Part shown: in pieces, positions 1 to 39,482 of the stretch
Numbering within the stretch: position 1 is the stretch's first letter
How the letters are laid out: every line of letters starts with the position of its first letter
The notes under the pieces: generated by a model
Databases searched by the model: none
What the model was told of the DNA's origin: nothing
What the model saw: only the letters and a program-made list of their open reading frames with translations
NCBI GenBank assembly: GCA_021162545.1
Contig: JAGGYM010000006.1
Location: 1 to 39,482 of the forward strand
Reading direction: 5' to 3'
Length of the DNA stretch: 39,482 nucleotides
From: Dehalococcoidia bacterium
GTDB taxonomy: Bacteria; Chloroflexota; Dehalococcoidia; GIF9; AB-539-J10
Program-made: the position numbers and the translations under genes

Positions 1-1227
1 AAGAAAAAACAGTGGCATTTCGATTTTTCTTCCTTCTCCGGCAGTATTGAATCCGACCTTGCCCGCCGTGATTTCACCGTGAATGCCATGGCAGTAGATC
101 TGAATCAATTAAAAGAAAACTGCCAGCCAAAACTCATCGACCCTTTCCAGGGAAGAAAGGATTTAGAGAACGGGGTAATTCGGTCGGTAAGCGAACATAT
201 TTTTGCCGATGACGCCGTCAGATTACTGCGGGCTGTCCGCTTCGCCGCCGAATTTAACTTCACCATAGACCCGAGCACGGAAACCATGATACGTTCCAAC
301 TCCAGCCATGTCAGCAAAATTGCCGGTGAAAGAGTGCGCGAAGAGCTTCTAAGGCTGTTCAATTTACCTCAAACTGCCGGCAACCTGCGTTATCTGGACA
401 AATTAGGATTACTTACATCTTTAGTCCCCGAACTGGCTGATGGCAAAGGAGTAGAACAACCCACGGTGCACTTCTGGGATGTTTTCGAGCATTCCCTGCA
501 AACGGTGGCAGCAACAGAATTCCTGATCAGGGAAACCAGCTGGAAATATGGCAGCGAAGAGATGTTATCACTTGCCCCCTGGTCCGATGCCATAAAAACG
601 CATATATCAGGGGAAGTCTCCCAAGGAAGCAGCCATAAATCGCTACTCAAGCTGGGGGCCCTTTTCCACGACATCGCCAAACCAAGAACGAAGACCCTTG
701 ACGAATCGGGCAGGGCAAGATTTCTGGGACATGCCAAAGAAGGAGCAACGATAACGGCAGATATCCTGGAAAGATTGCGGTTCAGCCACCGGGAAATAGA
801 CCTGGTAGAAAAACTGGTGTACTATCACCTGCGCCCAGCGCAAATGTCCAACGAAGGAATGCCTTCTCAAAGAGCAATTTACCGCTTCTTTCGGGACGCT
901 GAAAACGCCGGACTGGATATTCTCCTTCTGGCCCTGGCTGATTATCTTGCCGTATCTGGCCCCCTGATACACATGGAGGGGTGGAAAGAAAATTGCCGGT
1001 TGACAAACTATGTAATTATGGAGCACGAAAAACAAGAAAGCCGGGTTACCCCCTTGAAACTTATCGACGGAAACGACATAATTACACAGTTTGGTCTGGT
1101 CCCGGGGCCGTTAATTGGCAGTTTGCTAGCTGCAGTTCGTGAAACCCAGGCCAGCGGTGAGATAAACACAAGGGAAAAAGCTTTAGCGCTGGTGCAAGAT
1201 ATTTTGAACAAAGGATTCGTTAATTGA
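1..1227 (+). CDS. cca: CCA-adding/poly(A) polymerase family nucleotidyltransferase with HD domain, 5' partial
   Basis: The reading frame is open from the first base, so the gene begins left of the window; 408 residues are visible. The opening residues contain DLARRDFTVNAMA, a hallmark of class II tRNA nucleotidyltransferases and poly(A) polymerases. The RNA-binding helical region follows (AVRLLRAVRFAAEF). An HD phosphohydrolase domain lies at roughly residues 155-290 of the visible part, with a first His in HFWDVFEHS and the HD pair in LFHDIAKP. The family adds or repairs the 3' CCA of tRNAs, or adds A tails; tRNA-Val in this window lacks an encoded CCA, so such an activity is needed. The catalytic GSxxR/DxD part is outside the window, so CCA-adding cannot be told from A-adding. 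The TGA stop overlaps the TTG start of secD by 4 nt, suggesting translational coupling. Confidence 0.9.
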   Translation, partial: KKKQWHFDFSSFSGSIESDLARRDFTVNAMAVDLNQLKENCQPKLIDPFQGRKDLENGVIRSVSEHIFADDAVRLLRAVRFAAEFNFTIDPSTETMIRSNSSHVSKIAGERVREELLRLFNLPQTAGNLRYLDKLGLLTSLVPELADGKGVEQPTVHFWDVFEHSLQTVAATEFLIRETSWKYGSEEMLSLAPWSDAIKTHISGEVSQGSSHKSLLKLGALFHDIAKPRTKTLDESGRARFLGHAKEGATITADILERLRFSHREIDLVEKLVYYHLRPAQMSNEGMPSQRAIYRFFRDAENAGLDILLLALADYLAVSGPLIHMEGWKENCRLTNYVIMEHEKQESRVTPLKLIDGNDIITQFGLVPGPLIGSLLAAVRETQASGEINTREKALALVQDILNKGFVN

Positions 1228-2576
1228 GAAAAAATTCTTATTTGCTGATTTTCATCCTCGTTTTGTTTGGTTTTGCCCTGTGGTCGGTATTGCCCCTGGA
1301 CCGGAGCGTATTTGGCAGGGACGGGTTATCTCTGGGGCTTGACCTCAAAGGCGGCAGTTACCTCGTGTACCAGGCTGACCTGAGCCAGGTCGAACCCGGC
1401 AGCGAGGCAGAGATTATGGAGGGAGTGAAAGGGGTAATCGGAAAGCGCATCAATGCCCTGGGAATAAGCGAGCCCATCATTGAAATACAAAAAGAAGAGG
1501 GTAACTATAGCATTGGGATTCAGTTGCCAGGAATCAGCGATATCGAAAAGGCCAAAGAAATGATTGGGCGCACCGCTCTCCTTGTATTCAGAGAGCAGGA
1601 CCAGGATGGAAACTGGATTCCCGCCACCGCTACGGTAGATGGCGAAGAGCTGACTCTCTCCAGCAAGTACTTTAAGGAAAACACCTATGTCAGGGTAACC
1701 GAGTACGGTGCCCCTCTATTGATCTTCAACTGGGATGAAACAGGGCAAAAACTATCAGAAGAGATCACCGGCCGCCTGATCGATCAGCCTCTGGGCATTT
1801 ACATTGGTGACGAGCCTCTGCGGGGCAAGGATGGACATCCTATAGCGCCCATAGTTCGAGATGTGATTAGAGAAAGCGGGCAGATAGATGGATTGAATTT
1901 AGAGGATGCCCAGGAGTTATCCAAACTGCTAAATGCCGGCAGGATGCCCGTCTCGTTGGGACGATGGGTAGAAGAAGACGGGAACAAGGTGTTCCAGGCA
2001 GACGCCCCGCTGTATGAAAAAACCGTTGACGCCACCCTGGGTACTGACTCTATCAACAAGAGCATCCTGGCAGCAATTATTGGAATAGCCATTCTGTTGC
2101 TGTTCATGATTCTCTACTATCGCTTTCTTGGCATAGTAGCCTGCCTCAGCCTGATAATTTATGGCGCTGTTGCTCTATCCATCTTCAAGATTATCCCGAT
2201 AACGCTCACCCTGCCTGGAATTGCCGGATTCATCGTTTCTCTGGGCATGGCGGTGGATGCCAATGTGCTCATCTTTGAGAGGACTAAAGAGGAATTGCGC
2301 GGCGGACGCAGCGTGGGGGCTGCTATCGAGGCCGGGTTTAACCGCGCCTGGACAGCCATCAGGGACAGCAACATCACCACCTTCATCGCCTGCATTGTCC
2401 TCTTCTGGCTTGGTGGCTCACTGGGAGCTCTAATGGTCAGGGGTTTTGCCGTAACCCTGTTCATCGGAGTAGCCCTGTCCATGTTCAGCGCCATCATCAT
2501 CACCAGGACGCTCCTTCGCCTCACCATGGGAAAGAAAACTTTTACAGACCTGAAGGCCTATGGAGTGAGAAAGTGA
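1224..2576 (+). CDS. secD: Protein translocase subunit SecD
   Basis: SecD works with SecF in the cytoplasmic membrane to drive protein export through SecYEG using the proton gradient. The 450-residue protein has an N-terminal membrane segment (about residues 5-24), the family motif GLDLKGG at about residue 38, and a large extracytoplasmic domain. Five further membrane helices follow from about residue 279, with the conserved VDANVLIFERTKEE in the fourth-helix region. It is shorter than E. coli SecD (about 615) but normal for non-proteobacterial SecD with a reduced periplasmic domain. The start is TTG, overlapping the stop of the upstream nucleotidyltransferase; the end overlaps the GTG start of secF by 4 nt. 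Confidence 0.97.
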   Translation: MRKNSYLLIFILVLFGFALWSVLPLDRSVFGRDGLSLGLDLKGGSYLVYQADLSQVEPGSEAEIMEGVKGVIGKRINALGISEPIIEIQKEEGNYSIGIQLPGISDIEKAKEMIGRTALLVFREQDQDGNWIPATATVDGEELTLSSKYFKENTYVRVTEYGAPLLIFNWDETGQKLSEEITGRLIDQPLGIYIGDEPLRGKDGHPIAPIVRDVIRESGQIDGLNLEDAQELSKLLNAGRMPVSLGRWVEEDGNKVFQADAPLYEKTVDATLGTDSINKSILAAIIGIAILLLFMILYYRFLGIVACLSLIIYGAVALSIFKIIPITLTLPGIAGFIVSLGMAVDANVLIFERTKEELRGGRSVGAAIEAGFNRAWTAIRDSNITTFIACIVLFWLGGSLGALMVRGFAVTLFIGVALSMFSAIIITRTLLRLTMGKKTFTDLKAYGVRK

Positions 2577-3493
2577 TAGATTTCGTAAGTAAGAAAAGCT
2601 GGTTTTTCTTTGCCTCGGGAATAGTAGTACTAATCGGCATAATTTCCCTGTCACTGTTTGGTCTTAAGGCAGGAACCGATTTCACGGGAGGTACATCCAT
2701 TACATACCAGTTCACCCCGGCTGTAGAGCAAAACCAGCTGCGCCAGGAAATGGCCGACCTGGGATATGTCAAGGCGACCATCCAGCAGACAGACGAGGAT
2801 AGCTTCATAATCCATCTGAGCGAAATTTCAGTGGAAGAAAGGGACTCCCTAACGAGCAACCTGGAAGCCAACCTGGGCTGCGAGATCAAAATCCTGAATT
2901 ACTATTCAGTATCACCGACGGTGGGTATAAAGACAGCAAGAAATGCTGCTATCGCCGTAATAATAGCTGCCATCGCCATGCTGTTTTACATTGTCTGGGC
3001 TTTCCGCCGCATGCCTCAGCCATTTCGCTGGGGCACCTGCGCCATCATAGCGCTCTTCCACGACGTATTCATAATAATAGGCATCTTCTCCCTTCTGGGG
3101 TGGCTGCGAGGTGTAGAGATAGATGCCCTCTTCATTACAGGAATACTTGCCGTTGTAGGTTACAGCATCAACAACACCGTGGTCATCTTCGACCGCATTA
3201 GAGAAAACATATCAAAGCACATCAGCCCCAATTTCGCCGAGACGGTAAACTCCAGCATCGTGGAAACCCTGGGGCGTTCCATAAACACCGCACTGACCAC
3301 GCTCTTCGTTCTCCTGGCCCTCTTTCTTTTCGGCGGGGCGACGATACATTACTTCGTACTGGTCTTACTCCTCGGCGTCATAATTGGAACCTACAGCTCT
3401 ATCTGTATATCCAGCCAGTTCCTGGTAGTATGGGAACAACATGAATGGAGAAAGCTCTCTACCTGGATTCCCTTCAGAAAGCAAACGTTCTGA
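2573..3493 (+). CDS. secF: Protein translocase subunit SecF
   Basis: This is the partner of SecD in the membrane export motor. The 306-residue protein has a first membrane helix at about residues 9-29 and a small extracytoplasmic domain containing the GTDFTGGTSITYQF motif. Five C-terminal helices carry the conserved NNTVVIFDRIREN sequence after the fourth helix. Length and layout match stand-alone SecF; it is not fused to SecD. The start is GTG, placed inside the end of secD (overlap GTGA), so the two are almost certainly translated in tandem. No strong terminator was seen directly after it. Confidence 0.97.
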   Translation: MIDFVSKKSWFFFASGIVVLIGIISLSLFGLKAGTDFTGGTSITYQFTPAVEQNQLRQEMADLGYVKATIQQTDEDSFIIHLSEISVEERDSLTSNLEANLGCEIKILNYYSVSPTVGIKTARNAAIAVIIAAIAMLFYIVWAFRRMPQPFRWGTCAIIALFHDVFIIIGIFSLLGWLRGVEIDALFITGILAVVGYSINNTVVIFDRIRENISKHISPNFAETVNSSIVETLGRSINTALTTLFVLLALFLFGGATIHYFVLVLLLGVIIGTYSSICISSQFLVVWEQHEWRKLSTWIPFRKQTF

Positions 3494-3613
3494 CTCCGTA
3501 ACATGAACTCAAAATCTGCTTTCTCCCCACAGGAAAGGCAACTTTCAGGACAATTCAGCCCGGCCAGCTACAAGAGAAAGCCCGAACAACAGAAGTTATT
3601 GATTAACCCATGC

Positions 3614-3635
3614 AAAAAACTTCAGAAATTCTCTG
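3614..3635 (-). terminator. Weak intrinsic terminator candidate after tRNA-Arg
   Basis: On the minus strand, the last bases of the tRNA and the following sequence can form a 5-bp hairpin (CAGAG / TTCTG, with one G-T pair and a 3-nt loop). AAG and six T residues follow. The stem is short and overlaps the encoded CCA end, so this is a tentative call. Confidence 0.3.
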
Positions 3636-3710
3636 GCGTCCCTGGCGGGACTCGAACCCACAACCCTCTGCTTAGAAGGCAGACGCTCTATCCTGTTGAG
3701 CTACAGGGAC
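3634..3710 (-). tRNA. tRNA-Arg (anticodon TCT)
   Basis: Read on the minus strand, this 77-nt gene folds as a complete cloverleaf. The acceptor strands GTCCCTG and CAGGGAC pair fully, the D arm is normal, the anticodon arm is TCTGC-CTTCTAA-GCAGA with anticodon TCT, and the T arm contains GGTTCGAGTCC. The discriminator is G and the CCA end is encoded. It reads AGA (and AGG by wobble). It stands alone between secF (opposite strand) and the Fe-S protein gene. A damaged copy of its 5' 43 nt plus upstream flank lies at 4807-4853. Confidence 0.97.
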
Positions 3711-3834
3711 AAACGTAAAGACAAAGTTAAAAGTTCACAACTGAACTGCTTGGGAAGTTTATCATCTCCAGCACATCAGGGACAACTCGGAAGACAACAA
3801 CTATTTATCCTCTGAATGGTAAACAAAAGTTCTT

Positions 3835-4581
3835 TTAACTTAAAGCTCGCTCCATCAAATTTTGAAGAACCTCATGCCCACACTGTTGTTCCCTACCCGC
3901 GGGGCACACTTTCAGGCACTCTGAGCAGAGCCCCACTCCAGCATAGTAGGTATTACAGGCATATTTATCAACGTGATAGGTCTCACCCTCCTCAGGTTTG
4001 CCAATCGCCCGCACCGGACATACCCGGACGCAGGCCCCCTGGCACTTTATACAGGGATTCCCCATCTCTATTACCGGCGTAGACGCCAGAGGCGCATCGG
4101 TGACCACACAGGCAAATCTCACCCTCGAGCCATATTCCGGCATTATCAGCATACTATGCCAGTCGAATATGCCCAGTCCCGCCGCCTGAGCTACGTGCTT
4201 AAAGGATATTTCACCTTCCAGGAACCGTTCGTCAAACACGCCACCATCCGGCAGCGGCAGGCCTTTAAAACCATTATTATGCAAACCTTTCACCAACTGG
4301 TAAGCCTCCCAGTTCAGTAAGCCCCCGACCAGTTCAGTATTTTTCAGGTAAAGGTCACGGAGTGCCATCTCCCCCACCCAGACTCTGGAAGCTATATGGC
4401 TCACGACTTCCTGAAACACCTCCAATGCCAGCACAATTATAGAACTGGCCCCAGGTAATAGCCTTGTTGCCTTCTCCCTGATTTCGGTGCCCGGCAAATC
4501 ATCCAGGCTGGCTACGCCTACCTTGTCCACTTCCAGCTTTCCCAGCAGAGCATATATCTCTTCCGTTTTTTCTTCGTTCAT
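3835..4581 (-). CDS. Short QueG/RdhA-like protein with two 4Fe-4S clusters
   Basis: From ATG at 4581 this encodes 248 residues. An upstream GTG in frame at 4626 exists, but GGGAGG lies 10-11 nt before the ATG and nothing similar precedes the GTG. The middle resembles epoxyqueuosine reductase (LLPGASSIIVLAL at about 41-53; AGLGIFDWHSMLIMPEYGSR at about 134-153; VVTDAPL). The C-terminal part has two ferredoxin-type cysteine sets, C177-C180-C184-C188 and C209-C219-C222-C226. The first set has three residues rather than the usual two between its second and third cysteines. The family (QueG and reductive dehalogenases) binds cobalamin and two Fe-S clusters. This protein is far shorter than QueG (about 380) and has no signal peptide, so it is probably a cytoplasmic reductase of unknown substrate. 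Assignment to the superfamily is firm; the exact function is not. Confidence 0.85.
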   Translation of the reverse strand: MNEEKTEEIYALLGKLEVDKVGVASLDDLPGTEIREKATRLLPGASSIIVLALEVFQEVVSHIASRVWVGEMALRDLYLKNTELVGGLLNWEAYQLVKGLHNNGFKGLPLPDGGVFDERFLEGEISFKHVAQAAGLGIFDWHSMLIMPEYGSRVRFACVVTDAPLASTPVIEMGNPCIKCQGACVRVCPVRAIGKPEEGETYHVDKYACNTYYAGVGLCSECLKVCPAGREQQCGHEVLQNLMERALS

Positions 4582-4646
4582 GGTCCGGTAACCCTCCCAT
4601 AAGCTACCCTGACTCCCTGCCAGCACCTGTTTAGCAGGGCCAGTGT

Positions 4647-4677
4647 ATCATACAATTTCAAACTCCTTCCAAGTCAA
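4647..4677 (-). promoter_or_regulatory. Possible sigma-70 promoter for the Fe-S protein gene
   Basis: On the minus strand, TTGACT (4677-4672) and TATGAT (4652-4647) are separated by 19 nt, a little longer than optimal. It would give a leader of roughly 60 nt before the ATG at 4581. Confidence 0.4.
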
Positions 4678-4806
4678 GATAAGCCTGAAGGGAAGGACGA
4701 TTTCTAAGAGCTACTTAAGTATGATTTTGCCAGGGCAAAGGAAAGCAAATCTTGAATCGGCTGAGAGAGTAAGTTCACCGCTACCTATGAACTCCAAAGC
4801 TGAATT

Positions 4807-4853
4807 CTGCTTAAAAGACAACTGCTCCATCCTGTTAGCTACAGAGACGAACG
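4807..4853 (-). pseudogene. Degenerate 5' half of tRNA-Arg
   Basis: This 47-nt stretch aligns with 3668-3715 (the first 43 nt of tRNA-Arg plus 5 nt of upstream flank) with 39 identities over 48 columns and one gap, in the same orientation. It covers the 5' acceptor strand, D arm and anticodon arm. The anticodon stem is damaged and the T arm and 3' acceptor strand are missing, so it cannot be a working tRNA. It is 1.1 kb from the intact gene, and the two copies bracket the Fe-S protein gene. Confidence 0.75.
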
Positions 4854-4891
4854 CTATAAATATGCCTTGAATATTGAGGGGAAGAGAAACA

Positions 4892-5143
4892 TCATGGAGT
4901 GACTTTCGAGGCGCTACCGCCACTTTTAGATTCAGGAGGAGGCGCCGCCGCGGGATTTTTCGCCCCAGACCTGGAGTCAGTGACATAAAATCCGGGCCCT
5001 TTAAATATTATCGGCACTGGAGAGAAAACCCTCCTGGCACTCCCCTGACACACAGGACATGTAGCTATCGATTTATCATTAAAAGCTTGCCGCAACTCAA
5101 ACGTTGATTCACACTCATCACACTTATATTGATAAATGGGCAT
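4892..5143 (-). CDS. FmdB-family zinc ribbon protein
   Basis: The 83-residue protein opens with MPIYQYKCDECESTFE and has two CxxC pairs (CDEC near residue 8 and CPVC near residue 34) followed by ARRVFSPVPIIFKGPGFYVTD. This is the standard layout of the FmdB putative regulatory zinc ribbon family. The C-terminal third is a flexible Ala/Pro/Ser/Gly-rich tail. The family is widespread and its role is poorly defined; 'regulatory' comes from the amidase/formamidase operons in which it was named. The gene starts 2 nt after the stop of the upstream small zinc protein, so the two form one transcription unit. Confidence 0.9.
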   Translation of the reverse strand: MPIYQYKCDECESTFELRQAFNDKSIATCPVCQGSARRVFSPVPIIFKGPGFYVTDSRSGAKNPAAAPPPESKSGGSASKVTP

Positions 5144-5145
5144 TT

Positions 5146-5457
5146 CTATTCCTCACCGGCAGTTTCTTGCAGCTCTTCTGCAATGTTCTCATGAATCTGC
5201 CCTTCAACAGGCTCCTGAGTCTCCACCTCTTCTTCTTCCAAAATAGGCCCCACCTGCTTATCCAACGCCACCTCTGATAATACGGGCTCAATTACCTGGA
5301 AGTCCCCATTCAAGTCAACAGACCCCTTTTCAAAATCAGGCCTGTGAGCATCAAGCACATGTTTATCCCAGCAATACCCGTGTACGTAAGCACCACAAGA
5401 ACAATGAAAAATTACTCTATCGAAGGGCAAAGGATTCCCGCACACAGCACAATTCAT
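5146..5457 (-). CDS. Small N-terminal zinc-finger protein with acidic tail
   Basis: I do not recognise a named family. The 103-residue protein has an N-terminal cluster of likely zinc ligands: C3, C6, H18, C19, C21, H26, C29, H33 and H38, in a pattern like a compact RING or B-box finger. About 30 C-terminal residues are dominated by Glu (EEEEVETQEPVEGQ). The start is secure: AGGAGG lies just before the ATG. It is co-transcribed with the fmdB-like gene (2-nt gap) from the promoter at 5509-5537. An adaptor or nucleic-acid-associated role is possible, but only by analogy with other small zinc fingers. Confidence 0.8.
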   Translation of the reverse strand: MNCAVCGNPLPFDRVIFHCSCGAYVHGYCWDKHVLDAHRPDFEKGSVDLNGDFQVIEPVLSEVALDKQVGPILEEEEVETQEPVEGQIHENIAEELQETAGEE

Positions 5458-5505
5458 CTTGCTACCTCCTGTATCTATTATACCTTTGAATGAGCTTCCA
5501 AAAGG

Positions 5506-5724
5506 TTAATTATAGTCACATTGCCATATCATATCAAGCGCGTGTACTGAATCCACGACTCCTCCCACAGAGTTCACCTTGCCATACAGAAAACTCTGTT
5601 CGGTCGAAGGCAAAATCCAGGTTTTATATTCCTTCACCTGCGGACTGCCAGACTCTCTAATATACGTATACGCAACATATTTATAGCTTAAAAATTGTAT
5701 GCCATATCTAAAGAGTCTTGACAC
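5506..5724 (-). CDS. Doubtful 72-residue open frame
   Basis: This is the only frame of any length in the 344-nt gap 5458-5801. The start would be GTG with no clear ribosome binding site. The product has no recognisable motif, and its 3' end coincides with the promoter of the zinc-protein operon. It could be a gene remnant; I lean towards it being non-coding. Confidence 0.2.
   Translation of the reverse strand: MSRLFRYGIQFLSYKYVAYTYIRESGSPQVKEYKTWILPSTEQSFLYGKVNSVGGVVDSVHALDMIWQCDYN
5509..5537 (-). promoter_or_regulatory. Sigma-70 promoter for the zinc-protein pair
   Basis: On the minus strand, TTGATA (5537-5532) and TATAAT (5514-5509) are separated by exactly 17 nt. The predicted transcript begins near 5502 and reaches the ATG at 5457 after a leader of about 45 nt that includes AGGAGG. 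Confidence 0.7.
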
Positions 5725-5740
5725 ACGGCGCAGTTTTACC

Positions 5741-5769
5741 TTGACAAGTCTCCCCTTTAATCCTATGAT
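5741..5769 (+). promoter_or_regulatory. Consensus sigma-70 promoter
   Basis: TTGACA at 5741-5746 is followed after exactly 17 nt by TATGAT at 5764-5769. It lies 32 nt before the ATG of the next gene, which has an AGGAGGTGA ribosome binding site. A second TTGACA at 5718 has no fitting -10. The unit downstream includes two small proteins and tRNA-Val, possibly running on into thrS. Confidence 0.8.
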
Positions 5770-5801
5770 AAATGCTCAGTTTTGGCAGGAGGTGATTATT
5801 T

Positions 5802-6122
5802 ATGAGCGAGGTAAGACCGGTGCAGTCATACACCCCAGAGGAAATACTCTCTTTCGATCGCATCAAGAGAGCCATGACTTCTCGTGTCCTGGACCAGATA
5901 GAGATTTTATGGCAGGGAAAGGAGCCTATCAACGCTGAAGTAATAGGCAAAATTATCACCGACGAGTGGCAGAAAGTTAAGGAATCCGTGCGTTCCTCTC
6001 CCGCTGCAAGGGAAGCATTCCGCAAATACTTAGAACGCACTGTAGCAGAGCAAATAGACAAGATAATGAAAGACGGTCAGTCCGAGTTGGAATCGCTGGG
6101 CGTCGTAGAAAAGAGTTTGTAG
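5802..6122 (+). CDS. Hypothetical helical protein, 106 residues
   Basis: No family recognised. The start is secure: ATG preceded by AGGAGGTGA with 6 nt spacing, behind a consensus promoter. The product is soluble, charged and probably all helical, with no cysteines, signal or membrane segment. It reads through EEILSFDRIKRAMTSRVLDQ at the front and a C-terminal helix ending SELESLGVVEKSL. The next gene begins 1 nt after its stop, so the two proteins probably act together. Its position ahead of tRNA-Val and thrS could hint at a translation link, but that is context only. Confidence 0.8.
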   Translation: MSEVRPVQSYTPEEILSFDRIKRAMTSRVLDQIEILWQGKEPINAEVIGKIITDEWQKVKESVRSSPAAREAFRKYLERTVAEQIDKIMKDGQSELESLGVVEKSL

Positions 6123-6123
6123 T

Positions 6124-6381
6124 TTGCCCAAGCAGAACAAGAATAATCACGTTAGCTCGGCTGACAGGGAGATAGAGGCAGAGCAGATCTCCAAGCGTCT
6201 GGCTATGCTGGATCGCAGGCTGGACAATATGGATTCTGTAATTACCTCGCTGGTAGAAAGGATAATGGGGAAACCACTCACTATGGAAGTAACCTGTCCC
6301 AAATGTGGAGAGGTCGTTCAGATCAACGTTATGAGCAGCACGAGGCTACGTGGCAAAGAAAAGATAGGCATGGGCGATTAG
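6124..6381 (+). CDS. Hypothetical coiled-coil protein with a CPKC motif
   Basis: No family recognised. From a TTG at 6124 (1 nt after the previous stop, ribosome binding site weak) it encodes 85 residues. The first two-thirds is a hydrophilic heptad-like helix (AEQISKRLAMLDRRLDNMDS). After it comes TCPKCGEVVQINV, a single CxxC knuckle, so zinc binding would require dimers or a partner. Its TAG stop at 6379-6381 lies inside tRNA-Val, so the last three codons and the stop are read from tRNA sequence. Translational coupling to the gene before it is likely. Confidence 0.7.
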   Translation: MPKQNKNNHVSSADREIEAEQISKRLAMLDRRLDNMDSVITSLVERIMGKPLTMEVTCPKCGEVVQINVMSSTRLRGKEKIGMGD

Positions 6382-6444
6382 CTCAGTGGTTAGAGCGCTG
6401 CGTTGACATCGCAGAGGTCACTGGTTCAAGTCCAGTATTGCCCA
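6372..6444 (+). tRNA. tRNA-Val (anticodon GAC)
   Basis: This 73-nt cloverleaf has acceptor strands GGGCGAT and ATTGCCC (one G-T pair), the D-arm sequence GCTCAGTGGTTAGAGC, anticodon arm CTGCG-TTGACAT-CGCAG giving GAC, and T arm CTGGTTCAAGTCCAG. The discriminator is A. CCA is not encoded, unlike tRNA-Arg in this window. It reads GTC and GTT. Its 5' end overlaps the end of the upstream coding sequence by 10 nt. Confidence 0.97.
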
Positions 6445-6557
6445 TTTCTCTATGTAAAAAGACCGATGTATCCAATCTATAAAAACAGGGAGGGTTGAGT
6501 TGCTCATCCCCGTGTTGCGATTCAAAATCCAATTCCAATCAGCGGGGGAAACTTAAA

Positions 6558-8318
6558 ATGAAACCCGAAGAGAAAAACGAATATCTGGGAAAAATGCGCC
6601 ACTCTGCTGCTCATATCCTGGCCCAGGCAGTGCAATCCCTTTTTAGCGGAGTCAAATTTGGCATAGGTCCGGCGATTGAAAACGGTTTCTATTATGACTT
6701 TGAGCTGCCGCGACCGCTAACGCCGGAAGACCTGCCCGTAATCGAAGCCAAAATGAGGGAGATCATCCACGATGGTCAGCCCTTCACGAAGGAAGAACTC
6801 AGCAAAGAAGAAGCGCGTCACATCTTCGCAGGGCAGCCCTTCAAGCTGGAACTCATCACCGAACTCCCCGACAAAATGGTAACTATCTACAGACAGGGCA
6901 CCTTCACCGACCTGTGCCGTGGTCCCCATGTCGCTTCTACCGGGGATATCAAGGCATTCAGCCTTACCCACATAGCAGGAGCTTACTGGCGGGGAGACGA
7001 AAAAAATCCCATGCTACAAAGAGTCTATGGCATTGCCTTTGAGACAAAGGATGAGCTTCAAAGCCACCTGGCACTCGAAGCTGAAGCCGCCAAACGGAAC
7101 CACAGAAAACTGGGCAGGGAGCTCGACCTTTTCAGTATTCACGATGAGATTGGCCCCGGACTGATCTGCTGGCATCCCAAAGGCTCTATAATTCGACAGG
7201 TCGTCGAGGATTTCTGGAAAGCAGAACACATCAAACGTGGTTACAGCATCGTCTACACCCCTCACATTGCCAAGCTGGATTTATGGAAAACCAGCGGACA
7301 CTGGGATTTTTATCGAGAGTATTTGTACCCCCCCATGAAGGTTGAGGGACAACAATACATGCTCAAACCCATGAACTGTCTGGGCCACATTCTAATCTTC
7401 AAGAGCCAGACGCGCAGCTATCGCCATTTGCCTTTGAGATACGCTGAATTGGGCACAGTTTACCGCTATGAAAGAAGTGGCGCACTGTATGGACTCGCCA
7501 GAGTGAGGGGCTTCACCCAAGACGACGCCCACATTTTCTGTCGCCCCGACCAGATTGAAGGCGAGGTAGCAGAAGTCCTGAATCTAGCCCAATTCATGAT
7601 GCATACTTTTGGTTTCCACGACTACGACGTGTTTCTATCAACCCGGCCTGAAAAATATGCTGGCTCCCTTGAAATGTGGGAGGAATCGACGGCATCGCTC
7701 AGAAATGTTCTGGAACAGCTCAACATGGACTACAAAATAGACCCTGGTGAGGGAGTTTTCTACGGGCCCAAGATCGATATCAAGCTTAAAGATGCGTTGG
7801 GGCATACCTGGCAAGGTCCTACCATTCAAGTTGATTTCAATTTGCCATTACGCTTCAACGTCTGCTATATTGGTGAGGATGGCCAGGAACACAGCGCAAC
7901 CATGATACACCGCACAGTTCTGGGAAGCATGGAGCGCTTTTTGGCTTGTCTTATTGAGCATTATGGAGGAGCTTTTCCTGTGTGGCTATCACCCATTCAA
8001 GCTATGGTGATTCCCATAGCTGATCGCCATGTGGACTATGCCCGTGAAGTGGAGAATGAGCTGTCTCAGGGTGGAATTCGCGTTCAAGTTGATGACCGCT
8101 CAGAGAGAATGAACCTGAAAATCAGAGAGGCTCAGGTAGAGAAAGTTCCCTACATGCTTATAGTGGGAGATAAAGAAGTAGCTTCACATGGCATTTCAGT
8201 AAGGTTGTTAAATGGTAAAGATGCCGGTTTGGAAAGCATACAGAGCGTAAAAGACAGAATAAAAATAGCTATAGAGGCTAAATCTCAAGTCGCACTGGAG
8301 GCAGTAAACAATAGTTAA
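6558..8318 (+). CDS. thrS: Threonine-tRNA ligase lacking the TGS domain
   Basis: Charges tRNA-Thr in the cytoplasm. I place the start at ATG 6558 (586 residues), preceded by a G-rich ribosome binding site; an in-frame TTG at 6495 would add 21 Cys/Ser-rich residues but sits only 1 nt after its GGGAGG. The protein begins directly with the editing/SAD domain (H15 and H19 of RHSAAHILAQAV, later TDLCRGPH). The class II core follows (KPMNCLGH with a zinc Cys, RVRGFTQDDAHIFC), then the anticodon-binding domain (VIPIADRHVDYA). The usual N-terminal TGS domain (about 60 residues) is absent and no room for it exists, because tRNA-Val lies upstream. It heads the translation operon; infC overlaps its 3' end. 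Confidence 0.97.
   Translation: MKPEEKNEYLGKMRHSAAHILAQAVQSLFSGVKFGIGPAIENGFYYDFELPRPLTPEDLPVIEAKMREIIHDGQPFTKEELSKEEARHIFAGQPFKLELITELPDKMVTIYRQGTFTDLCRGPHVASTGDIKAFSLTHIAGAYWRGDEKNPMLQRVYGIAFETKDELQSHLALEAEAAKRNHRKLGRELDLFSIHDEIGPGLICWHPKGSIIRQVVEDFWKAEHIKRGYSIVYTPHIAKLDLWKTSGHWDFYREYLYPPMKVEGQQYMLKPMNCLGHILIFKSQTRSYRHLPLRYAELGTVYRYERSGALYGLARVRGFTQDDAHIFCRPDQIEGEVAEVLNLAQFMMHTFGFHDYDVFLSTRPEKYAGSLEMWEESTASLRNVLEQLNMDYKIDPGEGVFYGPKIDIKLKDALGHTWQGPTIQVDFNLPLRFNVCYIGEDGQEHSATMIHRTVLGSMERFLACLIEHYGGAFPVWLSPIQAMVIPIADRHVDYAREVENELSQGGIRVQVDDRSERMNLKIREAQVEKVPYMLIVGDKEVASHGISVRLLNGKDAGLESIQSVKDRIKIAIEAKSQVALEAVNNS
8297..8313 (+). promoter_or_regulatory. Ribosome binding site and ATA start of infC
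   Basis: GGAGG at 8297-8301 lies 9 nt before ATA at 8311-8313. A TAA in the infC frame at 8305-8307 closes the frame upstream, and there is no ATG, GTG or TTG until a GTG at 8395, well inside the conserved N domain. The initiation site lies within the last codons of thrS, so coupling to thrS translation is likely. Confidence 0.75.
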
Positions 8319-8865
8319 ACAATTACCAGTTAACAGAAGAATCAGGGCCAAAGAAGTTCGGCTTATAGGGGGAAATGGCGAGCAACTGGGGATAGTGCCT
8401 CTGCCACAAGCATTGCGGCTTGCCTGGGAGGAAGGTCTTGACCTGGTAGCAGTAGCCCCAACAACAAATCCTCCGGTATGTCGCCTCCTTGATTATGGCA
8501 AGTACAAGTACGAGCAAACAAAAAAGGACCGCAAGGCCAAGCAAGGTCAAAAATTCGGCCTGTTGAAAGAGGTGCGCTTCAGGCCAAGAGTTGAAGAACA
8601 CGACCTGCAGGTCAAGGTAGGAACAGTCAGGAAACTGCTGGAAGAGGGAAACAAAGTAAAGATTAGAGTTAGATTTAGAGGACGAGAAATAATCTATCCC
8701 GAGCAGGGGTGGAATGTATTACAGAAGGTAGTAGAAATATCGAAAGATATATCTACTGCAAGCACCGGACTCAGAGAAGGCAGAAATATGAGTATTGTCC
8801 TATCTCCCGTTCTCACTAGAAAACCTAAGGAGGCCAAACAAGATGCCAAAACTCAAGACTCATAA
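8311..8865 (+). CDS. infC: Translation initiation factor IF-3 (non-canonical ATA start)
   Basis: IF-3 binds the 30S subunit, prevents premature joining of 50S and checks the start codon-initiator tRNA match. Read from ATA at 8311 it is 184 residues (E. coli 180), with the N-domain signature [20 protein letters not shown] at about residues 9-28. The C domain contains [17 protein letters not shown] and [13 protein letters not shown]. Starting at the first ordinary start codon (GTG 8395) would remove the first 28 residues, including conserved ones. E. coli infC uses AUU and is autoregulated by IF-3 rejecting that codon; AUA would suit the same mechanism. It overlaps thrS by 8 nt and rpmI by 23 nt. 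Confidence 0.93.
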
Positions 8866-9040
8866 AGGAGTAAAGCGCCGCTTCAGCATAACAGGCAGCG
8901 GGAAAATCATGCGGGTTAAATGTGGCAAAAGTCACTTAAGAAGGAAGAAAGCTGCCCGGACCAAAAGACTTTATGATGAAATGATACCTGTTGCTGCAGC
9001 AGACAAGAAAAAAATCAGACGGCTTATGCCTTACTCATAG
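8843..9040 (+). CDS. rpmI: 50S ribosomal protein L35 (bL35)
   Basis: A 65-residue protein of the large ribosomal subunit, beginning [14 protein letters not shown] and rich in Lys and Arg, with the family motif [13 protein letters not shown]. The ATG at 8843 is chosen because it gives the family's N-terminus and is preceded by AAGGAGG at 9 nt spacing. An in-frame upstream ATG would add 16 unrelated residues from within infC. It overlaps the end of infC by 23 nt. The order infC-rpmI-rplT is the classic operon, in which L20 often represses expression of rpmI-rplT; I did not identify an L20-binding structure. Confidence 0.97.
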
Positions 9041-9062
9041 TCAAAGCCTTAAGGAGGAAACC

Positions 9063-9413
9063 ATGCCACGAGCTAGAAGCGGAAAACCTACTCATAGAAG
9101 ACATAAGGCGGTGCTGGATTTAACCAAGGGGCACCGGGGAAAGCGTCATAACCTCTACGCTAGAGCTCATGACTCCATGCTGCATGCCCTGCATTATGCT
9201 TACTGTCACCGCCGCGAAAGAAAAGGTGACTTCAGGAGATTGTGGATTATTCGCATTAACGCTGCAGCCAGAGCCAACGGACTTTCATACAGTGAGCTCA
9301 TGGCCAGCCTGAAGAAATCAAATATAAAACTGAATCGCAAGATATTGGCTGAAATGACAGTTAATTCGCCGGAGGATTTCGCTAACCTGGTATCTTCGGC
9401 GAAAATGAATTGA
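9063..9413 (+). CDS. rplT: 50S ribosomal protein L20 (bL20)
   Basis: A 116-residue assembly protein of the large subunit. It starts MPRARSGKPTHRRHKAVLDL and keeps the family's GHRGKRHNLYARAHDSM and GDFRRLWIIRINAAAR motifs. In E. coli and other bacteria it also represses its own operon. The ATG at 9063 follows AAGGAGG by 6 nt, and the family N-terminus begins here; the longer in-frame extension is discarded. The gap to rpmI is 22 nt. The pheS ATG follows directly after its TGA with no gap. Confidence 0.97.
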   Translation: MPRARSGKPTHRRHKAVLDLTKGHRGKRHNLYARAHDSMLHALHYAYCHRRERKGDFRRLWIIRINAAARANGLSYSELMASLKKSNIKLNRKILAEMTVNSPEDFANLVSSAKMN

Positions 9414-10448
9414 ATGCTAGAGGAACTGGAAAAACTCCAACTGCAGGCCTTCGCCGAACTGGAAAGTGCTGTTGACTCCAGGGAGTTGGAGCAATGGCGA
9501 ATATGCTATCTCGGTAAGAAGAGCCGTCTGACCCAGGTTTTGCGCTCTCTATCCACTCTGCCCCTGGATGAACGGCGAAACACAGGTGCCCGTGCCAACA
9601 CCATCAAAAAATCCCTTGAGAATGCGCTGGAGGAAAGAGGGCATTCTCTTGAGACTTCTCGCCTCGTTCTTTCCCTGGAAAACAAAAGAGTTGATATCAC
9701 GCTGCCAGGGTATCCCATGCCCATCGGGCGATCTCATCCCACCACCCAGACAATAGAAGAGATCTGTCAGGTATTTCAAAAGATGGGATTCCAGGTCTTC
9801 GAAGGTCCGGACGTGGAGTGGGATTACTATAATTTTGAAGCTCTAAACATACCAGCAGACCATCCAGCGCGCGATATGTTCGCTACCTTCTGGATAGATT
9901 CTAACAGGGGCAAAAGGAACAGGCTCCTGCGCACTCACACTTCCCCCATGCAAATAAGGGTCATGGAGCACACCCCACCTCCCATAAGAATAATAGTACC
10001 AGGGCGGTGTTACAGGTACGAGGCAACCGATACCACGCACGAATCCATGTTTTACCAGGTAGAAGGCCTGGCAGTAGATAAAAATATCACCATGGCTGAC
10101 TTGAAGGGCACCTTATTCGATTTCTGCCGCTGTATTTTCGGAGAAGAAAGAAAGGTGCGCTTCCGCTGTGATTACTTCCCCTTTGTCGAGCCCGGGGTAG
10201 AAATAGCTATCGAATGCCTCGCCTGTCATGGAAACGGCTGCCGCATATGCGGTTATAGCGGCTGGATAGAAATTCTCGGTGCCGGCATGGTCAACCCCGA
10301 TGTCCTCAGGAGAGTTGGTATTGACCCCGAAGTCTACTCCGGCTTTGCCTTTGGGCTGGGAGTAGAGCGAGTTCCCATGCTTCGCTACGGGATTGACGAT
10401 ATACGCCTGTTTTACAACAACGACATCAGATTCCTGAGACAGTTCTAA
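9414..10448 (+). CDS. pheS: Phenylalanine-tRNA ligase alpha subunit
   Basis: This is the catalytic subunit of the heterotetrameric PheRS that charges tRNA-Phe. The 344 residues comprise an N-terminal helical arm (about 1-85) that contacts tRNA and a class II core. Core motifs are [25 protein letters not shown], the motif 2 region [20 protein letters not shown], and motif 3 [19 protein letters not shown]. The length is usual (E. coli 327). The ATG abuts the rplT stop codon. [17 protein letters not shown] segment at about residues 262-277 carries four cysteines placed like a zinc knuckle; such cysteine-bearing loops occur in a number of bacterial PheS proteins. Confidence 0.97.
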
Positions 10449-10480
10449 ATTCGAGTGATAAGTTTTTTGCAGGAGTAAAT

Positions 10481-12898
10481 GTGAAAGTCTCGCTAAGCTG
10501 GATCAAAGATTACGTTGACCTCACGCTCACTCCCCGTGAGCTGGCAGAGAAACTAACCATGGCAGGACTGGAGGTCAATGCGATAGAAACTATCGGCGGC
10601 ACCTGGGACAACATCGTGGTAGGACAGATAGAAACTATAGACCCTCACCCCAACGCCGACCGGTTAAGACTGGTCACCGTCAACACGGGCAAAGACTCAA
10701 TCACCGTGGTCTGCGGCGCTCCCAACATTATGCCATCACAAAAGGTGGCCTTTGCCTCCTTAGGTGCGCGCTTAAGGGATGGGCATACGGGGAAGAGCGA
10801 GATACTGAAAACAGCTAAAATCCGGGGCGTCGTTTCTACGGGCATGATATGCTCCGAGATGGAACTGGGCATTTCCGACGACCATGAAGGCATCCTGGTT
10901 ATGTCGCCAGAAGCTCCTGTGGGCATGTCTCTCGAAGAATACCTGGGAGACACCATTCTCAACCTTGAGATAACACCCAACCGCCCTGACTGCATGTCTA
11001 TAATCGGCATCGCCCGCGAAATTGCCGCGCTCACCGGAGAGGAACTGCATCTGAGTGAAACCCCTTATGAAGAAAGCGGCACTACCATAGATTCCCAGGT
11101 CTCTGTTGATATAGCCGAGCCTGACCTCTGCCCCCGATACTGTGCCAGCCTAGTCAGGGGAGTAAAGTCAGCCCCTTCGCCCGATTGGCTACAACAACGT
11201 CTAAGGAACTGCGGCATGCGTCCCATCAGCAACATAGTCGATATTACCAACTATGTGATGCTGGAATACGGGCAACCTCTCCATTCATTTGATTATCACA
11301 AACTCAGCAAAGGGAAAGACACATCTCCGACGCAGGTTATCGTCCGCTGTGCCAGAAAAGGCGAATCAATGACTTCTCTGGATGAAGTCGAGCGCACCCT
11401 CAATGCCAGTACTCTGGTCATCGCCGATAGAGAAAAACCCGTCGCCATTGCAGGAATCATGGGGGGAAGGGATGCCGAAGTTACTGGAGAAACCAGCGCC
11501 ATTCTCCTGGAGTCGGCAAACTTCGAACGGATCGCCATCAGAAGAGCAAGCAGTGATTTCCAGCTGCGCAGCGAGGCTTCCATACGATTCGACAAGGGGC
11601 TGAATCCCGGTTTGACCATGCCTGCGCTGAAACGAGCCACACAACTGATGCTGGAGCTGGCCGGCGGTGAAGCAACCAGAGGCACAATCGACGTCTACCC
11701 GGCGAGAGCAAAGGCCGAACCCATCATATTTCCCACCTCGCAGGTAGAAAGACTTACCGGAATGAAAATATCCCACGACCAAATCACTCAAACGCTAACC
11801 TCTCTGGGCTTTGATTGTGAGGAAACCTCGCCTTCTCAAGTGTCGGTATCCGTGCCCTACTGGCGAAGCGATATCAAATCCAGCGCTGACCTGGTAGAGG
11901 AAGTTACCCGCATAGTCGGCTATGACAAGGTCCCCCTGACCAGGCTCAGCTCTCCCCTGCCTCCAGAGCAAGCAGCATCAGGACGCGATTTTATTCACAA
12001 GATACGCTCCAGCCTGGTCGGTTTTGGCCTCCAGGAAATACTATCCTACTCGCTGGTCAGCCTGGAGAATTTGCAACATCTTTTTCCTTCACGCGAACTA
12101 AAGGTGCTGCCAGTAAAAGTTGCCAATCCCATGACAAGAGAGCAGGAATACCTGCGCACCAGCTTGAGAGCTGGACTCCTGTCCACGCTGTCGCGCAACC
12201 AGCGACATGGTTCCGGTGGCCTGGAGCTGTTCGAAATTGGCAAAGTATTTATGCCACAGGAAGACGATTTGCCTCGAGAAGAAGAACAGCTTTGCATCAT
12301 ACTGAGCGGTTCGGAAGGGGAACCGTCCTGGCATGGCAACAACAAACCAGTTGACTTCTTCCACGCCAAAGGAATCGTGGAAGCACTGGCGAATCAAATG
12401 GAGATAAAGGTACAGTTTGAACCATGTGATGACGAAGGACTGGTTCAGAGAGTAAGTGCCAACGTCAGCGATGAAAATGGCAAACTGGGGGTAATAGGGC
12501 TCTTACACCCCAGAGTAACAGAGGCTTTTGAACTTTCCTGCGAAGCTTATCTGATAGAAATCGACCTCGAGAGAGCCCGTCGTAACGCTGGCAGGCCAAA
12601 GGCGTACCAGACAATATCAAGATTTCCCATAGTCCCACGGGATATCGCACTCATAGTGAATGAGGAGACAACCTATCAACAAATAACTGACATCGTGCAG
12701 AATTTTCCCCTGGTAAAGGAAACAGTCCTCTTTGACCTCTACAGAGGGGAGCAAATACCGCAGGGCAAAAAATCTTTTGCATTGCGCATCACCTATCAAT
12801 CGCCAGGACGGACCCTTACCGATGAAGAAGTAGAACAGGTCCAGAAACAAATGCTGGACAAGCTAAACCAGAAATTGAGCGCCATCCTGCGAAGCTAG
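10481..12898 (+). CDS. pheT: Phenylalanine-tRNA ligase beta subunit
   Basis: This is the editing and tRNA-binding partner of PheS. The 805-residue length matches full bacterial PheT. Domains in order are an N-terminal helix (KVSLSWIKDYVDL), an EMAP/OB tRNA-binding domain (about 40-150, with HPNADRLRLVTVN), the B3/4 editing domain (LEITPNRPDCMS through about 380), B5, the class II-like core, and a C-terminal ferredoxin-fold anticodon-binding domain (ISRFPIVPRDIALIVNEET onward). The start is GTG with GCAGGAG ahead of it. It closes the translation operon; the gap to proS, which converges from the right, is 39 nt with no clear terminator. Confidence 0.97.
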   Translation: MKVSLSWIKDYVDLTLTPRELAEKLTMAGLEVNAIETIGGTWDNIVVGQIETIDPHPNADRLRLVTVNTGKDSITVVCGAPNIMPSQKVAFASLGARLRDGHTGKSEILKTAKIRGVVSTGMICSEMELGISDDHEGILVMSPEAPVGMSLEEYLGDTILNLEITPNRPDCMSIIGIAREIAALTGEELHLSETPYEESGTTIDSQVSVDIAEPDLCPRYCASLVRGVKSAPSPDWLQQRLRNCGMRPISNIVDITNYVMLEYGQPLHSFDYHKLSKGKDTSPTQVIVRCARKGESMTSLDEVERTLNASTLVIADREKPVAIAGIMGGRDAEVTGETSAILLESANFERIAIRRASSDFQLRSEASIRFDKGLNPGLTMPALKRATQLMLELAGGEATRGTIDVYPARAKAEPIIFPTSQVERLTGMKISHDQITQTLTSLGFDCEETSPSQVSVSVPYWRSDIKSSADLVEEVTRIVGYDKVPLTRLSSPLPPEQAASGRDFIHKIRSSLVGFGLQEILSYSLVSLENLQHLFPSRELKVLPVKVANPMTREQEYLRTSLRAGLLSTLSRNQRHGSGGLELFEIGKVFMPQEDDLPREEEQLCIILSGSEGEPSWHGNNKPVDFFHAKGIVEALANQMEIKVQFEPCDDEGLVQRVSANVSDENGKLGVIGLLHPRVTEAFELSCEAYLIEIDLERARRNAGRPKAYQTISRFPIVPRDIALIVNEETTYQQITDIVQNFPLVKETVLFDLYRGEQIPQGKKSFALRITYQSPGRTLTDEEVEQVQKQMLDKLNQKLSAILRS

Positions 12899-12937
12899 CG
12901 AACACTTGTGGTTGGGGCACAACTGCAAAACCCCTGC

Positions 12938-14656
12938 TCATGGTCTCCCGGATACTTCTCTTTCATCCAGCAATTTGCGAACTTCAGCAGCTATACCTTC
13001 CACAGGCAGCAACTGAGCTTTTTTCTCCGTACGCCATTTCGCTTCTATGGTCTGGTTTTTCAACGTTCGTGGGCTCACTGTCAGCCGCAAGGGCACCCCA
13101 ACGAGGTCTGCGTCGTTAAACTTGATTCCAGGAGACTCATCACGGTCATCAAAGAGAACATCTATTCCAGCGCTCTGCAATTCCAGATAAAGCCTCTCTG
13201 CTGCAGAAGAAACTTCGGGGTCATCCAGGTAGAGCGGACAGAGATAAACCTGATAGGGCGTCACCGACATCGGCCAGATGATGCCTCTCCCATCATGGCT
13301 GTGCTCTACAATAGCTGCCATCAGTCGCCCTACCCCAATACCATAACAGCCCATAACTACAGGTTTAGACGCGCCATCACGATCCAGAAAAGATGCGCCA
13401 AATTTTTTGCTGAACAACGTGCCCAGCTTAAATATGTGCCCCACTTCGATGCCATGCGTTGATAACAACTTGCCATCACATCTGGGGCAGCTATCTCCCG
13501 AACGAGCTAAGGCAATATCCGTCACGATATCGGGCTGAAAATCTCTGGGGTAATTCACATTTTTGAGATGGTACCCCCGTTTATTGGCGCCAGCAATAAA
13601 ATTAGCTCCACGGGCTATGGAATCATCGGCAACAATTTTTATTCCCCTGACATTCACAGGTGAGGCGAACCCGGCCACCACACCTGTTTTTTTCACCTCT
13701 TCCTCCGTAGCGAGGCGTAACTCCTCACATCTCAGTGCATTTTTCAGCTTGGTCTCATTCACGTCCATGTCTCCTCTGATAACAGCGAAAACAAACTCAC
13801 CATCAGCAAAATAAAACACCGCTTTAAAAGTCCGCTCCGGCAATACCCCCAGAAAACTGGCCACCTCTTCTATGGTCTGCGCCTCCGGTGTGGCTACTTC
13901 CTCAAGAGGCAAGAGACTCACGCTATTCACTGTCTTTTTGAAACCCTGAGCTTTCTCTGCATTGGCGCTATAGCCACAATCCGGACAATAGATGATTTTG
14001 TCATCGCCCGTGTCAGCTACGACCATAAATTCGTGGGAGTCCTTACCTCCTATGGCGCCACTATCAGCTTCCACCATCAATACAGGCAGGCCAAGGCGAG
14101 CGTAAAGGTTTTCATAAGCACGCGCCATCCTCTCATAGTTTTCATCCAGGCCAGCCTCATCGATATCGAAGCTATAGAGGTCTTTCATAAGAAACTCACG
14201 GACCCGCAACAATCCACCGCGGGGACGGGGTTCATCGCGAAATTTGGTCTGTATCTGATAAAGCAGCAAGGGCAGGTCGCGGTAGCTTTGCACATACCTG
14301 TGGACAAGTTCACTGATGACCTCTTCGTGGGTGGGACCCAGAGCAAGCTTATGCTCCTTGCGATCAACCAGGGTGAACAGAGATTTGCCAAAGGAGGTGA
14401 GTCTTCCCGATTGAAGCCAGAGTTCAAAAGACTGCAATACCGGGAGCAAGACTTCCTGCCCGCCAGCTCTGTCCATTTCTTCTCTGACGATATCCTCTAT
14501 TTTTCTCAGCACCCTCCGACCGAGGGGCAAGAAAGCATAAATCCCAGCGGATTCCTGAGCAATCATACCTGCCCTGAGCAACAATTGGTGGCTGATGCTC
14601 TCTGCTTCTGAAGGAACCTGCCGCAATGTTTTGCCAAAAAGCCGTGACGAACGCAT
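12938..14656 (-). CDS. proS: Proline-tRNA ligase, bacterial type with editing insertion
   Basis: Charges tRNA-Pro. The 572 residues have the bacterial layout: a class II core (ESAGIYAFLPLGRRVLRKIE; motif 2 region KFRDEPRPRGGLLRVREFLM), a YbaK-like INS domain at about 235-390 that removes mischarged alanine (FADGEFVFAVIRGDMDVNE), motif 3 (GCYGIGVGRLMAAIVEH) and the C-terminal anticodon-binding domain (PYQVYLCPLYLDD). A C-x2-C pair (CPDC) and another (CPRC) flank the insertion. It is the last gene of a long minus-strand series; the gap from ispG is 26 nt. Confidence 0.97.
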   Translation of the reverse strand: MRSSRLFGKTLRQVPSEAESISHQLLLRAGMIAQESAGIYAFLPLGRRVLRKIEDIVREEMDRAGGQEVLLPVLQSFELWLQSGRLTSFGKSLFTLVDRKEHKLALGPTHEEVISELVHRYVQSYRDLPLLLYQIQTKFRDEPRPRGGLLRVREFLMKDLYSFDIDEAGLDENYERMARAYENLYARLGLPVLMVEADSGAIGGKDSHEFMVVADTGDDKIIYCPDCGYSANAEKAQGFKKTVNSVSLLPLEEVATPEAQTIEEVASFLGVLPERTFKAVFYFADGEFVFAVIRGDMDVNETKLKNALRCEELRLATEEEVKKTGVVAGFASPVNVRGIKIVADDSIARGANFIAGANKRGYHLKNVNYPRDFQPDIVTDIALARSGDSCPRCDGKLLSTHGIEVGHIFKLGTLFSKKFGASFLDRDGASKPVVMGCYGIGVGRLMAAIVEHSHDGRGIIWPMSVTPYQVYLCPLYLDDPEVSSAAERLYLELQSAGIDVLFDDRDESPGIKFNDADLVGVPLRLTVSPRTLKNQTIEAKWRTEKKAQLLPVEGIAAEVRKLLDEREVSGRP

Positions 14657-14682
14657 TATGTCAACTCCCGATACTTAAATTT

Positions 14683-15753
14683 TTACCATCCTGCTTCATT
14701 TTTTCTCTCAAGAAGGGAATCTATTTCCGCCTTCAAGGCCTCCAAAAGGTCTTCCTTTGGCACCGTTCTTATCACCTTGCCCTTCCTAAATATGATACCC
14801 TTGCCTCTGCCTCCTGCAATGCCTACATCAGCACCTCTGGCTTCACCCGGACCATTAACCACGCATCCCATAATGGCCACTTTGATTGGCTTACGCGCTT
14901 TTTCCAGATACCGGTCCACCTCAGGAGCCAATTTAAGCACATCTATCTCCGCCCGGCCACAGGAGGGACAGCTCACCAGGGTCACCCCGCTCCGGCGCAA
15001 TCCCAGAGCCTTCAGAATCTCGTAAGCGGCAACTACCTCTTCACAGGGGTGAGCACTGAGCGAAACGCGGATGGTATCCCCGATACCTTTATAAAGAAGC
15101 ACCCCTACCCCTATGGCGCTCCGTATGGCTCCCGCTCGAGGAAGTCCTGCCTCGGTGATACCCAGATGCAGGGGATATGGAATCCTGTCAGCAATCATTT
15201 CATAAGCTTCAATCGTAGCTGGCACATCGAAGGCCTTGAGAGCAACCTTGATCAGATTAAAATCCAGCTCTTCCATTAACTCCACCTGCCTCAAAGCTGC
15301 ATCGACCATCCTCCGGGATAAAGGCTCTTCAGCCTCGAAGTTCGCAGGGAGGCTGCCCGCATTTACGCCAACCCTGATGGGTATTTCCCTCTCCCTGGCC
15401 ATAGTTACCACCATGGCAATTTGTTCCCTCTTGCGGATATTGCCCGGATTGAGCCGTAGTCCATCGACTCCAGCCCGCAACGCAGCTAGAGCCAAACGGT
15501 AATCGAAGTGTATGTCCCCGATGAGCGGCAAAGACGTCTCTCTCTTTATACCTGAAATGGCCTCAGCGGCCTCCACGTCAGGAACAGCTAGGCGCACTAT
15601 CTCGGCGCCACAATCCTCCAGCTCCTTAATTTGCCTCACGGTGGCTGCAATATCGCGGGTATCGGTATTAGTCATAGATTGCACCGAAATTGGAGCACCA
15701 CCACCAACAATGATGTTGCCGATTCTTAAGGGTACAGACGTTCTCCGGCTCAA
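14683..15753 (-). CDS. ispG: 4-hydroxy-3-methylbut-2-enyl diphosphate synthase
   Basis: Catalyses the [4Fe-4S]-dependent conversion of MEcPP to HMBPP, the penultimate step of the MEP isoprenoid pathway. The 356 residues start with an RxxTxxVxxGxxxxGGxxPxxVQSMTNT-like opening. They contain the barrel motif VGVNAGSLP and the C-terminal cluster cysteines in VSCPSCGR (two) and GCVVNGPGEA (one). The length is that of the short bacterial form. The start codon is TTG, overlapping the rseP stop by 4 nt, so the two are translationally coupled. Dxr of the same pathway is two genes upstream. Confidence 0.97.
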   Translation of the reverse strand: MSRRTSVPLRIGNIIVGGGAPISVQSMTNTDTRDIAATVRQIKELEDCGAEIVRLAVPDVEAAEAISGIKRETSLPLIGDIHFDYRLALAALRAGVDGLRLNPGNIRKREQIAMVVTMAREREIPIRVGVNAGSLPANFEAEEPLSRRMVDAALRQVELMEELDFNLIKVALKAFDVPATIEAYEMIADRIPYPLHLGITEAGLPRAGAIRSAIGVGVLLYKGIGDTIRVSLSAHPCEEVVAAYEILKALGLRRSGVTLVSCPSCGRAEIDVLKLAPEVDRYLEKARKPIKVAIMGCVVNGPGEARGADVGIAGGRGKGIIFRKGKVIRTVPKEDLLEALKAEIDSLLERKNEAGW

Positions 15754-17084
15754 AGTATAAAGTTTCCTCCTGTGATGAGACGCAGTATATCGTTGAAGGT
15801 TATAGCTACTGCCAGGGAGACTATCAACACAGTGCCTATAGTATAGGCCAACTTTATTGCCCTGGGCGAAAGGCGCCTGCCCCTCCTGATTCCCTCGATA
15901 AGTGCTACCAGCATCCCTCCCCCATCCAGGGGGGGAACAGGGAGGAAATTAAACAATCCAAGCCCCATACTGATGAGACCTGCCATAAATAGTAAATTGC
16001 CCCAGCCCATCACTTTCACAGCTTCAACGGTTAATTGCCCGGCTCCCACCGGCCCCACCAGTGCTTTATCAGGTTCCGCCTTAATTAAAGGAATAGATTC
16101 CACTATCAAAGCGGGGAAGTTGGCGACGTAACCGGCTCCCAGATATACAGCCCGCCATAAGGGAAGATTCCTCTGTTCAATTCGTGCCCCGTCCACCCAG
16201 AGCATACCGAGCCCCATCGTTTCCGGCTCAATCCGGGCATCTCCATCAACAAGGGCACTGTCGATGCTGGCCTGCAGCCATTCATCCTCACCACGATACA
16301 GAGACAGCTCTATCTCATCACCACTCTTAACCGAATCGAGCGCAGCGCACATGCTTTCTTCGCTATACACGGGCTCTCCCCCGATACTTAAGATGGCATC
16401 CTCTGGCTCGATACCAGCTTCACCCGCCGGCGAATTCTGCTCCACCACCTTCACCATATTCCGGCAAAGCAGGACTCCCATGGTCCACCTCTGCAGAGTG
16501 ACGTCAAAACTGGGTTCCAAGTTGCATGTCTTCCGGGAATCATCCCTTTGCAGGAGCAGCGTAATCTCTTTTCCCTCCTGACCGGAATTCATCATCTGCT
16601 GCATATTTGCCCATTCACGGACAGGCTGGCCATCGATTTCAAGTATTATATCTCCAGGCTCTAGACCTGCCCCTGCCGCAGGCGAGCCAGCCATCACGGC
16701 ATGTACCATAGCTCCATCACTGACTATCACTTGCGTCGGCAGCATAAAAAAGGCGCTGAGAAAGATGACGGCGAGAACCATATTGGCCAGTGGGCCAGCA
16801 GCATAAATCCACAGCCTGGTCCAGGGCCCTTTACCAGCCAAACCGCGCGGTATCTCGGGATCATTCTCGCCGGCAGTTTTAACAAAAGCGCCGGCAGGTA
16901 TGGCGTTTAGCGAATATAAAGTCTCGCCGCGCCGAACGCCAAAGAGCCGGGGGGGGAAGCCCAGCCCGAATTCTTCTACCTTTACTCCAGCCCGCTTAGC
17001 GGTGACAAAATGCCCCAGCTCGTGAATAGAGATGGTAATGAGAAGACAAACGACAAATATGAGAAGTATAAGACCGATTTCCAT
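15750..17084 (-). CDS. rseP: RIP zinc metalloprotease RseP (site-2 protease)
   Basis: An intramembrane protease of the cytoplasmic membrane that cleaves anti-sigma factors or remnant signal peptides. The 444 residues have a first membrane helix carrying the zinc site HELGH at about 22-26. Further helices lie near 95-115, and two PDZ domains follow (SPAAGAGLEPGDIILEIDG and SPAGEAGIEPEDAILSIGG). The third zinc ligand motif is NFLPVPPLDGGGML near the C-terminus, before the last helices. Two PDZ domains is the E. coli-type arrangement. It lies between dxr and ispG, as in many bacteria. Confidence 0.96.
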   Translation of the reverse strand: MEIGLILLIFVVCLLITISIHELGHFVTAKRAGVKVEEFGLGFPPRLFGVRRGETLYSLNAIPAGAFVKTAGENDPEIPRGLAGKGPWTRLWIYAAGPLANMVLAVIFLSAFFMLPTQVIVSDGAMVHAVMAGSPAAGAGLEPGDIILEIDGQPVREWANMQQMMNSGQEGKEITLLLQRDDSRKTCNLEPSFDVTLQRWTMGVLLCRNMVKVVEQNSPAGEAGIEPEDAILSIGGEPVYSEESMCAALDSVKSGDEIELSLYRGEDEWLQASIDSALVDGDARIEPETMGLGMLWVDGARIEQRNLPLWRAVYLGAGYVANFPALIVESIPLIKAEPDKALVGPVGAGQLTVEAVKVMGWGNLLFMAGLISMGLGLFNFLPVPPLDGGGMLVALIEGIRRGRRLSPRAIKLAYTIGTVLIVSLAVAITFNDILRLITGGNFIL

Positions 17085-17109
17085 TTCTTATCCCGTCCCT
17101 TGATCCTGC

Positions 17110-18261
17110 TCAATTCACGGCGCTCTCAGCCGTTCCCAGAATCTTTATTACGGAGGCAGCATAGTTTCGCGCCCAGGCATCAGCTGCCAGTATTTCCTCC
17201 ATCGATGGATGCGCAATGCCTTGATGTTGCTCCAATGTCATTTGAACTATCCTGGCTATATCAGTAAAAGCTACTTCCCGTTCCAGAAAGAGCTTCGTAG
17301 CTATTTCATCGGCAGCGCAAAGCACCGACGGATAAGTCCCGCCTTTCTTGCCAGCATCCAACGCCAGCTTAAGGCAAGGAAACTTATCATAGTCTATCTC
17401 CTCCAGGGTCAGCGTATGCAATTTAGTCCACTCGAGACGCGGCAAGCGGTCATTGAACGGACGATGTGGAAACATGAGAGCACATTGAATAGGCAATCGC
17501 ATATCGGTGGCTCCAAGCTGAGCCTTGATGGAGCCATCGGCGAATTCCACCAGAGAATGGATGATGCTTTGACGATGAACCAGCACCTTAATTTTCTCGA
17601 AAGGAACGCCAAAGAGCCAGTGAGCTTCAATAACTTCCAGCCCCTTGTTCATCAGGGTGGCAGAATCAATAGTAACCTTCTTTCCCATCTTCCACGTAGG
17701 ATGACGCAGAGCTTGCTCCACGGTTACCGCCTCCAACCGGGACTGTGAATAGCCGTAGAAGGGACCTCCAGAAGCAGTCAAAAGAATTCGATATATTTCT
17801 GTGTCCTCGCCCTGTAAACATTGCCATACGGCATTGTGCTCACTATCAATGGGGAGAAGGCGCACACTATGAAGGGCAGCTTCGCTGCTGATGATTTCAC
17901 CGGCCATTACCAGCACCTCTTTATCAGCCAGGGCCACCGTCTTGCCCGCCTTTATGGCTGACAGCGTAGGATTCAAACCTGCCTTACCTGACGTGGCCAC
18001 AATTACGAGGTCGACTTCAGGCAAACAGGACATCTCCTCCATAGACAAAAACTCCCCCTCACAACCAACCTCGACTCCAGCCTGGGAAAAGAACACCTTT
18101 GGATGGAATTCCTCTATTTGTCTGCCAAGAAGCTCCCCGTTTCTCCCTCCAGCCAGCCCCGTAACTTCAAAACAGTCAGGAAAAGCACGCACCACATCCA
18201 GAGTCTGCTGTCCTATTGAACCTGTAGACCCCAGGAGAACTATTTTTCTTACACGATCCAT
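17110..18261 (-). CDS. dxr: 1-deoxy-D-xylulose 5-phosphate reductoisomerase
   Basis: Converts DXP to MEP using NADPH, the committed step of the MEP isoprenoid pathway. The 383 residues contain the N-terminal nucleotide-binding motif GSTGSIGQQTLDV at about 10-22. Family motifs follow: ATSGKAGL, ALADKEVLVMAGE, PIDSEHNAVWQCL, TASGGPF, and the flexible-loop/metal-site region HPTWKMGKKVTIDSATLMNK. The C-terminal helical domain is complete. It begins 13 nt inside the end of cdsA, so translation is probably coupled. Confidence 0.97.
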   Translation of the reverse strand: MDRVRKIVLLGSTGSIGQQTLDVVRAFPDCFEVTGLAGGRNGELLGRQIEEFHPKVFFSQAGVEVGCEGEFLSMEEMSCLPEVDLVIVATSGKAGLNPTLSAIKAGKTVALADKEVLVMAGEIISSEAALHSVRLLPIDSEHNAVWQCLQGEDTEIYRILLTASGGPFYGYSQSRLEAVTVEQALRHPTWKMGKKVTIDSATLMNKGLEVIEAHWLFGVPFEKIKVLVHRQSIIHSLVEFADGSIKAQLGATDMRLPIQCALMFPHRPFNDRLPRLEWTKLHTLTLEEIDYDKFPCLKLALDAGKKGGTYPSVLCAADEIATKLFLEREVAFTDIARIVQMTLEQHQGIAHPSMEEILAADAWARNYAASVIKILGTAESAVN

Positions 18262-19085
18262 AGCACGTAATAGTATACCACCGGCCCAACGAAGATGAGG
18301 CTATCGAAGCGGTCAAGAATTCCACCATGACCAGGAAGGAACTTACCCGTATCCTTTACACCCGCATTACGCTTAAGCATGGACTCAACAAGATCGCCAA
18401 GCTGGGCGAAAACGCTGATAAGGCAACCAATAAGTATCACTTGCCAGTATTCCACAGGAAGGACAGATATAGAATTGAGGATCATAGCTACTACGACAGC
18501 AGTCAGTACAGCACTCAGCAATCCCCCTGAAGCACCCTCCCACGTTTTACCTGGACTTATAGATGGCGCCAACCTGTGCCTCCCCCATTTCCTCCCAATA
18601 AAAAAGGCTCCCGTATCATTAGCAAACGCAGTGAACAGAGCCAGATATACCCAATCCCTTCCCCCGTCCATGATGCGCAAATTCATCCAGTAGCTGAGCA
18701 TCCATCCAACGTAAACAACACCCGCCACCAGCCATGCCCACTTAGGGAAAGCCCCTTCCCGAGGATTCTGGAACAGAACCCAAATGAGGGAAATCAGCAC
18801 CGCAAATGTCATTATCGCAGGCAGGAAGTTAACGACCGTGCAGTGAAAAATTAAGGGGGCCATGGCAACCAGCATCGACCACAACAGACCGAAGTAAATT
18901 AGAGAGCGATTTATGAGGTTGCCCTGTGTTAGAACAGAGGGAGATATAGTTACCTGATAAAATTCAAGGGTGCCTGCCAGAACAACAGCTGCGACAAATA
19001 AGCCAAACCAGAGATGACCAAACCAGGTAACCAGAACAAGCAGGGGCACACCCACAACGGCACAAACGATTCTCTGCTTAAGCAT
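18249..19085 (-). CDS. cdsA: Phosphatidate cytidylyltransferase
   Basis: Makes CDP-diacylglycerol from CTP and phosphatidic acid for phospholipid synthesis. The 278-residue protein is very hydrophobic with about eight membrane helices. It carries the family signature near the C-terminus: SPGKTWEGASGGLLSA and QLGDLVESMLKRNAGVKDTG with GHGGILDRFDS. The ATG at 19085 is the natural start. In many bacteria uppS lies directly upstream, between frr and cdsA; here that place holds only a 127-nt spacer. Confidence 0.96.
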   Translation of the reverse strand: MLKQRIVCAVVGVPLLVLVTWFGHLWFGLFVAAVVLAGTLEFYQVTISPSVLTQGNLINRSLIYFGLLWSMLVAMAPLIFHCTVVNFLPAIMTFAVLISLIWVLFQNPREGAFPKWAWLVAGVVYVGWMLSYWMNLRIMDGGRDWVYLALFTAFANDTGAFFIGRKWGRHRLAPSISPGKTWEGASGGLLSAVLTAVVVAMILNSISVLPVEYWQVILIGCLISVFAQLGDLVESMLKRNAGVKDTGKFLPGHGGILDRFDSLIFVGPVVYYYVLWIV

Positions 19086-19212
19086 AACTGCATTGTAACA
19101 GTTTTAAGACCACCGGTGGACTATTGTTGTATAGCTGAAAGAAACAAACAGGAGAAGCCCATCATTCAACTTCGAGATTTACCGGGAGGAGCAGGAAACA
19201 AGAACTGAACAC

Positions 19213-19767
19213 TTATACTTCCTTTATCTCTCTTTCTCTGTCCTGCCCTATCTTATCCAGTTTATCGATAAAGACATCGCTGAGCTCACTAATGCGTTTA
19301 ACGAACTCTTTACAGTGATCCTGGGATATCGCCTTATCCTTCTCCATCTTCTTCGACCTCTCAACCCCTTCCCGCCTGATATTTCGAACAGTAATCCGGT
19401 GTTCTTCTACTCTCTTTGATATTAGCCTGGCCAGTTCAAGGCGCCGCTCTTCGCTGAGAGGAGGAATTGGAACCCTGAGCATGCCTCCATCATCCTGAGG
19501 ATTGAGCCCAATGTTAGCCTTGATGATGGCTTTCTGAATATCCTTCGACGCAGCACGGTCCCAGGGTTGAATGGTAATCAAGTCCGCCCTGGGTACAGAT
19601 ATGCCGGCAAGTTGCTGCAACGGAACCGAAGCACCATGATAGCTAACTATGATACCTTCTACCAGCGATGAGGCAGCTCTTCCTGTATGAACAGAGCTCA
19701 ACTCTTTTGCCAGGCTGTCCACCGCCCGCTGCATTTTCAGACTTAGCTCAGTCAGTAATTCTTGCAC
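19213..19767 (-). CDS. frr: Ribosome recycling factor
   Basis: With EF-G, splits post-termination ribosomes. The 184 residues (E. coli 185) form the usual two-domain L-shape, with SSVHTGRAASSLVEGIIVSY at about residues 24-43 and the C-terminal helix carrying RNIRREGVERSKKMEKD. The start is GTG, preceded by GGAGG at a fairly long spacing. It lies 55 nt after tsf; pyrH, which normally separates them, is absent. Confidence 0.97.
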   Translation of the reverse strand: MQELLTELSLKMQRAVDSLAKELSSVHTGRAASSLVEGIIVSYHGASVPLQQLAGISVPRADLITIQPWDRAASKDIQKAIIKANIGLNPQDDGGMLRVPIPPLSEERRLELARLISKRVEEHRITVRNIRREGVERSKKMEKDKAISQDHCKEFVKRISELSDVFIDKLDKIGQDREREIKEV

Positions 19768-19822
19768 TAAGACTCTGCCCTCCTGCTCTTCTCCCCCAGC
19801 GACAGCGGCTGGAACTAAAAAA

Positions 19823-20326
19823 CTAACAGCCTATCTCGAACCTGGCAAACCTCTTTACCCGAATGTTCTCGCCAACCATGGATATCATCTCGCTGATGAT
19901 CTGCTGTACGCTTTTGGAGGCATCCTTGACAAAGGGCTGCTCCAAAAGACAGACGCTTTGCGGTGCTGATTGCTCCTCCGGAGGCATCTCCTCAGAAGCA
20001 ACGTATTGAGGAGCAGCAGCAGCTATCTGCATAGCTATATCGTGCGCCAGGGTTCTGAACTCCTGGGTGCGAGCCACAAAATCGGTCTCACAATTCACTT
20101 CGACCAGCACTCCTATCCTGGCGGTGTGATGAACATAGGATTCTATCACTCCTTCAGATGCGGCATTCCCCCTCTTTTTATCCGCAATAGCCAGCCCCTT
20201 ATCCTTTAGAACCGCAATAGCTCCCTCAACATCCCCATCCGTTTCCAGTAAAGCGCTTTTACAATCAAGCATACCCGCCCCTACCCTATCCCTGACCTCT
20301 TTTACAATTTGAGCAGAAATCACCAT
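19823..20326 (-). CDS. tsf: Elongation factor Ts, short form
   Basis: Exchanges GDP for GTP on EF-Tu. The 167-residue protein has the N-terminal UBA-like domain (AQIVKEVRDRVGAGMLDCKS) and the TDFVAR motif within EVNCETDFVARTQEF. A C-terminal segment reads ISMVGENIRVKRFARFE. It is much shorter than E. coli EF-Ts (283) because only one core subdomain is present, as in Thermus-like and Chloroflexota forms. It follows rpsB after 18 nt in the standard order. Confidence 0.96.
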   Translation of the reverse strand: MVISAQIVKEVRDRVGAGMLDCKSALLETDGDVEGAIAVLKDKGLAIADKKRGNAASEGVIESYVHHTARIGVLVEVNCETDFVARTQEFRTLAHDIAMQIAAAAPQYVASEEMPPEEQSAPQSVCLLEQPFVKDASKSVQQIISEMISMVGENIRVKRFARFEIGC

Positions 20327-20344
20327 TTAAAATAACCTCGAAAC

Positions 20345-21130
20345 TTAATTTTCTCCCGGTTCAAAGGTATAGGAACCCAAAATCCCAGATGTTTCTCCTT
20401 CTTCCTCCGGAGCCAGCTCAATAGATTCACTCCCCTCAACGATTTGCAACTTTTTACCCTCAAGCACGGCATCTGCCATTCTACTGCAGATCAATTTAAT
20501 CGTCTTGATAGCATCATCATTGGCCGGAATTAGATAGTCGATGCCATCAGGATTGCAATTGGTATCCACGATAGCCACCACAGGAACATTCACTTTGATA
20601 GCCTCGGCCAGCGCAATTTTATCCTTCGTAGGATCAGTGAGAAAGATAGCCCCTGGAAGAGTAGTCATCTCCTTAAACCCGCCCATCTGATTATTCATTC
20701 GTAGAACTTCTTTTTCTATCTTCAATCTCTCTTTCTTGGTCAGCAGCGCAAACTCCCCTCTCTCTTCCTGATCTTCCAGACGAACCAGGTAATCTATGCG
20801 TGTTTGTATCGTGGCAAAATTGGTCAACATACCACCCAACCACCTCTGATTAACATAGCACATACCACATCTTTTAGCCTCATCCTCTATTATCTGCTGG
20901 GCCTGTTTCTTGGTGCCAACGAAAAGAACATTTTGCCCCTCCTCCACCAACCCTCTGACAAAATCACTTGCTTCACTTAACATCGTGACCGTCTTTTCCA
21001 GATCGATAATATGAATGTTATTACGCTGCGTAAAGATGTACTTACGCATACGGGGATTCCAATAGCTGGTATGATGCCCGAAATGGGCCCCTGCTTCCAG
21101 GAGTTCTTTCATTAAGGAGTTTTCTATCAT
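20345..21130 (-). CDS. rpsB: 30S ribosomal protein S2 (uS2)
   Basis: S2 of the small ribosomal subunit. From ATG at 21130 it is 261 residues (E. coli 241), opening with MIENSLMKELLEAGAHFGHH and containing NPRMRKYIFTQRNNIHIIDL and the family's FVGTKKQAQQIIEDEA. An in-frame extension to 21256 would cross the predicted promoter and hairpin and matches nothing, so it is discarded. The last 25 or so residues are an acidic tail. It leads a series of eight minus-strand genes ending at proS. Confidence 0.96.
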   Translation of the reverse strand: MIENSLMKELLEAGAHFGHHTSYWNPRMRKYIFTQRNNIHIIDLEKTVTMLSEASDFVRGLVEEGQNVLFVGTKKQAQQIIEDEAKRCGMCYVNQRWLGGMLTNFATIQTRIDYLVRLEDQEERGEFALLTKKERLKIEKEVLRMNNQMGGFKEMTTLPGAIFLTDPTKDKIALAEAIKVNVPVVAIVDTNCNPDGIDYLIPANDDAIKTIKLICSRMADAVLEGKKLQIVEGSESIELAPEEEGETSGILGSYTFEPGEN

Positions 21131-21145
21131 GCTCTCAACACCTAC

Positions 21146-21164
21146 CTGTGCTAACCCAGCACAG
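21146..21164 (-). promoter_or_regulatory. Hairpin in the rpsB leader
   Basis: On the minus strand, CTGTGCT and AGCACAG pair as a perfect 7-bp stem around GGGTT. Given the promoter at 21173-21201, it would lie at the very 5' end of the mRNA, 15 nt before the rpsB ATG. It could stabilise the transcript or take part in S2 feedback control; neither is shown. Confidence 0.5.
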
Positions 21165-21172
21165 CGACGTTT

Positions 21173-21201
21173 AGTGTAACACAGCAGCAAGTGCAATGCA
21201 A
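21173..21201 (-). promoter_or_regulatory. Sigma-70 promoter for rpsB
   Basis: On the minus strand, TTGCAT (21201-21196) and TACACT (21178-21173) are separated by 17 nt, placing the start of transcription near 21166 and giving a leader of about 36 nt. Confidence 0.6.
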
Positions 21202-21355
21202 AGAGAATGCCTTCATATGTCTGCTCCCTTAACCCACGGATTTGGCGAGCGGGCACTTATCTGTCATTGCACGGGGTAGTAGTAACAAAGCAATCTTCTA
21301 CATACGGAACCCCACAGAGATTGACGGACCTTCAACTCGCAATAACATCACACTA

Positions 21356-21384
21356 TTGATTTACACTCAAGGAAGATTTATATT
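21356..21384 (+). promoter_or_regulatory. Sigma-70 promoter for the EF-like gene
   Basis: TTGATT (21356-21361) and TATATT (21379-21384) are 17 nt apart. They stand just before AGGAGGT (21391-21397) and the ATG at 21406, leaving a leader of only about 15 nt. Confidence 0.5.
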
Positions 21385-21405
21385 ATATACAGGAGGTATA
21401 TAGAA

Positions 21406-21660
21406 ATGGCAGAGTTAGAAGTTGGTAGAGTAACGGACTTTTTTGCCAAACCAGTAGTGGCAGGAATACAGCTAAGTGATACCCTGAAGGTAGGTGATAG
21501 AATTCATATCAAAGGTAGTACTACAGACATGGAACTTACGGTGAATTCTATGCAAATCGACCGCGTTGACATCGCCGAAGGCAAATCCGGCGACTCCGTA
21601 GGCATCAGCATTCCTGACAGGGCAAGACACGGAGACAAAGTCTACCGGGTCATGGAATAG
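21406..21660 (+). CDS. Stand-alone EF-Tu domain-2-like protein
   Basis: The 84-residue protein is a single beta-barrel of the kind that forms domain 2 of translational GTPases. It opens with [20 protein letters not shown], followed by [20 protein letters not shown] and [19 protein letters not shown], the usual order of strands. It has no GTPase domain. Such proteins are usually annotated 'translation elongation factor-like' and related barrels occur at the end of U32 peptidases; the function is unknown to me. The start is secure, with AGGAGGT 8 nt ahead. Its 3' end overlaps the convergent ribH by 11 nt. Confidence 0.85.
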
Positions 21661-22117
21661 ATTTAATCACGTTTGCCATCTCAATAGCACTTACTGCAGC
21701 AATAAAGCCCTTGTTGCCTTCTTTAGTGCCGGCTCTCTGGATAGCTTGTTCCAGTGTATCGGCAGTGATTATACCCTGTATTATGGGCACGCCATTGTCC
21801 AGGTTTATCTTGCCCAGCGACCTGTTAACTTCAGCAGCCACATATTCGAAGTGTGGCGTATCTCCGCGGATCACAGCGCCGAGACATATTACGGCATTGT
21901 ACTCCCCGCTCCTGGCCAATTTTTGCGCCACCAAAGAAATTTCCAGGCATCCTGGCACCCAGGCACTGTCAACATCACTCTCTTCAACTCCATGACGCAA
22001 CAAGGCGTCTCTTGCTCCACTAAGCAACCTGGAGGTTATTAACTCATTGAAACGAGAAACGACTACGGCAAACTTAAGTCCCTTTCCCAGTAACAATCCC
22101 TCATAATTTTTAGCCAT
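21650..22117 (-). CDS. ribH: 6,7-dimethyl-8-ribityllumazine synthase
   Basis: Condenses 5-amino-6-ribitylaminouracil with dihydroxybutanone phosphate, the penultimate step to riboflavin. From ATG at 22117 (AAGGAGG just ahead) it is 155 residues, the normal length; an in-frame start 39 nt upstream is discarded. Family motifs are [40 protein letters not shown] and [23 protein letters not shown]. The protein normally assembles into 60-mer or pentameric shells. It is the last gene of the rib operon and overlaps the convergent EF-like gene by 11 nt. Confidence 0.97.
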
Positions 22118-22194
22118 CTTTTCCTCCTTCTGGCGAGAGGATAAACCCCACGCCACAACTCTATGATTTAAAATTCAGGCATTTTAAGGTCACC

Positions 22195-23403
22195 TTAACT
22201 TCCCCCTGTAGCTGGAAGCTTGTGGCCCATCTTTTTCCTCTTGGTTTCCATGTAACGCTTATTATAAGGATTCAGCGGAACGATCAACGGCACGGTCTCC
22301 ACTATCTTGATGCCGTAACTTTCCAAACCGATTACCTTCTTGGGATTGTTTGTAAGCAACCTGACATCATGCAACCCCAGATCAGCCAAAATCTGGGCAC
22401 CTATGCCGTAATCTCTCAAATCGGCAGCAAAACCCAAAGCAACATTGGCCTCTACCGTGTCCATCCCTTCATCCTGAAGGGCATAAGCTCGAACCTTATT
22501 ATGCAGACCAATGCCCCTCCCCTCCTGCCGCATATAAAGGAAGACTCCCCTCCCTTCCTCATCTATCTTCTGCATGGCCTGATCAACCTGATCCCCACAA
22601 TCACACCGCAGACTGCCAAAAACATCCCCTGTAAGGCATTCACTGTGAACACGAACCAGCACCGGCGACTCACTCGTTATATCGCCTTTGACTAAAGCTA
22701 CATGCTCATCGTTATCCACACTGCTCCTGTAAGCCATTACAGTAAACTCTCCGTGCCTGGTGGGCAAGTCAGCTTCAGCAACACAGCGCACCAGCTTTTC
22801 GTGCTTGCGCCGGTAGGCAATCAAGTCAGCAATGGTTACGATTTTGAAGCCAAATTCATCAGCCATCGCTTCGAGCACAGGCAGACGCGCCATAGTGCCA
22901 TCCTCATTCATGATCTCGCATATAACCCCGGCAGGTTGAAAACCTGCCAGCCTGGTCAAATCAACGATGGCTTCAGTGTGGCCGGCCCTGACCAGGACAC
23001 CTCCTTGCCTGGCACGGAGAGGAAATATATGCCCCGGGGATACCAGATCACCAGGTCTTGTACCTGGTGCGATTGCTGTTTTCACCGTCTGAGCACGATC
23101 AAACGCAGAAATGCCGGTAGTCACATTTTCCTTGGCTTCTATAGATACCGTGAAAGCTGTACAATGGCTCGAAGTATTGTTCTGAACCATCAATGGCACT
23201 CCCAATTCATCGAGCTTTTGTCCTGTAAGGGGCAAACAGATTAAACCACGCCCATGCACGGCCATGAAATTTATGGCCTCAGGGGTGACCTTCTCCGCGG
23301 CAATTGCCAGGTCCCCCTCATTTTCACGGCCCTCATCATCAACGATTATGACAAATCTGCCTGCCTTTATCTCTTCAATTGCCTCTGGAATAGTAGCTAG
23401 CAT
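22195..23403 (-). CDS. ribBA: Bifunctional DHBP synthase / GTP cyclohydrolase II
   Basis: The 402-residue fusion makes both riboflavin precursors. Residues 1-200 are 3,4-dihydroxy-2-butanone 4-phosphate synthase ([39 protein letters not shown]). From about 205 it is GTP cyclohydrolase II, with the zinc cysteines in [16 protein letters not shown], the catalytic loop [10 protein letters not shown], and LLTNNPKKV. Both active sites look intact. It lies 23 nt downstream of ribE and 77 nt upstream of ribH. Confidence 0.97.
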
Positions 23404-23426
23404 CTAAAACTCCTCCATAGATCATC

Positions 23427-24032
23427 TCATTTCAGAAAGTCCAGCATCAGGTCACGGTCCCCGCGTTCACTGAACTTCCTGACATACTTGGCAATAATGT
23501 CCGCTTCTAGATTAACTATGTCTCCGGGCTTCTTCTCCCCCAGAGTAGTGTTCTTCAGGGTATAGCCCACCAGAGATACAGTAAAGGAAAAACCGTCGAA
23601 TCCGGCAACCGTGAGGCTGGCTCCATCGACGCCGATAAATCCCTTTTCGACGACATAAGCCATGATCTCCGCCGGCGCCGAAATTCTCATAATATGCGCG
23701 TCCCCTTCTGGGGTTACCTCAATTACCTTACCTGTATCATCAGCGTGTCCTGATAGTAAATGTCCCCCGAGGCGTCCCCCCATCACCAGAGCGCGCTCTA
23801 TATTCACCCTGTCGTTGTAATGAAGCATTCCCAGGTTAGAACGACGCACCGTTTCCGGCATAACATCAACGCTAAAACCACTGGCATTCACGAAAGTGAC
23901 CGTCAGGCAAACTCCATTGACCGCCACGCTATCGCTCACTTTTACATCTTCAAGAATCATGCTAGCTTCAATGGTCAGCCGCGGCTTCGCCTGCTTAACC
24001 ACGCCCATTTCTTCAACTATACCGGTAAACAT
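23427..24032 (-). CDS. ribE: Riboflavin synthase alpha chain
   Basis: Dismutates two lumazines to riboflavin. From the family start MFTGIVEEMG at 24032 it has 201 residues; an in-frame extension of 8 residues is possible but not typical. The two-barrel repeat is clear: VNGVCLTV with MGGRLGGHLLSGHAD in the first half, and GVDGASLTV in the second. The gaps are 42 nt after ribD and 23 nt before ribBA. Confidence 0.96.
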   Translation of the reverse strand: MFTGIVEEMGVVKQAKPRLTIEASMILEDVKVSDSVAVNGVCLTVTFVNASGFSVDVMPETVRRSNLGMLHYNDRVNIERALVMGGRLGGHLLSGHADDTGKVIEVTPEGDAHIMRISAPAEIMAYVVEKGFIGVDGASLTVAGFDGFSFTVSLVGYTLKNTTLGEKKPGDIVNLEADIIAKYVRKFSERGDRDLMLDFLK

Positions 24033-24074
24033 GCTCTCAATCCCCAAAAATCTCACCTTCGAAAACCGCTGTGT

Positions 24075-25178
24075 CTATATATATCCGCTAACCAACATGT
24101 TATCGCCAAACCGATCGAGGGAGACCCCCTTAAGATGCCACGCTTCAGCAATGCTGTCAATACCACGCCCCCCCACTGCTATCCTGGCTTCATTGCCTCC
24201 AATGATGACTGGCGCTATAAACGCCATCACCTTATCCACCAACCGCCGGTCAAAGAGCGACCCCAGAAGCTTGCCCCCTCCTTCTACTAGAACGCTAACG
24301 ACCTTCCTTTCTCCCAGCACCTGAAGCAATTTCTCAATATTTACCAGGCCTTCCTCTCCTGGCAATTCTATTACCTCAGCTCCCACCTGAGCCAAGCGCT
24401 CTTTCTGCTTCCTTCCTAGAGACTCAGCTACAGCAAGCAAAACACACCCCGGATGGTCGAAAACATGAGAGTACGACGGCACTCTGCCATGGCTATCGAC
24501 AGCAACGCGCAACGGCTGTTCCTTTCTCAGCCCACCCCTGCCACCACAACCGCTGCTCGTAAGGCGCGGGTTATCTGCAATAACTGTGCCTGCTCCCACC
24601 ATTATAGCATCCACGGAATGACGCAGCATGCGTGCATACCTTCTGGCGTCGCTGCTGGTAATCCACTTGGAGTCACCCGTCCTGGTGGCTATTTTCCCAT
24701 CAAGACTGGCAGCAAACTTAGCAATAACAAAGGGCTGTCCTGTAGTGATATATTTAACATAAGCTTCATTTATCCTGTAAGCCTCTTGCTGATACTCGCC
24801 CACATAGGTCCTGATGTGAGCATCGTTGAGCTGGCATATCCCCTGTCCTGAAACCACAGGGTTGGGATCAAGCATGGCAACATGTACCTCTGAGATATCA
24901 GCACCTATTATAGCCCCGGTGCAGGGAGGAGTGCGTCCATAATGACAACATGGTTCCAGAGTGACATACATGGTTGCCTTTCTGGCCGCAGCACCAGCCT
25001 GGCGGAGAGCCATCACCTCTGCATGGTCACCACCTGCTGGTTGCGTATATCCCATGCCAACAATAAACCCATCCCTGGCAACGACGGCTCCCACCGCTGG
25101 ATTGGGACTGCTATACCCTACAGCCAGCTCGGCCAGAGAGAGTGCACATTCCATATAATTTACAGGTAGAGTTAACAT
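24075..25178 (-). CDS. ribD: Riboflavin-specific deaminase/reductase
   Basis: The 367-residue bifunctional enzyme carries out the second and third steps from GTP. The N-terminal deaminase (1-145) has the zinc site HAEVMAL plus EPCCHYGRTPPC. The C-terminal reductase (150-367) has KFAASLDGKIATRTGDSKWI, GAGTVIADNPRLT and LVEGGGKLLGSLF. It is the first gene of the rib operon. Upstream is a leader of about 155 nt, in which I see no FMN riboswitch consensus. Confidence 0.97.
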   Translation of the reverse strand: MLTLPVNYMECALSLAELAVGYSSPNPAVGAVVARDGFIVGMGYTQPAGGDHAEVMALRQAGAAARKATMYVTLEPCCHYGRTPPCTGAIIGADISEVHVAMLDPNPVVSGQGICQLNDAHIRTYVGEYQQEAYRINEAYVKYITTGQPFVIAKFAASLDGKIATRTGDSKWITSSDARRYARMLRHSVDAIMVGAGTVIADNPRLTSSGCGGRGGLRKEQPLRVAVDSHGRVPSYSHVFDHPGCVLLAVAESLGRKQKERLAQVGAEVIELPGEEGLVNIEKLLQVLGERKVVSVLVEGGGKLLGSLFDRRLVDKVMAFIAPVIIGGNEARIAVGGRGIDSIAEAWHLKGVSLDRFGDNMLVSGYI

Positions 25179-25333
25179 TTAGAGCCACTCTCTGTCGAAA
25201 CTCTGCACATCTCTCCGCTGCAGCATCACGGCAAGAAATCTACTTACTCAGGTGAAAAATGCACACAGGAAATCCTTAACTTCATTGCCCTCAGCGCCCC
25301 CTCTTCGATTGCGCGATTGCCAGACACCACCCT
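25179..25333 (-). promoter_or_regulatory. Leader of the rib operon
   Basis: This is the transcribed leader predicted from the promoter at 25340-25368. The conserved boxes of the FMN (RFN) riboswitch are not recognisable. A 13-codon open frame (25244-25285, minus) begins with ATG shortly after GAGGG; it may be a chance frame or a leader peptide. Confidence 0.35.
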
Positions 25334-25339
25334 GGAGAG

Positions 25340-25368
25340 ATTGTAGCATCGGGCCTGGCAAAGTGCAA
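25340..25368 (-). promoter_or_regulatory. Promoter of the riboflavin operon
   Basis: On the minus strand, TTGCAC (25368-25363) and TACAAT (25345-25340) are 17 nt apart, with an extended -10 TG immediately ahead (TGC-TACAAT). This is a strong match. Confidence 0.7.
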
Positions 25369-25383
25369 AATGAGATGCTGCCC

Positions 25384-25392
25384 TGCTATAAT
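25384..25392 (+). promoter_or_regulatory. Extended -10 promoter for the archease-rtcB unit
   Basis: TGC-TATAAT is a full extended -10; a matching -35 is weak. The ATG of the first gene is 22 nt downstream of the box. It lies back to back with the rib promoter. Confidence 0.55.
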
Positions 25393-25414
25393 GAATTAAC
25401 GGGAAGTAATATCT

Positions 25415-25735
25415 ATGGAAACTTCTGCTATCATCGCAGCACTGGTGCTTTTACTCATACTGGCATTCTGGATCAGGATCAAACGTCTGCGCAAAAATGT
25501 CAGTGAAGTCCTGGGGAAATTCCGCGAAAACGGAGCAATTAGAGAGAACAGGGCCAAACCGCTGGCCGACATGGGGCTCCGTTCCAAAGCTAAGTATGCC
25601 TTCTTGCTCCGAGACGGACAGGTAGAGGCCTTGACACAGCTCATGCGGCAGGGAATCGTCTGTCAGGCTGAGCGAGACGAGGAAAGCCAGGAGTTGAAAT
25701 TTTACCTCGACGAGCAAAAATGCCCTAATCTATAG
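25415..25735 (+). CDS. Small membrane-anchored protein, unknown
   Basis: No family recognised. The 106 residues begin with a single membrane helix (IIAALVLLLILAFWIRIKRL, about 5-24) with positive residues after it, so the rest probably faces the cytoplasm. The soluble part contains KYAFLLRDGQVEALTQLMRQ and ends in a short acidic segment with one Cys. It is 9 nt ahead of the archease gene and behind an extended -10 promoter, so it appears to be the first gene of the RNA-repair unit. Confidence 0.75.
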   Translation: METSAIIAALVLLLILAFWIRIKRLRKNVSEVLGKFRENGAIRENRAKPLADMGLRSKAKYAFLLRDGQVEALTQLMRQGIVCQAERDEESQELKFYLDEQKCPNL

Positions 25736-25744
25736 CTACACAAC

Positions 25745-26167
25745 TTGGTGGAAAGAGCTTTTGAGACCTTCGACCACACCGCCGATGCGGGCATCGTTGC
25801 CTACGGAGTGAACATGAGGCAGCTTTTTACCAATGCGGCCATGGGCTTATTCAACTTGGTTGCCGACACATCGAGCATCGAGCATAAGCTGGAACGGCAG
25901 GTAGAAATACAGGACAGTGACAGCGAAAATTTGCTGGTAGCGTGGCTCAATGAGCTCATCTATCTCTTCGACGCTGAGCAACTCTTGTTCAGCGACTTCG
26001 AAATCGAAAGCTTGTCCGGCAACTGTCTCAAAGCCACCTGCTTTGGAGAAAAATTTGACCCTGCCAAACACAGATTAAAAACGGGAGTTAAGGCTGCCAC
26101 CTACCATATGCTGAAAATAACCACAGACAGCAACGGTTACAGAACCAGGATAATCTTCGATATTTAG
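25745..26167 (+). CDS. Archease
   Basis: Archease is a small protein that speeds guanylylation of RtcB and allows multiple turnover. The 140 residues contain the family hallmark FDHTADAGIVAYG at about 8-20 and end with an Asp-containing strand (RIIFDI), matching the metal-binding acidic residues. TTG at 25745 or GTG at 25748 may be the start; neither has a clear ribosome binding site. The rtcB gene follows after 9 nt, the pairing common in archaea and some bacteria. Confidence 0.94.
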   Translation: MVERAFETFDHTADAGIVAYGVNMRQLFTNAAMGLFNLVADTSSIEHKLERQVEIQDSDSENLLVAWLNELIYLFDAEQLLFSDFEIESLSGNCLKATCFGEKFDPAKHRLKTGVKAATYHMLKITTDSNGYRTRIIFDI

Positions 26168-26176
26168 GAATTAATC

Positions 26177-27634
26177 ATGACCCAATGGCAAGGGAAACTT
26201 TTCCCCATAGATAATTACCGCTGGCAAATTCCCCGGAACTACAAGGAGGGGATGAAAGTCCCCGGTTTAATCTATGCCAGCCAGGAAATGATGGCCTCCA
26301 TTTGCAAAGAACAAACGCTGGAACAAGTCGCCAACGTCGCTTCTCTTCCTGGCATAGTCAAATATTCTCTAGCCATGCCAGATATCCACTGGGGCTATGG
26401 ATTCCCCATAGGGGGCGTAGCGGCGATGGACTTAGAGGAAGGGGTAATTTCACCGGGAGGAGTAGGCTATGACATCAATTGCGGCGTCAGGATGTTACGC
26501 ACCGATCTCCATGAAAATGATGTCAGGCCCAGGATCGACCGCTTAATCAATGAGCTCTACGATAACGTTCCCTCAGGGCTGGGTTCCGAGGGGAAGGTAA
26601 AGGTAAGCCAGAAAGAGCTGAAGAAACTGATGGTTGAGGGAGCACGCCGGGCAATAAAACTGGGCATGGGATTCGAAGATGACATAGAAACTACAGAGGA
26701 GAATGGATGTCTGGGAGGCGCCGACCCAGAAAAGGTAAGTGACAGGGCCATAAAGAGAGGTATGCCTCAAGCGGGCACGCTGGGCTCAGGAAACCACTTC
26801 CTCGAAATTCAAGCAGTGGAGGAAATCTTCGACCCCCATGCTGCCAGCGTCATGGGCATTAGTGAAATCGGACAGGTTTTGATCCTGATCCACACCGGTT
26901 CCCGCGGTTTCGGCCACCAGGTTTGCACCGACCACCTGCGCGTCATGGAGAAAGCAGTTATTCAATATGGAATAGAGCTCCCTGACCGACAGCTTGCCTG
27001 TGCCCCCATCAATTCCAGAGAGGGCAAGAACTATCTGGCAGCCATGGCATGCGCTGCCAATTATGCCTGGTTTAACCGGCAATGCATTGCCCACTGGACC
27101 AGGGAAAGCTTCTGCAAAGTCCTCGGCAAAAGCGCTGAGGAACTCGGGATAAGACAGATATATGATGTCGCTCATAACATCGCCAAGATAGAAGAACACG
27201 TAGTAGGTGGACAGATGATGAAAGTATGTGTACATCGCAAAGGAGCCACCCGGGCTTTCCCTCCCGGGCATAAAGACATCCCTCAAAGGTATAAGGAGAT
27301 AGGACAACCGGTGCTTATTCCTGGTGATATGGGGCGCTGCTCCTTCATAGCAGCAGGAACGCAGAAAGCGATGGAGGAAACCTTTGGCTCCACATGCCAC
27401 GGTGCAGGGAGGGTGCTCAGCCGTAGTGCCGCCAGACGAAGCATCAGCGGCAGGGACGTAGTTCACGAGATGCAGAAGAGAAACATTACCATCAGGACAG
27501 GAGACATTTCTTCACTGGCAGAAGAGGCATCTCTGGCCTATAAGGACGTCACCGAGGTAATTGACGTCGTTCACCAGAGTGGGATCTCCAGAAAAATAGC
27601 CAGAACGGTGCCCCTGGGCGTTATCAAAGGCTAA
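26177..27634 (+). CDS. rtcB: RNA-splicing ligase RtcB
   Basis: Joins 2',3'-cyclic phosphate (3'-phosphate) and 5'-hydroxyl RNA ends using GTP and manganese. The 485-residue length is that of the archaeal-type enzyme. Metal-site motifs are GGVGYDINCGVRML (Asp, Cys), GTLGSGNHFLE (His), HTGSRGFGHQV (His) and AHNIAKIEEH (His). The catalytic histidine that takes GMP lies in VHRKGATRAFPPGH. All key residues appear intact. It probably serves tRNA repair. It converges with cimA, with 75 nt between and no clear terminator. Confidence 0.97.
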   Translation: MTQWQGKLFPIDNYRWQIPRNYKEGMKVPGLIYASQEMMASICKEQTLEQVANVASLPGIVKYSLAMPDIHWGYGFPIGGVAAMDLEEGVISPGGVGYDINCGVRMLRTDLHENDVRPRIDRLINELYDNVPSGLGSEGKVKVSQKELKKLMVEGARRAIKLGMGFEDDIETTEENGCLGGADPEKVSDRAIKRGMPQAGTLGSGNHFLEIQAVEEIFDPHAASVMGISEIGQVLILIHTGSRGFGHQVCTDHLRVMEKAVIQYGIELPDRQLACAPINSREGKNYLAAMACAANYAWFNRQCIAHWTRESFCKVLGKSAEELGIRQIYDVAHNIAKIEEHVVGGQMMKVCVHRKGATRAFPPGHKDIPQRYKEIGQPVLIPGDMGRCSFIAAGTQKAMEETFGSTCHGAGRVLSRSAARRSISGRDVVHEMQKRNITIRTGDISSLAEEASLAYKDVTEVIDVVHQSGISRKIARTVPLGVIKG

Positions 27635-27709
27635 CACCAGCAACATAATAAGAAGACCATAACGAGAAGGAGGCTCCAGGTTCCTAACGCAATCCGGGGC
27701 GGACCTGTT

Positions 27710-29299
27710 CTAGTTGGGCTTCCCCTGTTTCACCAGCCAGTATTCTATGCTGTCTGCCAGTGCCAGCCAGCTGGCCTCAATGATATTGGCCGAGCTGCCC
27801 ACCGTCCGCCAGTGTTCCCCGCCGTCACTAGAATCGATCAGCACGCGGACCTTGGCAGCAGTCCCGGCAGTTTCTTCCAGGATTCGCACCTTGTAGTCCG
27901 TAAGAGTTACAGCAATCAGATCAGGATAAAACTGGAGTAAAGCCTTGCGTAGAGCTTGATCCAGCGCATTCACCGGGCCATCTCCCTCAGCAGCCGTATG
28001 CACTACCTTACCATCCACCCTGACCTTAATTGTAGCTTCTGACAGCAATTCTTCAGTATTCCCGCTAAGGGGAAGACGGCGACGGCTCTCCACTACCACC
28101 ATGAAATCAACCAGCTCGAACGGTGGCTGATAGGCAGATTGAGTCCGGCGAAGCAAGAGATCAAAAGAAGCTTCAGCAGTGTCGTATTGAAAGCCCTGGC
28201 TTTCCAGTGCTTTAACCTGCCTGAGAACCTTTCCAACTTCTTTACTCCCGAGAGGGGGTAAGCCAAACTCACTGGCTTTATAAATGACACTCCTCTTGCC
28301 CGCCAGTTCAGAGATAATGACCTGCGGGCGATTGCCCACCAGCTTGGGGTTAATGTGCTGGTAGCTATCCTGCCACTTCATCAAACCGGAGACATGTATG
28401 CCCCCCTTATGGGCAAAGGCACTGGCCCCAACGTAGGGAAGCCGATTGTAGTGAGGTTGATTGGCAACTTCAGAAACAAAATGAGAGACATCGCTGAGTC
28501 TGGTTAACTGCTCTTTAGTGACACAATTGATATTCATCTTGAGCTTCAAGGTCGGGATAAGAGAACAAAGGTTGGTGTTACCGCAACGCTCACCATAGTT
28601 ATTGATAGTCCCCTGGATCTGGATTATCCCCGCTTCAAAGGCAGCCAGAGAGTTTGCCACCGCAAGCTCGCTATCGTTGTGAGCATGAATACCCAGAGGA
28701 ACAGAGGTCACTCCTCGAACATCACCGACAGCCTTCGTTATCTGCCGGGGCAAACTGCCTCCATTGGTATCGCACAGAACAACGCACTCAGCTCCAGAGG
28801 CTGCCGCCTGAACTGCTACCTCAAGCGCGTATCCAGGATTTGATTTATAGCCATCAAAGAAGTGCTCCGCATCAAAGAAAACCCCTACTCCCCTAGATTT
28901 AAGGTATTCTATCGAATCCGCAATCATTGCCAGATTTTCTTCCAGGGTAGTTTCTAAAACCTGTGTTACCTGTTTATCCCAGCTTTTGCCCACAATGGTA
29001 ACCACTTCTGTTCCGGCTTCCAGAAGGGCCTGCAGGTTGGCATCCTCCTCTGCCCTGACTCCCAAACGCCTGGTACTGCCAAAAGCAACCAGCGTGGCAT
29101 TATTCAGGTGCAACTCCTTCGCCCTGGAAAAGAACTCGGTATCCTTCGGATTGGAACCAGGCCAGCCGCCTTCAATGAAGTTGATGCCCAACTCATCCAG
29201 TTTCTGAGCGATCTTCAATTTATCCTCTGCAGAAAAGGAAATCCCTTCCTGCTGGGTGCCATCCCTCAGAGTTGTGTCGTAAATCTGCACCTTTCTCAT
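27710..29299 (-). CDS. cimA: (R)-citramalate synthase
   Basis: Condenses pyruvate and acetyl-CoA to citramalate, giving 2-oxobutyrate for isoleucine without threonine. The 529 residues from ATG 29299 begin MRKVQIYDTTLRDGTQQEG. Family motifs include IHAHNDSELAVANSLAAF and NNYGERCGNTNLCSLIP, and a C-terminal LeuA-type allosteric domain starts at about 400. DTTLRDGTQQE with the NNYGERCGN segment separates it from LeuA, which reads [14 protein letters not shown] 51 nt upstream is in frame but lacks support; AAGGGGA precedes the ATG. It is the last gene of the ilv-leu operon. Confidence 0.93.
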   Translation of the reverse strand: MRKVQIYDTTLRDGTQQEGISFSAEDKLKIAQKLDELGINFIEGGWPGSNPKDTEFFSRAKELHLNNATLVAFGSTRRLGVRAEEDANLQALLEAGTEVVTIVGKSWDKQVTQVLETTLEENLAMIADSIEYLKSRGVGVFFDAEHFFDGYKSNPGYALEVAVQAAASGAECVVLCDTNGGSLPRQITKAVGDVRGVTSVPLGIHAHNDSELAVANSLAAFEAGIIQIQGTINNYGERCGNTNLCSLIPTLKLKMNINCVTKEQLTRLSDVSHFVSEVANQPHYNRLPYVGASAFAHKGGIHVSGLMKWQDSYQHINPKLVGNRPQVIISELAGKRSVIYKASEFGLPPLGSKEVGKVLRQVKALESQGFQYDTAEASFDLLLRRTQSAYQPPFELVDFMVVVESRRRLPLSGNTEELLSEATIKVRVDGKVVHTAAEGDGPVNALDQALRKALLQFYPDLIAVTLTDYKVRILEETAGTAAKVRVLIDSSDGGEHWRTVGSSANIIEASWLALADSIEYWLVKQGKPN

Positions 29300-29353
29300 C
29301 GAACGTTCCCCTTTTTCAGATATTCCATGAACGCTTCTGCTACCCTCCACCTT

Positions 29354-30436
29354 CTAAATCCTGTTTGCAATTACTTCCCCCACCTCCTTCGTCCCTACCT
29401 CAATTTTATTCTCCGACATGATATCACTGGTTCTGTATCCCTCTTCCAATGCAGCAAAAACGGCCCTCTCCACAGCCGCAGCTTCTACTTCCAGTCCAAA
29501 AGAGTGGCGCAGCATCATAGCCACGCTCAGGATAGTAGCGATGGGATTGGCTATGTTTTGCCCCGCTATATAGGGGGCGCTTCCATGGATCGGCTCATAT
29601 AGACCAAAGGTTTTCCCTCGGGCAACTCCCGCCAAACTGGCTGAAGGCAACATTCCCATCGAGCCAGCCAGTACAGAAGCTTCATCTGTAAGAATATCAC
29701 CAAACATGTTCTCCGTAACCAGGACATCCAGCCCTCCAGGGTTCTGGATGATCTGCATGGCACAGGCATCCACCAGCATGTGTTGTAGCTCAACATCAGG
29801 ATAGTCAGCAGAAATCTCCATGGCGATTTGCCGCCACAAGCGGGATGATTGGAGGACATTGGCTTTATCTACCGAAGTTAACTTTTTGCGACGGCCACGA
29901 GCTATTTCGAAACCAACTCTCAATATCCGCTCGATCTCCGCCTCAGAGTAAGACAGCGTATCAACAGCCTGCCTCCCCTGAGGAGTCTGCCACTGTTTCT
30001 TGGGCTGACTGAAATAAAGTCCTCCGGTAAGTTCCCTGACGACCATTAAGTCAACCCCCTCTGCTATCTCCGGCTTAAGCGGAGTGGAGTTAGCCAGCAC
30101 GGCAAAGGTCTTCACCGGCCGCAGATTGGCGAACACTTCCAGCCCCTTCCGCAGGGCCAGAAGGCCATCCTCAGGATGGACCCTGGCCTGAGGATCATCC
30201 CACTTTGGCCCCCCGACCGCCCCCAGCAATACGGCATCACATCGCCGGCACATATCCAGCGTCTTTTCACTCAAGGCCGTGCCGCAGGCATCTATGGCAC
30301 AGCCACCCATGAGGTCCCACTGCAGGCGAAACTCATGTCCGAATTTCCCGCCTACTGCTTGCAGAACCTTTATCCCCTCATCTATGACTTCAGGCCCCAC
30401 GCCATCACCAGGTAAGACCGCTATCTCAAATTCCAT
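29354..30436 (-). CDS. leuB: 3-isopropylmalate dehydrogenase
   Basis: Oxidatively decarboxylates 3-isopropylmalate in leucine synthesis and the methylmalate analogue in the citramalate route. The 360 residues show [42 protein letters not shown], the catalytic Lys in [11 protein letters not shown], and the metal-site [19 protein letters not shown]. The length is normal. It starts 2 nt after leuD and is 54 nt ahead of the chosen cimA start. Confidence 0.97.
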
Positions 30437-30438
30437 CT

Positions 30439-30936
30439 CTATCTCCCGGACAACCTGCCGCTGGTATATTCAATCAGCCCCCCGGCATTGATAATTTCCA
30501 TCATGAACGCAGGATAGGGATTAGCTTTGAACACTTTTTGTCTGGACACATTGTTAATCTCACCCGTGGACAAATCCACCTCTACAAGATCGCCGTCTTC
30601 ATTTTCTTCTGCCGCTTCATCGCACTCCATAAGGGGCAGGCCTATATTAACGGCATTGCGAAAGAAAATGCGCGCAAAGCTTTGAGCAATGACACAGGAC
30701 ACGCCGCAAGCTTTGATAGCCAGAGGAGCATGCTCACGGGAGGAACCGCAGCCAAAATTAGCAGTAGCGACTATGATATCTCCGGGCTCAACTTTAGCTG
30801 TAAATTCAGCATCGATATCCTCCATGCAGTGCTTCGCCAGCTCACCTGGTTCGGAAACGTTCAGGTAGCGCGCGGGGATGATGACGTCCGTGTTGACATT
30901 GGCACCAAATTTATGGATTTTACCCTTCAGTTTCAA
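30439..30936 (-). CDS. leuD: 3-isopropylmalate dehydratase small subunit
   Basis: Pairs with LeuC to isomerise 2- to 3-isopropylmalate. The 165-residue form is the short archaeal-type subunit (E. coli 201), with [20 protein letters not shown] and [19 protein letters not shown]. The start is TTG with a GGAGGAGAGG ribosome binding site. It is 43 nt after leuC. Confidence 0.96.
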
Positions 30937-30979
30937 GTTAATCCTCTCCTCCGCTAGAAGCTATCTCCACTTCGCGCGC

Positions 30980-32263
30980 TCAGCCCGCAATTTCCTCAGG
31001 ACTTCCAATTCTCCCCAGAACAGCGCTGGCGGCTGCTACCGCTGGATTGGCCAGATATACTTCAGCGTCGGGGCTTCCCATCCTGCCCACGAAGTTTCTG
31101 TTCGTGGTAGAGAGGCAACGCTCGCCAGCAGCCAGAACTCCCATATGTCCCCCAAGGCATGGGCCACAGGTAGGAGTACTTACTGCAATCCCTGCCCCTA
31201 TAAAGGTTTCTATCAATCCCTCTTTCAAGGCATCAAGGTAAACTTGCTGTGAACCTGGTATGACGATGCACCTCAAATTGGAATTTACCTGCCTACCCTT
31301 GAGAATTTCGGCTGCCAGCCTCAAATCCCCCAGGCGGCCATTGGTGCAACTGCCGATTAATACCTGGTCCAGTTCTACGTCACCCGCCTGGCTGACAGGC
31401 CTGACGTTGGAGGGGAGATGGGGAAAAGCTACCTGGGGCTCAATCTTTGATACGTCGTACTCAATCACACCGGCATATTCCGCATCCTCATCCGACCGGT
31501 ATACCGAATAACTTCGAGACCGCCCGGATATTTTGCCTTTCGCCACAGTACCGCGAAGATACTCCTCAGCCTTGTAATCCACATCACAAATTCCGGCTTT
31601 AGCGCCAGCCTCAATAGCCATATTGGCCATAGTGAAGCGCCCCTCCATGGGCAGGGCTTCTATGGCTTCGCCGCAGAACTCCATCACCGAGTAAAGCGCC
31701 CCATCGACGCCGATATCTCCAATGGTGTAGAGAATAAGGTCTTTGCCACCAACCCACTCCCCCAATTTGCCATGATAGATAAACTTAATCGTGGGTGGCA
31801 CCTTCATCCATATCTCACCCGTGGCCATAGCCACTGCGATGTCAGTTGACCCCATACCTGTAGCAAAAGCTCCCAGGGCACCGTGTGTGCAAGTATGAGA
31901 ATCAGCCCCGACGATAACCTCACCAGGCATGACAAAACCCTGTTCAGGCAGGATAACGTGCTCGATTCCCATTCTGCCCACCTCAAAATAAACCACACCC
32001 TGCTGCCTGGCAAACTCTCGCACGAGTTTCGCCTGCTCCGCGGAGGAGATGTCTTTGTTGGGGCAGAAATGGTCAGGAACCAGGACCACTTTTGCGGCAT
32101 CGAAGACCCTGGACACTCCGAGCCGCTGAAATTCCCTTATCGCCAGGGGCGCCGTGATATCGTTAGCCAGCACCAGGTCAACGCTGGCATTTAAGAATTC
32201 ACCAGGCCTGACTTTTTCCCTGCCACAATGCGCGGCTAAAATCTTTTCCGCTAACGTTCCCAT
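30980..32263 (-). CDS. leuC: 3-isopropylmalate dehydratase large subunit
   Basis: The [4Fe-4S] aconitase-family catalytic subunit. From ATG 32263 (GGTGG 9 nt ahead; the TTG just before is less likely) it has 427 residues, the shorter archaeal/thermophile type. Substrate and cluster motifs are [32 protein letters not shown] (first cluster Cys) and [10 protein letters not shown] (second and third). In this operon it would also process citramalate, as archaeal-type LeuCD can. A 76-nt gap separates it from the mgtC-like gene. Confidence 0.96.
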
Positions 32264-32339
32264 CAAAGCAATCCACCTTTCATCAAGCTTCTATCCTATA
32301 CTGTCCGGCGAGAAGAAATCAAAGTGGCGACGAATCACT

Positions 32340-32744
32340 CTATCCATGGATTTTGGGAAGCAAGATAACAATCACCGTGACAAGAGTCACAACAGCAGCA
32401 ATAGAACAGAGCCCTGCTCCGGCGGCCATGCCTATGGCAGCAGTTACCCAGATAACCGCTGCGCTGGTTACCCCTGCAACCCCACCCTCATGCATACCCC
32501 GAAAGATAACGCCAGCTCCAATGAAGCCAACTCCTGCCACTATCCCAGCAGCAACGCGCGCGGGATCCGCCACATTGCTGAAACCAAAAATAGAGACCAC
32601 CGTGAACAGTGCCGCCCCCATAGAAATACAAATATGCGTACGTAAACCCGCCGACTTGCCTGCTCGCTCCCGGTGATAACCAATGCCTGCTCCCAGGACA
32701 GCAGCCAGCAACAAACGCAAAACTACATCCAGCCACGGGCTCAC
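32340..32744 (-). CDS. MgtC/SapB family membrane protein
   Basis: The 134-residue protein is nearly all hydrophobic with about four to five membrane helices. It carries the MgtC/SapB signature near the N-terminus ([26 protein letters not shown]) and [18 protein letters not shown] followed by [15 protein letters not shown]. It lacks the C-terminal ACT-like cytoplasmic domain of Salmonella MgtC (about 230 residues). The family is linked to magnesium limitation and membrane potential control, with no agreed transport activity. Its GTG start overlaps the leuA stop by 4 nt, so it is translated as part of the amino-acid operon. Confidence 0.9.
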
Positions 32745-34279
32745 CTGGCTTCCTCCATCTCCTTTGCTTTTGCCTTACTGGCCAGCAAGCGATTCAAAGC
32801 ATTTATATATGCCTTGGCACTGGCCACAATAATATCGGTAGAGGCACCACGCCCGGTATAAGTCACACCATCACTCTCGATCCTGATTAACACCTCACCA
32901 ATAGCATCGATTCCTTCTGTAACCGACTTAATGGTGAACTCCGTGAGTTTATTGGGCACACCAACTATGCGGTTAAAAACCTTGTATATGGCATCCACTG
33001 GACCTGTACCCAGAGCAGCATCAGCCAGGATTCGTCCATCAGGATCAATGAGCCTTACCGTAGCTGTAGGTAGATTATGATTACCACAGGAAACTTCAAT
33101 GTGGTCAAGGTGATATGCTTCTTGGGAAGTACGCAGTTCTTCATCCACGAGAGATTCGATATCGCGGTCCGTGATCTCTCTCTTCTTATCGGCTAACTCC
33201 TTAAACCTTTGAAAAGCCTGGTTTATATTTTCTTTGCCCAGGACATACCCGAGCTCAGCCAACCGCTCCTTAAAAGCATGCTTGCCGCTCAATTTGCTTA
33301 GCACCAGGTTGCTCGCAGGAATCCCAACCGATTTCGGGTCCATAATTTCGTAAGTAATGGCTTTCTTGAGTACCCCGTCCTGATGAATTCCTGACTGGTG
33401 ACGAAAGGCATTTGCTCCTACGATAGCTTTATTCGGCTGGATGGAAAACCCTGTAAGTTCACTCACCAGGCGACTTGCTCTGTAGATTCGAGTGGTATCG
33501 ATATTGGTGGTAAGTCCAAAGAAGTCATGGCGAGTTTTTAGCGCCATGACAATTTCTTCCAGGGAAGCATTGCCTGCTCGCTCTCCAATGCCATTAACGG
33601 TACATTCAACCTGGCGCGCCCCTGCAGTGACCGCTTCAAGGCTGTTTGCCACAGCCAATCCCAAATCGTTGTGGCAATGCACACTGAGCATAGCCTTATG
33701 TATATTGGGCACGTTTTCCTTAATGCCCTTGATCAGGGCACCAAACTCCTGAGGAGTAGCATATCCCACGGTATCGGGAATATTAACCGTCGTCGCTCCG
33801 GCATCAATCACCGCCTCCAGGATACGGTAAAGGAAAGCAGGTTCGGCACGGCTGGCATCCATAGGAGTAAACTCCACATCTTCCAGATAACTCCTGGCCC
33901 GGGCTACCATGTCGCGGGAACCTTCAAGCATTTCTTCTCTACTTTTGTTAAGCTGAAAAGAAAGATGTATATCGGAAGCTGAAAAGAAGATGTGAATCCT
34001 GGGATGCGCAGCTGCTTTGACTGCCTCCCATGCTTTATCTACAGCTTCAGCACTACAATAAGACAGGGCACAAATTACGGGCTGCCTGATTTCCCGTGCA
34101 ACGAGGGAGACAGATTCAAAGTCACCTGGTGAGCTGGCAGGAAAGCCAGCTTCTATAACATCGACGCCAAGTTCTTCCAACTGGCGGGCTATCTCTAGTT
34201 TTTCCCGAGCATTGAGGCTCGCTCCAGCTGCTTGCTCTCCGTCACGCAAGGTGGTATCGAAGATGATTACCCTATCCAT
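32741..34279 (-). CDS. leuA: 2-isopropylmalate synthase
   Basis: Committed step of leucine synthesis: acetyl-CoA plus 2-oxoisovalerate. The 512 residues have the catalytic TIM barrel with [18 protein letters not shown] at the start, [17 protein letters not shown] (metal ligands) and [19 protein letters not shown]. From about 390 there is a leucine-binding allosteric domain ([17 protein letters not shown]). Feedback inhibition by leucine is expected. It lies 19 nt after ilvC and overlaps the mgtC-like gene by 4 nt. Confidence 0.97.
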
Positions 34280-34298
34280 GAGCTTATTCTTCCAAAAG

Positions 34299-35288
34299 TT
34301 ACTTCTCCGGTTTTTTCATCATCTCTCGCAACTTTTCGCCCACGAACTCTACCGGATGCTGAGATTCCCGCCGCTTCATTGCATTGAAGCACGGCCGGCC
34401 CGCCTGATTCTCCAGAATCCACTCTCTGGCGAAAGTGCCATCCTGTATTTCCGCCAGGATTTTCTTCATCTCTTTCTTGGCCAGTTCGCCAACAATCCTG
34501 GGCCCTCGAGTATAATCGCCATATTCCGCCGTGTCGCTGATAGAATAACGCATGTAATTCAACCCACCCTGATACATGAGGTCAACTATGAGCTTCAACT
34601 CATGGAAACACTCAAAGTAAGCACTTTCCGGTTGGTAGCCAGCTTCTACGAGGGTCTCAAAACCCGCCTTAACCAGGGACGACACCCCTCCACAGAGTAC
34701 TGCCTGCTCTCCAAAAAGGTCGGTCTCCGTCTCTTCGGCAAAAGTCGTTTCCAGAACTCCAGCTCTGGTGCTTCCAATGCCTTTGGCATAAGCCAGAGCG
34801 ACTTCCTTAGCTTTTCCTGAAACATCCTGATGTACCGCAACCAGAGAAGGAACTCCCGAGCCCTCAGTATAAACCCGGCGCAACATATGCCCTGGCCCCT
34901 TAGGAGCAATCATGCTAACATCGATCTCAGGGAGTGGTACGATCTGGGAATAGTGGATATTGAAACCATGGGCAAACATCAAGGTTTTACCTCCGGTTAA
35001 CTCTCCCTCAAACTCCCGATAGACCTGAGGATGCAAATTATCCGGAACCAGCATCATAATGATGTCACCCTTCCTGGCTGCTTCTCTGGCACCGGACACC
35101 TGAAATCCTGCTTCCTGTGCCGCCTTCCATGCCTGGCTGCCGGGCATCTCAGCGACGATGACCTGGCAGCCACTATCCCTGAGATTTTGAGCATGGGCAT
35201 GACCCTGGCTGCCATAACCAACAATAGCAATCATCTTTTCCTTAATCAGGTCCAGATTAGCATCTTCCTCATAGTAAACTTTAGCCAT
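34299..35288 (-). CDS. ilvC: Ketol-acid reductoisomerase, class I
   Basis: Isomerises and reduces acetolactate and acetohydroxybutyrate in valine and isoleucine synthesis. The 329 residues are class I. The Rossmann motif is [17 protein letters not shown] (about 24-40), magnesium ligands lie in [14 protein letters not shown], and the C-terminal knot includes [18 protein letters not shown] and SDTAEYGDY. The cofactor loop after the second strand reads [12 protein letters not shown] (43-54). The more usual form is VGLRPGSKSW, so an acidic residue (E47) is present and the Arg and last Ser are replaced (M48, A53). This points to NADH rather than NADPH, by inference. Confidence 0.97.
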
Positions 35289-35345
35289 ACTTACCTCCTT
35301 CTATTCTTACAGGCATATCATCGCCGTCAGGGATTACCTAAAAAA

Positions 35346-35840
35346 TTAATCCTTGACCCCACCACGGGTAATAGCAATCTTACCAGTTCGAGCGATTTCT
35401 TTGATCCCAAAACGGTGAAGCAACCCAATTAAAGATCCTATCTTGCTATCATCTCCAGTGACTTCCACCGTCAACGAATTCAAGGACACGTCAACTATGT
35501 TGGCGCGAAAAATATCGACGATCTGCATTATTTCACTTCTTACCGAAGCAGGAGCTTTTACCTTGATTAAAGCCAATTCCCGGAATACTGCATCCATGTC
35601 AGTTATGTCAGATACTTTAACCACATCGATCAATTTATCCAGTTGCTTTCTAACCTGCTCTACCACAGCAGAATCGCCAACCACAACAAAACTCATGCGG
35701 GACAAACCTGTCCGCTCGCTGCCGCCAACAGCGAGACTCTGTATGTTGTAACCCCGGCGACGAAACAGGCTCACTACCCTGTTGAGCACGCCGGGTTTAT
35801 CTTCCACCAGGGCTATCAAAGTACGCTTTTTCTTGAACAC
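35346..35840 (-). CDS. ilvN: Acetolactate synthase small (regulatory) subunit
   Basis: The ACT-domain subunit that activates IlvB and confers valine feedback. The 164 residues have the N-terminal ACT domain (ALVEDKPGVLNRVVSLFRRR and GYNIQSLAVGGSE) and a C-terminal half with SEIMQIVDIFRANIVDVS and LIGLLHRFGIKEIARTG, as in the full-length IlvH/IlvN type. The start is GTG with AAGGAG close ahead. The gap after ilvB is 39 nt. Confidence 0.96.
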   Translation of the reverse strand: MFKKKRTLIALVEDKPGVLNRVVSLFRRRGYNIQSLAVGGSERTGLSRMSFVVVGDSAVVEQVRKQLDKLIDVVKVSDITDMDAVFRELALIKVKAPASVRSEIMQIVDIFRANIVDVSLNSLTVEVTGDDSKIGSLIGLLHRFGIKEIARTGKIAITRGGVKD

Positions 35841-35879
35841 TTCACTCCTTCAGAAGCACTTCTATAACGGCAGGAAATA

Positions 35880-37571
35880 TCATTTGCTCAAAACCTCCGG
35901 TCTTGGTGTATCAATAAATTTAGCCAGGTTTTCCCCCGGAGATACCATGGGATAAACATTTTCCTCCGGCTCAACGGCGAAATCGAGAAGAAACGGCCCA
36001 GGACAATCCATGGCCCTGTTTATAGCTGAAACTACTTCTTCCTTATGTTTTACCCTGATGCCGGGGATATCATATGCTTCAGCAATCTTAACGAAGTCGG
36101 GGTTCCACAATTTCGTGTGCACATAGCGCCCATGATAGAACATTTCCTGCCACTGTCGTACCATTCCCAGAAAGCCGTTGTTCATGATAGCTATCTTGAT
36201 AGCGATGCGCTCCTGCGCTATGGTGCCTAACTCCTGTATGTTCATTTGAAAACTGCCATCACCGTCGATGCACCACACCGTTTCTTCAGGGAGACCTATC
36301 CTGGCACCCATAGCCGCCGGAAGACCAAACCCCATGGGGCCCAGACCACCCGCGGAGATGAAGCTGTTGAGCCTGGTATAGGTAAAGTGCTGCGCTGCCC
36401 ACATCTGGTGTTGCCCCACTCCCGTAACCACCACAGTATCTCCCTGAGTAACTTCACAAATCTGCTCGACAATATATTGAGGTAAAAGTTTATCGCCCTG
36501 GCTGAGATCCACCAGGGGATATTCATACTTCCACTGCCCCAGTTGAGACACCCACTCCAGATGGTCATTGCTCCCAACCTCTTTGTTGAGAACGTTCAAT
36601 ACCGCTTTAACGTCACCAACTATGGGAACATCTGCAGGCACGTTTTTACTTATCTCAGCAGGATCAATATCGATATGGATAATGCGAGCCAGAGGAGCAA
36701 AATCATCGGTGTTGGCAGTGGCCCGGTCATCAAATCTCATCCCAATGGCAATTACGAGGTCAGCATTTTGCACCGCTAGATTGGCATAAGCCATGCCATG
36801 CATACCCAGCATGCCAAAATTAAGTATGTGCCTTCCAGGGAAGGAACTGAGGCCGAGCAGGGTACTGACCACGGGGATCTGCGCTTTTTCAGCCAGTAAC
36901 TTAAGCTCATCCCACGCACGGGAAATAAGTATCCCCCTGCCCGCGATTATGAGAGGCCTCTCAGCTTTGTCAATGAGCTTCACCGCTCTCCTGATCTGGG
37001 CCATATGCCCCCGGGAGGTGATTTTGTAACTGGGCAAGTTGACCTTCTCAGGGTAAACGAAGTTCGTCACCGCTTGCAGGACATCTTTGGGAATATCAAT
37101 AAGCACAGGGCCGGGCCTGCCCGTCTGAGCAATGTGAAAAGCCTCTTTGACGATCTCCGCCAGCCTCGTTACATCAGTAACGAGATAGTTGTATTTTGTA
37201 ATTGGAAGGGTAATTCCGGTAATGTCCGTCTCTTGGAAGGCATCCTTGCCAATAAATGGGGTAGCTACCTGCCCCGTTATGGCTACCAGGGGAACGGAGT
37301 CCATGTAGGCATCGGCAATGCCCGTGACGAGATTAGTAGCTCCCGGGCCCGAAGTGGCAATGCACACGCCCACCCTGCCGGTAGCCCGAGCATATCCTTC
37401 GGCTGCATGAACTGCACCCTGCTCATGGCGGGTTAATATATGCCTGATCTGGGGATACTGAGGCAGGATATCGTATAGAGGCAGAAGGGCACCTCCCAGG
37501 ATACCGAAAATAACTTCTACTCCCTCTTTAACCAGGCTATCACATAGAATCTGAGCACCCGTTTTATTCAT
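35880..37571 (-). CDS. ilvB: Acetolactate synthase large (catalytic) subunit
   Basis: A thiamine-diphosphate enzyme forming acetolactate or acetohydroxybutyrate. The 563 residues show GGALLPLYDIL, the catalytic Glu in LTRHEQGAVHAAEGYARATG, ATSGPGATNLVTGIADA, an FAD-binding middle domain (LGMLGMHGMAYANLAVQNAD), and the ThDP/Mg motif GDGSFQMNIQELGT with NNGFLGMVRQWQ. The length is normal. It follows ilvD after 12 nt. Confidence 0.97.
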   Translation of the reverse strand: MNKTGAQILCDSLVKEGVEVIFGILGGALLPLYDILPQYPQIRHILTRHEQGAVHAAEGYARATGRVGVCIATSGPGATNLVTGIADAYMDSVPLVAITGQVATPFIGKDAFQETDITGITLPITKYNYLVTDVTRLAEIVKEAFHIAQTGRPGPVLIDIPKDVLQAVTNFVYPEKVNLPSYKITSRGHMAQIRRAVKLIDKAERPLIIAGRGILISRAWDELKLLAEKAQIPVVSTLLGLSSFPGRHILNFGMLGMHGMAYANLAVQNADLVIAIGMRFDDRATANTDDFAPLARIIHIDIDPAEISKNVPADVPIVGDVKAVLNVLNKEVGSNDHLEWVSQLGQWKYEYPLVDLSQGDKLLPQYIVEQICEVTQGDTVVVTGVGQHQMWAAQHFTYTRLNSFISAGGLGPMGFGLPAAMGARIGLPEETVWCIDGDGSFQMNIQELGTIAQERIAIKIAIMNNGFLGMVRQWQEMFYHGRYVHTKLWNPDFVKIAEAYDIPGIRVKHKEEVVSAINRAMDCPGPFLLDFAVEPEENVYPMVSPGENLAKFIDTPRPEVLSK

Positions 37572-37583
37572 TTGAAATTCACC

Positions 37584-39251
37584 TCAATCAGCAAAAACCG
37601 CCCCCCTGCTGGCTGAAGTCACTCTGTCAGCATAGCGGCCGAGATAGCCCGTCTTTATCCTGGGCTCAAAGGGAGGCAACGCGGCCATCCGCTGTTCTAT
37701 CTCCTCCCGGGACAATTCTACTTCTAACTTATGATCAGGTATATCTATTCTTATAACGTCTCCGGCTTTCAATATCGCTATTGGGCCTCTCTCCGCTGCT
37801 TCGGGAGATACATGACCAATAGCTGCGCCCCTGGTTGCCCCGGAGAAACGCCCATCAGTAATAAGAGCCACTTCTTTGTCCATGCCCATACCGCTGAGAA
37901 GAGAGGTTGGCGTCAGCATTTCACGCATTCCCGGGCCCCCTTTCGGCCCTTCATAGCGGATGACCACCACATCCCCCCCCTTTATTCCTCCAGACATGAT
38001 AGCTGCCGTGGCATCCTCCTCGCTATCAAAAACCTTCGCTGCCCCCCGGTGAACCATCATCCCAGGAGCCACAGCTGCACTCTTCACCACACCCCCATCG
38101 GGCGCCAGATTGCCAAACAACATGCTAATGCCCCCGGTAGCAGCATGGGGGTTAGCCAGAGAGCGAATTACGTCTCTGTCCCTGACATCATATTCCTCTA
38201 TCACTTCACCCATAGATTTTCCCAGCACGCTCCTGGCCCCGGTCTTCAGCAATCCCGATATCTCCCGCATCACTGCCATAATGCCACCGGCCTGGTCCAG
38301 GTCCTCCATGTGATACTCTCCCGCCGGGCTTAGTTTGCAGATATGGGGAATTTTCTGGCTGATTTCATTGATCCAGGACAGGGGAAAGTCTATCCCTGCC
38401 TCGTGGGCTATCGCGGTAAGATGCAAAACGGAGTTGGTACTGCCACCAAGAGCCATATCGACGGCGAAGGCATTATAGATAGAATCTCTGGTAATAATAT
38501 CCTCAGGCAAAATGCGTTTTGACAGCACATCCATAACCTGCTGCCCCGCTTTATAAGCCAGCTGAGTTCTCCTGGCCTGCACCGCAGGTATAGTTCCGTT
38601 GCCGGGCAGGGCCAGGCCCATGGCTTCAGTAAGACAGTTCATGGTGTTGGCAGTGAACATGCCGGAGCAGCTGCCACAACCAGGACAGGCAACTTTCTCC
38701 AGCTCTACAAGTTCAGCTTCAGTCATGTCTCCCTTGGCGAGTTTCCCCACTCCCATGAAGACCGAGTTAAGATCAACTACACTGGTTTCACCGTGGAGGG
38801 TAAGCTTGCCTGCCATCATGGGGCCACCGCTGACGAAGATGCAGGGCAAATTAAGCCTCGCTGCCGCCATCAACATCCCTGGAACGACCTTATCACAATT
38901 GGGAATGAATACCACGGCATCAAAGGCATGTGCCTGCACCATGATTTCAACGGAGTCAGCAATGAGTTCCCTGCTGGGCAAGCTATATTTCATCCCCGGA
39001 TGATTCATAGCAATGCCATCGCAGACAGCTATGGCATTAAACTCAAATGGCACTCCACCACAATCCCGTATCCCTTCCTTTACCGCCTGAGCAAGAGACT
39101 GTAAATGAATATGACCAGGAACAACCTCGGTAAAGCTATTCATAACCCCGATGAACGGTTTATTCCAATCGCTGGCAGAACACCCGACAGCATACAGCAA
39201 CGACCTGTGAGGCGCTCGTTCAACGCCCTTCTTGACCACATCGCTTCTCAT
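37584..39251 (-). CDS. ilvD: Dihydroxy-acid dehydratase
   Basis: An iron-sulfur enzyme making the 2-oxo acids of valine and isoleucine. The 555 residues contain [30 protein letters not shown] (cluster Cys 119) and [36 protein letters not shown] and [15 protein letters not shown] follow near the C-terminus. The VPGH segment matches E. coli IlvD rather than the plant-type form with a Cys there, so an oxygen-sensitive cluster is possible. The ATG at 39251 has GGAGG 4 nt ahead. It is the first gene of the ilv-leu-cim operon. Confidence 0.97.
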
Positions 39252-39305
39252 TGTTCCTCCATTTCTCTTCTAAGAACAAAATCCACAGTTAAGCACACGC
39301 TATGT

Positions 39306-39334
39306 AACATAGCATAATGCATGTCTAGCGTCAA
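39306..39334 (-). promoter_or_regulatory. Promoter of the ilv-leu-cimA operon
   Basis: On the minus strand, TTGACG (39334-39329) and TATGTT (39311-39306) are 17 nt apart, with an extended -10 TG (TGC-TATGTT). The leader would be about 48 nt, too short for a T-box or attenuator, and none is seen. The -35 box lies only 24 nt from the probable insertion-sequence end. Confidence 0.65.
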
Positions 39335-39357
39335 TTAGAGAGTCAGGTGGATCCACG

Positions 39358-39482
39358 TGTCAACTCAAATAAAAATGTTACCGGAGAAGAGACATTCACT
39401 CAAATAGGAATGTTACCGGGCTAATGCCGCCGTCTCCTTTCTTTGATTTACTTTGTCCAGTGGGTGGCACCAGAGTTGTTCG
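39358..39482. mobile_element. Probable insertion-sequence terminus, truncated by window edge
   Basis: From TGTCAACTC at 39358 rightwards the sequence carries two direct 22-nt repeats (39363-39384 and 39398-39419) 35 nt apart. A TG-starting end with repeated inner binding sites is the arrangement of IS21-family termini, and the repeat unit looks familiar from such ends; that family call is from memory and unconfirmed. No transposase frame is visible before the window ends. Confidence 0.45.
39363..39419. repeat. Two 22-nt direct repeats
   Basis: The units ACTCAAATA-nn-AATGTTACCGG are identical except for the two middle bases (AA versus GG), with a 13-nt spacer. They are probable transposase-binding repeats at the element end. 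Confidence 0.8.

Follow-up and report, generated by a model that had tools for sequence, protein, structure and literature searches.

A short relative of QueG and reductive dehalogenases in a Dehalococcoidia bacterium: a candidate corrinoid reductase or processing protein

Epoxyqueuosine reductase (QueG) and the reductive dehalogenases (RdhA) share a nitroreductase-like corrinoid domain and a ferredoxin part with two [4Fe-4S] clusters, the hallmark of class III enzymes. In the parts of the QueG literature that we draw on, residues 1-181 of S. thermophilus QueG are assigned to the cobalamin domain, 182-257 to the ferredoxin domain, and 258-372 to a HEAT domain; Tyr246 of the dehalogenase PceA lies near Asn272 and Arg305, while QueG has Tyr101 and Asp130 and no equivalent of Arg305 (PMC4646009). 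The same parts describe CblC as having no ferredoxin domain, and allow for additional families that depend on B12 and [4Fe-4S] clusters, noting that a distinct cobalamin-binding motif for finding them is lacking (PMC4646009). The corrin reductase PduS contains a flavin and two [4Fe-4S] centres (PMC2982820), so a corrin-reducing task exists. For the production of NpRdhA and QueG, a B12-importing E. coli strain with BtuB has served (PMC7585037).

Here we analyse P0001, a protein encoded in a 39,482-nt stretch of DNA (the window) from a Dehalococcoidia bacterium. An earlier note had read it as a short cytoplasmic relative of QueG and RdhA, possibly a stand-alone corrinoid reductase whose substrate it left unnamed, and had proposed a structure prediction, a phylogeny with QueG and RdhA, and a genome search for a separate full-length queG.

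The gene and its probable insertion at tRNA-Arg

P0001 is encoded on the minus strand at 3835..4581 (ATG at 4581, stop at 3835-3837, 248 aa); the plus-strand reading of this segment is interrupted by stops. A probable ribosome-binding site, GGGAGGG, read by eye, lies 10 nt 5' of the ATG (4592..4598, minus strand), and an alternative upstream start, GTG at 4626, would give 263 aa. The protein is comprised of a nitroreductase-like corrinoid domain (residues ~1-170), a two-[4Fe-4S] ferredoxin part (~175-230), and an 18-residue low-confidence tail. The codons of residues 177-230, calculated from the ORF coordinates, occupy 3892..4053 of the minus strand. Both cluster quartets are intact, the first formed by C177, C180, C184, and C188, and the second by C209, C219, C222, and C226. 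The length, the eight cysteines, and the first motif, C-x2-C-x3-C-x3-C, agree with the earlier note, to which we add the strand. As judged from the sequence and the model, the domain starts almost at the first residue and there is probably no space for a Tat leader, in keeping with the earlier note. Inspection of the nearby ORFs by eye showed none that resembles RdhB. The GC content of the gene (0.52 vs. 0.50 for the window, 78th percentile) is not foreign-looking.

P0001 is the sole recognised gene of a ∼1.1 kb segment at tRNA-Arg (window 3634-4853) that is absent from the same site in the congener G218. On one side of the segment is the intact tRNA-Arg (TCT; 3634..3710, minus strand), and on the other a degenerate copy of its 5' half (4806..4853, minus strand), matching at 84% over 50 nt with a local score of 54, whereas none of 200 shuffles exceeded 24. 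In G218 (locus L126), tRNA-Arg is directly followed by genes encoding an FmdB-type zinc-ribbon protein and a 103-aa protein, 79% and 68% identical to those of the window, where both lie beyond P0001. The FmdB-type gene (4892..5143, minus strand), adjoining the tRNA in G218, therefore marks the empty site, and the flank of the tRNA remnant is the flank found beside the intact tRNA in G218. The G218 genome is 89% complete, and the contig with the empty site is present. Insertion is a simpler explanation than loss in G218, because the subfamily of P0001 (X, defined below) is otherwise missing from the order: among 84 genomes, an X-level match was found only in the window's own, the best other match scoring 67.1 bits. 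Inspection by eye revealed no ORF resembling an integrase within the insertion, and the tRNA remnant could be a decayed tandem copy instead of an attachment scar. Searches with tblastn gave three weak matches to plasmids (25-29% identity) and no match of P0001 to phages. Elsewhere in the window, archease-like and RtcB-like genes adjoin each other (25745-27634; recognised by eye from translations).

Fold, subfamily, and active-site residues

Among curated models, the best by E-value is that of QueG (TIGR00276; 38.6 bits, cut-off 200, E 6.1e-10); the RdhA model (TIGR02486) yielded 38.5 bits (cut-off 160.35, E 1.2e-9). Pfam detected ferredoxin-type domains only, and hhalign matched P0001 to a three-sequence QueG alignment over 205 columns (E 2.8e-21). 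The AlphaFold2 model, built on 19 aligned sequences, has a mean pLDDT of 86.5 and pTM of 0.84, with the last ∼18 residues near 60. All 46 Foldseek matches at E<=0.001 are chains of QueG, PceA-type RdhA, and NpRdhA, including the reductive dehalogenase 8q4h. The E-values for QueG and dehalogenase chains range from 6e-9 to 3e-6, and the next matches are MMACHC and CblD at ∼0.002. Structural alignment with VIA-align gave Z of 16.7-17.4 over 208-219 residues for class III enzymes (rmsd 2.5-3.7), in particular PceA 4uqu (Z 17.4, rmsd 3.4, 219 residues), QueG 5d6s (Z 17.4, rmsd 3.2, 208 residues), and NpRdhA 4ras (Z 17.3, rmsd 3.0, 212 residues). The Z values were 7.5-9.6 for MMACHC and CblD (3sby: Z 9.6, rmsd 5.7, 185 residues; 5cuz: Z 9.2, rmsd 3.2, 130 residues) and 5.4-6.3 for flavin nitroreductase-type folds.

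The predicted fold is thus the cobalamin-plus-ferredoxin core of PceA, QueG, and NpRdhA, and P0001 has both halves of the class III hallmark (pLDDT 86.5, Z ∼17, eight cysteines kept in 21/21 full-length members of X). The alignment of QueG to the model reaches no further than QueG residue 262 and so leaves out the greater part of the HEAT domain, and P0001 stops just past the ferredoxin part. This means that P0001 is a bare class III core, and that the kinship with QueG and RdhA and the missing QueG C-terminus, both stated in the earlier note, are borne out by the models, hhalign, the fold, and the end of the protein. A chance pattern of cysteines was rejected, as the E-values of the QueG and RdhA models, hhalign, and the fold match are far beyond chance. 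P0001 probably holds a corrinoid and two clusters. Clear membership of a characterised family, which would have spoken against the earlier note, was not found, P0001 scoring below both cut-offs: we rejected RdhA on 38.5 bits vs. 160.35, and QueG on its score, the missing HEAT domain, and the lack of a QueA match in the genome.

A scan of GTDB contigs with P0001 alone confirmed no locus, and a five-sequence profile yielded 19 loci. Together with genome searches, the profile scan defines X as 22 members (P0001, L066-L083, and L171-L173). One of them, L083, is cut at a contig end; it is included in the 22 loci and in the 10 his loci described below, but not in the 21 full-length members. One of the 19 loci, a Spirochaetes candidate (L084, 31%), does not group with X in the tree and was therefore removed from the counts; L089 and L090 were excluded from the tree. 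In the resulting tree of 52 rows, the 21 full-length members form one group on a long branch with 100/100 support, and the four QueG rows form a separate clade (98/94). Hence, X is a discrete subfamily, in which P0001, L066, and L173 comprise a subclade (100/96). Of 393 genomes of the bacterium's class, 12 pass E 1e-35 with a 19-row profile, six of them at >=291.8 bits; counting these six and not the other six (<=141.5 bits), X occurs in 6/393 genomes. The first cluster motif of P0001 is found in 5/21 full-length members, the other 16 having C-x2-C-x2-C-x3-C. The open-access literature that we searched contained no description of short QueG-like proteins.

Arg155 of P0001 falls on Arg305 of PceA, the position being counted by hand along alignments, and is arginine in 20/21 full-length members. 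The column of the E. coli QueG tyrosine holds H, N, D, S, or E, and tyrosine in 0/21 members, in a MAFFT alignment where the placement of the helix is uncertain; in the comparison of X with the D-Y-H and Asp130 of QueG, both helix and Asp placement vary with the alignment. A check free of helix placement agrees: within residues 1-170, tyrosine is absent from the invariant columns, taken from 18 rows, and from the 90%-conserved columns of X, the closest to a conserved one being Tyr94 (18/21). As far as the aligned sequences tell, the tyrosine above the corrin, common to QueG and RdhA, is not invariant in X.

These residues bear on whether P0001 is a class III catalytic enzyme, whose bound cobalamin would reduce a small organic substrate (by dehalogenation, epoxide reduction, or otherwise) using different active-site residues. 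The core shared with RdhA and QueG and the arginine at the hand-counted PceA position agree with such an activity. In addition, one X gene lies 22 bp behind a gene for a fumarate-reductase-like flavoprotein, with HpaI-like and hydratase-like genes nearby (the latter two by eye), which suits a catabolic role. Still, given that the aligned column is without tyrosine in all 21 members, subject to the helix alignment, and that no conserved tyrosine replaces it in residues 1-170, we consider catalysis on an organic substrate unlikely.

P0001 differs from its relatives in a putative corrin-side motif of the G-x2-G-x4-LLIT type, from which it lacks the Gly and the Thr. Residue 140 is D, where 17/17 relatives have G, and residue 147 is M, where 16/17 have T. 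These changes may indicate altered or failing corrinoid binding, or a decaying copy. They would also suit an iron-sulfur electron carrier that has lost its corrinoid, the more so as corrinoid binding in the members of X is itself predicted. But the near-complete retention of both residues in the relatives, the alignment of the model with the corrinoid domain as well as with the ferredoxin, and the position of one X member in a cobalamin run make a mere carrier quite improbable.

Gene neighbourhoods and the B12 and queuosine genes of the genome

In Chloroflexi RBG_16_56_11 (L082), X is part of a same-strand run of btuF-like, btuC-like, btuD-like, cbiB, cobD-like, X, cobT, cobS, cobQ-like, and cobU genes, where it lies between the gene of a CobD-like threonine-phosphate decarboxylase and cobT. 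Of these, cbiB, cobT, cobS, and cobU pass curated cut-offs; the transporter and decarboxylase genes fall below, hence "-like", and the cobQ-like gene, partly masked, was named by eye. A cobalamin riboswitch precedes the run (34.2 bits, gathering score 31.5). No other X locus, as fetched, nor the window has one at the gathering score. At another locus (L078, 8709-8849), a c-di-AMP riboswitch (101.6 bits), encoded on the strand of the X gene, starts 67 bp beyond that gene.

At 10 of the 22 loci, X directly follows hisD; the distance between them, measured at nine of these loci, ranges from -58 to 90 bp. These loci have hisG and mostly also a hisZ-like gene before X, hisC next in the eight with enough contig, and hisB after hisC in the seven where it was seen; the families were checked in L071 and assigned at the remaining loci by clustering or by eye. 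The other 11 loci have mixed or no clear neighbours, and ORF clustering revealed no neighbour common to all X loci. Genes encoding FtsH, TatC, rhomboid-like, flavoprotein, and PatB-like aminotransferase proteins were each seen at one locus, mostly by eye.

One could therefore tie X to histidine biosynthesis, either as an additional redox reaction or as a redox-responsive regulator of the his operon. The hisD-X order has outlasted considerable divergence, as hisD is 57-87% identical (median 64) across nine of the loci. In the window's own genome, moreover, the gene of a PduO-type adenosyltransferase lies directly beside genes that by eye resemble hisA and hisI (L175, positions 1382-2967 of contig C1), a second corrinoid-histidine gene link. 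On the other hand, G218, G009, and G346 have hisD next to hisC with no X between them, and in the window's genome X and hisZ-hisG-hisD are on different contigs. The nine his-linked tree rows all fall within one 13-row group (89/82), so that a single insertion could explain them. We know of no step in the histidine pathway that needs X, and find a histidine function very doubtful. As a clue to function we give more weight to the cobalamin run, though it was found at 1/22 loci, since it is consistent with the fold. The his-operon location is the main point that a corrinoid function leaves unexplained.

The window's genome (1.39 Mb, 99.76% complete) likely has B12 chemistry, as it encodes, in addition to the PduO-type adenosyltransferase, the large and small subunits of methylmalonyl-CoA mutase on one contig and a radical-SAM protein that carries a B12-binding domain. 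The PduO-type adenosyltransferase was not found in any of the three other genomes of the family that were searched (G218, G145, and G082); a search for the PduO type only did not find it in the X genomes G009 (81% complete) and G346 either. P0001 has one match in its own genome at E<=0.001, itself. The search for a separate full-length queG yielded no QueG above the cut-off, the model's only matches being P0001 and two fragments, which cover 26 and 36 model positions. QueA had no match in this nearly complete genome, and QueH, the alternative to QueG, was not found. Judging by these three families, queuosine synthesis by the known route is likely absent, and a queuosine role for P0001 is very unlikely. 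That P0001 is a short epoxyqueuosine reductase acting on tRNA, as the best curated model by E-value might suggest, is extremely improbable, given also the score of 38.6 bits vs. 200, the lack of a HEAT domain, and the separation of the four QueG rows (98/94) from X (100/100).

Our best explanation, a tentative one, is that P0001 works in the cytoplasm as a minimal class-III-like protein that reduces or processes corrinoids. It most likely acts on the corrinoid, since it has no HEAT domain and X does not keep the tyrosine. The searches without a QueA or QueH match, the subfamily, and the cobalamin run of L082 point to the corrinoid itself, not an organic molecule, as the substrate. The earlier suggestion of a stand-alone corrinoid reductase is partly supported and gains a proposed substrate. 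In the proposed mechanism, a base-off corrinoid would sit in the nitroreductase-like domain and receive electrons at its cobalt from an external donor, by way of cluster I and then cluster II. P0001 would reduce Co(III)/Co(II), or reductively strip the upper ligand, and pass the reduced corrinoid to an adenosyltransferase, which would supply AdoCbl enzymes; one of these, methylmalonyl-CoA mutase, is encoded in the window's genome. Broadly, P0001 would amount to a CblC (MMACHC) fold that has acquired a ferredoxin part.

The fold, the cluster ligands, the subfamily, the gene contexts, and the searches for QueA, QueH, and QueG constitute the computational basis; corrinoid binding, the direction of electron flow, the partner, and the substrate we infer. 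For reduction or stripping and handover, we rely on the L082 run, the likeness to MMACHC, the non-conserved tyrosine, the lack of a tRNA domain, and the enzymes of the genome. Counting against corrinoid processing are the single cobalamin run and single cobalamin riboswitch among 22 loci, the his-operon loci, the negative PduO-type search in G009 and G346, the changes at D140 and M147, and the lack of a linked donor, and we regard this role as possible rather than established.

Comparison with known systems

X provides a defined candidate of ∼230-250 residues, with a supported tree, one cobalamin-tied context, and a reaction that can be tested. Corrinoid reduction by X would be relevant to the way in which anaerobes make salvaged corrinoids ready for adenosylation, and would link the evolution of RdhA and QueG to B12 processing proteins. 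Perhaps, though this is doubtful, X is an undescribed bacterial corrinoid-processing enzyme that unites a B12 pocket like that of CblC and a ferredoxin in one protein and achieves Co(I) formation or upper-ligand removal without flavin. It would then be a third branch of class III, one that acts on the corrinoid itself and was on at least one occasion carried as single-gene cargo into a tRNA site.

The bacterium's own class also has other short QueG-like 4Fe-4S proteins. P0001 has matches at E<=1e-3 in 73/197 genomes of the class, including RdhA-like ones and the window's own genome. These short proteins share with P0001 the core length and, by eye, S-x-K/R before A-G-L-G, but form separate branches and score <=141.5 bits with the X profile vs. 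>=291.8 for X. In G040 (contig C219, 7853-9252), two short QueG-like genes (L003 and L164) lie in tandem on the same strand; in G166 (contig C7, 8954-10805), a QueG-like gene with 168 bits, below the cut-off, adjoins a short QueG-like gene on the same strand (L006 and L088).

As for described systems, the task proposed for P0001 is similar to that of the corrin reductases PduS and CobR, but both are flavoproteins, whereas Pfam finds only ferredoxin-type domains in P0001. MMACHC (CblC) and MMADHC (CblD) resemble P0001 in their nitroreductase-like B12 fold (Z 7.5-9.6), to which P0001 adds a ferredoxin part, and, as proposed here, may have a similar task; neither is among the matches listed in the PDB sequence searches with P0001. 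RdhA (PceA 4UQU, NpRdhA 4RAS) has the same core (Z ∼17) and cluster layout, and X has the arginine of its Tyr-Arg pair in 20/21 members without conserving the tyrosine partner. Unlike RdhA, P0001 has 248 aa, no visible Tat leader, and no RdhA-specific extensions, and scores below the family cut-off. QueG (5D08, 5D6S, 5T8Y) likewise shares the cobalamin domain and two-[4Fe-4S] core (Z 16.7-17.4, 205 columns in hhalign). It differs in its HEAT tRNA domain, missing from P0001, whose genome yielded no QueA or QueH, and in its tyrosine, absent from the aligned column of X, which in turn has an arginine at the position of PceA R305. X is a new variant within a known structural class and not a new type of system.
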